Below, piece by piece: positions 1 to 64,000 of a stretch of 64,000 nt of DNA (its first letter is position 1; each line of letters starts with the position of its first letter). Source of the DNA: Pseudomonadota bacterium (GTDB lineage Bacteria; Pseudomonadota; Gammaproteobacteria; Acidiferrobacterales; Acidiferrobacteraceae); assembly GCA_021795715.1 (NCBI GenBank), contig JAJYPD010000008.1, positions 1 to 64,000 on the forward strand. Direction: 5' to 3'. The position numbers were made by a program, and so were the translations under genes. The notes under the pieces were generated by a model that was not told the DNA's origin, did not search any database, and was given only the letters and a program-made list of their open reading frames with translations.

Positions 1-1
1 C

Positions 2-2164
2 GACCAGCTGCGCGCCTTTGCCGCCGAGGTGACACGCGTGGCCAAGGAGGTGGGCATCGAAGGCAAGCTCGGCGGCCAGGCGCGGGTGCCCGGCGTGGCC
101 GGCACCTGGAAGGACCTCACCGAGAACGTCAACCAGCTCGCCGGTCACCTCACCTCCCAGGTGCGCGCCATTGCCGAGGTGTCCACGGCGGTGACCAAGG
201 GCGATCTCACCCGGTCGATCACGGTGCAGGCGCAAGGCGAAGTCCTGGCCCTGAAAGACAACATCAACCAGATGATCAAAAATCTCAAGGAGACGACGGA
301 ACAGAACACGGAGCAGGATTGGCTGAAAACCAATCTCGCCCGTTTTTCCGCCATGATGCAGGGCCAGAAAAACCTGTCGGCGGTGTCGCGGCTCATCATG
401 AGCGAACTGACGCCCCTCGTTTCGGCGCAGCACGGTGCTTTCTACACGGTGAACTTTGAGGACAACCGCCTCGATCTGGTCGCCTCCTACGCCTACAGCA
501 GGCCTGCGGACGATTCCACGGGCTTTGATTTCGGCGAAGGGATCGTCGGTCAGTGCGCGCTGGAGAAAAAGCCGATCCTGCTGTCCCAGGTGCCCGATAA
601 TTACATCCGTATCGCCTCCGGGACGGGCCATGCGGCGCCGACCTGCATCCTCGCTCTTCCTGTGTTGTTCGAAGGGGATGTCCTTGCGGTCATCGAGCTT
701 GCCTCCTTCGAGATGTTCAGCCCCATCCATCGGGTGTTTCTGGATCAGCTGATGGTGAGTGTGGGCGTGGTGCTCAATATCATCGGTGCCTCCATGCGCA
801 CCGAAGAACTCCTTCAGGAGCTGCAGAACTCCAACGCGGAGCTCGAAGCCCAGGCCAAGGAGCTCGAGGAAAAGGCGACCCTTCTTGAGATCAAGAACCA
901 GGAGATCGAGATGGCAAGCCTGTCCCTCGAGGAGAAGGCCGAGCAGCTGGCGATGATATCCAAATACAAATCGGAGTTCCTCGCCAACATGTCCCACGAG
1001 CTGCGGACGCCGCTAAACAGCCTGCTCATCATGGCGAAGCTTCTCGCGGAGAATCGGGATCTGAATCTCAATGCCAAGCAGGTCCAGTTCGCGAACACCA
1101 TTTATGCCTCGGGCCGCGATCTGCTGAATCTGATCAATGAAATCCTGGATCTTTCGAAGGTCGAAGCGGGCAAAATGACCATCGTTGCCAGCGAAACTTC
1201 CATCGCGGACCTGATCGAATATGTGGTGCGGGATTTCCGGCCGGTCGCCCAGCAAAAGGACATCACCTTTAATGTCGAAGGCGGCGACGACCTGCCGCAA
1301 TCCCTGTACACGGACGGACAGCGCCTGCAGCAGGTGCTGAAGAATCTGCTCTCCAATGCCTTCAAGTTCACCGAAAACGGCGCGATCTCGCTGAAGATCA
1401 CCCGGTTTTCGGGGGATCCCTCGGTGTTTCACGCCGATTCGCTCCGGGAAGCCGGTACCGTATTGGCATTTGGGGTGCGTGACACGGGCATCGGAATCGC
1501 CGAAGCCAAGCAGCGTTTGATCTTCGAGGCGTTTCAGCAGGTCGACGCGACCACGAGCCGCAAGTACGGTGGTACCGGGCTTGGCCTGACCATCAGTCGC
1601 GAAATCGCCCGCCTTCTGGGCGGAGAAATCCACCTGCGCAGCCGCCAGGGGGAGGGAAGCGAGTTCACCCTGTACCTGCCGGCCACCTACGTCGGGGCCG
1701 AAGAGGAGCCGCGGTCTGGTGAGATGCGCGTTCCGCAGACCGCCGATCCGCAAGGCGGCAGCAGGGGGATCGCCGATTTCGATGGGGAAACGATCCTGGT
1801 CGTGGACGATGATGTGCGCAACATTTTCGCGGTGTCCTGTATTCTGGAGAACCACAGGCTGAATGTGCTTTTTGCGGAAAGCGGCGGCGAGGCCATGCGC
1901 GTCCTGGCGGCCCGCGATGACATCCGGCTCGTCGTGATGGATGTCATGATGCCCGACATGGATGGCTATGAAACGACGCAGACCATCCGGCAGATCGAGC
2001 GCTACCAGGATCTGCCGATCATCGCGTTGACCGCCAAGGCCATGAAGGGGGACCGGGAAAAGTCTCTCGAAGCGGGTATGTCGGATTACATAACAAAGCC
2101 CGTCGAAGCCGACGCCTTGCTGGAGATGATCAGGAAATGGCTACAGGAAGAAGGGCGGCCATAA
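2..2164 (+). CDS. Hybrid sensor histidine kinase with HAMP repeats, GAF and receiver domains (5' end outside window)
   Basis: The reading frame is open from base 2, so the N-terminus lies upstream. Visible order: HAMP-type repeats (about bases 2-300), a GAF-like domain (about 400-780), a coiled coil, then the kinase core. The phosphoacceptor motif is SHELRTPLN with the His codon at 995-997. The ATP-binding part has [19 protein letters not shown] and [13 protein letters not shown], so catalysis should be intact. A C-terminal receiver (about 1790-2150) carries DDD, the acceptor Asp in [12 protein letters not shown] (codon 1940-1942) and the conserved Lys in TKPV. HAMP arrays joined directly to GAF-HisKA-REC are typical of large soluble stress or osmosensing kinases. 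The following kinase gene begins near its stop codon, so the two are probably one operon. The signal is unknown. Confidence 0.9.
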
Positions 2165-2169
2165 ACGAC

Positions 2170-4536
2170 ATGGAGGGAACCCAAGCGCCTATGTTCACGG
2201 AGGAAACGGATCCGATCAAGATCTTGGTGGTGGACGACCGCCTGGAAAACGTCGTGGCGCTGGAGGCCATACTCGACGATCCCCGTTATGCGGTCGTCCG
2301 GGCTTTGTCGGGCGAGGCGGCGCTGAAGGAAGTCCTGCAGGAGGAATTTGCCGTCATTTTGCTCGATGTCCAGATGCCGGGTTTGGATGGTTTCGAGACC
2401 GCCGCGCTGATCCGCAAGCGGCGCAAATCAAGGACGGTGCCCATCATTTTCATCACGGCCATCAACAAGGAGGAACGGTACGTCTGCAAGGGCTACAGCC
2501 TAGGGGCCGTGGATTACCTGTTCAAGCCGTTGGACGTCGACATCCTGCGCGCCAAGGTGGCGGTGTTTGCCGATCTCTACAGCGCCAACCGGCAGATCAA
2601 GGTGCAGGCGCGGCTTTTGCAGGAGAGCGAGCGGAGGGAACGGGCGCGGCAGCTTGCGGAGGCCCAGCGCCGCTGTGACCGCCGCTACCGGAATCTGGCC
2701 GACTTCGTGCCGCATCTCATATGGACCGCCAACAGCGAGGGCCGGATCGATTACCTGAATCGCCGCGCGGCGGAATATACGGGCCTGGATCTTGCCGGAG
2801 GCGCCTCGCCGGCTCTCAGGGACCTCTTTCACCCGGATGACCTCGATGCGCATCTGGCGGAGTGGAAGGAGATATTGCGCGCCGGCGGCGACCTGACCGC
2901 CGAGATGCGCCTCAAGTGCGCGGCGAGCCAGCAGTACCGGTGGCACGTCGTGCACGTCCAGTGCCAGCAGGACGCGCGGGGAGGGCCGTGCTCGTGGCTC
3001 GGGACGGCAGCTGACATCGACGAGCGGCACCGCATCGCCGATGCGCTGGCCGCGGAGAAGGAGCAGCTCGCCGTCACCTTGCGCTCGATCGGCGACGGGG
3101 TCATCACCACGGACGAAAACGCCCGTGTCGTGCTCATGAACAAGGCCGCCGAAAGTCTCACCGGCTGGCGGCAGGACGAAGCGCTCGGGCGCCCGCTTTC
3201 CGAGGTCTTTGCCCTGCGCGAAGGCTTGCTCGTCGGTGACGACAGAGCCACCGTCGATGAGGACGATGGCAGCCGGCGTGCGACCTTGATCAGCCGGGAC
3301 GGACGGGAGCGCTGGATCGCCGACTGCATTGCGCCGATTCGCGACGCCGCCGGCATCCGCCGGGGGACCGCGGTTGTGTTTCGCGACGTGACCGACGCGG
3401 AGCGTCTGGAAGAGGAACGGCAGAAGGCCAGCCGCCTCGAATCCGTCGGCCTGCTGGCAGGGGCCATCGCCCATGATTTCAATAACATCCTCACGGCCAT
3501 CATGGGCAATATCTCGCTTGCCAAGCTCTATTCCAGGCCGGGGGAGAAGATCTATGAACGGTTGGACGAAGCGGAGCGTGCGGCACTGTGGGCCAAGGAT
3601 CTGACCCATCAGCTGCTCACCTTCGCCAAGGGCGGCGCTCCGGTGAAGCGCCCCACCGAGATTGCGGCCGTGGTGCGTGATTCAGCGGAATTCGCCTGCC
3701 GCGGTTCCAACGTGCTGTGCGCGGTCGAGATCGACGGGAATCCGGTTGTCGAGGCCGATGAGGGGCAGATCCGGCAGGTGGTGCACAATCTCGTGCTAAA
3801 CGCCCAGCAGGCCATGCCCGCCGGCGGGCGGGTGCGTGTCTCGGTGCGGGAGGTCGATCTCGAGGCCCGCGCAGCACAGCCGTTGCCGCCTGGGCGTTAC
3901 GCCGAAATTTCCTGCGAGGACCAGGGAGTCGGCATCGAGACCGAGCATCTGCCGAAGATCTTCGATCCGTATTTCACCACCAAGCAAAAGGGCAGTGGGC
4001 TGGGCCTTGCGACGACGTACTCCATTATCCGCAAACACAACGGCCTCATTACCGTCGAATCGCAGGTAGGCACAGGGACGGTGTTCCGTGTTTATCTGCC
4101 GCTGTCTGCCAAGGCCGCGGCGGCGGACGATGCCGTACGGGTACCGACCGTTTCCGGTCACGGCCGCATTCTCGTCATGGACGACGAATGCTTCATTCGT
4201 GATGTGCTGGGGCGTTTTTTTACGCACTTTGGTTACGAGGTGGGATACGCCAAGGATGGCGGCGAGGCGCTTGCGCTGTACAAGGTTGCACGCGACGAGG
4301 GGCGGCCTTATCACCTTGTCATCATGGACCTCGTGATCCCCGGGGGCATGGGCGGGCGCGAGGCGATCGGGCGGTTGCTGGAGATCGATCCGCAGGCCAA
4401 GGTGGTGGTGTCAAGCGGCTACTCGAACGACCCCATCATGGCCGATTACCGGCGCTACGGATTCTGTGAGGCGGTGGCCAAGCCCTATCGCAACGAGGAG
4501 TTGCAGACGGTGGTGCAGCGGTTGCTGGCCGGCTGA
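2170..4536 (+). CDS. Hybrid histidine kinase: REC-PAS-PAS-HisKA-HATPase-REC
   Basis: About 788 residues if started at the ATG at 2170. In-frame ATGs at 2137 and 2191 are also possible, and none has an ideal ribosome site. An N-terminal receiver (ILVVDD, then LLDVQMPGLDGFET and FKPLD) is followed by two PAS domains, the second with TTDENARVVLMNKAAESLTGW. The kinase core has the acceptor His in AIAHDFNNILTAIMGN, as in the NtrB-like and bacteriophytochrome-type group, an N box (HNLVLNAQQAM) and G boxes (DQGVGI, GSGLGLATTYSI). A C-terminal receiver has ILVMDDE and VIMDLVIPGGMGG. Receivers at both ends suggest that the first is controlled by another kinase, and the neighbouring HAMP-GAF kinase is the obvious candidate. 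It is soluble, with no membrane segments seen. Confidence 0.88.
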   Translation: MEGTQAPMFTEETDPIKILVVDDRLENVVALEAILDDPRYAVVRALSGEAALKEVLQEEFAVILLDVQMPGLDGFETAALIRKRRKSRTVPIIFITAINKEERYVCKGYSLGAVDYLFKPLDVDILRAKVAVFADLYSANRQIKVQARLLQESERRERARQLAEAQRRCDRRYRNLADFVPHLIWTANSEGRIDYLNRRAAEYTGLDLAGGASPALRDLFHPDDLDAHLAEWKEILRAGGDLTAEMRLKCAASQQYRWHVVHVQCQQDARGGPCSWLGTAADIDERHRIADALAAEKEQLAVTLRSIGDGVITTDENARVVLMNKAAESLTGWRQDEALGRPLSEVFALREGLLVGDDRATVDEDDGSRRATLISRDGRERWIADCIAPIRDAAGIRRGTAVVFRDVTDAERLEEERQKASRLESVGLLAGAIAHDFNNILTAIMGNISLAKLYSRPGEKIYERLDEAERAALWAKDLTHQLLTFAKGGAPVKRPTEIAAVVRDSAEFACRGSNVLCAVEIDGNPVVEADEGQIRQVVHNLVLNAQQAMPAGGRVRVSVREVDLEARAAQPLPPGRYAEISCEDQGVGIETEHLPKIFDPYFTTKQKGSGLGLATTYSIIRKHNGLITVESQVGTGTVFRVYLPLSAKAAAADDAVRVPTVSGHGRILVMDDECFIRDVLGRFFTHFGYEVGYAKDGGEALALYKVARDEGRPYHLVIMDLVIPGGMGGREAIGRLLEIDPQAKVVVSSGYSNDPIMADYRRYGFCEAVAKPYRNEELQTVVQRLLAG

Positions 4537-4654
4537 CGCCACGGCCAAGCCGCTTTCCGGGGCGGGGTCGGGCTGGCGGGACCTTTGGGGGCCGCCGGGG
4601 ACAGGCGGTACAATAGGCGGTCTCAGGGCTTGCCGCGCAAGTCGCGCCGTTGGC

Positions 4655-4683
4655 TTGCACGGGCTGGCATGCCCAAGTAGTAT
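4655..4683 (+). promoter_or_regulatory. Sigma-70 type promoter for dapA
   Basis: TTGCAC (4655-4660) and TAGTAT (4678-4683) are separated by 17 bp. Transcription would start near 4690, leaving an 18-nt leader that contains GGGGCAGG just before the ATG at 4708. The call rests on sequence only. Confidence 0.6.
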
Positions 4684-4707
4684 CGCGTTTTTCCCATGGG
4701 GCAGGCT

Positions 4708-5586
4708 ATGTTTCGCGGAAGTATGGTAGCCCTGGTCACGCCGATGCGCGACGACGGGGCCGTGGATTTTGCCGCTCTGGACAGGCTGGTCGACTTTCAT
4801 CTTGAAAGCGGTACCCATGCGATCGTCGCCGTCGGGACCACCGGCGAGGCGTCGACCCTGGATGTCGATGAGCATATTGGCGTCGTGGAGGCGGTCGTTC
4901 GGCGCGTCCACGGCCGGATACCCGTGATCGCGGGGACCGGCGCCAATGCCACCCGCGAGGCCATCGACCTGACCCGGCGCGCCGCCGATGTCGGCGCGGA
5001 TGCCTGTCTGCTGGTCACGCCGTACTACAACAAGCCGACTCAGGAGGGGCTTTATCAGCATTTTCGCGCCGTCGCCCAGGCCACGTCGCTGCCGATCCTC
5101 CTCTATAACGTGCCCGGCCGGACGGCTTGCGACCTGCTGGCCGAGACGGTGATCCGCCTGGCGGCCATCCCGCGCATTGTCGGCGTCAAGGAAGCGACCG
5201 GAGACATCCGCCGCGGCGTCGCCATCCGCGCCGGGACACCGCCGGACTTTGCCCTGATTTCGGGCGATGACGCCAGCGCCGTGGAGTTGGCGGCTGTTGG
5301 TGCAACCGGCGTGATCTCGGTAACGGCCAATGTGGCGCCAGCCCGCATGCACGCGGTCTGGGAGGCCGTGTACGCCGGGGAACTCGATCGGGCGCGCGCA
5401 CTCGATCGGCCGCTCGGTGGGCTCCACAAGAATCTCTTTGTCGAGTCCAACCCGATTCCGGTCAAGTGGGCTTTGCAGCAAATGGGGCTGTGTGGCGGGT
5501 ATCTGCGATTGCCGCTGACACCGCTTGCCGCCGACAAGGTCGCGTATGTGCGCGAGGCACTCGCACAAGGGGGGGTTTTGGCATGA
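4708..5586 (+). CDS. dapA: 4-hydroxy-tetrahydrodipicolinate synthase
   Basis: DapA condenses pyruvate and aspartate semialdehyde in the first committed step of the lysine and meso-diaminopimelate pathway, in the cytoplasm. The TIM-barrel signature residues are present: GTTGEASTL (the Thr pair), the Tyr in YYNKPTQEG, and the Schiff-base Lys in VGVKEATGD. At 292 residues it has the family length. I chose the ATG at 4708 because the family starts MFRGSMVALVTP and GGGGCAGG precedes it; an ATG at 4696 would add four residues. Its stop overlaps the start of the next gene (ATGA), so the two are translationally coupled. A good sigma-70 promoter sits just upstream. Confidence 0.97.
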   Translation: MFRGSMVALVTPMRDDGAVDFAALDRLVDFHLESGTHAIVAVGTTGEASTLDVDEHIGVVEAVVRRVHGRIPVIAGTGANATREAIDLTRRAADVGADACLLVTPYYNKPTQEGLYQHFRAVAQATSLPILLYNVPGRTACDLLAETVIRLAAIPRIVGVKEATGDIRRGVAIRAGTPPDFALISGDDASAVELAAVGATGVISVTANVAPARMHAVWEAVYAGELDRARALDRPLGGLHKNLFVESNPIPVKWALQQMGLCGGYLRLPLTPLAADKVAYVREALAQGGVLA

Positions 5587-5951
5587 AGCAGGTATGGCTC
5601 GTTGCAGGACTGATGGCAGGCGTGGCTCTTGGCGGGTGTGGAACGTTTGATGGAGGCCGTTCGCAGTGCGCGGCCCCGGCCTATGTCGTGCCGTCGCCTC
5701 TGCCCCCGCTCACCATCCCGTCGGGGTTGAGCGCGCCTGCAGATCACAGCCGTTACCAGATCAACGGGGCCATGTTGCCCCAGTCGGCGGTGGCGCCGGC
5801 CCCGGGGACGCGCCGCGAGGCGCGACCCCCGCAAGGGCCGGTCCGGCCTTTGTTGTCCGAGCCGCCGCCGGCGCAGGTTCCGCCGGGAATCGCCGGTCCT
5901 CCGCTTAGCAGCAGCCAGTCGGCCGTCAGCGGCAATGGCAGTGGTTCCTGA
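5583..5951 (+). CDS. Short proline-rich lipoprotein in the bamC position
   Basis: The protein has 122 residues with a signal peptide ending in a lipobox (VALGGC, Cys about residue 19), so it should be an outer-membrane lipoprotein. The rest is low in structure and rich in Pro, Ala and Ser. In Gammaproteobacteria dapA is usually followed by bamC (nlpB), whose unstructured N-terminal segment binds BamD. Here [14 protein letters not shown] followed by SRYQI resembles that segment, but the two folded helix-grip domains of BamC (about 340 residues in E. coli) are missing. It starts with ATG overlapping the dapA stop, behind a strong AAGGGGGGG site. Seen: lipobox, length and position. Inferred: that it is a reduced BamC-like partner of BamD. 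It could instead be an unrelated small lipoprotein. Confidence 0.7.
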
Positions 5952-5989
5952 CCGGCAACGCGAGGCACCCACGATCGCGGGAGTCATGT

Positions 5990-9898
<3,909 letters not shown>

Positions 9899-10945
9899 AG
9901 GCGGCGCGCCAAAGAGGGCCACGGCCAGCGCCGCGGGTGTGATCTGCAGCCGCTTGGCGGCGTCGTCAAGCGGCAAGGCGCCGGCCGCGAAGGGCTGGCC
10001 GATCCAATGGATCAGTCCCGGCGACGCATCGCCATCCGGATGCGAGGTGGCGTGCACCGCGATCACGATGTCATCGCGAATGGTGACCGATACGGCCACC
10101 GGTCCGTGCGGCGTGCCGATGATCCGCTGGCAGAGATACAGGCCTTCCTGGATCTTGAACAAAGTCCGTGGCGGCGATGTGTCGTCATCGTCGACGCTGG
10201 CCACGAGTGTGCCGGCAACCGCGTGCGCTGCGTCGAGGAGGTGTTCTGGCAGCACGGTGGTCTCCAGTCCGCCCACGAGGGGCGCGAAGGCCTCGATGAG
10301 GTATTGCTTGACGGTGTCGGCAGACGGTCTCCGCCCGGTTTCGCGCAGGACCGATGTCATGCCGGACGACAGCGTGGCCCTCAGCGTTTCCTTCAGGCGC
10401 TGGTCGGGGAGCCGGACGATGTGGTGCATGAGATCGCAGTCGAAATCGAGCAGGATGCTGCCCACGAAACAGAAGTGCCCATTGATGTCGCCTGCGCCCT
10501 GGCCTGTGATCTTGCGTCCGGCTGCGGTGACGATATCGTTGATCGGGCGCAGCCTGGTGCGGATGCCGAGCCTGCTGTAGACGCAGACCGGTGCCTGGGA
10601 CAGGTGGCGGTACGCGTCCTGCACGATGTTGGGAATGGGTGCGTGCGGCCTTTTGACGACCAGGGTGTAAAAGATCTGGCCCGGTCCGAGCAACACCATG
10701 CCGCCCCCCGTTTCCCGACGCATGACCGGGATGTCGTGGGCGCGGCAGTACTCGCGGTCAACGGCGTCCCCGGAGTCGAAATAACCAAGGCTTACGAAGG
10801 GCCGCGATGGCTCGATGAGGACAAGCGCCTCCTCGCCAAGGCGGGCGAGCGCATGGAAATAGCTGATCGGCAACAAGCCGCCATTGTCGTCTGGCAAGAA
10901 GAGTCGCACGGTATGGCCTGCGGGGCGCAAAAAGGCAACCGGCGC

Positions 10946-10951
10946 TATACT
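10946..10951 (+). promoter_or_regulatory. Candidate -10 box for the Crp/Fnr regulator gene
   Basis: TATACT lies 27 bp before the regulator ATG in the 69-bp divergent spacer. The -35 region is poor, which would be consistent with an activated promoter. No TTGAC-type palindrome is present in this spacer. Confidence 0.4.
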
Positions 10952-10978
10952 AGCCCATCGGCTCGAACGAGGTAAGTC

Positions 10979-11665
10979 ATGCACGAGGACCTGCTAGTCA
11001 TCCGCAAGGCCGCGTTGTTCGCCAATCTTCTTCCCGAGGACCTGCGGCAGCTTCTCAAAAACGCCCATGTCCGCCGCTTCAAGGCCCACGAGCAGATCTT
11101 TGCGGCCGGGGCGCAGGCCACCGCATTCTATTTCCTGATCTCCGGCAGTGTGCGCCTGTTCCGTTTGTCTCCGCAGGGAGACGAGAAGGTGATCGAGCTC
11201 GTCATGCCGGATGCGACCTTCGGCGAAGGCGTCGTGTTCCTTGGCGGGCGGTATCCCGTGCATGCGGCCGCCGTCACCGACAGCGAGGTCGTCGAACTCG
11301 CCACGCATCACTTCAGCAGCGTGCTGGCCAGCAACCACGACATGGCGCTGCGGATGCTGGCGGGCTTGAGCACACGCCTGCACCAGTTGATCCAGGATGT
11401 CGCGTCGCTTACGTTGGAGACGGCCGGCCAACGGGTGGCCGGTTATCTGCTCTCCCAGTGCTCACCGGCAAGCGGAGATGCCGCCATTCACATGGTGATT
11501 CCGAAGAACGTCGTCGCTTCGCGCATCGGGGTCAAGGCGGAGACCTTTTCCCGGGTGCTTGCGACATTGCGCAATCTGGATCTGATTCGCGTGACCGGCA
11601 ACGACATCCATGTGCTGGATCGCGACGCACTCATGCATTGGCGGGATGATGTCGGCCGGACGTGA
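10979..11665 (+). CDS. Crp/Fnr family transcription regulator, Dnr-like
   Basis: The protein has 228 residues: an N-terminal cyclic-nucleotide-binding-fold sensor (about 10-125), a dimerisation helix, and a C-terminal winged helix. The recognition helix reads VKAETFSRVLATL. The E-x2-SR pattern is the one FNR uses to read TTGA half-sites. There is no N-terminal Cys cluster, so it is not an Fe-S FNR. By family resemblance it is closer to Dnr/NnrR-type regulators, which sense NO through haem, but the ligand cannot be read from sequence. It starts with ATG behind CGAGGT. A perfect TTGACC-N2-GGTCAA palindrome lies 2 bp after its stop, in front of lbpA, and a second lies between the hemerythrin and thioredoxin-like genes, so these are its likely targets. 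Confidence 0.88.
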   Translation: MHEDLLVIRKAALFANLLPEDLRQLLKNAHVRRFKAHEQIFAAGAQATAFYFLISGSVRLFRLSPQGDEKVIELVMPDATFGEGVVFLGGRYPVHAAAVTDSEVVELATHHFSSVLASNHDMALRMLAGLSTRLHQLIQDVASLTLETAGQRVAGYLLSQCSPASGDAAIHMVIPKNVVASRIGVKAETFSRVLATLRNLDLIRVTGNDIHVLDRDALMHWRDDVGRT

Positions 11666-11667
11666 TC

Positions 11668-11681
11668 TTGACCCGGGTCAA
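11668..11681. promoter_or_regulatory. Crp/Fnr-type operator upstream of lbpA
   Basis: The site is TTGACCCGGGTCAA, a perfect 14-bp palindrome centred at 11674.5. An activator bound at -41.5 would put the start of transcription near 11716, just before the lbpA ATG at 11735. A weak -10 (CATGCT/TTAAAC, 11705-11715) is at the right place. The same TTGACC-N2-GGTCAA core recurs at 13222-13235. Confidence 0.65.
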
Positions 11682-11734
11682 GGCATGGCCGCCACCCAAA
11701 GTCCCATGCTTAAACGGCCTGCGAGGAGCGAGTC

Positions 11735-12184
11735 ATGACAGAGTACCGTGGCTGTGAATTACCGGACGATCTTTTCTATGATCTCGACTATGTGTGGGCA
11801 AGGCCGGAAGAAAACGGCATAGTCACCCTGGGGATCACCGACGCCGCCCAGACCATGGCGGGGCGTGTGCAGAAGATCCGGATCAAGAAGGTGGGGTTTC
11901 ATCTGGCGGCGGGACGGCACGTCGCCACGCTGGAGAGCGGCAAGTGGGCGGGCGGGGTCCCCTGTCCGTTCACCGGCACCGTGGAAGAGATCAACGAACA
12001 GGTCCTCGCGACGCCGCATCTGGTGAATATCAGTCCTTACGGGGACGCCTGGCTGGCAAAGGTGCGGCCGGACAATCCCCAGGGCGCGCTGAGCGGTCTG
12101 GCCACCGGCGAAAGGGCCATGGCCGCGTTGCGGCAGTGGCTGGACCGCTACGACGTGCAGTGTATGCGCTGCGCGGAACCATAA
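11735..12184 (+). CDS. lbpA: GcvH-like lipoate-binding protein, LbpA type
   Basis: A 149-residue single lipoyl-domain protein of the GcvH fold. The lipoyl-attachment Lys is about residue 70 in TLESGKWAGG; ordinary GcvH has ESVKA there, whereas ESGKW is the LbpA pattern. The N-terminal GCELPDDLFYD and DYVWAR are also LbpA-like rather than GcvH-like. LbpA proteins work with the sulfur-oxidising heterodisulfide-reductase-like (sHdr) complex and carry sulfur intermediates on lipoate in the cytoplasm. No hdr genes and no gcvT or gcvP are in the window, so this copy is separate from such a cluster here. It carries Cys7, Cys77 and a C-terminal CMRC. A lipoate ligase gene lies nearby. A hemerythrin gene follows 11 bp downstream, probably in the same operon, under the palindromic operator at 11668. 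Confidence 0.83.
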   Translation: MTEYRGCELPDDLFYDLDYVWARPEENGIVTLGITDAAQTMAGRVQKIRIKKVGFHLAAGRHVATLESGKWAGGVPCPFTGTVEEINEQVLATPHLVNISPYGDAWLAKVRPDNPQGALSGLATGERAMAALRQWLDRYDVQCMRCAEP

Positions 12185-12195
12185 GGACTGCCACC

Positions 12196-12747
12196 ATGAT
12201 CCGGATCGAGGAAAGCAATGCGGCCTACGCACCGGGGTTTGATGATCCCATCGGTCTGCTTGAGGCGTGCCACGCCCGGATCAGCGGGCACTGCGTGACG
12301 CTCGAACGGCTCCGGGATCATCTCCGGCAGTCCGGAGCGGACGCGGCGGCCCGGACGGCCGCCGAACGCATCCTGCATTATTTCGATACGGCCGGCGCCT
12401 GGCACCATCAGGACGAGGAACAGGATCTGCAGCCGCTGCTCGAACCGCTGCTTAGAGAGCGGGGCGATGAGGCGACCCTGGGGCGCTTGAGGGCGCTGAT
12501 GGCAGAACACGGCACGCTCAGCGCGGCCTATCGGCCCTTGCGCGCCGCACTGGCTGCGATCGTGGCGGGATCTTATGCAGGCGAACTCCCCATAGAGCCC
12601 TACGTTTCCGTGATGCGCCGGCATTTCACGGAAGAAAACGAGCTGCTGTTCCCGCGCTCGCGTGCGCTTTTCGATGACAAGGCGCTGCGGACCTTGGGAA
12701 CCGCCATGGCCAGGCGCCGCGGCGTTCAGTTCGGCGGTTCGAGCTGA
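12196..12747 (+). CDS. Hemerythrin-domain protein
   Basis: The protein has 183 residues and is mostly helical. Histidines and carboxylates are spaced as in HHE hemerythrin domains: the His in EACHARISGHC (near residue 25-35), WHHQDEE (about 73-79), AEHGT, and RRHFTEENELLFPR near the C-terminus. This should bind a di-iron centre that interacts with O2 or NO. It starts with ATG after AAGGA, 11 bp behind lbpA, so both should be on one transcript and under the palindrome at 11668. Its 3' end overlaps by 22 bp the convergent gene for a second hemerythrin. The role is probably in oxygen or nitric-oxide handling; this is inference. Confidence 0.85.
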   Translation: MIRIEESNAAYAPGFDDPIGLLEACHARISGHCVTLERLRDHLRQSGADAAARTAAERILHYFDTAGAWHHQDEEQDLQPLLEPLLRERGDEATLGRLRALMAEHGTLSAAYRPLRAALAAIVAGSYAGELPIEPYVSVMRRHFTEENELLFPRSRALFDDKALRTLGTAMARRRGVQFGGSS

Positions 12748-13163
12748 CGCGCCGCCTTGTCGGCGGCCGCCTGCGGCAGAAGGCGGTCCACCGCGGGATA
12801 GAGTTCCTCCTCTTCCTTGGCATCGTGGTGCAGGAGGATCTGGCCGGTTGTGCCGATGAGCGCCGCCGCCTCGTCCCCGTCGGCGGTTTCTACCGCCTCG
12901 CCGATTTCGTCGAAAAAGCTGCGCAGATCTTTGTGGCCCTTGCGCAGGATGCTGGTCAGGGGATTGTCCGCGCCGTGCACCTCTTCGTAGGCCGGGAACA
13001 GGATCTGTTCCTCGGTGCGCATGTGCCGCTCTATGGCGGCGCGAAAGGCGCCAAATGCCGCGCCCGCGCCCGGCCAGTCGGCCGCGGCGACACGCGTTTG
13101 TGTGTCATCCCACAGCTGATCGAGAAGGCGATGGTGCGCGGCGAACTGGGTTGCGAGGCTCAT
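12726..13163 (-). CDS. Hemerythrin-domain protein (second copy)
   Basis: The protein has 145 residues from the ATG at 13163, which has an AGGAGT site upstream; the frame extends further but without a sensible start. HHE motifs: FAAHHRLLDQLWD near the N-terminus, ERHMRTEEQILFPAYEE, KGHKDLRSFFDE, and LLHHDAKEEEELYPAVD. It is only distantly like the hemerythrin at 12196. The upstream spacer carries the palindrome at 13222-13235. On this strand TACACT (13193-13198) is a possible -10 that puts the palindrome close to -42, the position expected for an FNR-type activator. Confidence 0.87.
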   Translation of the reverse strand: MSLATQFAAHHRLLDQLWDDTQTRVAAADWPGAGAAFGAFRAAIERHMRTEEQILFPAYEEVHGADNPLTSILRKGHKDLRSFFDEIGEAVETADGDEAAALIGTTGQILLHHDAKEEEELYPAVDRLLPQAAADKAARQLEPPN

Positions 13164-13221
13164 GTCAGGAGACTCCTGCGGTGATGAGAACCAGTGTAGA
13201 CGGCTCACGCGCGCAGCCCCC

Positions 13222-13235
13222 TTGACCGCGGTCAA
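13222..13235. promoter_or_regulatory. Crp/Fnr-type operator between divergent hemerythrin and thioredoxin-like genes
   Basis: The site is TTGACCGCGGTCAA, a perfect palindrome sharing the TTGACC-N2-GGTCAA core with the site at 11668. Its centre is 65 bp from the minus-strand hemerythrin start and 68 bp from the plus-strand start at 13297, so it could serve both directions. Confidence 0.65.
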
Positions 13236-13296
13236 GGAGCGCGAAGGGCCGGGGGACTAGCGTGCAATGAGGTCGGTTTTTGTGGAGGTTCGTGCG

Positions 13297-13545
13297 ATGG
13301 AAGTGCGTCTACTGGTGTCTCAGTGGTGCCCGGTCTGCCCCCAGGCGGAAGCCGTCTGGGCGGAAGTCGCCAAGCGGCATCCGATCGATTATCGCGTCCT
13401 CGACATCGCCAAGCCCGAGGGCCGTACGCTCGTGGCGGGTCTGCGCATCCGTACGGTGCCGGCTGTCGTGATCGACGGCGGGCTGAAGGCAGTCGGCGTG
13501 CAATCGATGCACGATGCGCTCGCGCTGCTCGGCCTTGCGGCCTGA
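13297..13545 (+). CDS. Small thioredoxin-fold protein with CPVC motif
   Basis: The protein has 82 residues. The thioredoxin/glutaredoxin-like fold has the redox motif WCPVC (Cys about residues 11 and 14) and the cis-Pro in RTVPAVVIDG. There is no signal peptide, so it is cytoplasmic. The start is set by GGAGG 8 nt before the ATG at 13297. Similar small proteins are annotated as thioredoxin family or glutaredoxin-like. It diverges from the hemerythrin gene and shares the FNR-type palindrome, suggesting a role in the same redox or nitrosative response. Confidence 0.85.
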   Translation: MEVRLLVSQWCPVCPQAEAVWAEVAKRHPIDYRVLDIAKPEGRTLVAGLRIRTVPAVVIDGGLKAVGVQSMHDALALLGLAA

Positions 13546-13644
13546 GCGTGCGGGGGCTCGGCGCGCCGATTTCCGCCGGCGGCCAACCGGCGGGCGGGGG
13601 GCATACGGCGTGAGCGCGCAGGTCAGCGCGGGCCGGGAAGTGGC

Positions 13645-14103
13645 GTGAACGGGTTCGGATTTCTGCTGCTTACGGTGCACCTGCTTGCGGCCATGGTGTG
13701 GGTGGGCGGGCTGGTGTTTTTCGTGCTGGTGGGCGTGCCGCTTGCCCGGAAAAATCCGCAGTGGCAGCTTGCGCCTGCGCTTGGCCGGGCCTTCCGGCCG
13801 GTGGGCTGGGCTGCGCTCATCGTCCTTTTGATCACAGGGCCTTTGCTGCTCGCGCACCTCGGGGTCGGCTGGCCGGTCCTGCGTGAGGCGGCGTTCTGGA
13901 GAAGCCCTTTTGGCATGACGTTGCTTGCCAAGATCCTGCTCGTCGCCTTTGTCATCGGTTTGACCATCTGGCATGACCGGGTGTCCGGCCGCTACCCCGA
14001 AAAGGGCGCCCTGTATGCGGCCGTCCGCTTCGCGGGGCGCGCGATCGGCGTGGCTTCCGTGCTTATTGTTGTTGCAGGACTGGCGCTGGCCCGGGGCTAC
14101 TAG
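13645..14103 (+). CDS. Four-helix membrane protein, CopD-like
   Basis: The protein has 152 residues with four hydrophobic helices (about 5-28, 50-70, 88-108, 125-148). It resembles the CopD/DUF4149 type of small membrane protein, with an early HLLAAMVWVGGLVFF segment containing a conserved His and Trp. It may bind haem or copper, but this is not shown. The GTG start at 13645 follows GGGAAG. The 3' end overlaps the convergent ABC exporter gene by 41 bp. Confidence 0.7.
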   Translation: MNGFGFLLLTVHLLAAMVWVGGLVFFVLVGVPLARKNPQWQLAPALGRAFRPVGWAALIVLLITGPLLLAHLGVGWPVLREAAFWRSPFGMTLLAKILLVAFVIGLTIWHDRVSGRYPEKGALYAAVRFAGRAIGVASVLIVVAGLALARGY

Positions 14104-15919
14104 GGGCGGCCGGGGGCGGATCGGGCGTTTCCTGCTGCAGCGTCCAGAGGTGGGCGTAGGTGCCGCCTTGGGCCACCAGTTCGCGGTGGCGGCCGCGCTC
14201 AACGATACGCCCGCCCGCCATCACCAGGATGAGATCGGCGTGCTGGATGGTCGCCAGGCGGTGGGCGATGACCAGTGTCGAGCGATTCGGCGCGAGGAGC
14301 GCGAGACCTTCCTGGACCACGCGCTCGGAGGCGGCATCCAGCGCCGACGTGGCCTCGTCGAAGAGCAGGATGCGGGGATCTTTCAAAAGCGCGCGCGCAA
14401 TCGCCACCCGCTGCTTCTCGCCGCCCGAAAGCTTCAATCCACGCTCTCCCACGCGGGCCTGATAGCCGTCTGGCAGGTTGCGCACGAACGCATCGAGGTG
14501 TGCCAGCCGCGCCGCCTCCTCGACCTCGGCGCGCGGCGCATCGGGCCGGCCGTAAGCGATATTGGCATAGAGGGTGTCGTTGAACAGCACCGGCTCCTGG
14601 GGCACGACACCCAGGATGCGCCGCAGGCTTTTTTGCGTGATATCGCGCAGATCCTGGCCGTCTATGGTGATGCGTCCGGCGGTCGGATCGTACAGGCGTA
14701 CCAGCAGGCGCACGAGCGTCGATTTACCGGCGCCACTGGAGCCGACGATGGCCACCGTCGAGCGGGGCGGAATCTCGAAATCGATGTCCGTCAGCAGCGG
14801 CCGCTCGGGGTGATAGGAAAAGCCGACATGTTCGAACCGGACGCGCCCCTCGCCCAAAGCGAGCGCCGGGGCGCCCGGCTTGTCGGCGACGGTCATGGGT
14901 TCCTTCAGCAGCGCGAACATCCTGTCCATGTCCACCAGGGCATGCCGGATTTCCCGGTAGACGAAGCCCAGGAAATGCAAAGGCATGTAGAGCTGGATCA
15001 GAAAGGCGTTGACCAGCACGAGATCGCCAATACTCATCGTGTGGTTCGCCACGCCCTGTGCGGCCAACACCATGAGCATGGTGGCCCCGGTGGCGATGAT
15101 GAGGGATTGGCCGACGTTCAGAAAGGCGAGTGACACCTGATTGCGCACCGCCGCGTTCTCCCATTTCTCGAGAAAGGCGTCATAACGGCCGACCTCGTAA
15201 TCCTCATTGCCAAAATATTTGACCGTTTCATAATTCAGCAGACTATCGACCGCCTGACTGTTGGCGCGCGAATCCATATCGTTCATGAACCGCCGGAAGA
15301 CCGTGCGCCACTCCGTCACCACCAGGGTGAAAGCCACATAGACGAGCAGCGTGCCGATCGTCGTGAGCGTAAAGACCAGGCGGAATTTCGCCAGCAGAAT
15401 GCTGGTCACCAGGGTGATTTCGACCAGTGTCGGCGCGATATTGAAGATGATGAAGTTGAGCAGCAAAGCGATGCCGCGACTGCCGCGTTCTATGTCGCGC
15501 GCCACGGCGCCGGTCTGGCGGCCAAGGTGAAACTGGAGGGGCAGGGCATGCAGGTGCTCAAAAACCCGCAGGGCGGCACGGCGCACCGCGCGGCGCGTGA
15601 CGCGCGCAAACACCACGTCGCGCAGTTCGCCAAACAGCGCATTGCTGACCCGCAAAATGCCGTAGACCGTCAGAAGCGCGACAGGGACGACAATGAGGGT
15701 ATGGACCCGGCCGTTCAGGGCGTTGACGATGTCCTTCAGGACAAGCGGCACGCCGACGTTGGCCACCTTGGCAAGCACAAGAGACACCAGCGCCAGCGCG
15801 GCACGGCCCCTGTATTCCCAGAGATAGGGCAACAGCGTGCGCATCGTCGCACGAAAGGACGCCTGGGGTCCGCTGTGCTCATCCGACGGGGGCATCGACC
15901 CGTGGAATCCGCCTCTCAT
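14063..15919 (-). CDS. ABC exporter of the Atm1/HMT1 family
   Basis: The protein has 618 residues: an N-terminal six-helix transmembrane domain fused to an ATP-binding domain, so a homodimeric exporter. The Atm1 hallmark LLNYETVKYFGNEDYE is present. The nucleotide-binding domain has Walker A GSSGAGKST, the Q loop in VVPQEP, signature LSGGEKQRVAIARALL, and Walker B ILLFDEATSALD. Relatives export glutathione-linked persulfide, Fe-S precursors or metal-glutathione complexes, which would suit an organism with much sulfane sulfur and metal. The start could be the ATG at 15919 or 15895. It lies 5 bp downstream of ettA on the same strand, so it is probably co-transcribed. Confidence 0.92.
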   Translation of the reverse strand: MRGGFHGSMPPSDEHSGPQASFRATMRTLLPYLWEYRGRAALALVSLVLAKVANVGVPLVLKDIVNALNGRVHTLIVVPVALLTVYGILRVSNALFGELRDVVFARVTRRAVRRAALRVFEHLHALPLQFHLGRQTGAVARDIERGSRGIALLLNFIIFNIAPTLVEITLVTSILLAKFRLVFTLTTIGTLLVYVAFTLVVTEWRTVFRRFMNDMDSRANSQAVDSLLNYETVKYFGNEDYEVGRYDAFLEKWENAAVRNQVSLAFLNVGQSLIIATGATMLMVLAAQGVANHTMSIGDLVLVNAFLIQLYMPLHFLGFVYREIRHALVDMDRMFALLKEPMTVADKPGAPALALGEGRVRFEHVGFSYHPERPLLTDIDFEIPPRSTVAIVGSSGAGKSTLVRLLVRLYDPTAGRITIDGQDLRDITQKSLRRILGVVPQEPVLFNDTLYANIAYGRPDAPRAEVEEAARLAHLDAFVRNLPDGYQARVGERGLKLSGGEKQRVAIARALLKDPRILLFDEATSALDAASERVVQEGLALLAPNRSTLVIAHRLATIQHADLILVMAGGRIVERGRHRELVAQGGTYAHLWTLQQETPDPPPAAPSSPGPAPVLQQQ

Positions 15920-15924
15920 GCGAT

Positions 15925-17598
<1,674 letters not shown>

Positions 17599-17604
17599 GT
17601 CCGC

Positions 17605-17610
17605 AGTATA
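17605..17610 (-). promoter_or_regulatory. Candidate -10 box directly in front of ettA
   Basis: Read on the minus strand this is TATACT followed by 6 bp and the ATG at 17598. Transcription would begin at or beside the A of the start codon. The -35 is weak. Confidence 0.4.
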
Positions 17611-17746
17611 CTACGGCGTGTTGTGTGCGTGTAGAACGGCGCCGGGCGCCGCAAAGCGCGCAAGATCCTCCGCCGATCGACCAGGGCGTGCACCGCGCAG
17701 GCGGACGGATTAGCCTGCGCGTCATGGCCTGCCCGTATCGGGCCGC

Positions 17747-17776
17747 TTGAGATTTGAAAAAGAACTCATCCATAAT
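17747..17776 (+). promoter_or_regulatory. Sigma-70 type promoter for the secreted hydrolase-like gene
   Basis: TTGAGA (17747-17752) and CATAAT (17771-17776) are separated by 18 bp. Transcription would start near 17783, 40 nt before the ATG at 17823. Confidence 0.55.
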
Positions 17777-17822
17777 GCGCGCGGATACATGATGATCCCC
17801 CGGCGCGGAGGCTTGGTCGGCT

Positions 17823-18608
17823 ATGCTTCGTTATTTCATCGGCATCGGCGCGATGCTCTGCATTGTCTGGGGCGAGGCATGGGCTGGCGCCCCGAAACCA
17901 CTGACCTGCCAGGCGTTCACGGGACACTTCATTCAGCTGACCGCATCCGGCGGGCGGCCGTTCGAGGTCTACAAAACGGGTCCGTCGTCATCGGCCACGG
18001 GGATTTTGCTGCTGCCGGGCCGGCGCGGACTCGATGCACCCATCCTGCGCTGGGCGGACCGTCTGGGCGCGCAGAATTACCGGGTCGAGGTGGTGAATTT
18101 CCGCCGTACCCGTCAAGGCCACGGTGGCGCCAAGCTGTCCCAGCAGGCGATGATCGCCCGCGAGGTGGCCGCCATCGATTTTCTGTCGGCCCCCGGCCGC
18201 AAGGTGGTTACGCTGGGTTGGGGTCCCCGTGGCGCGCGGCGGGCATTCGAGGCGACCGCAGCCGCCCCGGACAGGGTCGCGGGGACCATCCTCTGTGGCG
18301 GCGGCCTGTCGGTTCCCAACACGCTGATCGCGCAGACCAAGAGTCTGGTTTTGCTGATCGCCTTCAGGCCCTCCATGCCGCCTGCGCAGATCCAGAATTT
18401 TGCGGCGCGCATGCGCATGCTGGGGCGGCCGCTCTTCGTGCAGACATATGCCGCCAGTCCGCAATCCGTGGATCCCGAGGGTCCGGGATACGACAGTCCG
18501 GCGGCGCAGGCCATCTGGCAACGGGCGGCGGCGTTTCTTGCGCGGGTCGACGGCCTCTGCCGCCGTTGCGCGCCCTACCGCAACTACTTGTTTGATTACC
18601 GCAATTAA
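17823..18608 (+). CDS. Secreted alpha/beta-hydrolase-like protein with degenerate nucleophile elbow
   Basis: The protein has 261 residues. A signal peptide (cleavage near AWA-GAP, about residue 21) points to the periplasm. The fold resembles dienelactone hydrolases: [11 protein letters not shown] is the oxyanion-hole strand, and [14 protein letters not shown] is where the nucleophile elbow should be. In dienelactone hydrolase that elbow is G-x-C-x-G-G. Here the nucleophile position is Gly, so the usual Cys or Ser is missing. It may be non-catalytic, or the register may be misjudged. It has its own promoter. Its stop overlaps argF by 4 bp, tail to tail. The substrate is unknown. Confidence 0.65.
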
Positions 18609-19504
18609 GCGAGCAGAAATTCGAGCAGCGCTTTTTGTGAGTGCAGGCGGTTTTCCGCCTCGTCCCAGACCACGCTGCGCGGGCCGTCGATGACGTCCGC
18701 CGCCACCTCGAGGCCCCTGTAGGCGGGCAGACAGTGCATGAAGATCGCGTCGGGCCGTGCCAGATCCATCAGGGCATTGTCCACGCAATATCCCGCAAAT
18801 GCCTGGATCCGCACCTCTTTTTCCGCTTCCTGTCCCATGCTGGCCCACGTATCGGTGACAACCAGATCAGCATCTCGCGCGGCAGCAGCCGGCGTGTCGA
18901 CAAGGGAAGCGGCGCCGGACGAAGCCTGGAGCAGGCCGGCATCCGGCTCGTACCCTTTGGGTGTGGCGATGCGCAGCGTGAACTGAAAGAGCCGGGCCGC
19001 ATTGATCCAGGAGTGACAGACGTTGTTGCCGTCGCCCACCCAGGCCACCGTGCGGCCGGCGATGTCCCCGCGCAGCTCGAAATACGTCTGCATGTCGGCC
19101 AGCAGCTGGCAGGGATGAAACCGGTCGGTGAGCGCATTGATGACTGGCACCTGCGAGGCGGCTGCAAAGGCCTCCACGGTGCTGTGAAGCCGTGCGCGGA
19201 TGACGACGGCGTCAACCATGCGGGAAATGACCCGCGCGGTATCACCGAGCGGCTCGCCGCGTCCGAGCTGCAGTTCGGATGGCGAAAGGAACATGCTGTT
19301 GCCGCCCAACTGCGTGATCCCGGCCTCGAACGAGACGCGTGTCCGCGTCGAGGATTTCTCGAAAATGAGCGCCAGACTGCGCCCCCGCAGGTACTCATGC
19401 GGTTCCCGCCGGTGCAGGATCTTCTTCAGAGTCATGGCCCGTTCAATGAGCAGGCGCAGCTCTTTGGGTGTCATGTCCAGCAGGCTCAGGAAATGGCGCG
19501 TCAT
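18605..19504 (-). CDS. argF: Ornithine carbamoyltransferase
   Basis: ArgF makes citrulline from ornithine and carbamoyl phosphate in arginine synthesis. At 299 residues it has the normal length. The carbamoyl-phosphate site [12 protein letters not shown], the HPCQ-type motif (FHPCQLLAD) and the ornithine loop Cys in [10 protein letters not shown] are all present. Its ATG overlaps the argD stop (ATGA at 19501-19504), so argD and argF are one operon. The last arginine steps are elsewhere: argG is at 27.2 kb on the other strand. Confidence 0.97.
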
Positions 19505-20682
19505 GATTGCAGATGTTCGATGATGGTCATGGCCGTGAGGTCGATCACCCGAGCGGCCTCGTCATCGGACAGAATCAGGGGCGGCAACAGGCGAACAACG
19601 CGTTCGGCGGTGGTGTTGAGAAGAAGCCCCTTGTCCAGGGCGCGCATCATGATGCCCTGGGCGGGCCGATCCAGTTCGATGCCGATCATAAGGCCAAGAC
19701 CCCGCACTTCCCGCACCCCGGCCGTGTGTTCAAGTGCCGCGGCGAGCCCTGTGCGGATGCGCTCGCCAAGGACGGTTGCGCGCTCCACCAGGCCTGCTTG
19801 TTCAATGGCGCCGATCACCGCCAGCGCGGTCGTGGCGGCAAGCGGATTGCCGCCGAATGTCGAACCGTGGTTACCGGGCTGGAACAGTTCCGCAGCCGGC
19901 CCCTGCGCCAGGCAGGCGCCAATGGGTATGCCGTTGCCAAGGGCCTTGGCCACGGTCATGACGTCCGGCCGCGCCCCTTCGTGTTGCCATCCAAACCAGC
20001 GGCCGGTGCGGCCCATGCCGGTCTGTATCTCGTCGAGCATCATCAGCCAGCCCGCCTCGTCGCACAACTGCCGGATCCCGGTCAGGTAGCCCGGATCGGG
20101 TACATGGATGCCACCCTCGCCCAGTACGGGTTCCACGAGGACGGCGACCACCTGCTGGTCATGTTCGCGCACCTGGCGGATGGCCGCCAGATCATTGTAG
20201 GGGACGCGGCGAAAGCCGGTGACCAAAGGTTCGAATCCGGCCTGCACTTTGCGGTTGCCGGTTGCGCTCAGTGTCGCCAGCGTGCGCCCATGGAAGCTGC
20301 CTTCCATGACCACGATGGCCGGATTGTCGATGCCGCGCTTGTGCCCGTAGAGGCGCGCAAGCTTGATGGCGGCCTCGTTCGCTTCAGCGCCGGAGTTGCC
20401 GAAAAAGACACGGTTCATCGAGGCGATGGCGCACAGCTTGTCACCCAGTTGCGCCTGCGCATCGATCTGGTACCAGTTGGACACATGCATGACCCGCCGA
20501 GCCTGGGCGCAAACCGCCTGAACGACCGCCTCGTGGGCGTGGCCGAGGCCGTTGACGGCAACGCCGGCCATCGCGTCGAGGTAGCGCTTGCCGTCGGTAT
20601 CCCAGAGCCAAGCGCCTTTGCCGTGCGTGAAATTCACGGGCAGACGCCCGTAGGTGGGCATGAGGTGGTTGTCGGTCGCCAT
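19501..20682 (-). CDS. argD: Acetylornithine/succinyldiaminopimelate aminotransferase
   Basis: The protein has 393 residues. This class III PLP aminotransferase transfers an amino group from glutamate in arginine synthesis and often also in lysine synthesis. Conserved parts: [29 protein letters not shown] and the PLP Lys in [13 protein letters not shown]. The ATG at 20682 was chosen because the protein then starts [14 protein letters not shown], like the family, with GGGGGT upstream. A terminator hairpin lies directly in front, so argD has its own promoter or is reached by read-through from the aminopeptidase gene. Confidence 0.96.
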
Positions 20683-20690
20683 GAGACCCC

Positions 20691-20723
20691 CAAAAATATA
20701 AAGCGCCCATGATAGGGGCGCTT
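20691..20723 (-). terminator. Rho-independent terminator between the leucyl aminopeptidase gene and argD
   Basis: On the minus strand AAGCGCCC and GGGCGCTT form an 8-bp stem (20701-20723), followed by TATATTTTT. It lies 118 bp after the aminopeptidase stop and only about 20 bp before the argD start. It could also act as an attenuator of argD read-through. Confidence 0.75.
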
Positions 20724-20840
20724 GATAAATCAGGATCGGGGCGCCAAATGGCCGGCCCCGATTCAGGCGAGGCATATTACCTCGGGGGGGCCGCGAAATC
20801 TAGGGGAGCATCCTCCAGGCCCGCGCCCGTCGCGGGGCGC

Positions 20841-22310
20841 TCACCAGGCGAGCCCTTGGTCGAGCAACAGCGACAGCGTGAAGCGGACACCAAAGCCGGA
20901 CACATCCGTCGGCACGAGGCCAAGCCCTCCCTTGTGCCGGCCCGCCGCAAGATCCAGGTGGAGCCAGGGCGTGTCGTGGGCCACGAAGCGCTTGAGGAAG
21001 AGGCCGGCGAGGATGTGGTCGGCCTCGCCTTCGAGCGTGCATTGCTTGATGTCGGCGATGTCGCTCTTTAGGTCCTCTTCGTAATCTTCCGGCAGCGGAA
21101 ACGGCCAGACGCGCTCGCCGCTGGCCGTGGAGGCGGCGAGAATCAGGGGCAGGTGGCTTGCGCGATTGCTAAAGCCGCCGCTCATGCGGCTGCCCAGGGC
21201 GTATACGCAGGCCCCGGTGAGCGTCGCGTAATCGATGATCAGCCCGGGCCGGCTGCGGCTTGCCAGGGTCAGGGTGTCGGCCAGCACCATGCGGCCTTCG
21301 GCATCCGTATGCACGATCTCGATGGTGGTGCCGTTCAGGGCGCGCACCACGTCATTGGGCCGGTAGGCGCGCGGGCCCACGGCGTTTTCGGCAATGGCGA
21401 GATAGCAATCGACCGGAAACGGCACCTTCAGCGCCGTCAGCGCCAGCAGCGTCCCGAGCGCCACGGCGCTGCCTTCCATGTCTTCGTGCATGTTGTACAT
21501 GTGCCGCGCCGGTTTGACGTTGACGCCGCCCGTGTCGAAGCAGATGCCCTTACCGACCAGCGCGAGGGTGCGGGCCTCGCGGCGGCTGCGGGCGGGTTCG
21601 TAGCGCAGATGCACGATCCCGGCACCGCGCTTGTCGGCCTGGGTCACGGCGAGGAACGCGCCTGCGCCCAGCGCCGTGAGCTTCTTTTCGTCCAGAAAAC
21701 GGTACCGCCAGCCCTCGGTGCGGGCCAGCTTCTGGATGTGCCGGCGGTATGCAGGCGGTGTCAGGTGGTTGCCCGGCAGCGCGGTCAGGGCGCGCGCGAG
21801 GTGGTTGCCCTGCGCGGCGGCGATTGTGCGGGCGGTCTGGCCCGGGGGGCCAAAGAGCTCGATGGCCGGCGGGCGCGCACGCTTCGGCCCGGTCCGGAAA
21901 GACGGCAAGGGCGCCCGTGCCAGCGCCGCTCCGAGGAGGGCGTCGATCGCCTGGTCCAGATGGTCCCCGGCCAGACCGGCCGTCGCCAGGCCGATCGCCC
22001 CGCAGGGCTCCTTATAAGCGGTGAGCTGCCGCGCCAGCTCATGGAGGCGGAAGGCCTCCGTGTCTGCGCCCACGAAGCCGACTGCGATGGTCGTGCCGCG
22101 CGCATTGGGGGCCTCGATGATCAGGGTTTCGCCGGCCGCCATGCGCGATCCTCGCGCCTGCAGACGCGCGGCGATGGTGGCACCGTGGGGCAGCGTGCGC
22201 AGATTGGTACCGGTCCGGACGAAAATGGCGACGTGATCGTGGTGATTTATGCGTCCGGCGAGGTCTTTTGGGGCCTGATGACGCAGGCGGGGCCTTGGGA
22301 GTGTAAGCAT
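20841..22310 (-). CDS. Leucyl aminopeptidase family protein (M17)
   Basis: The protein has 489 residues. It is a cytosolic di-metal aminopeptidase that trims N-terminal residues from peptides. Metal and catalytic residues are in VGKGICFDTGG (Lys, Asp), MHEDMEGSA and the signature HTDAEGRMVLADTL (family form NTDAEGRL). The start at 22310 is preferred: it follows AGGAGAAGAGG, and a possible -10 (TATGAT, 22344-22349 on the minus strand) lies between it and an alternative GTG at 22358. It diverges from pdhA. A good terminator follows the gene. Confidence 0.92.
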   Translation of the reverse strand: MLTLPRPRLRHQAPKDLAGRINHHDHVAIFVRTGTNLRTLPHGATIAARLQARGSRMAAGETLIIEAPNARGTTIAVGFVGADTEAFRLHELARQLTAYKEPCGAIGLATAGLAGDHLDQAIDALLGAALARAPLPSFRTGPKRARPPAIELFGPPGQTARTIAAAQGNHLARALTALPGNHLTPPAYRRHIQKLARTEGWRYRFLDEKKLTALGAGAFLAVTQADKRGAGIVHLRYEPARSRREARTLALVGKGICFDTGGVNVKPARHMYNMHEDMEGSAVALGTLLALTALKVPFPVDCYLAIAENAVGPRAYRPNDVVRALNGTTIEIVHTDAEGRMVLADTLTLASRSRPGLIIDYATLTGACVYALGSRMSGGFSNRASHLPLILAASTASGERVWPFPLPEDYEEDLKSDIADIKQCTLEGEADHILAGLFLKRFVAHDTPWLHLDLAAGRHKGGLGLVPTDVSGFGVRFTLSLLLDQGLAW

Positions 22311-22392
22311 GGCGTTGCCTTGACCTCTTCTCCTAAAAACCTGATCATACCCCCGCACTTGGGCCTGGCATACGGGCCTGGTGCGGCGTCTC

Positions 22393-22409
22393 AGGGTTCG
22401 GTTAACCCT
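22393..22409. repeat. Inverted repeat in the pdhA leader
   Basis: AGGGTT-CGGTT-AACCCT is a 6-bp stem with a 5-bp spacer, 20 bp before the pdhA start and between divergent genes. It could be an operator or a leader hairpin. Confidence 0.35.
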
Positions 22410-22429
22410 CCACGGATTCTAAGGTTGAG

Positions 22430-23440
22430 ATGAAAGCAAGTGATCAGACGCGCCTTTTGCGCGAAATGATTTTTTTCCGGCGATTCGAGGAACGGTCTTT
22501 CGAGGCCTACATGGAGCGGAAGATCGGCGGCTTCCTTCATCTCTATTCGGGACAGGAAGCGGTGGCGACCGGCGTCCTGGAAATGGCCCGGTGCGGCCAC
22601 GATTACGTCATCACCGGGTACCGTGATCATGTCCACGCGATCAAGGCGGGTGCGCCCGCGCGCGAGGTGATGGCCGAGCTGTACGGCAAGGAGACCGGTT
22701 CGAGCCGCGGCCGGGGCGGTTCCATGCACATTTTTGATCCCACGGTGAATTTCATGGGCGGGTACGCCCTGGTCGGCCAGCCCTTTCCGCTGGCCGCCGG
22801 CCTGGCCATGGCATGCAAGCTGAAGAAGACCGATCAGATCGCGATCTGTTTTCTGGGCGACGGCGCCAATAACCAGGGCACGTTTCACGAGACGCTCAAT
22901 ATGGCCTCGGTCTGGAAGCTGCCGGTCCTGTTCGTATGCGAGAACAATTTGTATGCGATCGGTACCCGGATCGATCGGTCGACGGCGGTCCGGGATCAGT
23001 ACAAGCGGGCTGCGGCCTACAATATGGAGAGCAGCCAGCACGATGGACAAGACATTGACACGGTGATGAAGGCCGCCCGGTCTGCGATCCATCATGTACG
23101 CGGCGGCAACGGACCATATTTCATCGAATTCCTCACCTATCGCCAGCGCGGCCACTCCATGTCGGACTCCAATGCCTACCGTTCGAAAGAAGAAGAACGG
23201 GAATGGGCGGAGAGGGATCCCATCAAGCTGTACGGCGAGCGTCTGAAGGCGGCCGGCCGTTTGACCGACGCAGACATCGCGCAGATCGAGAAATCTGTTC
23301 AAGACGAGATTGAGAACGACGTGATCCGGTTTGCCGAGGAAAGCCCCGAACCGCGGGTGGAAGATCTGACCAAGTATTGCCTGGACGACAACCCCAATCC
23401 GCAGTGGATCGGACCCCTGAGAGGTGATCAACATGGCTGA
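22430..23440 (+). CDS. pdhA: Pyruvate dehydrogenase E1 component, alpha subunit
   Basis: The protein has 336 residues. With the beta subunit it decarboxylates pyruvate using thiamine diphosphate and passes the acetyl group to lipoyl-E2. The thiamine-diphosphate motif is GDGANNQGTFHETLNMA, and the phosphorylation-loop-type region is YRQRGHSMSDS. The heterotetrameric (alpha/beta) E1 is like that of plastids, cyanobacteria and Gram-positives rather than the single-chain AceE of E. coli. It starts with ATG after AAGG. The end overlaps the pdhB start by 8 bp. Confidence 0.95.
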   Translation: MKASDQTRLLREMIFFRRFEERSFEAYMERKIGGFLHLYSGQEAVATGVLEMARCGHDYVITGYRDHVHAIKAGAPAREVMAELYGKETGSSRGRGGSMHIFDPTVNFMGGYALVGQPFPLAAGLAMACKLKKTDQIAICFLGDGANNQGTFHETLNMASVWKLPVLFVCENNLYAIGTRIDRSTAVRDQYKRAAAYNMESSQHDGQDIDTVMKAARSAIHHVRGGNGPYFIEFLTYRQRGHSMSDSNAYRSKEEEREWAERDPIKLYGERLKAAGRLTDADIAQIEKSVQDEIENDVIRFAEESPEPRVEDLTKYCLDDNPNPQWIGPLRGDQHG

Positions 23441-24413
23441 GATTGCCTATTGGGAAGCGATCCGTCGGGCCCATGATGAAGAGCTGGCCAATGATCCCCT
23501 GGTCATTGCCATGGGCGAAGACATTGGTGTGGCGGGCGGCACTTACAAGGCGACCTCCGGCCTTTATCAGAAATACGGGCCGGAGCGGATCATCGATACC
23601 CCGATTTCGGAAAATTCCTACACGGGTATCGGCATTGGCGCCTCCATGGCGGGGGTGCGCCCGATTATCGAGATCATGTCGATCAACTTTGCCCTGTTGG
23701 CGCTCGACACGCTGATCAACGCGGCGGCCAAGATTCGCTACATGTCGGGCGGGCGTGTCAGTTGCCCGATCGTCATGCGTACCCCCGGCGGCACCGCGCA
23801 CCAGTTGGCGGCCCAGCATTCGGCGCGCCTGGCGCGCATGTTCATGAGCACGGCCGGCCTGCGTGTCGTGACGCCGCGTGGCCCGCTCGACGCCTACGGC
23901 ATGCTGAAATCCGCGGTTCGCTGTAACGATCCTGTGATCATCATCGAACACGAGAGCATGTACAACATGCGTGGCGAGGTGCCGGATCAGGAGTTCTTCC
24001 GTCCGCTGGAGGGCGCGGAGGTCGTGCGGGCCGGTTCCGATATTACCTTGATTGGCTACAATTACAGTGTGCATCTGTGTCTGGCGGCCGCCGCCAAGCT
24101 GGCGAGCATGGGCGTCTCCGCCGAGGTCATCGACCTGCGCGCCTTGAAGCCCATCGACCGCGATACCATCCGGCGCTCCGTGGAAAAGACCCATAAGGTC
24201 GTCATCGCCGAGGAAGACGAAGCGGCGGTCGGTGTGGGCGCGGAGATCATTTCGGTGATCACCGAGGAATGCTTTTTCGCGCTCGATGCGCAGCCGGTGC
24301 GCGTGCATGCCGCCGATGTGCCGGTTCCGTACAACCGCCAACTCGAGAAGGCGGCCATTCCGAACGCCGACGACGTGCTGGCAGCCGCCCTGAAGGTGCT
24401 GGGCCGCGCCTAG
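23433..24413 (+). CDS. pdhB: Pyruvate dehydrogenase E1 component, beta subunit
   Basis: The protein has 326 residues and is the transketolase-like pyrimidine-binding and C-terminal half of E1. GEDIGVAGGTYKAT, ENSYTGIGIGASMAG and the Glu-containing loop support it. The ATG at 23433 sits 6 nt after GAGGTG. Two further codons upstream (GTG at 23424) are also open. It overlaps pdhA by 8 bp, so translation is coupled and the subunits are made in equal amounts. Confidence 0.95.
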   Translation: MAEIAYWEAIRRAHDEELANDPLVIAMGEDIGVAGGTYKATSGLYQKYGPERIIDTPISENSYTGIGIGASMAGVRPIIEIMSINFALLALDTLINAAAKIRYMSGGRVSCPIVMRTPGGTAHQLAAQHSARLARMFMSTAGLRVVTPRGPLDAYGMLKSAVRCNDPVIIIEHESMYNMRGEVPDQEFFRPLEGAEVVRAGSDITLIGYNYSVHLCLAAAAKLASMGVSAEVIDLRALKPIDRDTIRRSVEKTHKVVIAEEDEAAVGVGAEIISVITEECFFALDAQPVRVHAADVPVPYNRQLEKAAIPNADDVLAAALKVLGRA

Positions 24414-24464
24414 TCTTTCCGGCAAAACGGCACAAGCACACCACTCATTCTAAGGACGAGGCTC

Positions 24465-27167
24465 ATGGCCGAGGCGTTCCTCATCAAAATGCCGCAGCTC
24501 TCCGACACCATGACGGAGGGCACGGTGGTGTCGTGGGAGAAGGCAATCGGGGATTTCATCCCGCGCGGCACCATCGTCGCCACGGTCGAGACCGACAAGG
24601 CGATCATGGATGTCGAGGTCTTCCGCGAAGGCTATCTCTCCGGACCGCTTGCCGCCGTTGGCGCGGTGGTGCCGGTCGGCACGCCGATTGCCTATCTTGT
24701 GGCGGAGCAGACCCAGGTGGTCGATGCGCCGGCACCCCTGTCTGCGCCCGCGGCCAAGCCGGAAGTCCGGCTGCCTGCCGCGCCCGTGCCGGCGGGGAGC
24801 GCGCTGCCCAAGACCCGGGCGCCGGCGATGCCCCATGGCGCGACGCCGGCGGCACGGCCGGTACGCGGTCTGGCGACCCCTTATGCCCGGCAGCTGGCCG
24901 GCGCGCACGGCGTCGATATCAACAGTCTCGCGGGAACGGGCCCCCGTGGCGCCATCATCGGCGCCGATGTCATCGGTGCCGGCGGACAGAAGGTCTCGGC
25001 GAAGCGCATTTTCCAGGTGGCGGGCGCGGGCCGCCCGATGGACAGCATGGAGAAGGCGGTCAGCCAGAACATGGAATATTCCCTGTCCATGCCGCTTTTC
25101 CGGGTCACGGTCTATGTGCAGCCTGCGGCCCTCGGGGCCGCCGCGAAGGCGCGGGGCCTGTCGCTGACGGTGGCGCTGGCCATGGCGGCGGCGCGTGCCA
25201 TCGCGCAGCATCCGCGCATCAACGCCGTCTACCAGCACGAGGATCGCATCGTCGAGCGGCCGCAGATCGACATCGGTCTGGCCGTCGAAACGGAAGGCAT
25301 GGGGCTTGTGGTCCCGGTCTTGCGTGATGTGCTAAAGCGCAGCGCCGAGGAGCTGAATAACCAGTGGAAGGATCTGGTGGCGCGCGCGCGGCAAAAGCGC
25401 CTAAAGCCCGATGAGTACTCCAACCCGACCTTTACGATTTCCAATATGGGCATGCTCGGCGTGGCACAGTTCGACGCCATCCCGGTGCCGGGTACGTCGG
25501 CGATCTTTGCCATCGCCAGCACCCAGCCGCAGGGCATGCCCGTGACCATCACGGCCGATCATCGCATTGTCAATGGTGCGGAGGCCGCCAAGTTCCTCAA
25601 CAGCTTCAAGGCCCAGGTCGAGGATCCGGGCTGGCTCGGTGCGTCCGCGCCCGCCGGGGCCCAGGCGGCGGTCAGGGCTCCGGCGGCGGTGACTGCGCCG
25701 GTGGTATTCGATGCCCAATACGACTGCGATGTGCTCGTCATCGGCGGGGGTCCCGGTGGCGAGGATTGCGCCCGCGAACTGGCCGACCACGGCAAGCGCG
25801 TGATCATGGTCAACGACGCGCCGTTCCCGGGTGGCGAGTGCCTCTGGCGCGGCTGTATTCCGTCGAAGGCATGGCGGGCGGCGGCAGATCGTTTGCGCGA
25901 TCAGCGGCACGATGCGAGCCTCGGCATTCTCGGCGAGGCGCCGAAACTCGACTGGGAGGGGCTCGACCGCATGCGCCGGCGTGTCCTGGAGTCGCGCGGC
26001 AGCATGGCCTTGAAGACCGACAAGGGCGTGCGCATCGATGTTCGTCAGGGTTTTGCCTATTTTGATTCCGACCACAGTGTGATCATTGCCGACGCACCCG
26101 GCACGGATCCGTATGCCCGTGGACCGGACCGGAGCGGACAGCAGGGCCCGCGTGTCACATTTGCGGCGGCCGTCATCGCCACCGGCGCACCGCCTTTCGT
26201 GCCACCGATACCAGGCGCCACCGGTGAGGGTGTTTTGACCTCGGACACCGTGTGGAATCTGAAGCAGGCACCAAAACGCCTGGCCATCGTGGGCGCAGGC
26301 GCCATCGGTCTTGAAATGGCGCAGATCTTTGCCGACTTCGGTTGCGAGGTGACGGTGGTGGAGGCGCGCGACCGCGTTTTGCCGGAGGTCGAGGCGGATG
26401 TGGCGAAGGATCTCGGTGCGCTCCTTGCCGCGCAGGCGCATATGACCATTGTGACCGGCGCCGAAGTGCGCGGCATCAGCGGCAGCCCCGGGAAGATGTC
26501 GCTGGTCTACCGGATTGGCGGGCAGGAACAGACGGTGGCGTGCGATTATGTACTGATGGCGACGGGCAAGCGTCCCGTGACGGCGCCTTTGCGGCTCGAG
26601 GCCGCCGGTGTGCGCGTCGAGCGCGGTGCCGTCAGCGTCGATGCACACTGCCGGACGAATGTGCCGCACATCTTCGCGGTGGGTGACGTGATCGGCGGAT
26701 TCATGCTCGCGCACACCGCCGGACAGCAGGGCCGGGTGGCGGCGCAAACTTTGCTTGGAGAGGCGGCCGTCTACGAGGAGGCCAAGGACTGTGGCGTGAT
26801 CTTTACGCGCCCGCAGGCGGCCTTTGTCGGTCTGACGGCCGAGCGCGCCCGGACGGAGGGATTTGATCCGGTCGAAATCAAGGTGCCTTTCTCGATCGAT
26901 GCCAAGGCCATGATGGTCGGCGAGACGGAAGGCTTCATTAAACTGGTCGCCGACAAGAATACGCATCGCATTCTGGGCGTCCACTATCTCGCGCACCACG
27001 CCGACACCCTGGTTGGGGAAGGGGTCATGATGGTGAGCGCGGAGTTGACGCTCGAGCAGGTGGCGCATGCCATCCATCCGCACCCGACGCAGACGGAGCT
27101 CTTTGGGGATGTGGCGCGGCGGCTGCTTGCGCGGTTGCGCCGCACGGCGCGTTCGACGAAAACCTAG
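24465..27167 (+). CDS. Pyruvate dehydrogenase E2-E3 fusion (dihydrolipoyl acetyltransferase / dihydrolipoyl dehydrogenase)
   Basis: The protein has 900 residues. Order: one lipoyl domain (1-80, attachment Lys about 45 in [11 protein letters not shown]), an Ala/Pro linker, a peripheral-subunit-binding domain (about 134-168, [16 protein letters not shown]), the E2 catalytic domain (about 200-390), a second linker, and a complete E3 flavoprotein (about 417-900). E3 has FAD motif GGGPGG, redox pair [13 protein letters not shown] (Cys459/Cys464) and C-terminal HPHPTQTE. In E2 the usual HRxxDG reads HRIVNG (His366, Asn370), so the catalytic Asp is replaced; plastid-type E2 proteins also vary here (HRxxYG). 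Full E2-E3 fusions are unusual, since most genomes have two genes. It lies 51 bp after pdhB, so the operon encodes the whole complex in three chains. Confidence 0.95.
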
Positions 27168-27175
27168 GAGCGGCC

Positions 27176-28387
27176 ATGGCTCAGATCAAGAAGGTTGTAC
27201 TGGCGTACTCTGGCGGCCTCGACACCTCGGTCATCCTGAAGTGGCTTGGCGAGCACTACGGCTGTGAGGTGGTCACGTTCACGGCTGACATCGGGCAGGG
27301 GGAGGAGGTCGAGCCGGCCCGTGCCAAGGCGCAAAGTGCCGGTGTGCGCGAGATCTTCATCGAGGATCTCAAAGAGGAGTTTGCGCGTGATTTCGTGTTT
27401 CCCATGTTCCGTGCCAACGCCATCTACGAAGGCGAGTATCTGCTGGGCACGTCGATTGCCCGCCCGCTGATCGCCAAGCGGCAGATCGAAATTGCCCGCG
27501 AAACCGGGGCCGATGCGGTGGCACATGGTGCGACCGGCAAGGGCAATGATCAGGTGCGTTTCGAGCTTGGCTATTACGCCTTGAAGCCCGACATCCGCGT
27601 CATCGCCCCGTGGCGGGAGTGGGATCTCACGTCCCGCGAGAAACTGCTGGCGTACGCGGAATCCCATGGCATCGCAGTCGAGCACAAGCGGGGCCAGAAA
27701 TCCCCCTATTCCATGGATGCCAATCTGCTGCACATATCCTACGAGGGGGGGCCGCTCGAAGATCCCGGCCGGGAACCCGACGCAGATATGTGGCGCTGGA
27801 CGCGCGCCCCCGAGGACGCCCCCAATGCGCCGCAGATCGTCGAGTTGACTTTCGCGCACGGGGACGTGACGGCCATCGACGGCACTTCCCTGACGCCCTC
27901 CGCCGTATTGGCCACCCTGAACCGCCTGGGTGGTCTGCATGGCATCGGCCGGCTCGATCTGGTGGAAAACCGCTACGTCGGGATCAAGTCGCGCGGCTGC
28001 TACGAAACGCCGGGCGGCACCATCCTTTTGAAGGCCCATCGCGCCATCGAGTCCATCACGCTCGACCGGGAGGTGGCGCACCTGAAGGACGATCTCATGC
28101 CGCGCTATGCGGCGCTTATCTACAATGGCTACTGGTGGAGCCCCGAACGCGAACTCCTGCAGCAACTCATTGATAGTTCTCAGAAACATGTCAACGGGCG
28201 GGTGCGGGTCAAGCTTTTCAAGGGACAGGTCACGGTGGTCGGCCGGGATTCGGACAGGGACTCGCTGTTTGATCCGAAGATAGCGACCTTCGAGGACGAT
28301 GGCGGAAGCTATAACCAGGCCGACGCAAGTGGCTTCATCCATCTGGCGGCCTTGCGGCTGAGAACCTATGCGCGCCTGAAACGCTGA
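27176..28387 (+). CDS. argG: Argininosuccinate synthase
   Basis: The protein has 403 residues. It joins citrulline and aspartate, with ATP cleavage to AMP, in arginine synthesis. The ATP pyrophosphatase P-loop is [26 protein letters not shown] and [13 protein letters not shown] are the substrate-binding parts. It starts with ATG after TAGGAG, only 8 bp behind the E2-E3 gene, so it probably shares the pdh transcript. Confidence 0.97.
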
Positions 28388-28404
28388 TCGTCCGTACGCG
28401 GAAC

Positions 28405-28420
28405 TGGCACGTCCCTTGCA
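28405..28420 (+). promoter_or_regulatory. Sigma-54 promoter upstream of a sensor kinase gene
   Basis: TGGCACG-TCCC-TTGCA matches the sigma-54 consensus at every key base, with 10 bp between the -24 GG (28406-28407) and the -12 GC (28418-28419). The start site would be near 28431, 29 nt before the GTG at 28460. A gene read from here needs an ATP-dependent enhancer-binding activator; none is encoded in the window. Confidence 0.72.
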
Positions 28421-28459
28421 AATCTTCGCGGGGAGAGTGGCAGGGGAGCGGATGGGGCG

Positions 28460-30226
28460 GTGAGCGAGGCGGATAGGGCGGGACCGGCCCGCCAGGCGAT
28501 GGGCCTTTACGAGGGCCGGGTGCGGCTGCTTTACGAGAGTCTGCCGACGGGTCTTCTCGTGGCGGCGCTCAATATTGTCATCTTGTGCCTCGTCGAATGG
28601 GGTGCGGTGCCGTATCAACGGCTCGCGCTCTGGGCCCTGGGGGCCTGCGGAGTCGTCGCATTCCGTTATGCCCTGAGCCGGGGCTACCGGCGCGATCCGG
28701 CGCCGGATGCGGCGCGGTGGGGCCGGCGCTACGCGATGGCCGCGCTGCTGGCCGGTGCCAGCTGGGGTGTGGCCGCGTTCTGGCTTTTTCCACCGACGCT
28801 CGTTCCGCAGATCTTCATCTTCCTGATCCTCACGGCTGTGACGACTGCCTCGGTCGTCGGTTTCGTCACCGTGTTTCCGGCCGCCTGTCTGTTCGTGTTC
28901 CCCGCCGTGCTGCCGCTTGCCGCGCGCCTGTTCTTCATGGGTGACGCCTTGCATCAGGCGATGGCCGTCGTGGCCCTGCTGTTCATGGCCGTCACCCTGC
29001 TTGCGGCCCATCGCATGAGCCAGGTGATCGATACCGGTCTGGATCTGCGGCGGGCCCATGGCGACTTCATCCGCCGCCTGGAGGAGGAGAGGGCCGCGAT
29101 CGGGCGTCTGAACGGGGATTTGCGGCGCGAGGCCGAGGAACGGGCGCACGCCGCCCAGCGGGCCGTGGAACGTGAGCGCTACCTGCGTGCGATCGTCGAC
29201 AATGTCCAGGAAGGCATCGTGACCCTGGATCGCGACGGGACGCTGCGGTCGGTGAACCGCGAGGCCGCGCGCATTTTCGGTTACGCCGAAAACGAGCTGG
29301 TGGGTCAGCCGTTTTCCCTGCTTGTCCCGGCGGCCGAAGAAGGCGAGTACGCGATGCTCATCCGGCGCGGCCACCCGGGAGAGGAGCGTGGCGGTGTCAT
29401 GATCGGCTTTGGCCTCGAAGTCAGCGGTGTTCGCCGCGATGGCACCCTGTTTCCGATGGAGATCGGTCTTTGCCGCGTCGCCTGCGGGGAAGGGGTCCAC
29501 ATGATCGGCATCACCCGCGACATCAGCGAACGCAAGCGTCACGAACGGCTGCGCCATGATTTGCTGTCGACTCTCAACCACGAACTCAAGACGCCTCTCG
29601 CCGCCACCAGCGCGGCGCTAAGCCTCATGGCCGAAGGCCTGGCGCCGCAGGCAGATCCTGAAGGGCGCAATCTTTTGCGTATCGCCCGCAACAATCTCAC
29701 CCGCCTCACTCGCGTCGTCGAGGACATTCTCGACATCGACCATCGGCAGATCGCCCACTGGCCTGTGCACGCCGAACGCCTCGATCTGATGGGCATTGCG
29801 GCGGAAACCCTTGCCGCGGAGTGCGATTATGCGGCCAGCCATGGCATTCATCTGACGCTGGATCCCAGCAGCCGGCCTGCCCCGGTGTCCGGAGACCGCC
29901 ACCTCCTGATCCGTGCGCTCAGCAATCTGGTGGCCAATGCGGTTCACCTGTCCCCGCCGCACAGTGTCGTGGAGCTTGCGGTATCGATCGAAGAGGGCAC
30001 GGCCACCGTGTCGGTTCGCGATTGCGGCATCCCGATCCCGCAGAGCGTGCGCCCGCACCTGTTCAGCGCCTTGTGTGCCCGCGAAGAGGGGCTGCCGCCT
30101 GCCCCGATCAGCCTGAGTGTGGCGCGCGTCATTGCCGAAAAACATGGCGGCACGATTGGTTACGCCGAGCGGCCCGGCGGGGGCTCCCACTTTTTCCTCC
30201 GGTTTGCTTTGACATTCGACAAATAA
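28460..30226 (+). CDS. Membrane-bound PAS sensor histidine kinase with weak ATP-binding motifs
   Basis: The protein has 588 residues. Five or six hydrophobic helices (about 28-185) resemble an MHYT/MASE-like membrane sensor. They are followed by a coiled coil, one PAS domain (about 235-355, IVDNVQEGIVTLDRDGTL) and a HisKA domain with LSTLNHELKTPLAAT. The ATPase domain is odd: the N box is LSNLVANAVHLSP, the G1 box is DCGIPI instead of DxGxG, and the G2 GLGL is replaced by ISLSVARVIAEKHGG. ATP binding may be weak, or the protein may act as a phosphatase or partner of another kinase. It starts with GTG behind a GGGAGCGG site and a sigma-54 promoter. No response regulator is next to it. Confidence 0.88.
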   Translation: MSEADRAGPARQAMGLYEGRVRLLYESLPTGLLVAALNIVILCLVEWGAVPYQRLALWALGACGVVAFRYALSRGYRRDPAPDAARWGRRYAMAALLAGASWGVAAFWLFPPTLVPQIFIFLILTAVTTASVVGFVTVFPAACLFVFPAVLPLAARLFFMGDALHQAMAVVALLFMAVTLLAAHRMSQVIDTGLDLRRAHGDFIRRLEEERAAIGRLNGDLRREAEERAHAAQRAVERERYLRAIVDNVQEGIVTLDRDGTLRSVNREAARIFGYAENELVGQPFSLLVPAAEEGEYAMLIRRGHPGEERGGVMIGFGLEVSGVRRDGTLFPMEIGLCRVACGEGVHMIGITRDISERKRHERLRHDLLSTLNHELKTPLAATSAALSLMAEGLAPQADPEGRNLLRIARNNLTRLTRVVEDILDIDHRQIAHWPVHAERLDLMGIAAETLAAECDYAASHGIHLTLDPSSRPAPVSGDRHLLIRALSNLVANAVHLSPPHSVVELAVSIEEGTATVSVRDCGIPIPQSVRPHLFSALCAREEGLPPAPISLSVARVIAEKHGGTIGYAERPGGGSHFFLRFALTFDK

Positions 30227-30999
30227 CATTGCTTTTTTCCGGCCCATGAACCAAAATGCAGCCCTGCGTTGCGATTTAGACACAGTCTTGGTCGATGTGT
30301 ACGGCAAGGGAACGGGTGATGGTTGGTGTGCGTCTAGAAGCCCACAAGATGTCAGGGGTAACGAGTCTTTCGGCCGCACCCGTTTTCCGTCTTCAAACCG
30401 GCCGGCGCCGTCGATGCGGTCGGACGGCCTTTGCCGCAGCCGCCTCACGGGCAGGCTGTCCCGGCGCGCGGCGGTTAACGCCGCAACAGACTTCACCAAC
30501 TAAAACGAGCCCCATCATGCGGGCCCCTCTTGGCGACACACTGCGATTTGCGCAGCCCACCGCTTTGACCACCCTCACGCATTTGTTCTCGCGGGTTTTC
30601 ACCACAGGAGAGTACAGAGTCTTCGGCAGACCCGGTCCGCTGGTGCGGGCTGCCGTGCACAGGTTGAGCGCGGGCCCCGCCCGAAACCAGCGAAATTTCT
30701 TCGGTACCCGGATGGGCCGCGGCAGAGACCGCAGATCTCCGGGCGAAGGGGCCGCTGCGGACGCCCACGCGTCCTGCTGACGGCCGGACAAGCGGTCATC
30801 GACCGCCGTGACACGGTGGGATGTGTCATGAGCAGCGCGGGGATGGCCGTCCGCATTCTGTAAAAGGAAGGCGGTCTGTCGTGTGCGGCGGAAGAAACGC
30901 CGGCCCGGTGGTGCGCTGGCGCGGGCGAAGGGCCCTGTATGCGGGGTCTGGGTCGAGCGCGGTTTTTGCAATCGTCCGTTCAAGGAGATAGTGGTCATC
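30227..30999 (+). other. Long non-coding stretch in front of cyoABCD
   Basis: About 770 bp contain no reading frame that looks like a protein I know; frames are open only because the DNA is GC-rich. There are several small hairpins: GCGGCG-GTTAA-CGCCGC (30468-30484) and GCGGTC-ATC-GACCGC (30792-30806). The space must hold the cyo promoter and perhaps a leader or small RNA. I checked for the conserved cores of RNase P RNA, tmRNA, SRP RNA and tRNA and saw none. No convincing -35/-10 pair was found. Confidence 0.5.
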
Positions 31000-31971
31000 A
31001 TGGTCAGAAACAACTTATGGCGCGCCGCGCGCGCCCTCGCGGCCGCATCCGTGCTCTTGCTTTCCGGTTGTGTACGCAAGGGGGGGCTCGTGCTTTTGGA
31101 TCCGAAAGGACCGATCGCCGCGGCGGAACTGCATTTCACCATCCTTGACGTGGTCATCATGCTCGGCATCATCGTGCCGACCGCGATCCTCGTCATCTGG
31201 TTCATGTGGCACTACCGGGCGACCAACCGCAAGGCCCGATACGACGGCAGATGGGATCATTCGTATGGCATCGAAGTCGTCGTCTGGGGAATCCCGATTC
31301 TCGTCGTCGCCGTTCTCTCCTATTTTTCCTACAAGGGCATCTTTGAGGTCGATCCTTACAATCCGCGCATCCTCGACAAGCCCCATGTCACCGCTGCCAC
31401 CGCGAGAGCGGGTGCGCCGGCGAGCCGGCCGGTCGATGTCAATGTCATTACCACGGACTGGCAGTGGCTGTTCGTCTATCCGAAGCTGCACATCGCGAGC
31501 GTCGACAAGCTGGTGGTGCCCGTCAACACGCCTGTGCGCTTTCGCCTGACCTCGGCTACCGTTGACAACGCCTTCATGATTCCGCAGTTGGTCGGCCAGA
31601 TCGAGATCATGCCGGGGATGCGGACGAAACAGGCGCTTCTTGCCAGCCACCTCGGCACCTACAGGGGATTTTCAGCGGAGATGAGCGGCCCCGGCTTTGC
31701 GTGGATGCAGTTTCATGCCGATGTCGTCTCCGCCGCCCATTTCCGGAAGTGGGCGGCCATGGTGGCGAAATCGCCCGATCACATGACAGACGGCGCGTTC
31801 GACGCGTTTGCCCAGCCGACCTTCAATCTGCACGAAAAGTCCAGGTACTTCTCGCAGGTGCAGCCCGGCTTGTTCCGTTACGTCATTCATCAGGTCCATA
31901 TGGGCAAAGTCTTCACCACGCCGCTTGGCGCCGGCGAGTTGATGACGGCCCATATGACACGCGTTCAGTAA
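31000..31971 (+). CDS. cyoA: Cytochrome bo3 ubiquinol oxidase subunit II
   Basis: The protein has 323 residues. A lipoprotein signal (VLLLSGC, Cys about residue 23) is followed by two transmembrane helices (about 45-68 and 88-108) and a periplasmic cupredoxin domain. The CuA ligands of cytochrome-c oxidases are absent (for example SGPGFAWMQF where CuA enzymes carry Cys and His), so this is the quinol-oxidising type. It starts with ATG at 31000, or GTG at 30991, which has closer spacing to AAGGAG (30982-30987). First gene of cyoABCD. The complex reduces O2 to water and pumps protons across the inner membrane. Confidence 0.95.
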   Translation: MVRNNLWRAARALAAASVLLLSGCVRKGGLVLLDPKGPIAAAELHFTILDVVIMLGIIVPTAILVIWFMWHYRATNRKARYDGRWDHSYGIEVVVWGIPILVVAVLSYFSYKGIFEVDPYNPRILDKPHVTAATARAGAPASRPVDVNVITTDWQWLFVYPKLHIASVDKLVVPVNTPVRFRLTSATVDNAFMIPQLVGQIEIMPGMRTKQALLASHLGTYRGFSAEMSGPGFAWMQFHADVVSAAHFRKWAAMVAKSPDHMTDGAFDAFAQPTFNLHEKSRYFSQVQPGLFRYVIHQVHMGKVFTTPLGAGELMTAHMTRVQ

Positions 31972-31982
31972 GGAGATTTGAC

Positions 31983-34049
31983 ATGCTGGTACATCTGCAA
32001 GGCCCCTGGAGCCCGTTATGGGGGAGACTGTCTTTGTCCGAAGTCCCCTACCACAACATGATCGTCGTCGGCGCGTTTGCATTCGCCATCGTGCTGGGGG
32101 CGGCCATTGTCGGCGCAGTCACCTATGCCGGGAAATGGGGCTATCTGTGGCGTGAATGGCTGACGACCGTCGACCACAAAAAGATCGGCGTCATGTACAT
32201 CCTGCTCGGTCTTGTCATGCTGTTTCGCGGGTTCGTCGATGCGCTCATGATGCGCACGCAGCAGATGATGGCGGCGGGGCCGCATGCGGCCGGGTTTCTC
32301 GGGGCCCTCCATGGGTATTTGCCGCCTTCCCATTTCGATCAGATCTACAGTGCGCATGGCACCATCATGATCATCCTGGCCGTGACCCCGATCCTGGTCG
32401 GCCTGATGAACATCGTTGTTCCGCTGCAGGTCGGCGCGCGCGACATGGCGTACCCCTATCTGAACGCCGTCGGTCTGTGGCTCACGGCCATGGCGGCGGC
32501 GCTCGTGATGCTGTCTTTGTTCCTTGGCGATTTCTCGCACGCAGGCTGGGTCGGCCTGGCGCCTCTTACCGAGCTTCCATACAGCCCCAACGTGGGCGTC
32601 GATTACTGGATGTGGGCCATCCAGATCAGCAGCGTCGGCACCACTCTCGGTTCGATCAACCTGATTGCCACCATCGTGAAGATGCGGGCGCCCGGCATGA
32701 CCTGGGGCCGCCTCCCCATCTTCACGTGGACATCGCTTAGCACGAACATCATCGCGCTCAGTTCGTTCCCGGTGCTTGCCGTCGCCCTGTTTTTGCTGAG
32801 TTTCGATCGTTATCTGGGTACGCACTTCTTCACGCCCGGCCTTGGTGGCGACCTCATGCTCTACACCAACCTGTTCTGGATATGGGGCCACCCGGAGGTG
32901 TATTTCGTGGTTCTTCCGGCATTTGGCATCATTTCCGAGATTGTGCCCACGTTCAGCGAAAAGCCGCTGTTTGGCTACATCACGATGGTCATCGCTTCGA
33001 TGGCGATCGCCGGCGTGTCGTGGTCGGTCTGGCTTCATCACTTCTTCACGATGGGCGAGGGTCCGGCGGTCAGCCTGTACTTCAGTGTCGCCACCATGCT
33101 TGTGGGTATTCCGACCGGCGTGAAAGTGTTCAACTGGGCGTTCACCATGTACCGGGCGCGCATCCGCTACGATGTGCCGATGCTGTGGGCGATCGGCGCG
33201 CTGGCTTTGCTTTTGACCGGCGGTCTTACCGGCATGATGCTGGCGATTCCGGCGATCAACTATACGGTCCATAACAGCGTGTTCGTGGTCGCCCACTTCC
33301 ACAACATGTTCCTGCTGATCGCATTTGCGGCCATGGGCGGTATCAACTACTGGTGGCCCAAGGTGTTCGGCTACAAGCTCGACGAGAAGACCGGCCGGCT
33401 GGTGTTCTGGTACTGGGTGGCCGGGACGATCGTGGTCTTTGTGCCCATGTACACGCTGGGTTTCATGGGCATGACGCGGCGCTTGGACTACGTGGCCCAC
33501 CCCTCCTGGCTGCCGTTGCTGCAGCTCGAGGAGGCGGGCATCGCGCTTTACTGCCTTGCGCTCTACTACCAGCTCAAGCAGATCTACGTCAGCATCCGCG
33601 ACCGGGCGGCGAACCGGGTCGGCGCCGACGCCTGGGGTACGTCGCGCAGTCTCGAATGGATGACGCTCTCGCCGGTGCCGTTCTACAACTTTGCGGTCAC
33701 GCCCGTCGTGCACGCGCGGGACGAGTGGGCCTGGCGGCGCGAGCATGGCTACACGAACCTGCGCCCTTCGCGTTATGTGGACATCCACATGCCGCGGAAT
33801 ACGGCTGTGCCGCTTGTGATCGGCGCACTGTCTTTTGCGCTGGGGTTTGGCTTGATCTGGCGGATCTGGTGGCTTACCGCGTTGAGCCTCGTTGGCATCG
33901 TCGTGGCGATGATCATCCGCGCCGGCGACACCGACACCGGCTACGTCATTGCGGCGGCCGACGTCGAGCGCATGGAAAAGCAGGCGGACTTGCGGGCGCA
34001 AACGGTCCCAGGGGGCCGTACGGGGCAGCCGATCCGCGCAGTCCCCTGA
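31983..34049 (+). CDS. cyoB: Cytochrome bo3 ubiquinol oxidase subunit I
   Basis: The protein has 688 residues with about 15 membrane helices. Haem-copper residues: WGHPEVYFVVLP (CuB His and the cross-linked Tyr), the adjacent CuB His pair region, and FVVAHFHNMFL (haem His ligands). The quinol-site pattern RGFVDALMMRTQQ and FDQIYSAHG matches Arg71, Asp75 and His98 of E. coli CyoB, which supports ubiquinol as donor. It starts with ATG after AAGGAGAT, 11 bp behind cyoA. A large hairpin follows before cyoC. Confidence 0.97.
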   Translation: MLVHLQGPWSPLWGRLSLSEVPYHNMIVVGAFAFAIVLGAAIVGAVTYAGKWGYLWREWLTTVDHKKIGVMYILLGLVMLFRGFVDALMMRTQQMMAAGPHAAGFLGALHGYLPPSHFDQIYSAHGTIMIILAVTPILVGLMNIVVPLQVGARDMAYPYLNAVGLWLTAMAAALVMLSLFLGDFSHAGWVGLAPLTELPYSPNVGVDYWMWAIQISSVGTTLGSINLIATIVKMRAPGMTWGRLPIFTWTSLSTNIIALSSFPVLAVALFLLSFDRYLGTHFFTPGLGGDLMLYTNLFWIWGHPEVYFVVLPAFGIISEIVPTFSEKPLFGYITMVIASMAIAGVSWSVWLHHFFTMGEGPAVSLYFSVATMLVGIPTGVKVFNWAFTMYRARIRYDVPMLWAIGALALLLTGGLTGMMLAIPAINYTVHNSVFVVAHFHNMFLLIAFAAMGGINYWWPKVFGYKLDEKTGRLVFWYWVAGTIVVFVPMYTLGFMGMTRRLDYVAHPSWLPLLQLEEAGIALYCLALYYQLKQIYVSIRDRAANRVGADAWGTSRSLEWMTLSPVPFYNFAVTPVVHARDEWAWRREHGYTNLRPSRYVDIHMPRNTAVPLVIGALSFALGFGLIWRIWWLTALSLVGIVVAMIIRAGDTDTGYVIAAADVERMEKQADLRAQTVPGGRTGQPIRAVP

Positions 34050-34055
34050 AGGAAC

Positions 34056-34093
34056 GGGCCGTTGCGCCGGCGGCGTAACGGCGCCAACGGCCC
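34056..34093 (+). repeat. Stem-loop between cyoB and cyoC
   Basis: GGGCCGTTG (34056-34064) and CAACGGCCC (34085-34093) form a 9-bp stem, with more GC pairing inside the loop. It has no T tract, so it is more likely an mRNA-stabilising or processing hairpin within the operon than a terminator. Confidence 0.6.
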
Positions 34094-34135
34094 TTAACGG
34101 GGGGCCTTGTCGTAAAACGGTTTGAGGAGCAGCGC

Positions 34136-34765
34136 ATGAGTACACAAAACACCCGCACGCAATCGTCCGCAGGCGTTGCGCTTTGGGATGAAGGCCATCA
34201 TGGCCATGACGTGATATCGACGCGGACGTTCGGTTTTTGGTTGTACATGCTGAGCGACGCCATGATCTTTGCGACGTTGTTCGCAGCCTATGCGGTGCTG
34301 GCCTCGCATACGGCCGGCGGGCCGGCTGCGCAGGACATCGTCCATCCCTGGTACGCGTTCGGTGAAACCGTGCTCGTCTTCAGCAGTGTGCTCGCCTTCG
34401 GCTTTAGCGTGACCGCGCTGAAGGCGGCAAGCCGCGGCGGCGTCATCGGCTGGATGGCGGTGGCATTGCTGTTGGGCGCGGGGTTTCTTGGCATGGAGAT
34501 CCACGAGTTCGCCGGCCTTGCCATGCAGGGTATCGTGCCGGCGCGCAGCGCCTTTTTGTCGTCCTACTGGGTGCTCGTTTTGACCCACGGACTGCACATG
34601 GCATTCGGTTTGATCTGGATGCTTGTCATGATGTACCAGGTGGCGCGTTATGGGTTTTCAACCGATGTCGTCGCGCGTCTGCTGAGCCTTAAATACTTCT
34701 GGTTCTTCCAGGCCGTGATGTGGGTGTGCGTTTTTACGGTTATCTATTTGCACGGAGCGATCTGA
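34136..34765 (+). CDS. cyoC: Cytochrome bo3 ubiquinol oxidase subunit III
   Basis: The protein has 209 residues with five membrane helices, as in the E. coli subunit. RTFGFWLYMLSDAMIF is the conserved N-terminal helix, and LTHGLHMAFGLIWM lies later. It starts with ATG at 34136 after GAGGAG. It ends at TGA overlapping the cyoD ATG. Confidence 0.95.
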   Translation: MSTQNTRTQSSAGVALWDEGHHGHDVISTRTFGFWLYMLSDAMIFATLFAAYAVLASHTAGGPAAQDIVHPWYAFGETVLVFSSVLAFGFSVTALKAASRGGVIGWMAVALLLGAGFLGMEIHEFAGLAMQGIVPARSAFLSSYWVLVLTHGLHMAFGLIWMLVMMYQVARYGFSTDVVARLLSLKYFWFFQAVMWVCVFTVIYLHGAI

Positions 34766-35124
34766 TGTCAGACAGTCACGACCATGAAAATCCGGTCCAG
34801 CATCCGGAAGTGCAGCTGGCAAGCCGTGCGGGGTACGTCGCCGGCTTTATCCTGACGCTGGGATTGATGTTCACGTCGCTCGAGCTGGTCACGCACCATG
34901 TGTGGGCGCCGTTCAAGCTGATGGTGGCGACTTCGGCCGCCGCCCTCGTGGCGGTGATCCTGCAGAGCTATCTGCTGTTCCGTCTGGACTTGTCCAAGGC
35001 GCAGCGCTGGAACACCTTTGCGCTGATCATCATGATCCCCCTGTTCGTGCTGATCATCGCGCTGACGTGGTGGATGTTCCAGAGCCTCGGCGCGCGCACG
35101 ATGATTCACGGGATGGGTATGTAA
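34765..35124 (+). CDS. cyoD: Cytochrome bo3 ubiquinol oxidase subunit IV
   Basis: The protein has 119 residues with three membrane helices and a His-rich N-terminus (SDSHDHENP). It is the last gene of the operon here. No cyoE (haem O synthase) follows, in contrast to E. coli cyoABCDE, so that enzyme must be encoded elsewhere. A hairpin ends the operon directly after the stop codon. Confidence 0.93.
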   Translation: MSDSHDHENPVQHPEVQLASRAGYVAGFILTLGLMFTSLELVTHHVWAPFKLMVATSAAALVAVILQSYLLFRLDLSKAQRWNTFALIIMIPLFVLIIALTWWMFQSLGARTMIHGMGM

Positions 35125-35157
35125 GCCGGGGCCGTCCGCTCAGCCCCCGGCCCTTTT
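35125..35157 (+). terminator. Terminator-like hairpins between cyoD and the GNAT gene
   Basis: GCCGGGGC (35125-35132) pairs with GCCCCCGGC (35143-35151), followed by CCTTTT. The same CCCCCGG can also pair with CCGGGGGC at 35163-35170, which would serve the convergent minus-strand gene. The two alternatives overlap, as in a bidirectional terminator. Confidence 0.6.
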
Positions 35158-35179
35158 GCGGACCGGGGGCGCGGTGTGT

Positions 35180-35632
35180 TCAGGGCGCGCCGCGCAGTGT
35201 CTTCGCCAGGCGCAGTCCGTGTCCGCCGATGCCGTAGTAGTGGGGCAGTCCTCCCGCTTCCACAAAGCCGAGGGACGCATACAGCCGCCGTGCCGGCTCA
35301 TTGCCGGCCTTGACCTCCGCGCGGCATTGATCGATGTGGTGGGCGGCAAGCCAGTCGAGACCGGCGAGCACCAGCGCGCGGCCGATGCCCTTCTCGCGAT
35401 GTGCCGGGTCCACCGCCAGGGAGTAGAGGCGTCCCCATCGCGCGCGGCCGTTTGCGCCGATCAGCATGCAGCAGGCGCCCCAGTAATCCCCGTAGACGAA
35501 CCACGCGGCCGTGGCGCTTGCCAGCAGACGCCGGATCTGCCGGCGTTGGAACAGCCCCTCGTGCGGACCAAAACAGCGGCGCTCGAGGGCCATCAGGCCC
35601 TCGAGGTCATCTGCATGGGCGCGCCGGATCAT
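35180..35632 (-). CDS. GNAT family acetyltransferase, RimI-like
   Basis: The protein has 150 residues. The acetyl-CoA binding signature is in VDPAHREKGIGRALV (R/Q-x2-G-x-G/A type), followed by NEPARRLYASLGF. RimI-like GNAT enzymes acetylate protein N-termini or small amines; the substrate here is unknown. Its ATG overlaps the stop of the DUF2156 gene by 4 bp, so both are translated together. The C-terminus has GLPHYYGIGGHGLRL, as in RimI-like proteins. Confidence 0.85.
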   Translation of the reverse strand: MIRRAHADDLEGLMALERRCFGPHEGLFQRRQIRRLLASATAAWFVYGDYWGACCMLIGANGRARWGRLYSLAVDPAHREKGIGRALVLAGLDWLAAHHIDQCRAEVKAGNEPARRLYASLGFVEAGGLPHYYGIGGHGLRLAKTLRGAP

Positions 35633-36708
35633 TCTGCCGGCACACGCCTGTGCAGGATCACCTTTTCGCCGAACATCGCCGGGCGGTAGCTCATCTTGAC
35701 GCGGCGCAGGTTTTCAAAGCCCAGGTCGTCCCCGACATTGATGTAGGTCGAGTCGGCAAAGACCTTGGTGAACTCCCGGAAGAGATACTGCGCAGCTCCC
35801 TGGATGTGGAAATTGGTTTTTTCTATCAACACATTGGCGACGTCTGCATTGAGGCGCTCGCCAAACGTGAAGCCCTCCAGTACACCATCGATGAACAGGC
35901 ACAGGCCCTGGAGACTCAATTCCTCATAGAGGGCGATGGTCCGGTTGATCGCCTTGCGTTCGAGTTCGAGATTGTAGAGGAAATCCTCAAGCGACCCGTT
36001 GGGCAGCGCCCGAATCCGGTTTTCCGTCCATGTGTTCACCAGGGTGCGGGCCGCATCGCGGTGCCGGTGCGTGAATGGAACGAGCTCGTGATTGGGGTAT
36101 GCGCGCCGGAACTGATTGATCTCGTTGCGCTTGGTTTTGAAGGCATTGCCCTTCAGTTCGATCAGGTCCGAGGTCCGGTAAATATAGTCGGGATTCGTCA
36201 CCTCGACGTGCCATGCCTCACCGTTGATCACGGGCGCCCCGTCGTCCTGCTGATCGAGAACCTTCAGGAAGTCTTTGTAGACGAAGTCGAGCCGCGCCTG
36301 GAAGGGCGAGGGATTGTACTGGTCCATGATGCGGACGCAGATCTTGAGCGCACGCTTTTGCCGGGCCGGTTCCCCGAGGGGCGGCAACAGCATCGTCAGG
36401 CCGTTGCCCGACAGGCCGAAGAGACAGAAACAGCCCTCTATGATCTGGTAAAAGCCGCTCGCCTGGCACAACCAGATGACGTTATTGGCAAAGCTGTAAT
36501 CCGACAGCGCCACGCCGAGCTGGGCGACGGCCTCGTCGAAATAGGGTTTTGCGTCCTTGTCAAAGGGGTAGAGGCGGTATTTGCCCGAGACGAGATAGCG
36601 GACCGGCACGTCGGCGCGGCGCGCGGTCTGGGTGGGGAGTGCATTCGGGGAAACGCCTGCCGGCGTCAGAAAATGCGCATCCATGACCGCATTGACAGCA
36701 TTCAGCAT
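35629..36708 (-). CDS. DUF2156 protein (phosphatidylglycerol lysyltransferase C-terminal-like)
   Basis: The protein has 359 residues and no membrane helices. It resembles the soluble GNAT-like acyltransferase half of MprF-type aminoacyl-phosphatidylglycerol synthases (DUF2156), with DQYNPSPFQARLDFVY, LKGNAFKTKRNEINQFRR and YINVGDDLG. Stand-alone DUF2156 proteins are common and mostly uncharacterised. It starts with ATG at 36708 with GGGGGAAAA upstream, overlapping the end of a 34-residue ORF by 7 bp, and it overlaps the GNAT gene by 4 bp. A peptide- or lipid-modifying unit is possible but not shown. Confidence 0.82.
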   Translation of the reverse strand: MLNAVNAVMDAHFLTPAGVSPNALPTQTARRADVPVRYLVSGKYRLYPFDKDAKPYFDEAVAQLGVALSDYSFANNVIWLCQASGFYQIIEGCFCLFGLSGNGLTMLLPPLGEPARQKRALKICVRIMDQYNPSPFQARLDFVYKDFLKVLDQQDDGAPVINGEAWHVEVTNPDYIYRTSDLIELKGNAFKTKRNEINQFRRAYPNHELVPFTHRHRDAARTLVNTWTENRIRALPNGSLEDFLYNLELERKAINRTIALYEELSLQGLCLFIDGVLEGFTFGERLNADVANVLIEKTNFHIQGAAQYLFREFTKVFADSTYINVGDDLGFENLRRVKMSYRPAMFGEKVILHRRVPAE

Positions 36709-36806
36709 TTTTCCCCCTTCGCCTGCTGCAGGCCAAGAAGGAAGTTCCGTTCGGGAGGTTCGTTGTCGGTCTTGTCGTCGTCCATCTTATGGATATCGGT
36801 ATCCAT
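36702..36806 (-). CDS. 34-residue small ORF coupled to the DUF2156 gene
   Basis: The product starts MDTDIHKMDDDKTDNEPPER and ends in a Cys (KGEKC). It has ATG at 36806, CGGAGAC at a good distance, and a stop lying inside the next gene's start region (7-bp overlap). It is acidic at the N-terminus. It follows the terminator at 36844-36870, so it is the first cistron of its transcript. I know no family for it. It could be a peptide substrate, a translational-coupling leader, or chance. Confidence 0.5.
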   Translation of the reverse strand: MDTDIHKMDDDKTDNEPPERNFLLGLQQAKGEKC

Positions 36807-36843
36807 GGTGTCTCCGTGTATGCGCCCAAGGCGCTTTGTCGGC

Positions 36844-36870
36844 AAAAAAAATGGGGCCTCAAAAGACCCC
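36844..36870 (-). terminator. Rho-independent terminator after the DUF1841 gene
   Basis: On the minus strand GGGGTC-TTTTGA-GGCCCC forms a 6-bp stem (36853-36870, one G-T pair) followed by A and eight T (36844-36851 as A on the plus strand). This is a classical intrinsic terminator for the FIST-DUF1841 transcript. Confidence 0.85.
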
Positions 36871-36987
36871 GCTCATGTCGTCGCTTGGTATCGCTTGTGT
36901 CTCGTGTCGCGTCTGTCGGCACAGTTCATGGGCTTCTATGTACTCCCTCCGGAGGCGCTTTGCAATAACCCGGCACTGTCCTTTAGT

Positions 36988-37416
36988 CTAGCGGTCAACC
37001 GATGGCCGCGCCACGTCGCGAAGGCGCCGGATGTACGCCTCCTCGTCCGGCATCCGGCCTTGGCTTTGGGCCTCCCAGAGGACCTCCGCCAGGCACTCCA
37101 TCATGAGGTGCTGCGCCTTGTGTGCGTCGCCGCTTGTGGCGCGCAACCGGTCGAACACCGCCTTGATGCCGGGCGGCCGGTCGATCCCCAGCTGCTCGTT
37201 TAGGGCGATGTGCAGGCTCATATGCAAAAACGGGTTGGGCTCGAGGTCGGCCCACAGGGTTTCATCTTCCCGCTCCATGAGCGGCTGGTACTCGGGATGC
37301 GCAAGAAGGGCCTCGACCACCAGCCCTTCTGCGCCGGCCAGCGGCTGCTGGCTGCGAAACCGCCGCCAGCCGGAAAAGAACACCTTGCGCAAGCTGCCGC
37401 GGTCGTTCGACCACAT
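36988..37416 (-). CDS. DUF1841 family protein
   Basis: The protein has 142 residues and is cytoplasmic. The family pattern is present: RGSLRKVFFSGWRR, AHPEYQPLM, NPFLHMSLHIALNEQL, DRPPGI and HLMMECLAEVLWEAQ. The conserved His/Glu residues may bind metal, but the function is unknown. Its ATG shares one base with the stop of the FIST gene (TGATG), so the two are coupled. A strong terminator follows. Confidence 0.88.
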   Translation of the reverse strand: MWSNDRGSLRKVFFSGWRRFRSQQPLAGAEGLVVEALLAHPEYQPLMEREDETLWADLEPNPFLHMSLHIALNEQLGIDRPPGIKAVFDRLRATSGDAHKAQHLMMECLAEVLWEAQSQGRMPDEEAYIRRLRDVARPSVDR

Positions 37417-38519
37417 CAGTGCTTACCGGCAAGCCGAAACAGGCCGAGAACCGCCGAGTACTGATAGAGATGATTATTGTCGTCGAGCGGACCGATTTCC
37501 CCGCTTCCGTAGACGCCGATGACGGGTAGCCCGGGGAAGCGGTTTTTCAGAAGTTCAAGGTCCAGGTCCCTTTCTCCATAGAAATGGGGACCGCGGCCCG
37601 CGCACGGGAAGAGCAGCGCGAAATCGGGGGGTGCGTTCAGTTCCTGGGCGCTTCGCTCGATCGTTGCGCGCATGTCGCGCTGGGCGGCGATGGTATCGCG
37701 GATCGCCCAGAAGAGCCGCTCCCCGCGGCTCAAACGCTCCGCGAAGGTGATCGACTGTTCGCTCAGATTGGCGGCGACGATGTGGTTTAGCCGGTAGCGG
37801 CCGTCGCGGATGGCTGTGGTCGGGTCGCCGAAGGTGATACCGCCCATGATCAGGTGCAAAGGGATGCGGTCCATCTCGCGCACGCCGATCGGCAGCGCCT
37901 GTACCAGCACATTCAGCGCCGGATAGTGCCCAAGCTTCAGGACATCATAGTCGTGCACTTCGGCCACTTCGATCGGCGAGGTCAGCGCCCGCACGCCCTG
38001 CGAAGCGCGGATGACGCCCCGCGTGCCGCGCATCGCCACTTCCACCGGTCCGTCTTCGCGCACACGCCCGCCCGACCAGACACGGAACGGTCCGCGGCCG
38101 GTGACGTCACCGGCGAGCGCGCCGATCCGGCGATAGGGTTCATCGAGCCATGATGCGGTCAGATTCGTCGGGCAGGCGAGGCTCAAGACCGGGTCGTCAT
38201 CAAGCGGCATGGGCCGCTCCAGCCACGCGCCGTCACCCAGCACCAGCGCTGCCGCCGCCGGCGTGTCGAGCACCCATTCCTCGTCTGTCAAAAGGCCGCC
38301 GCCGCTGCAGCCGACGATCTGCATGCAGCCGGCCGTCCGCGCCGCGGCCGTCAGTGCCGGCTGCGGATCTGCGGCAAAATGGTGGGTGAGAAACAAGATG
38401 ACGGAGCGGGCGGAGGTGAGCCCGGCACGGGTCAGGGCTTTTTCGACCGCCGCGCCCGCAAGCGCAGGCCGGGGCTTCGGGCCCCGGTCGAGACCGGTGG
38501 CGACTCTGTTGCCGTCCAT
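37416..38519 (-). CDS. FIST domain signal-sensing protein
   Basis: The protein has 367 residues: FIST N domain (about 20-200, GCSGGGLLTDEEW) and FIST C domain (about 215-345, with PDFALLFPCAGRGPHFYGE and PVIGVYGSGEIGP). FIST domains are thought to bind small ligands such as amino acids and are often linked to signalling proteins. This one stands alone beside DUF1841, without a kinase or cyclase. It starts with ATG at 38519. The first 88 bp overlap the 3' end of nth on the same strand. Confidence 0.85.
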   Translation of the reverse strand: MDGNRVATGLDRGPKPRPALAGAAVEKALTRAGLTSARSVILFLTHHFAADPQPALTAAARTAGCMQIVGCSGGGLLTDEEWVLDTPAAAALVLGDGAWLERPMPLDDDPVLSLACPTNLTASWLDEPYRRIGALAGDVTGRGPFRVWSGGRVREDGPVEVAMRGTRGVIRASQGVRALTSPIEVAEVHDYDVLKLGHYPALNVLVQALPIGVREMDRIPLHLIMGGITFGDPTTAIRDGRYRLNHIVAANLSEQSITFAERLSRGERLFWAIRDTIAAQRDMRATIERSAQELNAPPDFALLFPCAGRGPHFYGERDLDLELLKNRFPGLPVIGVYGSGEIGPLDDNNHLYQYSAVLGLFRLAGKH

Positions 38520-39232
38520 AGACCTACTCTATCCTCATACGTACACAAATCAAAGAGAACACATTGCCCGCACAGCGGCCTGCGGGCCTTGCACACGTAG
38601 CGGCCATGAAGGATCAGCCAATGGTGCGCATGGCGCCGGAAGGGCCCCGGTACGAGCCGGCCGAGCCGGTCTTCCACTTCCCGGACCGTGCGCCCCGGCG
38701 CAAGCCCCAGCCGGTTGGCAACACGAAAAATGTGGGTATCGACGGCGATCGTCTCTTCACCAAATGCCGTGTTCAGAACGACGTTGGCCGTCTTGCGTCC
38801 CACGCCCGGCAGCGCCTCCAAAGCCGCGCGATCGTGCGGCACCTCCCCGCCGTGCTGCTCGATCAGCTGCCCGCAGGTCTTCAGGATGTTGGCCGCCTTG
38901 GTGTTGTACAGGCCGATCGACGCGATGTGGCGCTTAAGGCCAACAAGGCCCAGGGCGCGCATATGTTCGGCGTCCGGCGCGGCCGCAAAGAGGGTTTTTG
39001 TGGCCTTGTTGACGCTGCGGTCGGTCGCCTGTGCCGAGAGCATGACCGCAATGAGCAGCTGAAAGGGTGAGCCGTAGACAAGCTCCGTCTGCGGTTCCGG
39101 ATTGGCCGCCTTGAGCCGCGCGAACACTTCGTTGCGTGCCGCAGGCCCAAGACGGATCCGGTCGCGTTTAGACGTGGCGATAGCGGCCCACTTCGGGCGG
39201 CGCCGGCCGCGGCGTCTTGTCCCGCTGCGCAA
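38432..39232 (-). CDS. nth: Endonuclease III with C-terminal extension
   Basis: A DNA glycosylase/AP lyase removing oxidised pyrimidines. Helix-hairpin-helix LPGVGRKTANVVLN contains the catalytic Lys, VDTHIFRV the catalytic Asp, and CKARRPLCGQCVLFDLC the 4Fe-4S cluster (C-x6-C-x2-C-x5-C). The core matches E. coli Nth end to end. The start is uncertain: TTG at 39232 follows AAGGGG but overlaps the preceding gene by 65 bp; a GTG nearer the core is possible. About 30 residues after the cluster (basic, ending RRSKKP) are absent from E. coli Nth and overlap the FIST gene by 88 bp. Confidence 0.93.
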   Translation of the reverse strand: MRSGTRRRGRRRPKWAAIATSKRDRIRLGPAARNEVFARLKAANPEPQTELVYGSPFQLLIAVMLSAQATDRSVNKATKTLFAAAPDAEHMRALGLVGLKRHIASIGLYNTKAANILKTCGQLIEQHGGEVPHDRAALEALPGVGRKTANVVLNTAFGEETIAVDTHIFRVANRLGLAPGRTVREVEDRLGRLVPGPFRRHAHHWLILHGRYVCKARRPLCGQCVLFDLCTYEDRVGLWTATESPPVSTGARSPGLRLRARRSKKP

Positions 39233-39584
39233 GCAGCCCCTTTAGCATGGCCTCGTGATCATGCTCCACCTTGTGCTGCTGCTCGTCGCTCATCTTCGCG
39301 AAAATCACGTTGCTGATGAATGCGCCAAGATCCGCCATCGCGGTGGCCCATTTATAATCGTGCAGGTGAAAGTTGCGTTCGGCGTGCTGGCCATAGGGGA
39401 AGTGCTGAAAATCCACGGCGCGGGCGGCGCGCAGGTCGGCATCCTGGGTGACGAAATTCTTCGCCAGGTCATACCACCACTTGTAATACTGTTCCTGCAA
39501 TTCCAGGCTCAGCTGATTTTTCTCGAAGAAGGCAAAGACGCTGACGCGGCTGGCCTTCCCGTTGAAGGGGTAATGTCCGGACAT
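39168..39584 (-). CDS. Conserved-looking protein of unknown function between an RnfB-like gene and nth
   Basis: The protein has 138 residues with ATG at 39584 after AAGGAG. I do not recognise the family. It has no signal peptide or membrane helix. It is rich in aromatic residues and His: EQYYKWWYDLA, AERNFHLHDYKWA, and EQQHKVEHDHEAML near the C-terminus. These could bind metal. It is expressed between an Fe-S ferredoxin and an Fe-S DNA glycosylase, 32 bp after the former and overlapping the latter. Confidence 0.65.
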   Translation of the reverse strand: MSGHYPFNGKASRVSVFAFFEKNQLSLELQEQYYKWWYDLAKNFVTQDADLRAARAVDFQHFPYGQHAERNFHLHDYKWATAMADLGAFISNVIFAKMSDEQQHKVEHDHEAMLKGLLAQRDKTPRPAPPEVGRYRHV

Positions 39585-39616
39585 GATGTCTCCTTGGCGC
39601 AATGAAGGCGGGTATT

Positions 39617-40243
39617 TTACGGTCGGGAATGCTTTCTTGCCAACTCGGTGGCGCTGTGCGGCCAGCCCCGGCGGCCCTGGACGCGCGCGAGGGCGTCGGC
39701 GATCTCGTGTCGTTTGCGTTCGACCGCGATCCGGCGTGACTCGGGGCGCGTGGCCCGCAGCAGCCGCCGGCGCTTGCGCGTGTAGCGGTAGCGGGCAAGC
39801 CGCGCAGGCACCGGCGGTGTGTCGGGCGCCGGGGTAAAGCAGTCGGCGGGGCAGCTCGCCAGACACAGCCGGCAGCCGGTGCAAGATTGCAACAGCACCC
39901 CATGGAGGAATCCGACGGCCCCCGCAATGGCGTCAACCGGGCACACCGGCAGGCAGCGCCCGCAGCCGATGCACTCGTTGGCGTCGATGGCGACGACCGC
40001 AAGGGCCGGCGGGGTGTCTGCGGGGGGTGTGCCTGCGGCCGCCTCTGGCAGTCCGCACAGCCAGGCGAGCTGCCGTTGTGTCGTGGCGCCTCCGGGTGCG
40101 CACAGGTCGAGCCGGGTTTCGCCCCGCACGATCGCGCGCGCATAGGGCCAGCAGCCGCCATACCCACATTGCTGGCATTGACTTTGCGGGAGCACCGACA
40201 TGATCGACTGGATGCTGGGCGGGCGGCGGTTGGACATGGGCAT
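39617..40243 (-). CDS. RnfB/RsxB-like ferredoxin
   Basis: The protein has 208 residues. An N-terminal 4Fe-4S site (CQQCGYGGC plus a later Cys) is of the RnfB type. It is followed by two ferredoxin clusters in CIGCGRCLPVCP and CTGCRLCLASCP. It lacks the N-terminal membrane helix of full RnfB and is not accompanied by rnfA, C, D, G or E. Stand-alone forms beside nth are common in Beta- and Gammaproteobacteria. It should be a soluble electron carrier. The C-terminal 60 residues are basic. It starts at ATG 40243 or 40237, with no clear ribosome site. Confidence 0.85.
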   Translation of the reverse strand: MPMSNRRPPSIQSIMSVLPQSQCQQCGYGGCWPYARAIVRGETRLDLCAPGGATTQRQLAWLCGLPEAAAGTPPADTPPALAVVAIDANECIGCGRCLPVCPVDAIAGAVGFLHGVLLQSCTGCRLCLASCPADCFTPAPDTPPVPARLARYRYTRKRRRLLRATRPESRRIAVERKRHEIADALARVQGRRGWPHSATELARKHSRP

Positions 40244-40267
40244 GGGTCATTCGGGAATTGGTCTATC

Positions 40268-40480
40268 CTAGGCGCTCAGGTCCCGGGTGGCAACGGGGTT
40301 GCCCGCCCGCTTTGATTGCGCGCGCCGGCGTGCGACAGACAGAGCCCGCAGGCCGCTCCAGGGGCAGTCGATGCCGGGCACAAGCCGCCACGGGGTTGTG
40401 ACCGGGCCGGCCTCAGGTGTTTCGAGGACGGGCTCTGCGGCAACGGCCAGGACAAAGGTGCCGCCTTCGGGTGGGCGCAA
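40268..40480 (-). CDS. Possible small gene of 70 residues between metG and the RnfB-like gene
   Basis: This frame begins at TTG 40480 and has codon use like its neighbours (third positions mainly G or C). It is in frame with metG after the metG stop. Nothing in it is recognisable; a stretch reads TFVLAVAAEPVLETPEAGPV. It fills an otherwise 250-bp gap on the same strand. It could be a real small protein, a decayed gene, or a chance frame. Confidence 0.3.
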   Translation of the reverse strand: MRPPEGGTFVLAVAAEPVLETPEAGPVTTPWRLVPGIDCPWSGLRALSVARRRAQSKRAGNPVATRDLSA

Positions 40481-40495
40481 CCGGGCGAAAGCGGC

Positions 40496-42514
40496 CTACC
40501 GGACCGGCATGCCGGGTTTGGCCCCGGTATCGACCCCCAGGAGAAAAATATCCTGGCCGTCGCCTGCGGCCAGCACCATCCCCTCCGAAACGCCAAATCG
40601 CATCTTGCGCGCCGCCAGATTGGCGACGCAGATGACGTGGCGGCCGATCAGGGTTTGCGGGTCGTACGCACGCCGGATGCCGGCGAACACCGTACGCAGG
40701 CGGCCCTCGCCGAGATCGAGCGAGAGTCGCAGCAGCTTGTCTGCGCCCTCCACCGTCTGCGCATCGACGACGGCCGCCACACGCAGATCGACGCGGCCGA
40801 AATCGGCGGTGTCGATGGTGGCCGCCGGGGCACGAGCCGCCGGGGCCTGGGTCTTGGCAGGCGGCGGTGCGGGTGCGGGTGCCACCCATGCGAGATCCTT
40901 TTCGTCGACCCGCCGCATCAGGTGCTGATAGGGTTCGATCGTGCCGCCAAGAAGGGGGATGCCGGCCGATTCGAAGGAGAGGTCGGTGCCTCCCAGCCAT
41001 GTGCTGACCTGGGCGGCGGCAGCGGGCAGAACCGGCTGCAGATATGTCATCAGCACGCGGAACAGATTCAAAGCCTGCGTGCAGACGGCGCGCAACGCGC
41101 CGTGCTGTGCCGGGTCGCGGCCCATTTCCCAGGGCTTGGCGTCATCGATGTAGCGGTTGGCGCGATCGGCCAGTTCCATGATGAGTTTGATGGCGCGGCT
41201 GTACTCGCGGCGTTCGTAATGGATCCCGATGTCCTCGCCGGCGGCGGCGAATTCCTGAAAAAGGGCGGGGTCTGGCAGTGTCTCTGCCAGCCGGCCGCCG
41301 GCAAAGCGCGTCAGCAGCTGTGCGCTGCGGCTGGCGATATTGATCAGCTTGCCGACGAGATCGGCGTTGATGCGGGCACGGAAGTCATCGAAGTTCAAAT
41401 CGATGTCCTCGATGCGGCCGTTCAGTTTGGCGGCCAGGTAGTAGCGCAGGTATTCCGCGGGCAGATGGGCGAGATAGTCGCGCGCGGTGATGAAGGTGCC
41501 GCGCGACTTCGACATTTTCTTGCCGTTGATGGTGAGGAATCCGTGCGCGTGAATGGCGTGGGGCCGTGCAAGTCCGGCGGCCTCGAGCATGGCCGGCCAG
41601 AACAGGGCATGGAAATACAGGATGTCTTTGCCGATGAAGTGGTGTATTTCGTAGTCGCCCCAGGCCTTGCGGATCTCCTCCAGGGTCAGCGGGCGGCCTT
41701 GGCGCGCGTTGAGCAGCCGCCAGAGGGTGGCCATGTATCCTATGGGCGCGTCGAGCCAGACATAGAAGAACTTGTCCGGCGCGCCGGGAATGGAAAAGCC
41801 GAAGTAGGGCGCATCGCGGCTGATGTCCCAGTCGGTGAGGCCGGCGTCGAGCCACTCGCGCAGCTTGTTGGCCGCTTCGGGTTGCAGGGCATCGGTCTCG
41901 GTGAAGGCCTTGAGCGACGCCGTGAAATCGCCGAGCCGGAAGAAATGATGCTCGGAGGATCGGCTGACGGGCGTTGCGCCGCTCAAGGCCGAGACGGGAT
42001 CCTCGAGGTCCGATGGCGCATAGGTCGCCCCGCACACTTCGCATGAGTCGCCATACTGGTCGGGGCTGTGGCAGCGCGGACAGGTCCCCTTGATGAAGCG
42101 GTCGGGCAAAAACAGATTCTTGACCGGATCAAAGGCCTGCTCCACCGTGCGCCGGGTGATGTGCCCGCCCGCGCGGCTGCGCTCATAGACATCCCGGGCG
42201 AGCTGCTCGTTTTCGGGGCAGTGGGTCGACCCGAAATAATCGAAAGAGATGCCAAAGTCGGCAAAATCCCGCGCATGCTCCTGGCCGACCCGGGTGATGA
42301 GGGCCTCCGGCGTCACGCCTTCCTGTTCCGCCTTGAGCATGATGGGGGTGCCGTGGGTGTCGTCTGCGCACACGTAGGTGCAAAAGCGGCCCCGCAGCCG
42401 CTGGTAGCGGACCCAGATGTCGGTCTGGATGTATTCGACCAGGTGGCCAAGGTGGATCGGCCCATTGGCATAGGGCAAGGCGCTGGTGACGAGAAGTTTT
42501 CGGCTCTGCGGCAT
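40496..42514 (-). CDS. metG: Methionyl-tRNA synthetase
   Basis: The protein has 672 residues. The class I motifs are PIHLGH (HIGH-like) and KKMSKSRGTF (KMSKS). A zinc-binding knuckle has CPRCHSPDQYGDSCEVC, as in the E. coli type. The C-terminal about 110 residues are the EMAPII-like tRNA-binding and dimerisation domain (VDLRVAAVVDAQ to AKPGMPVR). It starts with ATG at 42514. It diverges from apbC, the usual gammaproteobacterial order. Confidence 0.97.
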   Translation of the reverse strand: MPQSRKLLVTSALPYANGPIHLGHLVEYIQTDIWVRYQRLRGRFCTYVCADDTHGTPIMLKAEQEGVTPEALITRVGQEHARDFADFGISFDYFGSTHCPENEQLARDVYERSRAGGHITRRTVEQAFDPVKNLFLPDRFIKGTCPRCHSPDQYGDSCEVCGATYAPSDLEDPVSALSGATPVSRSSEHHFFRLGDFTASLKAFTETDALQPEAANKLREWLDAGLTDWDISRDAPYFGFSIPGAPDKFFYVWLDAPIGYMATLWRLLNARQGRPLTLEEIRKAWGDYEIHHFIGKDILYFHALFWPAMLEAAGLARPHAIHAHGFLTINGKKMSKSRGTFITARDYLAHLPAEYLRYYLAAKLNGRIEDIDLNFDDFRARINADLVGKLINIASRSAQLLTRFAGGRLAETLPDPALFQEFAAAGEDIGIHYERREYSRAIKLIMELADRANRYIDDAKPWEMGRDPAQHGALRAVCTQALNLFRVLMTYLQPVLPAAAAQVSTWLGGTDLSFESAGIPLLGGTIEPYQHLMRRVDEKDLAWVAPAPAPPPAKTQAPAARAPAATIDTADFGRVDLRVAAVVDAQTVEGADKLLRLSLDLGEGRLRTVFAGIRRAYDPQTLIGRHVICVANLAARKMRFGVSEGMVLAAGDGQDIFLLGVDTGAKPGMPVR

Positions 42515-42607
42515 AATTCCCCCTGAGGGGCGAAAAGGTAACAGGTCAGGGCGGCGACGCCTAGATGACGCCGGTGCTCCCTGTCGCGTTTCGGTGCCTC
42601 CCGGCTC

Positions 42608-42613
42608 TATAAT
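42608..42613 (+). promoter_or_regulatory. Consensus -10 box upstream of apbC
   Basis: TATAAT lies in the metG-apbC divergent spacer, 98 bp before the apbC start. The -35 region is poor (TCGCGT to CGCGTT). Confidence 0.4.
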
Positions 42614-42711
42614 GGCAGGTTTGAGGCAGGGTGGGTTTTTGCCATCGGGTTTGGTGGGTCCGGCGCGCGAGCCGGCCCTTGCAGTGTGGCTGGATTTTGA
42701 GGAGAGGGAAC

Positions 42712-43803
42712 ATGGCGGATGTCTCGCAATTGCAGGTTGAAACGGCGCTCAAGGAGGTCATCGATCCGTACCTTGAGCAGGATCTTGTGAGCGCCAAGGC
42801 CATCAAGGATATCCGCGTCGATGGCGGTCAGGTGACGGTCGACGTGGTGCTCGGTTATCCGGCCAAGGGGAGCCGCGACGCGCTGGCCGCCAAATTGCAG
42901 GAGAAGGTCCGCGCCATTCCCGGCGTCAAGGATGTGAAGATCCAGATTGACTCCAAGATCGCCGTGCACGGGGTGCAAAAGGGCGTCAAGCCGATTGCCG
43001 GGGTGAAGAACATCATCGCCGTCGCCTCGGGCAAGGGGGGTGTGGGCAAATCCACGACGGCGGTGAATCTGGCCTTGGCTTTGTCGGCCGAAGGCGCCCG
43101 GGCGGCCATTCTCGACGCCGATATCTATGGCCCCAGTCAGCCGCGCATGCTGGGATCCCACAGCAAGCCCGAATCCAAGGACGGCCGGAGCATGGAGCCG
43201 ATCCTCAGCTATCATCTGCAGTCGATGTCGATCGGCTACCTGATCGACGAGGAAACGCCGATGATCTGGCGCGGACCGATGGTCACCCAGGCGCTCGAAC
43301 AGTTGCTGCGGGACACCAACTGGGACGACGTCGACTATCTGGTGGTCGACCTGCCGCCGGGTACCGGCGACATCCAGTTGACGCTCGCCCAGAAGGTGCC
43401 CGTCACCGGTGCCGTCATTGTCACGACCCCGCAGGATATTGCCCTGCTCGACGCCCGCAAGGGCTTGAAGATGTTCGAAAAGGTCGAGATTCCCGTGGTC
43501 GGCATCATCGAAAACATGAGTACCCACATCTGCAGCCAGTGCGGCCATGAGGAGCATATCTTCGGGGCCGGCGGCGGCCTGCGGATGGCCGAGCAGTACG
43601 AGGTGGATTTCCTCGGCGCCTTGCCTCTTGATCTGCACATCCGGGCAGACGCCGACAGCGGACGGCCCACGGTGGTTGCGGATCCCGACGGGCGCATCGC
43701 GCAGATCTACCGCGAAATCGCGCGGCGCATAGCCGGCAAGATGTCGCTGATGAAGAAGGATTTCAGCACGAAGTTCCCCAATATCGTCATCCAGAACACA
43801 TAA
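42712..43803 (+). CDS. apbC: Iron-sulfur cluster carrier protein ApbC/Mrp
   Basis: The protein has 363 residues: an N-terminal MIP18-like domain (about 1-90) and a P-loop NTPase with deviant Walker A SGKGGVGKST. The CSQCG motif near residue 275 bridges an Fe-S cluster at the dimer interface. It carries and transfers Fe-S clusters to apoproteins. It starts with ATG after AGGAGAGGG. Only 42 bp separate it from dcd, so the two are probably co-transcribed. Confidence 0.96.
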   Translation: MADVSQLQVETALKEVIDPYLEQDLVSAKAIKDIRVDGGQVTVDVVLGYPAKGSRDALAAKLQEKVRAIPGVKDVKIQIDSKIAVHGVQKGVKPIAGVKNIIAVASGKGGVGKSTTAVNLALALSAEGARAAILDADIYGPSQPRMLGSHSKPESKDGRSMEPILSYHLQSMSIGYLIDEETPMIWRGPMVTQALEQLLRDTNWDDVDYLVVDLPPGTGDIQLTLAQKVPVTGAVIVTTPQDIALLDARKGLKMFEKVEIPVVGIIENMSTHICSQCGHEEHIFGAGGGLRMAEQYEVDFLGALPLDLHIRADADSGRPTVVADPDGRIAQIYREIARRIAGKMSLMKKDFSTKFPNIVIQNT

Positions 43804-43827
43804 CGGACCGGAACGCGGGGAGGAGGC

Positions 43828-43839
43828 GGGCGTACGCCC
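43828..43839 (+). repeat. Small hairpin between the ribosome-binding site and start codon of dcd
   Basis: GGGCGTACGCCC is a perfect palindrome placed between AGGAGG (43821-43826) and the dcd ATG (43846). Unfolded, the spacing would be 19 nt. If the palindrome folds (4-bp stem, GTAC loop) the effective spacing is about 7 nt. Confidence 0.5.
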
Positions 43840-43845
43840 GATGCC

Positions 43846-45159
43846 ATGAGCATAAAGTCGGACAAGTGGATTCGGCGCATGGCCGCCGAGCACGGGATGA
43901 TCGAGCCGTTTGAGCCGCATCAGGTCAAGATGAGCGGCGACAAGCGCCTCGTATCCTACGGCACGTCGAGCTATGGCTACGACATACGCTGTTCCAACGA
44001 GTTCAAGATTTTTACCAATATCAATTCGGCGATCGTCGATCCCAAGAACTTCGATGCGAACAGCTTTGTCGATTTCCGCGGTGATGTCTGCATCATCCCG
44101 CCGAACTCCTTCGCGCTTGCGCGCACGGTGGAATATTTCCGCATTCCGCGCAAGGTCCTGACGATCTGCCTTGGCAAGTGTGTCACCGGCGACACCCGCG
44201 TGGTTCACGCGGACACGGGGGATTACCGCCCCATCCGTGACTGGCGCGGGCCGGGCCGGACGCTGGCCTTCGACGGGCGGCGTATCGTCGGACAGGGTGT
44301 CAAGGCCTGGGCCTGTCATGGCGAGCACGATGTGTACGAGGTGCAAACACAAAACGGTTACCGCTTGCGGGCGACCGCGCAGCATCCGCTTCTGACAAAA
44401 GCCGGTTGGCGCCCCCTCGGCGCTCTTGGCGTGGGCGATCAAATCGCAGTCGGCGGCCATCTCGGCGGCTTCGGCCGCGAGCCGCTTGCCGGGGCGGCGG
44501 CGCTGGGCCGCGCTTTTGCGGTCCGGTTGCGTGCCGGTTTGCACGACGATGTGCCAGCGCCGGTGTTCCGGGCGCGCGCCGCGGATCTGTGGCAGTTCCT
44601 GGCGGGGGTGCTGGACGGAACGGACGTCTTGTGGGGGGCGGAGCGGACGGTCATCGAAAGCCTTCAGCACCTGTTTGACCGGTTCGGTGTTGCAAGCCGT
44701 GTCGCCGCCGCGGCAGGTGGTTTTGCCCTGACGGCCGAGCAATGGATGTGGCATGCGCAGGCGAGCCTTGCCGATGGCACCACAGGCCGCATGGCGGCGC
44801 CTGTGCCGGCGGCCGGGCGCTTCGAAACCATTTCGATGCTGGCGCCGGCGGGCCGTGCGCCGGTGTATGATCTGGAAATCCCGCGCCACCATAACTTCGT
44901 GGCCAACGGGCTTGTCGTGCACAATTCGACGTATGCCCGTTGTGGCATCATCGTCAACGTGACACCGTTCGAGCCCGAGTGGGAAGGCTACGTGACACTC
45001 GAATTCTCGAACACGACGCCGCTGCCGGCCAAGATCTACGCCAATGAAGGGGTGGCCCAGGTCGTCTTCTTCGAGGCGGATGAGGAGTGCGAAACCTCCT
45101 ACCAGGACCGTGGTGGCAAGTATCAGGGCCAGACCGGTGTGACGCTGCCGAAGACCTGA
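43846..45159 (+). CDS. dcd: dCTP deaminase precursor containing an intein
   Basis: The 437-residue precursor starts like a normal Dcd (SIKSDKWIRRMAAEHGMIEP). After residue 111 (ICLGK) a 249-residue intein is inserted in frame (112-360). The host protein then continues with STYARCGIIVNVTP to the end. Removing the intein leaves 188 residues, the usual Dcd length. Dcd makes dUTP from dCTP for dTMP synthesis; dut, which takes dUTP onward, is also in this window (49.1 kb). The splice point lies directly before the Ser equivalent to catalytic Ser111 of E. coli Dcd; Arg115 and Glu138 equivalents follow in the C-terminal part (YARCG, TLEFSN). The enzyme can work only after splicing. Confidence 0.95.
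   Translation: MSIKSDKWIRRMAAEHGMIEPFEPHQVKMSGDKRLVSYGTSSYGYDIRCSNEFKIFTNINSAIVDPKNFDANSFVDFRGDVCIIPPNSFALARTVEYFRIPRKVLTICLGKCVTGDTRVVHADTGDYRPIRDWRGPGRTLAFDGRRIVGQGVKAWACHGEHDVYEVQTQNGYRLRATAQHPLLTKAGWRPLGALGVGDQIAVGGHLGGFGREPLAGAAALGRAFAVRLRAGLHDDVPAPVFRARAADLWQFLAGVLDGTDVLWGAERTVIESLQHLFDRFGVASRVAAAAGGFALTAEQWMWHAQASLADGTTGRMAAPVPAAGRFETISMLAPAGRAPVYDLEIPRHHNFVANGLVVHNSTYARCGIIVNVTPFEPEWEGYVTLEFSNTTPLPAKIYANEGVAQVVFFEADEECETSYQDRGGKYQGQTGVTLPKT
44179..44925 (+). mobile_element. Intein in dCTP deaminase, with a shrunken homing-endonuclease region
   Basis: The intein covers residues 112-360 of the precursor. It begins CVTGDTRVV (block A, nucleophile Cys112). Block B reads RLRATAQHPLLTKAGW, with Thr177-x2-His180. 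The C-terminal blocks are VYDLEIPRHHNFVANG and VVHN, ending in His359-Asn360, with Ser as the first C-extein residue. All splicing residues are present. About 125 residues lie between the splicing halves, too few for a full LAGLIDADG nuclease. FLAGVLDGTD (251-260) looks like one decayed LAGLIDADG motif, and HLFDRFGVASR resembles the helix that follows it. Base composition matches the host gene, which suggests a long residence. Confidence 0.93.
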
Positions 45160-45164
45160 AACGC

Positions 45165-45183
45165 ACGGGCAGGCGCCCGTTTG
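45165..45183 (+). terminator. Terminator-like hairpin after dcd
   Basis: ACGGGC-AGGC-GCCCGT (45165-45180) is followed by TTGTG. The outer GCAC and GTGC can add pairs. The T tract is short, so termination may be partial. The rest of the 222-bp gap to the next gene shows no gene. Confidence 0.5.
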
Positions 45184-45381
45184 TGCTGCCGCCGTCTCCA
45201 ACAAGCCTCCTGCCAAGCGCCGCCGGCGGTCCCGCTCGGGAGCCGCACGGCGGAGAGGCCAACGTATCACCCAGGACAACTCCCCCGATCCGACAGGATC
45301 TTACCCGGCGTCCACCATTGCGCTGCGCAGCAGACGGCGGTGGCCGTGTCCTTTCCAACCCTGATTCCTGTCGAGGTGATT

Positions 45382-46587
45382 ATGAAAGCTGTCGTGTTCG
45401 AAGGAGAGAGCAATATCCGTGTCGAGGAGAAGCAGCAGCCGGCCATCACCGGGCCCAAGGATGCCTTGCTGCGCGTGACCACCTCGGCGATATGCGGCAG
45501 TGACCTGCATATGTACGAGGGGCGGACCGGGCTTCAGCCCGGGCAGATCGTGGGACACGAAATCATGGGCGTCATCGAGGAGATCGGCGGCGCCGTAACG
45601 GGTTTCAAGCCGGGCGACCGGGTGGTTTTGCCCTTCAATATTGCCTGCGGCTATTGCTACAACTGCCATCGCGGCTATACGAACATGTGCCTTACGATGA
45701 ACGAGCACAAGGCGCATGCGGCGTACGGCTACGTGGGCATGGGTCCCTATCGCGGCGGGCAGGCCGAGTACGTGGTCGTGCCCAACGCCGATTTCAACTG
45801 CCTGAAGCTGCCCGGCAGGCCCTTCGATGAATGGGAGGATGACTTCATTCTTCTGGCCGACGTGTTTCCGACGGGGTTCTACGGCGCAGAGCTTGCCCAC
45901 GTCAGCGCCGGCAAGAGTGTCGCCATATTTGGCGCGGGCCCCGTCGGCCTCATGGCGGCCTTGAGCTCCCTGATTCGCGGAGCAGCCGTGGTCTATGTGA
46001 TCGATTTCATTGCAGAACGGCTCGCCAAGGCCAAGGAGCTTGGCGCCATACCCATCGATATCCGCGACGGGGATCCCGTCGACCAGGTGGTGCGGATGCG
46101 TGGGGAATCCGGCGCGCTCCGGCAGCGCCTGCATCCGGGCGAGGAAAAGCTGGCCGGTGTGGACTGCGTGATCGATGCGGTCGGCTATCAGGCCCGTGAC
46201 GACCACGAATATGCGCAGGAGAAATCCACCCAGGTCCTGCAGAACATGGTACGCCTCGTCAATCCAGCCGGGCACATCGGTATCGTCGGTGTCTATCTGG
46301 CTCCTGATCCCAAAGCCCAGTCCGATCAGGCGCGGCAGGGCATCTTCTCGATGCCGATGGCTGATCTGTTTGACAAGAGCGTGACCATCGGCATGGGCCA
46401 GTGCCCCGTCAAGCGCTACAACGAACACCTCCGTGATCTGATCATCGCCGGGCGCGCCAAGCCAAGCCGGATCGTCAGTCATCGCATCTCCATCGACAAG
46501 GCGCCGGAGGCCTACGACAAGTTCGATCGCCGCGTCGAGGGTTACACCAAGGTTCTGATCAAATTCAGTCCGCCCAAGGCGGCCTGA
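45382..46587 (+). CDS. Zinc-dependent alcohol dehydrogenase, formaldehyde-dehydrogenase-like
   Basis: The protein has 401 residues. A medium-chain dehydrogenase: catalytic zinc ligands in AICGSDLHMYEG and GHEIMG, structural zinc in CGYCYNCHRGYTNMC (four Cys), and NAD binding in IFGAGPVGLMAA followed by YVIDF. The insert around YRGGQAEYVVVPNADFNCLKLP and the length are those of glutathione-independent formaldehyde dehydrogenase relatives. The natural substrate cannot be told. ATG at 45382 has GAGGTG upstream. It stands alone between hairpins. Confidence 0.87.
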   Translation: MKAVVFEGESNIRVEEKQQPAITGPKDALLRVTTSAICGSDLHMYEGRTGLQPGQIVGHEIMGVIEEIGGAVTGFKPGDRVVLPFNIACGYCYNCHRGYTNMCLTMNEHKAHAAYGYVGMGPYRGGQAEYVVVPNADFNCLKLPGRPFDEWEDDFILLADVFPTGFYGAELAHVSAGKSVAIFGAGPVGLMAALSSLIRGAAVVYVIDFIAERLAKAKELGAIPIDIRDGDPVDQVVRMRGESGALRQRLHPGEEKLAGVDCVIDAVGYQARDDHEYAQEKSTQVLQNMVRLVNPAGHIGIVGVYLAPDPKAQSDQARQGIFSMPMADLFDKSVTIGMGQCPVKRYNEHLRDLIIAGRAKPSRIVSHRISIDKAPEAYDKFDRRVEGYTKVLIKFSPPKAA

Positions 46588-46593
46588 CCCCTT

Positions 46594-46609
46594 GGGGCCG
46601 TGCGGCCCC
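46594..46609. terminator. Bidirectional terminator-like hairpin between convergent genes
   Basis: GGGGCC-GTGC-GGCCCC is a perfect 6-bp GC stem with a four-base loop, 7 bp after the dehydrogenase stop and 17 bp after the end of the DsrE-like gene. There is no T tract in either direction. Confidence 0.5.
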
Positions 46610-46625
46610 TGATGACGGGTGTCTC

Positions 46626-47054
46626 TCAGGGCTTGACGTAGGCCCACCCCTCCCGTTCGCGGCGGACTATCTCGGCGATGGCGGAGGGGATGTAATGGAT
46701 CGCCGGCGACATGTCCGCCCTGTGCAGATGGTGGCGCCGCAGGTCCTGCATGCAGACGTTGATCCGCAATCCCTGCTTGTGGAGGGCGAGAAGTTTTTTC
46801 CAGTAGGGCGCATCTTTTTTTAGCAGAACGACCGCCTGGCCGAGTGCGATGATTTCTATGCGCGGGTGCGCGGCATGGTCGGCGACGAGGAGATTGGCGG
46901 TGTTGGCCAGGGCGATGCGCCAGGTGGTCACGGACGCATTGTTGACCTGGATCACGACACCACGACCGGCGGCTGGCGCCCCGCGGGGCGCCAGCACGAG
47001 GAGGACCAGGGCAAGCCCTACGAGCGCGCCCCGCTTACCAATTGCCCTTGGCAC
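46626..47054 (-). CDS. Periplasmic DsrE-like protein
   Basis: The protein has about 142 residues from the GTG at 47054, which gives a normal signal peptide (cleavage near APA-AG). The mature part has the DsrE-type fold: a VVIQVNN strand, RIEIIALGQAVVLL, GLRINVCMQDLRR with one conserved Cys, and a C-terminal PSAIAEIV-x6-GWAYVKP. DsrE-type proteins bind or transfer sulfane sulfur on such a Cys, but exported members are little studied. The same C-terminal pattern occurs in the anti-sigma factor at 56.0 kb. It overlaps the DUF302 gene by 20 bp, so the two are co-translated. Confidence 0.78.
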   Translation of the reverse strand: MPRAIGKRGALVGLALVLLVLAPRGAPAAGRGVVIQVNNASVTTWRIALANTANLLVADHAAHPRIEIIALGQAVVLLKKDAPYWKKLLALHKQGLRINVCMQDLRRHHLHRADMSPAIHYIPSAIAEIVRREREGWAYVKP

Positions 47055-47544
47055 CGGCCCACATGATGGAGTCGAGATCATCACGAACGCGGATGGCCTG
47101 CGCGCGCGCCTTGCCATTCAGGTGCGCGCCCTTGATGATCATGTTCAGGTTCATCATCTCCAGCCAGACACGCCCATGCGAGGCGATCATGGTGATACGG
47201 CAGGGCAGGTAGGCGGCAAATGCCGGATCCTGTTCGACCATGGCGTGCGCGATCGGCGGACTGCAGAACTCGTAGACGGTCAGGACGCCGGACTTGATGC
47301 CCATGTTCTTCAGCTGCTTGCCAAGCGGCAGGTCACCGACATACTTCATGTTGACGTTATCGGCCTGGATCTTCATGGCCTGGAACGCATCACTCGGTGA
47401 CACGCCCTTGGCGAGCGGTACGCGAATGACGGTCTTGTCCAGCGAGATATGCGGTCCCTGGATGCTGTTCAACGGGTTGTGCGCATAGCATGTGCCGATC
47501 GTGGCCAACGCCATGGCCGCTCCCGCGACGAATCTGCGTATCAT
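47035..47544 (-). CDS. Periplasmic DUF302 protein
   Basis: The protein has 169 residues from the ATG at 47544 (CAGGAG upstream). A signal peptide precedes CYA-HN. The DUF302 pattern is visible: VYEFCSPPIAHAMVEQDPAF followed by LPCRITMI, with two Cys that could ligate metal or bind sulfur, and VWLEMMNLNM. DUF302 proteins often occur with DsrE-like proteins in sulfur oxidisers. It is the first gene of a two-gene unit with the DsrE-like gene, which it overlaps. Confidence 0.82.
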   Translation of the reverse strand: MIRRFVAGAAMALATIGTCYAHNPLNSIQGPHISLDKTVIRVPLAKGVSPSDAFQAMKIQADNVNMKYVGDLPLGKQLKNMGIKSGVLTVYEFCSPPIAHAMVEQDPAFAAYLPCRITMIASHGRVWLEMMNLNMIIKGAHLNGKARAQAIRVRDDLDSIMWAGAKGNW

Positions 47545-47647
47545 GGATCTGGGTCTCCTGTTGTGGAAAGGCCGGGAGGCCGGCCTTCTCGGCACACAAG
47601 GATGGCCGCAAAACCGGCCCGTGGCAACCCCAGGCCTTTGTGCCGTC

Positions 47648-47674
47648 AAAAAGCCCCAGGGGCGGCGGCGGGGC
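47648..47674 (-). terminator. Rho-independent terminator after algC
   Basis: On the minus strand GCCCC (47674-47670) and GGGGC (47657-47653) enclose a 12-nt loop and are followed by TTTTT. It lies 10 bp after the algC stop and about 100 bp before the DUF302 start. Confidence 0.6.
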
Positions 47675-47683
47675 ATCGCACCC

Positions 47684-49081
47684 TCACCAATTGGCGAGTG
47701 CCGGGCGCACCTCCCGCATCAAGGCGCGAAAGCGGTCCTGGATGCGGGCGAGCGCGGCCTCGTCGTTGCCTTCAAAGCGCAGCACGAGGATCGGCGTGGT
47801 ATTGGATGCGCGAACGAGGCCGAATCCGTCCGCGAAATCGACACGCAGACCGTCGATGGTGGTCACGGTGGCATCCGGGAAGCGGGCTGCGGCGACCAGC
47901 TCGTCGACCACCATGTGCGGGCTTTCGTCCACGGGGATCTGAATCTCCGGCGTGTTGATCGTATTGGGCAGTGACCGGAAGATCTGGGTGGGCGTCTCCG
48001 CGGCCTTGGCCAGCAGTTCCAGAAGCCGTGCGCCGGCGTACAGGCCATCATCGAAACCGTACCAGCGCTCCTTGAAGAAGATGTGTCCGCTCATTTCGCC
48101 GGCGAGCAGCACATCGCCTTCGCGCAGGCGGGCCTTGATGAACGAGTGTCCGGTCTTCCACATGAGCGGGCGGCCGGATGCGGCGCGAATGGCGGCATCG
48201 AGGGCGCGCGAGCATTTGACGTCATAGAGAATCTGCCCGCCGGGGTTGCGGCTCAGGATGTCGCGGGCAAACAGGATCATCTGCCGATCCGGCCAGATGA
48301 TGTGACCGTCGGCCGACACGACGGCAAGGCGGTCACCATCACCATCGAATGCCAGGCCCAGGTCGGCTTTGCCGTCCGCCAGCGCCTTCTGCAAATCCTC
48401 GAGATTGTGCGGCTGGCTCGGGTCGGGGTGGTGGTTTGGAAAGTGACCATCGATTTCGCCAAAGAGCGTGGTGACGTCGCAGCCAAGCTGCGTAAAGAGG
48501 CGCGGCGCCATTTCGCCGGTTGCGCCATTGCCACAATCGATGACGATCTTCAGCCGCCGCGCCAGATGCACATCCTCGGTAACCCGGCGCAGATAGCGTT
48601 CGCGGATGTCGTCTGGGCGCGCCTGCCCCTGCCCCTGGCGGAGGCGCCCATCCACGAGGCGCTGATGCAAGGCGGCAATGGCAGGCCCGGCCAGTGTTTC
48701 TCCGTCGAGCAGGATCTTCAGGCCGTTGTAGGCCGGAGGGTTGTGGCTGCCAGTCAGCATGACGCCGGAGGCGGTGCCAAAGGCGATGGTCGCGAAATAC
48801 AGCAAGGGCGTTGGTACGAGGCCGATGTTGATCACATCGCAGCCGCTGTCCGTGAGCCCCTGGCTCAGGGCAACCGACAGCGCCGGGCCGGACAGGCGCC
48901 CATCGCGGGCGATGACGACGGTGGAGCGCCCGCGGTCGAGCGCTTCGCTGCCAATGGCCTGGCCGATGGCGCGTACGCCCGCGGCGGTCAGCTCCTTGTC
49001 GACGATGCCGCGGATGTCGTAGGACTTGAAGATGGTCCGTGGCGGCACGGTAGCCGGCGTCGGGGCGGCGCGTTCTGTCAT
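47684..49081 (-). CDS. algC: Phosphomannomutase/phosphoglucomutase
   Basis: The protein has 465 residues. Alpha-D-phosphohexomutase with the phosphoserine loop TGSHNPPAYNG, metal loop DGDGDR, sugar-binding GEMSGH and phosphate-binding RASNTTP. It interconverts hexose 1- and 6-phosphates for lipopolysaccharide, exopolysaccharide or glycogen. The start is at ATG 49081. It follows coaBC and dut on the same strand, the usual gammaproteobacterial order (coaBC-dut-algC). Confidence 0.94.
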   Translation of the reverse strand: MTERAAPTPATVPPRTIFKSYDIRGIVDKELTAAGVRAIGQAIGSEALDRGRSTVVIARDGRLSGPALSVALSQGLTDSGCDVINIGLVPTPLLYFATIAFGTASGVMLTGSHNPPAYNGLKILLDGETLAGPAIAALHQRLVDGRLRQGQGQARPDDIRERYLRRVTEDVHLARRLKIVIDCGNGATGEMAPRLFTQLGCDVTTLFGEIDGHFPNHHPDPSQPHNLEDLQKALADGKADLGLAFDGDGDRLAVVSADGHIIWPDRQMILFARDILSRNPGGQILYDVKCSRALDAAIRAASGRPLMWKTGHSFIKARLREGDVLLAGEMSGHIFFKERWYGFDDGLYAGARLLELLAKAAETPTQIFRSLPNTINTPEIQIPVDESPHMVVDELVAAARFPDATVTTIDGLRVDFADGFGLVRASNTTPILVLRFEGNDEAALARIQDRFRALMREVRPALANW

Positions 49082-49117
49082 AAGGTCAAATCTCCCGTTT
49101 CGAGTGGCAAATGGCCG

Positions 49118-49576
49118 TCAGCGGATGCCGGAATGACCGAATCCCTGCCGGCCCCGCCCGGTTGTGTCGGCAAAGGAATCGACGATGCGAAAAACCGGTG
49201 TGGCCACCGGAATCACCAGAAGCTGGGCGATGCGATCGCCCGGCTCGATGCTGATGACGTCGTCGCTGCGGTTCCAGCAGGACATTTTGATTTCCCCCTG
49301 ATAGTCGGAGTCGATCAGGCCGACGCCATTGCCGAGGATGAGGCCGCGGTGACCAAGACCCGATCGCGGCAAAAGCAGGGCGGCGAAGCCGGGATTGCCG
49401 ATGTGGATGGCGATCCCGCTCGGGATCAAGACGCAGGATCCGGGATCGAGGTGTAAAGGCGCCTCCACGGCCGCGCGCAGATCGATGGCGGCCGCCCCGC
49501 TCGTGGCGGCGTCGGGCAAAGGAAACGCGGATCCGTAGCGCGGATCGAGCAATTGCAGGTCAATTTTGACGTCCAT
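49118..49576 (-). CDS. dut: Deoxyuridine 5'-triphosphate nucleotidohydrolase
   Basis: The protein has 152 residues. The trimeric dUTPase motifs are in order: AAAIDLRA, PRSGLG, GNGVGLIDSDYQGE, PGDRIAQLLV and the C-terminal GRGRQGFGHSG arm. It hydrolyses dUTP to dUMP and takes up the product of Dcd, which in this window is an intein protein. The start overlaps the coaBC end by 17 bp. Confidence 0.97.
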   Translation of the reverse strand: MDVKIDLQLLDPRYGSAFPLPDAATSGAAAIDLRAAVEAPLHLDPGSCVLIPSGIAIHIGNPGFAALLLPRSGLGHRGLILGNGVGLIDSDYQGEIKMSCWNRSDDVISIEPGDRIAQLLVIPVATPVFRIVDSFADTTGRGRQGFGHSGIR

Positions 49577-50777
49577 GGGGATCTCTGTTCAGGCGGCGCG
49601 CGATCTCGGCTGCCAGCCGCTGCGCGAGCGCAATTTTCGTGTCGGAAGGCCATGATACGCTGCCATTGCTATCGACGAGCGTCAGGGCGTTGGTGTCGCT
49701 GTCGATCCCCGTGCCCGGCCCGGCCAGGTTGCCGACGACCAGATCAAGATTTTTCTCCTGCAGCTTTTGCCGGGCGTGCTCCTCAAGCCGTTCCGTTTCG
49801 AGGGCAAAGCCGACGATATAAGGCCGGGGTTGCCAGCGGGCGACTTCGCTCAGGATGTCGGGATTGCGCACCAGCACCAGCGTCAGCGACGCGGGGCCTT
49901 TTTTGATTTTGCCAGGCGATGCCTGTTCGGGCCGGTAGTCAGCCACCGCGGCCGTGCCCACAAAGAGATCGCACCCGTCTTGCCGGTGTTCCTGTACCGC
50001 CGCCAGCATGTCGGCGGCCGTCGTGACGTCGACACGGCGGACGCCCACAGGCGTCGGTTGGGTTGTCGGCCCCGTAACGAGGGTGACCTCCGCGCCGTCC
50101 CTGGCGAGCGCGGCCGCGATGGCATAGCCCATTTTGCCCGAGCTGCGGTTGGTGAGGATACGTACCGGATCGAGGGGTTCGTGTGTCGGGCCGGCGGTGA
50201 CCAGGGCGCGCACGCCATCGAGGGATCTGGGTCCCCAGAATGTTTCGATCGCATGGACGATGGAAGCGGGTTCGGCCATGCGGCCAAAGCCGGTCTCGCC
50301 GCAGGCCTGGGGTCCGCTGTCTGGCCCGATGAGCATCGTGCCGTGCTCGACCAGGCGCCGGCAGTTGGTCTGCGTGACCGGTTTTTCCCACATGATCCGG
50401 TTCATGGCGGGCGCCACAAGCAAAGGCGCCTCCGTGGCCAGGCACAGTGTCGTGAGGATGTCATCGGCGGCGCCGCTGGCGAGACGGGAAATAAAATGGG
50501 CCGTCGCCGGCGCCACCACGACCATGTCCGCCCAGCGCGCCGCGTCGATGTGGGCCATGCCCTGCGGTCCGTCCTGCTCTTCGATGAGCGTGGCGCCGAC
50601 CGCCTTCAGGGTGGTCTCGGTCACGAACTGGCGTGCCCGGTGCGTGAGGGCCACCCGCACATCTGCGCCCCGTTCGCGCAGACGCCGCACGATGTCGGGG
50701 GTCTTGTAAGCGGCGATGCCGCCGGTGATGCCGAGGACGATATGGCGTCCAGGCAAGGAAGCGCTGCTGTTTCCCAT
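49560..50777 (-). CDS. coaBC: Phosphopantothenoylcysteine decarboxylase / phosphopantothenate-cysteine ligase
   Basis: The protein has 405 residues and is bifunctional, for coenzyme A synthesis. The N-terminal flavoprotein CoaC part has [10 protein letters not shown], the catalytic His in [19 protein letters not shown] and the Cys in [11 protein letters not shown]. The CoaB half has [26 protein letters not shown] and AVADYRP. It is complete. It diverges from radC, as in many Gammaproteobacteria. Confidence 0.96.
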
Positions 50778-50855
50778 GTTCCGTCTCTCCGCCCGTCATT
50801 CACCGGACAGCGTGCATCCATGCTCCCTGTTATCGTGACAGGCAAGGACTGCGCC

Positions 50856-51530
50856 ATGACCATCACCGCCTGGCCCATCGATGACCGCCCCCGGGAGCGC
50901 CTGCTGCGCCATGGCCCGGAAGTCTTGTCGGATGCCGAATTACTCGCCATTGTCCTGAGAACGGGGGTAAGCGGCAAGAGCGCAGTCGATCTCGGGCGCG
51001 AACTGCTGGCGCGTTTCGGGGGTTTTCGCGGGCTTTTGACGGCGGAAGCGGGCGCGTTTTGCGCGGCCCCCGGCCTTGGTCCTGCCAAATACGCCATGGT
51101 CCGGGCGGTGCTCGAGATGGGCCGGCGCCAGCTGGGCGAAAACCTGCGGCGCGAGATCATCTTCGCCTCCTCGACCGCCACCCGCCAGTATCTGCTCGCC
51201 TGCTTCCGCGACCGCCCGCGCGAAGCGTTTGGCTGCCTTTTCCTGGATGTGCGCCACCGTCTGCTGGTCCAGGAGGTGCTGTTTGAAGGGACCCTGGACG
51301 GGGCGGCGGTGTACCCGCGTGAGGTCGTCCGCCGGGCCCTGGTCCACAATGCCGCGGCGATCATCTTTGTGCACAATCACCCCTCCGGCCATCCGGAGCC
51401 CAGCGCGGCGGATCGCGACCTGACCGTGCGGCTGGCTGCGGCGCTTGCGCTCGTCGGCGTCAGCGTCCTGGATCACCTGGTGGTCGGCGATGGCGTGGTC
51501 GTATCCTTCAGGGAGCGCGGCTGGCTGTAG
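50856..51530 (+). CDS. radC: RadC family JAB domain protein
   Basis: The protein has 224 residues, close to the E. coli length of 222. An N-terminal helix-hairpin-helix ([14 protein letters not shown]) is followed by the JAMM metalloprotease-like motif [14 protein letters not shown]. Its role in DNA repair is disputed. ATG at 50856 has CAAGGAC at 8 nt; the frame extends upstream but into the coaBC-radC spacer. Confidence 0.94.
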
Positions 51531-51625
51531 GATCGCGCCCGTCTGCCGGGCCGCCTGCGCGGGGGCGCGGGGCTGGCGCTCGCGGATCGCTTGTGGCAGA
51601 ATGCGTCGATTCATTTGGGGGTTTT

Positions 51626-51862
51626 ATGGCCAAGGTATGCCAGGTGAGCGGTAAGCGACCGGTTTACGGTAACAATGTGTCGCATGCCAACAACAAGACC
51701 CGTCGGCGTTTCCTGCCCAATCTGCATGAACGCCGGTTGTGGGTCGAGAGCGAGAAGCGGTGGGTGCGTCTGCGTCTGTCGCACCATGGGCTGCGGACCA
51801 TCGACAAGAAGGGCGTCGATGTGGTGCTGGCCGAGATGCGTGCGCGCGGCGAGCCGGTCTAA
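51626..51862 (+). CDS. rpmB: 50S ribosomal protein L28
   Basis: The protein has 78 residues. It starts with [22 protein letters not shown] and continues [11 protein letters not shown], typical for L28 of Proteobacteria. It has one of the two N-terminal Cys of zinc-binding forms only in part (CQVSG), so it is the zinc-free type. ATG at 51626 follows TGGGGG. rpmG follows 18 bp downstream. Confidence 0.98.
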
Positions 51863-51880
51863 GGCCAGAGGGGAAGCATC

Positions 51881-52036
51881 ATGCGTGACAAGATCAAGCT
51901 CGTATCCAGCGCCGACACCGGGCATTTCTACACGACCACGAAGAACAAGCGGACGATGGCCGAGAAGTTCGAGATCAAGAAGTATGATCCGGTGGCCCGC
52001 AAGCATGTGATCTACCGGGAGGCCAAGATCAAGTAA
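51881..52036 (+). CDS. rpmG: 50S ribosomal protein L33
   Basis: The protein has 51 residues: [20 protein letters not shown], then [20 protein letters not shown], ending REAKIK. This is a complete L33 without the four zinc Cys. It starts with ATG after GAGGGGAAGC, 18 bp after rpmB, the standard pair. Confidence 0.98.
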
Positions 52037-52108
52037 TCCCGGATGGCCCTGCGGCCGCCGGTCTGTACCTGCGTCCTCCCTGTCGTTTCTTCCCTGAAGA
52101 TGGCCTGA

Positions 52109-52131
52109 GCGGTCCCGTTTCGCGGGACTGC
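52109..52131 (+). terminator. Hairpin after rpmG
   Basis: GTCCCG-TTTCG-CGGGAC (52112-52128) with an outer GC pair, 73 bp after the rpmG stop. It lacks a T tract. It is a possible weak or Rho-assisted terminator. Confidence 0.35.
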
Positions 52132-52146
52132 GGGCGCCGTCATACG

Positions 52147-52180
52147 GTGTGCGTCGGCCGCTGCGGCCGACGTCGCACAC
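52147..52180. repeat. Near-perfect 34-bp inverted repeat upstream of the HNH gene
   Basis: GTGTGCG and CGCACAC flank a second pair, TCGGCCGC and GCGGCCGA, so that almost all of 52147-52180 can pair with itself around a three-base centre. It ends 3 bp before the -35 box of the HNH gene promoter. It could end the ribosomal transcript or act as an operator. Confidence 0.6.
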
Positions 52181-52182
52181 TC

Positions 52183-52211
52183 TTGTCGCTTGCGAAGTAG
52201 CCCGGTATATT
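52183..52211 (+). promoter_or_regulatory. Sigma-70 type promoter for the HNH nuclease gene
   Basis: TTGTCG (52183-52188) and TATATT (52206-52211) are separated by 17 bp. The transcript would start near 52218 with a GGCCTC-ATTCC-GAGGCC hairpin at its 5' end (about 52218-52234). Confidence 0.65.
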
Positions 52212-52274
52212 GACCGGGGCCTCATTCCGAGGCCTGAATGTGGCTTGGGAGCGGAGGTGACCCGCGAAGGTGCT

Positions 52275-52898
52275 ATGTACCCTCTCACGCAGCAAGTTCT
52301 GAGAACCGACATTGCCGGCATGCCGCTCGAATGGATCGATTTTCGGGAGGCCGTGCGCATGTACCATACGGGGCAGGTCGCTTACACCTGCGGTACCCCG
52401 TTATACACCGTGCGCGGCGGCATCAATGCGCGCACCGGCCGGCGCAGTGCCATCGAGGTCAATTCCATTGTGGCGACGTACGGCGAGAACGCGCACCTGA
52501 TGCGCTGTCGGGATGCCTATGTCCCGCCTTTAAGCAATCCTGCGCTTTTTGCGCGTGACGCCCGCGTGTGCCTGTATTGCGCGGAGCGTTTTTCGGTGCG
52601 CGATCTGTCACGTGATCATGTGACGCCGCTAAGCCGCGGTGGTCTGGATGTCTGGAATAACGTGGTCACGGCGTGCAAGCGATGCAACAACCACAAGGCC
52701 GGGCGCACGCCAGAGGAAGCGGGCATGGCGCTGGTGGCCGTCCCTTTCGTGCCCACCCATGCGGAATACATCTTCCTGCAGGGCCGTCGGGTCTTGGCGG
52801 ATCAAATGGCGTTTTTGCGGGCGCACTTCCCGCGGTCGAGTCCACTCCATGAGCGGCTCAACCGCTTCGCTCCGCCCCCGTCAACCGTTCTGATCTGA
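52275..52898 (+). CDS. HNH endonuclease family protein
   Basis: The protein has 207 residues. The HNH module has a zinc pair CLYC and CKRCN, and the catalytic region SRDHVTPLSRGGLDVWNNVV. The N-terminal half (PLEWIDFREAVRMYHTGQV) and the C-terminal tail belong to a widespread chromosomal family of this size, not part of a restriction-modification set here. Starts at ATG 52275 with GAAGGT upstream. It has its own promoter. The function is unknown; no methylase or toxin partner is adjacent. Confidence 0.85.
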   Translation: MYPLTQQVLRTDIAGMPLEWIDFREAVRMYHTGQVAYTCGTPLYTVRGGINARTGRRSAIEVNSIVATYGENAHLMRCRDAYVPPLSNPALFARDARVCLYCAERFSVRDLSRDHVTPLSRGGLDVWNNVVTACKRCNNHKAGRTPEEAGMALVAVPFVPTHAEYIFLQGRRVLADQMAFLRAHFPRSSPLHERLNRFAPPPSTVLI

Positions 52899-52974
52899 GG
52901 GCCTTGGTGCCGGGGTGATGCGCCCGGGCCCAGGCCACCAGAAAGCGGCGGCCCGGCCCGGATGGGCGCGCAGA

Positions 52975-54174
52975 TCAGGCGTTGGCGCGGGGCGTCGCGT
53001 AGGTGCGCAGATGGCTCGAGAACTCCCGCAGGGCATCGATGCCCGTGGCTTCCGCCTGGCGGCACCATTCTTCGAGGGCGGCCAGCAGCTGTTCGGGGTT
53101 GGCCGTTGACCGGTGCCAGAGTTCCTGCAGACGCTCCTTCATGGTGTACACCGTGCCCAGGGCACTGTGACGCGCCAGGATCTCCTGCAGCCACTCATGA
53201 TCGGCTTGGCCGATCAGACTCTTTTCGCGGATCATCAGGCGGCGGGCCCGCTTGAGCAGAAGGGCCGTCTGGCGGTCGAGTGCCCCGACCTTGCGCACCT
53301 CTTCCTCGTGTACTTTGCGCAAAACCGCACGCGCGAAATGGGCCATGACCTGAAAGCGGTTGTGGACGACTGCGCGCACCGTATCCAGATCGAAGCGCTC
53401 CTTGACGGGCATGAACACCGGGATCGGGGCGGTTTTCCGCACCTTCGCCAGACGCAGCGCCTGCAGCACGCGGATATAGCCCCAGCCGATATCGAATTCC
53501 CACGCGCGGCAGGAGAATTTGGCCGAGCTCGCATAGGTGTGGTGGTTGTTGTGCAGCTCCTCGCCTCCGATCAGGAAGCCGATCGGGAAGATGTTGGTGG
53601 CCGCATCGGCGCACTCGAAGTTGCGGTATCCATAGTAATGACCGACACCATTGACCACGCCGGCGGCAAAAAACGGGATCCACATCATCTGGACTGCCCA
53701 AATGGTCAGTCCGAGCGGACCGAAACAGACGACATCGATCAGGAACATGACGGCGATACCGCCGACGCTGTAGCGGGAATAGACATGGCGCTCGAGCCAA
53801 TCGTCTGGCGTGTTGTGACCGTATTTGTCCAGCGTTTCCTGGTTACGGCTTTCGGTACGGTAGAGTTCCGCTCCCTGCCAGAGCACTTTGCGCAGGCCCA
53901 GCACCTGCGGGCTGTGCGGGTCTTCCTCCGTCTCGCAGCGCGCGTGGTGTTTGCGGTGCACGGCCACCCATTGCTTTGTGGTCATGCCGGTGGTGAGCCA
54001 CAGCCAGAAACGAAAGAAATGCGCGACCACCGGATGCATGTCCAAGGCGCGGTGCGTCTGGTGCCGATGCAGGTACACGGTCACGGAGACAATGGTGATG
54101 TGGGTGAGGATCAGTGTGACCAGCACGTAACCCCACCACGGTAAAACGATCAAGCCTTCAAGCATCACTCCCAC
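52975..54174 (-). CDS. Membrane fatty-acid desaturase with an extra C-terminal helical domain
   Basis: The protein has 399 residues. Di-iron desaturase with His boxes HRHQTHRA, HRKHHARCE and EELHNNHH, and four membrane helices in residues 1-220. It introduces a double bond (probably delta-9) into an acyl chain, acting on acyl-CoA, acyl-ACP or lipid. The last 120 residues (LLLKRARRLMIREKSLI, TMKERLQELWHRS, EWCRQAEATGIDALREFSSH) are not part of the desaturase fold. They resemble the C-terminal helices of ISL3-type transposases. The same fusion is seen in proteobacterial DesA-like enzymes, so it is not a recent insertion. Confidence 0.9.
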   Translation of the reverse strand: MGVMLEGLIVLPWWGYVLVTLILTHITIVSVTVYLHRHQTHRALDMHPVVAHFFRFWLWLTTGMTTKQWVAVHRKHHARCETEEDPHSPQVLGLRKVLWQGAELYRTESRNQETLDKYGHNTPDDWLERHVYSRYSVGGIAVMFLIDVVCFGPLGLTIWAVQMMWIPFFAAGVVNGVGHYYGYRNFECADAATNIFPIGFLIGGEELHNNHHTYASSAKFSCRAWEFDIGWGYIRVLQALRLAKVRKTAPIPVFMPVKERFDLDTVRAVVHNRFQVMAHFARAVLRKVHEEEVRKVGALDRQTALLLKRARRLMIREKSLIGQADHEWLQEILARHSALGTVYTMKERLQELWHRSTANPEQLLAALEEWCRQAEATGIDALREFSSHLRTYATPRANA

Positions 54175-54266
54175 CCTCTGACAATAAGCTTAAGTATAGT
54201 CCAAGCGTAAGAGGCAGTGTAAACGAAACGGGTGTTCCGCGCATAGGGGCTTTGGCGCGGACCCGG

Positions 54267-54458
54267 CTAGGGCTTGTCGTAATCCTCAGCCCATTGGACC
54301 ATGTGGCGGCCCCATTGGTGCGCTGCGGCAGGGTCTAGTTCCAGGGTAAAGTACTTGTCGCCATCATGGACGATGATGCGCAAAAGACGTACGCCACTAT
54401 CGTGAAAAATCTGGCGGATTTCAATGAGTTGGCCAAATGGCGTGGTAATCTGTTCCAT
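54267..54458 (-). CDS. Small conserved-looking protein of unknown function
   Basis: The protein has 63 residues from the ATG at 54458 (or 70 from 54479). The text EQITTPFGQLIEIRQIFHDS and LLRIIVHDGDKYFTLELDP resembles small DUF6967-type proteins of Proteobacteria. It is acidic, with Trp and His near the end (HQWGRHMVQWAEDY). It diverges from the Nudix gene with a 36-bp gap. The function is unknown. Confidence 0.65.
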   Translation of the reverse strand: MEQITTPFGQLIEIRQIFHDSGVRLLRIIVHDGDKYFTLELDPAAAHQWGRHMVQWAEDYDKP

Positions 54459-54494
54459 GGCAGGCGGCCAGTATACCATGACGACGGAGGATTT

Positions 54495-54953
54495 ATGCCA
54501 GCCCCGACGACGCCGCCGGTGACGGTGGATGTCATCATCGAGTTACGCGCGCGCGCAGGCGCCATCGTGCTGATCGAGCGCCGCCACCCGCCTCTGGGTT
54601 TTGCCCTGCCGGGCGGGTTTGTGGACGTCGGCGAGCGGCTTGAGGATGCCGCCATCCGCGAAGCCTATGAAGAAACCGGGCTGACGGTCACGTTGCGCAG
54701 TCTGCTGGGGTGCTACTCCGACCCGGCCCGGGATCCGCGTGGTCAGACGGTTTCGGCTGTGTATGTCGGGTGCGCGGACGGCGTGCCCCATGCCGGTGAC
54801 GACGCCGCCGCGATCCGCGTGGTGCAGGCAACCCATATCACGGTGCCGCTTGCCTTCGATCACCGGCAGATTCTGGACGACTACCTCGTCTTTTTGCTGA
54901 CCGGACGCGCCGCGCCCGTGCGCCCCGGCAAGGTCACGGCGGCGATGCCGTAG
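54495..54953 (+). CDS. Nudix hydrolase
   Basis: The protein has 152 residues. The Nudix box is complete: GGFVDVGERLEDAAIREAYE followed by ETGL, giving G-x5-E-x7-REx2EExG. It hydrolyses a nucleoside diphosphate linked to another group. FALPGGF and the early DVIIELRARAGAIVLIERR resemble ADP-ribose or NADH pyrophosphatase-like members. ATG at 54495 is 5 nt after CGGAGG. The last 73 bp overlap the beta-propeller gene on the other strand. Confidence 0.9.
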   Translation: MPAPTTPPVTVDVIIELRARAGAIVLIERRHPPLGFALPGGFVDVGERLEDAAIREAYEETGLTVTLRSLLGCYSDPARDPRGQTVSAVYVGCADGVPHAGDDAAAIRVVQATHITVPLAFDHRQILDDYLVFLLTGRAAPVRPGKVTAAMP

Positions 54954-56014
54954 GGGCCGGCCGCCCCCGGTTCATGGGTGATGCCAAGCGGCGCCAAAAG
55001 TCCGGTGCGGTGATCGAGGCGGTAGCCGCTGATGGTGCTGCTGCCGAAGTTCACTGCGTAAACGAAGCGGGCCGCCTTGTCCAGTGTCAGCGAGAAGGGG
55101 TAGCCGCCGGTGGGCACGCGGCCGGCCCGGGTCAGGCGTCCGGTCGTTTGCTGGATGTGGAAGGCCGTGATGTCGTTGGCGCTGGTATTGGCGACAAAGA
55201 GGTAGCGGCCGCTCGGATCGATGACAAGCGAATCGGGATGATGGTCGAAGGGTTCGGCCACGCGGTCCCGTTGTGACAAAAGGCCGTTTTTGTGGATTTG
55301 CAGGACAAGCAGGATGTTGGACCGGAAATCCGCGACATAGAGGTAGTGTCCGTCGGGCCCCACGGCCAGATCGTAGGGGCCATCCCCGGTGGGTTCATGG
55401 TAAACCCCGATGCGGGTGAGTGCGGCCCGCCCTGGTGTGCGGCGGAAGATGCCAATCGTATCGTTGCCGTAGTTGGCCACATACGCAAACTGCCCGTCCG
55501 GGGCGAATGCGACGTGGTAGGGACTCGCGCCTTGTGGTTCCCGCTGGACGGCCGCGCGGAGCAGCTGGCCGCCGGCACGGATGCGGTAGGCGCCCACGGT
55601 GGCATTGCCGCTGTTGGCCACATAGGCGAAATGGCCGCCTGGGGTCACGCTGACGCTGAACGGACTGCTGCCGGGGGTCTCGTGCCAGTTGCCGACCGCC
55701 TGCAAAGCGCCGGTCGCGGCATCGATGCGGTAACTGCTGAGCGCATTGGCGCCGCTGTCGACCGTGAGGACAAAACGCGTGCCGGCAATGGCCACCGCTT
55801 CGGGGCCCGCCGGCGTGCGGATACGCGCGCAGCGGCGCAGCGATCCATCGGCGGTTTCGGCGTAACCGACCAGTGTGTTGTGATTGTAATTGACGATATA
55901 GACAAATGTCTTTTGGGCCGGCTGCGGGGCCAGGGTGGCGGCCCGGCCGGGCGTGACCGCCGCCAGCATGACCGCCCCCAGTACGCCGGCTGCCGCGAAT
56001 GGGAGTCTAGACAC
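54881..56014 (-). CDS. Secreted seven-bladed beta-propeller (YVTN/lactonase-like)
   Basis: The protein has 377 residues with a signal peptide (cleavage near GRA-AT, about residue 25). The repeated blade motif is FAYVANSGN, FAYVANYGNDTIGIFR, YLYVADFRSN, YLFVANTSANDITAF and FVYAVNFGSSTISGY. These are typical of YVTN and 6-phosphogluconolactonase-like propellers. Exported forms bind ligands, redox cofactors or cell-wall parts; no enzyme activity is evident. Its start overlaps the anti-sigma gene by 8 bp, so it belongs to the sigma/anti-sigma operon and may be a sensory partner. Confidence 0.85.
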   Translation of the reverse strand: MSRLPFAAAGVLGAVMLAAVTPGRAATLAPQPAQKTFVYIVNYNHNTLVGYAETADGSLRRCARIRTPAGPEAVAIAGTRFVLTVDSGANALSSYRIDAATGALQAVGNWHETPGSSPFSVSVTPGGHFAYVANSGNATVGAYRIRAGGQLLRAAVQREPQGASPYHVAFAPDGQFAYVANYGNDTIGIFRRTPGRAALTRIGVYHEPTGDGPYDLAVGPDGHYLYVADFRSNILLVLQIHKNGLLSQRDRVAEPFDHHPDSLVIDPSGRYLFVANTSANDITAFHIQQTTGRLTRAGRVPTGGYPFSLTLDKAARFVYAVNFGSSTISGYRLDHRTGLLAPLGITHEPGAAGPYGIAAVTLPGRTGAARPVSKKTR

Positions 56015-56744
56015 GGATATAAGTCCAGCCGAGATGCTGAAGGTGGACGATCTCGGCGATGGCAGAGGGCACGATGACCGTCTCCGGCAACAGATGGGCG
56101 TGGATCCCTTTGCGGCGCGCCAGGCGGTCGATGGTGTTTTGGCAGGCCGCGAAGATGAGATTCGGGTACTCGGTCTTTAGCCGGGCGATCCGCGCCGCAA
56201 ACGGCGTGGTGTGGACGCGCAGCAGGGCAAGTCCCGGGCCGTCGGCGAGGACTTCGACCTTGGCCAGGCGCCCTTCGACGCGGTAGCGGGCCAGCAGGCT
56301 GGCGGATTCCCGCAGGACCTCGCGCATCTGGCCGGGGTTGTCACTGTCGAGATGAAACAACACCTTGGTCACGGACGTCTGCGCGATACGGGTCTTCGCC
56401 GGGGGTGTCACCGCCCGGGGTGCCATGTCCGGAACCCACACGCTGCGCAGGCCCCAGCCCATGCACAGCCCTGCGGTCAGCACCACAGGCGCCGCCAGCC
56501 GCCCCATGACCGGCGTCAGGCGTGCGGCCATGCGCTGGACGCGGTTGCGCGTGTGCGGCGCAGCCGGCGGCCTATCGTAGGCCAGGCGCACCAGGTCGTT
56601 GACCTTGCGGATTTCGCAGATTCTGCGGTTTAAGTCGGTGTCCGCCTGGATCACAGGATAGGCGCGGCTCTTCTCGTCGACATCCAGCTGGTTGTCAACG
56701 AAGGCATTGAGAAATTCCTCTGAGAGTCGCGGTTCTTCGGTCAT
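56007..56744 (-). CDS. Transmembrane anti-sigma factor with DsrE-like periplasmic domain
   Basis: The protein has 245 residues. The N-terminal 80 residues (EEFLNAFVDNQLDVDEKSRA, LNRRICEIRKVNDLV) are a zinc-less anti-sigma domain that should bind the ECF sigma factor. One membrane helix follows (about 97-117, LAAPVVLTAGLCMGWGL). The periplasmic part (about 140-245) looks like a DsrE domain: KVLFHLDSDNP, VEVLADGPGLALL, NLIFAACQNTIDRL with one Cys, and the tail PSAIAEIV-x6-GWTYIRV. That tail is nearly the same as in the DsrE-like protein at 46.6 kb. It overlaps the sigma gene (ATGA) and the propeller gene (8 bp). Seen: order of parts. Inferred: that the DsrE part senses a sulfur species and frees sigma. 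Confidence 0.82.
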   Translation of the reverse strand: MTEEPRLSEEFLNAFVDNQLDVDEKSRAYPVIQADTDLNRRICEIRKVNDLVRLAYDRPPAAPHTRNRVQRMAARLTPVMGRLAAPVVLTAGLCMGWGLRSVWVPDMAPRAVTPPAKTRIAQTSVTKVLFHLDSDNPGQMREVLRESASLLARYRVEGRLAKVEVLADGPGLALLRVHTTPFAARIARLKTEYPNLIFAACQNTIDRLARRKGIHAHLLPETVIVPSAIAEIVHLQHLGWTYIRV

Positions 56745-57289
56745 TTTATTCTCCGAATCCGTCGTTCCGGGGCGGCGGCCTCGAACTCCGCCAGCAGTGC
56801 ATTCTTTAATGTGGCCCGCGCCCGGCACAACCGGCTCATCACGGTCCCGCACGGCACGCCCAAGATGGACGATACCTGTATATAAGAGAACCCTTCAAGA
56901 TCTACCAGGGTCACAACCTGCCTCTGGCCGGTCGGCAATCGACCAATGGCGGAGCGGATCCGACCAATCAACTCCGACTGAATCTGTTCGGCCTCTATGT
57001 TCTGTTCGCTCGCCACTTCGATTTCGTCGATATCCTCGGTTTCGCGGTGCCGCCGGTAGTTGTCGCGAAAACAGTTGGTGAGGATACTGAAGAGCCAGGC
57101 TTCCTGGGCCCTGTCATCACGCAGCTGCGTGTGTTTTTGCCAGGCCTTGGTGAGCGTTTCCTGGACGAGGTCATCTGCCAGTGCGGCATCGTGCGTCCAG
57201 GCATAGGCCACCCGGTACAGCCGCGGCCGGCTGGCTTCAAGCGTCTTGCGAAACTCCAGGGAACGGCAGAATAGCTCGCTAAACCGCAT
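56741..57289 (-). CDS. RNA polymerase ECF-type sigma factor
   Basis: The protein has 182 residues. Sigma region 2 is at about 20-90 (RVAYAWTHDAALADDLVQET, AWLFSILTNCFRDNYRR) and region 4 at about 115-170 (IGRLPTGQRQVVTLVDLEGF, IQVSSILGVPCGTVMSRLCR). It is a class of ECF with a membrane anti-sigma factor in the next gene, which overlaps by 4 bp. It starts with ATG behind GAGGAGAG. Upstream on this strand are a sigma-70-like TTCTTT-17-TACACT and a GAACC motif that could be a -35 for auto-control; neither is certain. Confidence 0.92.
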   Translation of the reverse strand: MRFSELFCRSLEFRKTLEASRPRLYRVAYAWTHDAALADDLVQETLTKAWQKHTQLRDDRAQEAWLFSILTNCFRDNYRRHRETEDIDEIEVASEQNIEAEQIQSELIGRIRSAIGRLPTGQRQVVTLVDLEGFSYIQVSSILGVPCGTVMSRLCRARATLKNALLAEFEAAAPERRIRRIK

Positions 57290-57368
57290 GAGTTCTCTCC
57301 TCGTGTGGTGGGACGAAGCCCTGTTATCGTTTATTCCTTTTTTCTCGTTATCCGGTTCAGTGTAGCGA

Positions 57369-57404
57369 CACCCGGCGCCAAAAAGAAGACAGCAGGGCCG
57401 GGTG
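57369..57404. repeat. Inverted repeat upstream of the ECF sigma gene
   Basis: CACCCGGC (57369-57376) and GCCGGGTG (57397-57404) are perfect 8-bp arms 20 bp apart, in the 147-bp gap between purN and the sigma gene. It overlaps the likely promoter, so it may be an operator or the purN terminator, although no T tract follows. Confidence 0.45.
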
Positions 57405-57436
57405 CCTGGCAGACGCCTTTTTTGGGCCGGGGCGGC

Positions 57437-58024
57437 TTAAAGGGGGGCGTGGCGGCGGGACTTGGCGAGCCGGGTCAGGACCGCCGGGTAGAGCTGGTGC
57501 TCGAGGGCCAATACGCGGGCGGCCAGCTGTTCGGGACTTTCGCCGGGGTCCACCGTGAGCCGCATCTGGTCGATGATGGGGCCGCCGTCGACGACCGGTG
57601 TGACGTAGTGCACGGTTGCGCCGTGTTCACGGACACCGGCTTCGAGGGCGCGTCGGTGCGTATCCAGGCCCGGGAAGGCCGGCAGCAGGGAGGGGTGGAT
57701 GTTGATCAGGCGCCCCGCGTAGCGCGTGACGAAGTCCGGGGTGAGGATGCGCATGAAGCCGGCAAGCGCGATCACGTCGGGCGCGTAGGCATCGATGCCG
57801 GCGGCCAAAGCCGCCTCGTAAGCCGTGCGTTGCCCATGAGCGGAGGCTTCGATCACCTGTGTGGTCAGACCCTGGGCGCGCGCATAGGCGAGGCCTGCGG
57901 CGTCGGCGCGGCTGCTGATGACGCCGACGATTTGATAGGTCTCCGGTCGGGCGTGCTGGTGCAGTGCGATCAGGTTGCTGCCGCGTCCGGAGATCACCAC
58001 GACCACGCGCAAGGGTGCCGTCAT
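57437..58024 (-). CDS. purN: Phosphoribosylglycinamide formyltransferase
   Basis: The protein has 195 residues. It transfers a formyl group from 10-formyl-THF to GAR in purine synthesis. Motifs: [10 protein letters not shown] (phosphate binding), [28 protein letters not shown] with the catalytic His, and VDGGPIIDQ with the Asp. Its ATG overlaps the purM stop (ATGA). Longer frames extend into purM but without support. Confidence 0.97.
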
Positions 58025-59058
58025 GCCCAACGGAACGCGACCGGTCCGGCTTCGATACGGCCCATGACGAACGGTTGCTCCCCCTGCTCGCCTAGCAGTT
58101 TGAGTGCCCTTTCGGTTGCCTCCGGCGGCACGATCACGACCATGCCGACCCCGCAATTGAACGTCCTGTACATCTCTTCGGTATCGACTCGGCCTTGTTC
58201 CTGCAGCCAGCAAAAGACGGGCGGCCATGTCCAGCGCGTGGTGTCGACGACCGCGGTCAAGCCCTCCGGCAGGACCCGCGGCACGTTACCGGGCAGACCG
58301 CCGCCTGTGATGTGCGCCATTGCGCGGATCTCGACTGCCGCGCGCAGCCGCAAGAGGGATTTGACGTAAATGCGCGTCGGTGCCATCAGCACATCGGCCA
58401 GCGTGCGGCCGGCGATTTTCTGGTTCAGATCGGCGTTTTGCTGTTTAATGATGCGGCGGATGAGGGAGTAGCCATTGGAATGGGGCCCGCTCGATGGTAG
58501 GCCGATCATCGTGTCCCCCGCCCGTACTGCGTGGCCGTCGATGAGTTGGTCGCGTTCCACCGCGCCGACACAGAAACCGGCCAGATCGTAATCCTTGTCG
58601 GCATATACGCCCGGCATTTCCGCCGTCTCGCCGCCAACCAAGGCCGCGCCTGCCAGTTCGCAGCCCCGGGCGATGCCGGCAATGATCCGGCTCGCTTTGG
58701 CGACATCGAGCCGACCCGAGGCGAAGTAGTCAAGAAAAAAAAGCGGCTCGGCGCCCTGTACAACGATATCATTGGCGCACATCGCCACCAGATCGATCCC
58801 GATGTCGTCGTGCCGGTCGAGCGCCACGGCCAAAAGCAGCTTGGTGCCGACGCCATCGGTGCCGGATACCAGCACCGGGTCACGGTAGCGCGAGCCCAGG
58901 GCAAAAAGGGCGCCAAAACCGCCCAGGCCGGCGAGCACTTCGGGACGGCTGGTGCGGCGGGCAAACGGCTTGATGGCCTCGACGAGCGCGTCACCGGCCT
59001 CGATGTCGACGCCGGCGTCCCGGTACGTCAGGGGATTGGATGGTTTGTCTGTGGTCAC
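58021..59058 (-). CDS. purM: Phosphoribosylformylglycinamidine cyclo-ligase
   Basis: The protein has 345 residues. It makes AIR from FGAM, the product of PurL, which is encoded at 6-9.9 kb in this window. Motifs: [44 protein letters not shown] and [16 protein letters not shown]. It starts with GTG at 59058 after CAGGAG. Operon purM-purN. Confidence 0.97.
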
Positions 59059-59145
59059 GAGGTGGCTCCTGTGGTCCGCCTATGGTAGGGCCGGGCGGTA
59101 CGCAAGTAAATGCACAATATCATCGCGGGGGAAAGAGGATCCCAC

Positions 59146-59709
59146 ATGAAGCTCAGTCATCTGCCCAATGCCATCACCATCGGTCGTATGGCGTTTGTCC
59201 CGCTGCTGATCCTAACGTTGAAGGACGGCCGCTTCCTGGGCGCGCTCGGCATTTTTCTCGTGGCCGGCGTGTCGGATGCGCTGGACGGGTATATCGCCAA
59301 ACATTTCGGATGCACGAGCCGGCTGGGCGCCATCCTGGATCCGGCCGCGGACAAGATTCTTCTGGTGAGTGCCTATGTGATGCTCGCATGGCTGCATTTG
59401 ATCCCGTTCTGGCTGGTCCTGGCGGTGGTGTTCCGGGACATGCTGATCGTCGGTGGCTATTTCGTGTATGTGTCGCTTTACGGCCCCGTGCACATGCGTC
59501 CAAGCTACGTCAGTAAATTCAACACCTTTGTGCAGATCGTGCTGGTGTTGTTCCTGTTGGCTGAGCGGGCCCTGGATTTTCGTGTCCCGTACGCCAATGA
59601 GGTGCTCGTGTTCAGTGTCCTGGCGACCACGCTGGCAAGCGGGCTGCATTACTTGTGGACCTGGGGTGTCATGAAAGACATCGAGGTGACAGGTGGCAAA
59701 CGGAGTTGA
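59146..59709 (+). CDS. CDP-alcohol phosphatidyltransferase family protein
   Basis: The protein has 187 residues with about five membrane helices. The active-site pattern is DALDGYIAKHF, then GAILDPAADK, which is the D-x2-D-G-x2-A-x-(8)-G-x3-D-x3-D family motif, with Lys in place of the usual Arg after Ala. It is similar to PgsA or to a CDP-diacylglycerol transferase. It joins an alcohol phosphate to CDP-diacylglycerol for phospholipid synthesis. The ATG at 59146 follows AGAGGA. The stop overlaps the PerM-type gene by 17 bp. Confidence 0.87.
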   Translation: MKLSHLPNAITIGRMAFVPLLILTLKDGRFLGALGIFLVAGVSDALDGYIAKHFGCTSRLGAILDPAADKILLVSAYVMLAWLHLIPFWLVLAVVFRDMLIVGGYFVYVSLYGPVHMRPSYVSKFNTFVQIVLVLFLLAERALDFRVPYANEVLVFSVLATTLASGLHYLWTWGVMKDIEVTGGKRS

Positions 59710-60735
59710 GAGAAGGCTCATCTATGCCGTCGTTTTCGGGTCGGTCGCGGCCTTTCTGGTGTACATCCTGGCGCCGGTCCTTACGCTTTTCGTGCTGGCC
59801 GGCCTCATCGCCTACATCGCCAACCCCCTGGTGACACGGTTGGCGTGCATGGGTGTGCCGCGGGCGCTGACCATCCTCGCGCTGCTCGCGCTGCTGGTGG
59901 TCGGCCTGATCGCGCTGGCGCTTGCGCTGGTGCCGATGGTGCGCCGCGAACTGATCAGCTTCAGCGCCCATGTCCCCCAATATCTCGACTGGCTGCATGC
60001 CCGGCTGCTGACCCTGACCCACGGCCGCTACACGCTCGATCTTGGTCTCTTGAAGAACGATCTGCTGGCCCAGGGCCAGAGCCTGGGGGCCGAGGCAGGA
60101 CGGGTCTTGTCCATGGCGACCTACTCCGGCCTGCATGTCCTGGGCTGGCTGGCACGGATGTTTCTGCTGCTTGTGGTGACATTTTACCTGTTGCGTGACT
60201 GGGACCGTCTTTGGCAGGCTGTGTTTGAACTGGTACCGGAGCGGCATCAGGCGCGGGCCCGGATATGGGCGCAGGAAGTCGATGCCAATCTGGCGCGCCT
60301 GTTGCGGGGCCAGCTGTCGGTGATGGTGGCGCTGATGGTGATTTATAGCGGCGGATTGGCCCTGGTGGGCCTCGATCTGGCGCTGCCCATCGGCATCACG
60401 GCCGGGCTGATCAGCTTTATCCCGTATCTCGGATTTTTCAGCGGGCTCTTCGCGGCCGGGCTTGCGGCTCTTCTCCAGTACCATGACCTGCGGCATGTGC
60501 TGCTGGTTTTGCTCGTTTTCGGGTTTGGAGAGGTCATGGAGAGCATGGTCATCGGTCCGCGGCTTGTCGGGCGGTCCCTCGGATTGCATCCGGTGCTTGT
60601 CATTTTCGCCGCCCTGACAGGCGCCCAGCTGTTTGGTTTTGTGGGTATTTTGCTGGCGCTGCCCATATCCGCCATGCTGATGGTGTGGATCCGGCATGTC
60701 CACGCGCACTACCGGCGCAGCGCCTGGTCCCAGTG

Positions 60736-60736
<1 letters not shown>
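59693..60736 (+). CDS. AI-2E family transporter (PerM-like)
   Basis: The protein has 347 residues with about eight membrane helices. Family pattern: AYIANPLVTRL, VTFYLLRDWDRLW, LARLLRGQLSVMVAL and ISFIPYLGFFSG. The family includes PerM and TqsA. It may export small molecules, but the substrate is unproven. It starts with GTG at 59693, within the preceding gene. Its TGA overlaps the hda ATG. The order PerM-hda next to purM is common in Gammaproteobacteria. Confidence 0.9.
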
Positions 60737-63385
<2,649 letters not shown>

Positions 63386-63408
63386 CACGAGGTCCTCCGC
63401 TGCGGCAT

Positions 63409-63414
63409 ATTATA
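63409..63414 (-). promoter_or_regulatory. Consensus -10 for the aspartase-like operon
   Basis: On the minus strand this is TATAAT, 23 bp upstream of the start at 63385. The best -35 (GATGAA, 17 bp away) is poor. Confidence 0.5.
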
Positions 63415-63437
63415 ACCGAGGACGCGCCGGCTTCATC

Positions 63438-63466
63438 TTGTTTCACGATGGCAAACTCCGTATGGT
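63438..63466 (+). promoter_or_regulatory. Sigma-70 type promoter for the HisN-like gene
   Basis: TTGTTT (63438-63443) and TATGGT (63461-63466) are separated by 17 bp. The start of transcription would be near 63473, which excludes the in-frame ATG at 63448 and supports 63508. Confidence 0.5.
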
Positions 63467-63507
63467 GGCCCGAAATCCATCTCATCCCCCAGGGAGGCGA
63501 GGACGTC

Positions 63508-64000
63508 ATGTTGTCGGCTACGGAGGCGCGCGGACTGTTGGCGTTCGCCACTTCGCTGTCGGACGAGGCCCGGCGCATCGTGCACGGCCTTGCGCCCGAT
63601 CGGCTCGATGTCACGGTGAAGGCCGACGGCAGTTACGTGAGCGCCGCCGACACCGCCATAGAGGCGGCCTGGCGGGACCGGATCCGGCAGCGTTTCCCGG
63701 ATCACGGGCTGATCGGCGAGGAGTATGCAGCCACCGGCGCCGGCAGTGTCTGGCAGTGGGTGCTGGACCCGATCGATGGCACCGACAATTTCGTGCACGG
63801 CCTGCCGACCTTTGGAACCCTTGTTTCCTTGCGCCATGAAGGGGAGGCGATCCTCGGTGTGATCGACCATCCCGCCTTGGATGTCCGTTTCGCGGGTGCG
63901 CGCGGACTTGGCGTGACGCGCAACGGCCGCCCTGTCACGGTGTCATCGCGCCGGGAGGCGGTACCCATCATCGCCGTGACCGCCCCGGAAAATTTCGCGG
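63508..64000 (+). CDS. Inositol monophosphatase family protein, HisN-like (3' end outside window)
   Basis: 164 residues are visible and the frame is open at the end of the window. Metal ligands: LIGEEY (Glu) and DPIDGTDNFVHG (the Asp-x2-Asp pair). The text WVLDPIDGTDNF and PTFGTLVSLRHEG resembles histidinol-phosphatase HisN; a general inositol or sugar phosphatase is also possible. The ATG at 63508 follows GGGAGGCGAGGA. It diverges from the aspartase-like gene. Confidence 0.82.
   Translation, partial: MLSATEARGLLAFATSLSDEARRIVHGLAPDRLDVTVKADGSYVSAADTAIEAAWRDRIRQRFPDHGLIGEEYAATGAGSVWQWVLDPIDGTDNFVHGLPTFGTLVSLRHEGEAILGVIDHPALDVRFAGARGLGVTRNGRPVTVSSRREAVPIIAVTAPENFA

Follow-up and report, generated by a model that had tools for sequence, protein, structure and literature searches.

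Genes and features of the locus

The window, a 64,000-nucleotide stretch of DNA from a member of the Acidiferrobacteraceae, carries a gene cassette around a DNR-type regulator of the CRP/FNR family (10979-11665, plus strand), a protein of 228 aa with Pfam cNMP_binding and HTH_Crp_2 domains and the recognition helix E188-T-F-S191-R192. Divergent from it is a lipoate-protein ligase-like gene (9821-10909, minus strand; LplA/B catalytic domain, Pfam LplA-B_cat, 109 bits), which is syntenic in 17/17 family genomes with the cassette. Its open reading frame extends to 10984, with relatives aligning mostly from about residue 20-26, which makes a GTG near 10909 the likely start codon. No operator was found in the intergenic gap between the ligase and regulator genes. 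On the other side of the regulator, a gene for an LbpA-type lipoate-binding protein with a GCV_H fold (11735-12184, plus strand; Pfam GCV_H, 114 bits) is followed by that for hemerythrin (HHE) domain protein 1 (12196-12747, plus strand; Pfam Hemerythrin, syntenic). The gene for hemerythrin (HHE) domain protein 2 (12726-13163, minus strand; Pfam Hemerythrin, 61 bits) is also syntenic, and beyond it lies one for a small thioredoxin-like protein with a CPVC motif (13297-13545, plus strand; Pfam Thioredoxin_3), which begins MEVRLLV, the same start from which its relatives align.

The lipoate-linked carrier is LbpA-like by its residues, which were read from an alignment with GcvH and the two sHdr-cluster LbpAs of the same genome. 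In the sHdr sulfur-oxidation pathway, LbpA is recognised by a lipoyl lysine together with N- and C-terminal cysteines (Cao et al., 2018, PMC6067878), and the window protein has a lipoyl Lys70, an N-terminal Cys7 and a C-terminal CMRC (CxxC). It also shares with the sHdr LbpAs the GcvH-like fold and a nearby lipoate-ligase gene, but it is encoded neither in nor beside the sHdr gene cluster, which lies with the two other LbpAs on contig C37, has 39-45% identity to those two proteins, ends in a CxxC and belongs to a predicted NO regulon. By analogy only, the cassette resembles the GcvH-L/LplA2/SirTM/macrodomain operon of Staphylococcus and Streptococcus (PMC4518038), in which a GcvH-like protein and a lipoate ligase dedicated to it are stress-linked; the window cassette differs in having no sirtuin or macrodomain, and in its regulator and partners.

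Operators and promoter architecture

The first-pass annotation had described two perfect palindromes beside the regulator, and both are exact and intergenic. Operator PAL1 (CTTGACCCGGGTCAAG, 11667-11682, unstranded) encloses the exact 14-bp palindrome TTGACCCGGGTCAA at 11668-11681 and begins 2 bp past the regulator stop codon. Operator PAL2 (CTTGACCGCGGTCAAG, 13221-13236, also unstranded) encloses the exact 14-bp palindrome TTGACCGCGGTCAA at 13222-13235 and is common to the divergent genes for hemerythrin 2 (ATG 13163, minus strand) and the thioredoxin-like protein (ATG 13297), between which it lies. The longest open reading frame call for hemerythrin 2 (TTG 13235) would overlap PAL2; relatives align from ATG 13163. 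The genome scan proposed as a check returned exact TTGACC-N2-GGTCAA only at PAL1 and PAL2 (two copies in the 2,098,506-base assembly; reversed control 0). Eight matches with two mismatches or fewer occur in the window against 1.8 expected, a number reached in 0/100 shuffles; the own-genome list at this tolerance consisted mostly of weak matches and was left unused.

In 16/16 other family genomes retaining the regulator, both sites occupy the positions they have here, so that PAL1 is kept in 17/17 genomes and PAL2 in 16/17, the decayed copy of PAL2 reading TTGTGTGCGGTCAA; in Acidiferrobacter, the same two sites read, for example, TTGATGGCCGTCAA. In one relative (L075, a single genome), whose cassette has no adjacent regulator, both sites are missing.

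Alignment of five promoter sets (lbpA, 17; thioredoxin, 16; hemerythrin 2, 16; hcp, 3; NO reductase, 8) revealed a -10-like hexamer that peaks exactly 23 bp past the palindrome, which centres the operator at -41.5/-42.5 and agrees with the placement at about -41 suggested earlier. Given this hexamer at a fixed distance, the operators lie upstream of predicted transcripts. The predicted -10 of the lbpA promoter, CATGCT (11705-11710, plus strand), stands at the peak offset of 23 bp past PAL1 over the 17 aligned promoters, most relatives having TAGACT or TACACT, and that of the hemerythrin 2 promoter, TACACT (13193-13198, minus strand), lies 23 bp from PAL2. For the predicted -10 region of the thioredoxin promoter (13258-13264, plus strand), the best hexamer is TAGCGT at 22 bp, with TAGAGT at 23 bp in most relatives.

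The form TTGACC-N2-GGTCAA, although exact at both sites, is too narrow as an operator definition, the working operator being the broader CTTGAY-N4-RTCAAG. Conversely, TTGAY-N4-RTCAA is too broad, including FNR-type sites as well as matches by transposase-like ORFs (L214, L215), and the 16-mer with flanking C..G gave the best separation of the patterns tried. Genome-wide site counts, which are pattern searches, gave 5, 5 and 4 copies of CTTGAYN4RTCAAG in the three genus genomes and 0 for the reversed control. Two 16-mers, at C61:9063 of the window genome and at C72:7536 of G001, lack a good -10 at the 23-bp distance and are left out of the targets.

The regulator

The description of the regulator as Dnr-like was borne out, since its top PDB match is the DNR of P. 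aeruginosa (3dkw, E 2.3e-36); the HcpR entry 9day is far weaker (E 1e-6), a comparison by PDB ranking, with HcpR1 sequences outside the tree. The protein combines a cNMP-binding-like sensor domain with a Crp-type HTH and is closer to DNR than to CRP, FNR or HcpR. In the tree it groups with other DNR-like proteins, apart from the FNR-type proteins of the genome, the position of 3dkw being unsure on a long branch. Orthologues with 60-87% identity are present in a further 16 genomes of the family, and residues E188, S191 and R192 do not vary across 30 homologues, matching the TTGA-reading E-x2-SR helix recognised at first pass; the E..SR helix and the CTTGAT-N4-ATCAAG-like operator together point to a DNR. 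No cysteine is invariant among these 30 homologues, and redox sensing by a conserved cysteine was dropped on that ground. The FNR/ANR-type N-terminal cysteine cluster (4Fe-4S oxygen sensor) is absent from the window regulator, and two other proteins of the genome carry FNR-type clusters. In the alignment, histidines 14, 15, 167 and 187 of P. aeruginosa DNR are all replaced, and the sole histidine retained among those aligned is His139 (His135 in the window regulator). His187 is a heme ligand of P. aeruginosa DNR, and the heme-implicated histidines of that protein are not universal across the DNR family.

The operator matches the published motifs of both DNR (CTTGATnnnnATCAAG) and HcpR (TTGACnnnnGTCAA) (PMC1274295), which supports the link to regulators of these types drawn at first pass. 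HcpR, known from delta-proteobacteria and cyanobacteria, resembles the window system in its operator and hcp target, and its regulons are small, with hemerythrin-like genes among the predicted targets (PMC1274295); the window protein is nevertheless closer to DNR. With the DNR of P. aeruginosa and of denitrifying beta-proteobacteria (Rodionov et al., 2005, PMC1274295) it shares the family, the E..SR residues, the flanking C..G of the operator, NO reductase genes as targets and class II spacing. It differs in the four replaced histidines, in a genus with no full-length narG found in its three genomes, in an operator favouring C over T at the fifth base, and in targets that include LbpA, DsrC-like, thioredoxin and hemerythrin proteins. 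The window regulator is an ordinary DNR-type protein, and the novelty lies in its regulon.

Extent of the predicted regulon

The two sites initially taken to define the regulon are both conserved, but they are part of a larger set of at least four in the genome, which adds hcp and a DsrC-family gene. The operator is common to four loci of the genus: lbpA-hemerythrin, hemerythrin/thioredoxin, hcp and the DsrC-family gene. It stands upstream of hcp in 3/3 genus genomes, the site of the window genome being a weaker match (CTTGATCCGAGTCAAG). All three genus genomes also have it before the DsrC-family gene, whose product has one cysteine, as do the five Acidiferrobacter genomes that were looked at. 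Acidiferrobacter has no hcp, and there each of the eight genomes with a quinol NO reductase gene has the operator upstream of it at the same spacing. Control of NO-metabolising genes (hcp, quinol NO reductase) is thereby predicted from sequence, as for a DNR. Neither a full-length narG nor an NO reductase was found in the three genus genomes, so that the source of NO would be external or chemical. Among the papers listed by a literature search on an Acidiferrobacter NO regulon, none named the genus.

Outside the family, a site lies within 250 bp upstream in 44/66 regulator homologues, 47-fold above the rest of the loci, and hcp adjoins some homologues (7/66), as does a weak NorB-like match (5/66); no nearby site was found for the Ectothiorhodospira homologues.

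Alternative explanations

It is improbable that one of the two Cys-rich FNR proteins of the genome binds the palindromes as FNR/ANR-type oxygen-response sites, the DNR-like neighbour being incidental. Class II spacing is common to FNR and DNR, the genome's FNR-type regulators could recognise the core of these operators as well, and TTGAY-N4-RTCAA also precedes hemN, ubiD, nrdD and nrdG and adjoins the two FNR-type genes with N-terminal cysteine clusters. The flanking C, however, is present in 93% of half-sites versus 31% at sites of FNR-type regions, and the target set (hcp, NO reductase, lbpA cassette) is a different one. Site conservation moreover tracks the DNR-like gene, the cassette without that gene having no sites, and among the homologues beyond the family it is the DNR-like gene itself that the sites precede. 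Because the FNR-type sites of the genome form a distinguishable set, set apart by the flanking C..G, the pure low-oxygen part of the response first envisaged is less likely; its NO part is favoured by the same operator and spacing before hcp in the window genus and quinol NO reductase in Acidiferrobacter. A reading of the palindromes as RNA hairpins or as inverted repeats arisen by chance, in place of protein operators, is highly improbable and largely refuted. A TTGAC-N4-GTCAA repeat between sHdr tusA and dsrE does behave like an RNA hairpin, its arms covarying over the family (TTGGC..GCCAA, TCG..CGA) just upstream of an abutting ribosome-binding site, and it was rejected as a further operator. 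At the PAL1, PAL2, hcp and nor sites, by contrast, the TTGA/TCAA core stays the same apart from one decayed site, without compensatory changes, and the -10 hexamer lies downstream at a fixed distance.

The regulator might also control these genes while sensing redox state, sulfane sulfur, low oxygen or another non-NO signal, which we consider unlikely. In its favour, the window protein has other residues in place of the four DNR histidines of P. aeruginosa considered above, sulfur or redox carriers make up several of the targets, and the searches for narG and NO reductase in the genus were negative; yet hcp and NO reductase as alternative targets of sister genera fit NO best, and the nearest regulators elsewhere adjoin hcp or Mo-cofactor/nitrate-reductase genes. 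These alternative targets make NO the likely signal, as judged from target identity.

Proposed mechanism and significance

With good confidence, we propose that a DNR-type activator, most likely NO-responsive, drives four loci through CTTGAY-N4-RTCAAG sites whose centres lie some 42 bp before the transcription start. Nitric oxide, or else a reactive nitrogen species related to it, is the most likely signal; the regulator dimer would receive it, presumably with NO as ligand, bind the operator in the class II position and activate, rather than repress, transcription. In the window genome this would drive lbpA-hemerythrin 1, the divergent hemerythrin 2 and thioredoxin genes, hcp and the DsrC-family gene, while in the sister genus Acidiferrobacter quinol NO reductase would take the role of hcp and a DUF2249 gene would join the regulon. 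The known targets remove NO or its products, and the lipoyl carrier (CxxC), thioredoxin, DsrC-like protein and hemerythrins would probably make up a thiol/di-iron arm of this response, which might, for instance, reduce or buffer nitrosated thiols or protect the sulfur-oxidation machinery.

What is new is a regulon that brings two proteins into a predicted nitrosative-stress response, namely an LbpA of a third type, with a CxxC tail, and a DsrC-like protein with one cysteine. A more tentative and rather doubtful reading is that the third LbpA type (lipoate plus CxxC tail), its dedicated ligase, thioredoxin, the one-cysteine DsrC-like protein and the hemerythrins make up an undescribed branch of NO defence, a dithiol relay that would detoxify nitrosated thiols or NO or shield sHdr sulfur oxidation; if true, lipoate carriers would have a role beyond carbon metabolism and sulfur oxidation. 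For sulfur oxidisers, the locus offers a compact regulon, open to experiment, that puts lipoyl/DsrC-type carriers and NO defence enzymes under one predicted promoter grammar. It is a lead to what role additional LbpA and DsrC-like proteins play when their genes lie apart from sulfur-oxidation clusters. It is likewise a lead to how NO arising chemically from nitrite at low pH may be dealt with by organisms lacking the denitrification enzymes covered by the present searches.

Cassette and regulator

The DNR-type regulator of the CRP/FNR family (10979-11665, plus strand) is a 228-residue protein comprising a cNMP-binding-like domain and a Crp-type HTH, and its closest PDB sequence is DNR of P. 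aeruginosa. Histidines 14, 15, 167 and 187 of DNR, the last of which is a heme ligand, are not kept. In the E-x2-SR recognition helix proposed in the first-pass annotation, E188, S191 and R192 are invariant in 30 homologues. In a tree, the regulators of the Acidiferrobacteraceae (Acidiferrobacter and the neighbouring MAG-known genus that holds this genome) group with Thiobacillus DNR-like proteins (support 83, SH-aLRT only), both far from the genome's own FNR-type proteins, with the exact placement of P. aeruginosa DNR being unsure.

The cassette is arranged as a lipoate-ligase-like gene (minus strand), the regulator, a first palindrome (11668-11681), genes for an LbpA-like protein, hemerythrin 1 and hemerythrin 2 (the last on the minus strand), a second palindrome (13222-13235) and a thioredoxin-like gene. 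Both palindromes, annotated earlier as perfect, are exact, and the genome scan suggested at that time, a pattern search of the 2.10-Mb assembly, has returned them as the sole exact TTGACC-N2-GGTCAA copies. Absences are provisional, since the genome is a MAG of ~95% completeness.

Conservation of the operators

Regulator orthologues (60-87% identity) have been detected in 16 further family genomes, in all of which the cassette is syntenic and adjoins purL. The first palindrome is found in 16/16 and the second in 15, one arm having decayed to TTGTG in the exception; the flanks vary, while the TTGA/TCAA core is otherwise constant. Neither palindrome was found at L075, a family locus with the lbpA-hemerythrin-thioredoxin genes and no adjacent regulator. 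Outside the family, TTGAY-N4-RTCAA occurs within 250 bp upstream of 44 of 66 homologues (named genomes), at 47 times its density in the remainder of the same loci, and the reversed control gave no matches in these upstream regions. Many of these sites are common to the regulator homologue and a divergently transcribed thioredoxin gene like that of the cassette; one outside family also has sites ahead of a related lbpA. At 13 of the 66 loci a large flavoprotein of ~1,180 aa is encoded in the neighbourhood of the DNR-like regulator (L069:11958-15497 and relatives; Pyr_redox_2); its NCBIfam match, PRK06567, scores 637 bits and does not reach that family's cut-off. L069, which comes from a different family of the same order, also encodes a membrane protein of 131 aa (9220-9615) between operator and lbpA; it resembles COX1 weakly, scoring below cut-off.

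Promoter architecture and proposed regulon

In aligned downstream sequence, the best -10 match peaks exactly 23 bp past the palindrome in five promoter sets (lbpA, n=17; thioredoxin, n=16; hemerythrin 2, n=16; hcp, n=3; NO reductase, n=8), the Acidiferrobacter hemerythrin 2 promoter being less clear-cut, with other offsets scoring almost equally. This spacing places the palindrome centre at ~-41.5/-42.5, in agreement with the earlier estimate of about -41. Since FNR-type activators bind here at class II promoters, the regulator likely acts by activation.

The 16-mer CTTGAYN4RTCAAG occurs in 5, 5 and 4 copies in the three genomes of the window's genus (pattern search), where its reversed control had no matches. 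Four loci are common to all three: the two palindromes, hcp (NCBIfam hydroxylamine reductase, 702-721 bits) and a DsrC-family gene (PF04358, 104 bits; L033:1627-1965, L277:1918-2253 and L278:2006-2398), which has the operator upstream in every genome examined. In these three genomes TACAGT/TAGAGT lies 23 bp beyond the DsrC-family site; the 16-mer also precedes this gene in all five Acidiferrobacter genomes examined, with weaker -10 hexamers. No hcp was detected in Acidiferrobacter genomes; eight of them encode a quinol NO reductase (PDB 3ayf, E 8e-149; NorB cytochrome-c-like domain), preceded by the operator in 8/8, and a DUF2249 gene is a further candidate target there. A search of the three genus genomes detected no full-length narG, and a COX1 family search of them gave terminal-oxidase-like matches only. 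Of the two terminal oxidase subunit I genes that the genome carries, one lies in the window (32181-33527; COX1, 442 bits).

An apparent FNR/ANR regulon is present on three contigs (L183-L185; C15, C9 and C60), with TTGAY-N4-RTCAA preceding ubiD, hemN, a nitronate-monooxygenase-like gene, nrdD and nrdG, and with two FNR-type regulators, one adjoining a further hemerythrin gene. A C lies directly outside TTGA in 93% of regulon half-sites (cassette sites chosen by position, hcp and nor sites from gene searches), compared with 31% for sites in FNR-type regions (hemN, ubiD, nrdD, nrdG and FNR genes); the flanking bases separate the sites into two classes.

Other repeats resemble operators. At the tusA-dsrE junction of the sHdr cluster (L240-L257), nearly all family genomes carry a small inverted repeat, TTGAC-N4-GTCAA with variants such as TTGGC..GCCAA, directly upstream of the dsrE ribosome-binding site (L186:2652-2675 in this genome, upstream of the dsrE start). 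Its arms change in pairs, and it is likely a conserved intercistronic RNA hairpin in a sulfur-oxidation operon. Three identical copies of TTGATTGGCGTCAA (L214:4062, L214:4180 and L215:4171) lie in or near copies of one transposase-like ORF in G007, an Acidiferrobacter genome; they are probably insertion-sequence copies rather than operators.

Putative sulfur carriers and proposed role

A second cysteine near the C-terminus is typical of DsrC. The DsrC-like protein keeps the KQACK cysteine, has no cysteine near its C-terminus and ends in RRPRxWST. LbpA is defined by a lipoyl lysine plus N- and C-terminal cysteines (PMC6067878), all present in the cassette LbpA, which ends in CMRC. Since it is 39-45% identical to the genome's two sHdr-cluster LbpAs versus 66-90% to counterparts in related cassettes, these identities mark it as a third LbpA type.

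The most economical reading is that the regulator would be an activator responding to NO, a signal suggested by its targets, and that a thiol/di-iron branch, whose carrier proteins may serve in repair, buffering or signalling, would belong to the same regulon as NO removal by Hcp or NO reductase. Nitrite forms NO chemically at low pH, which would account for a need for NO defence in acidophilic relatives without the denitrification genes searched for.
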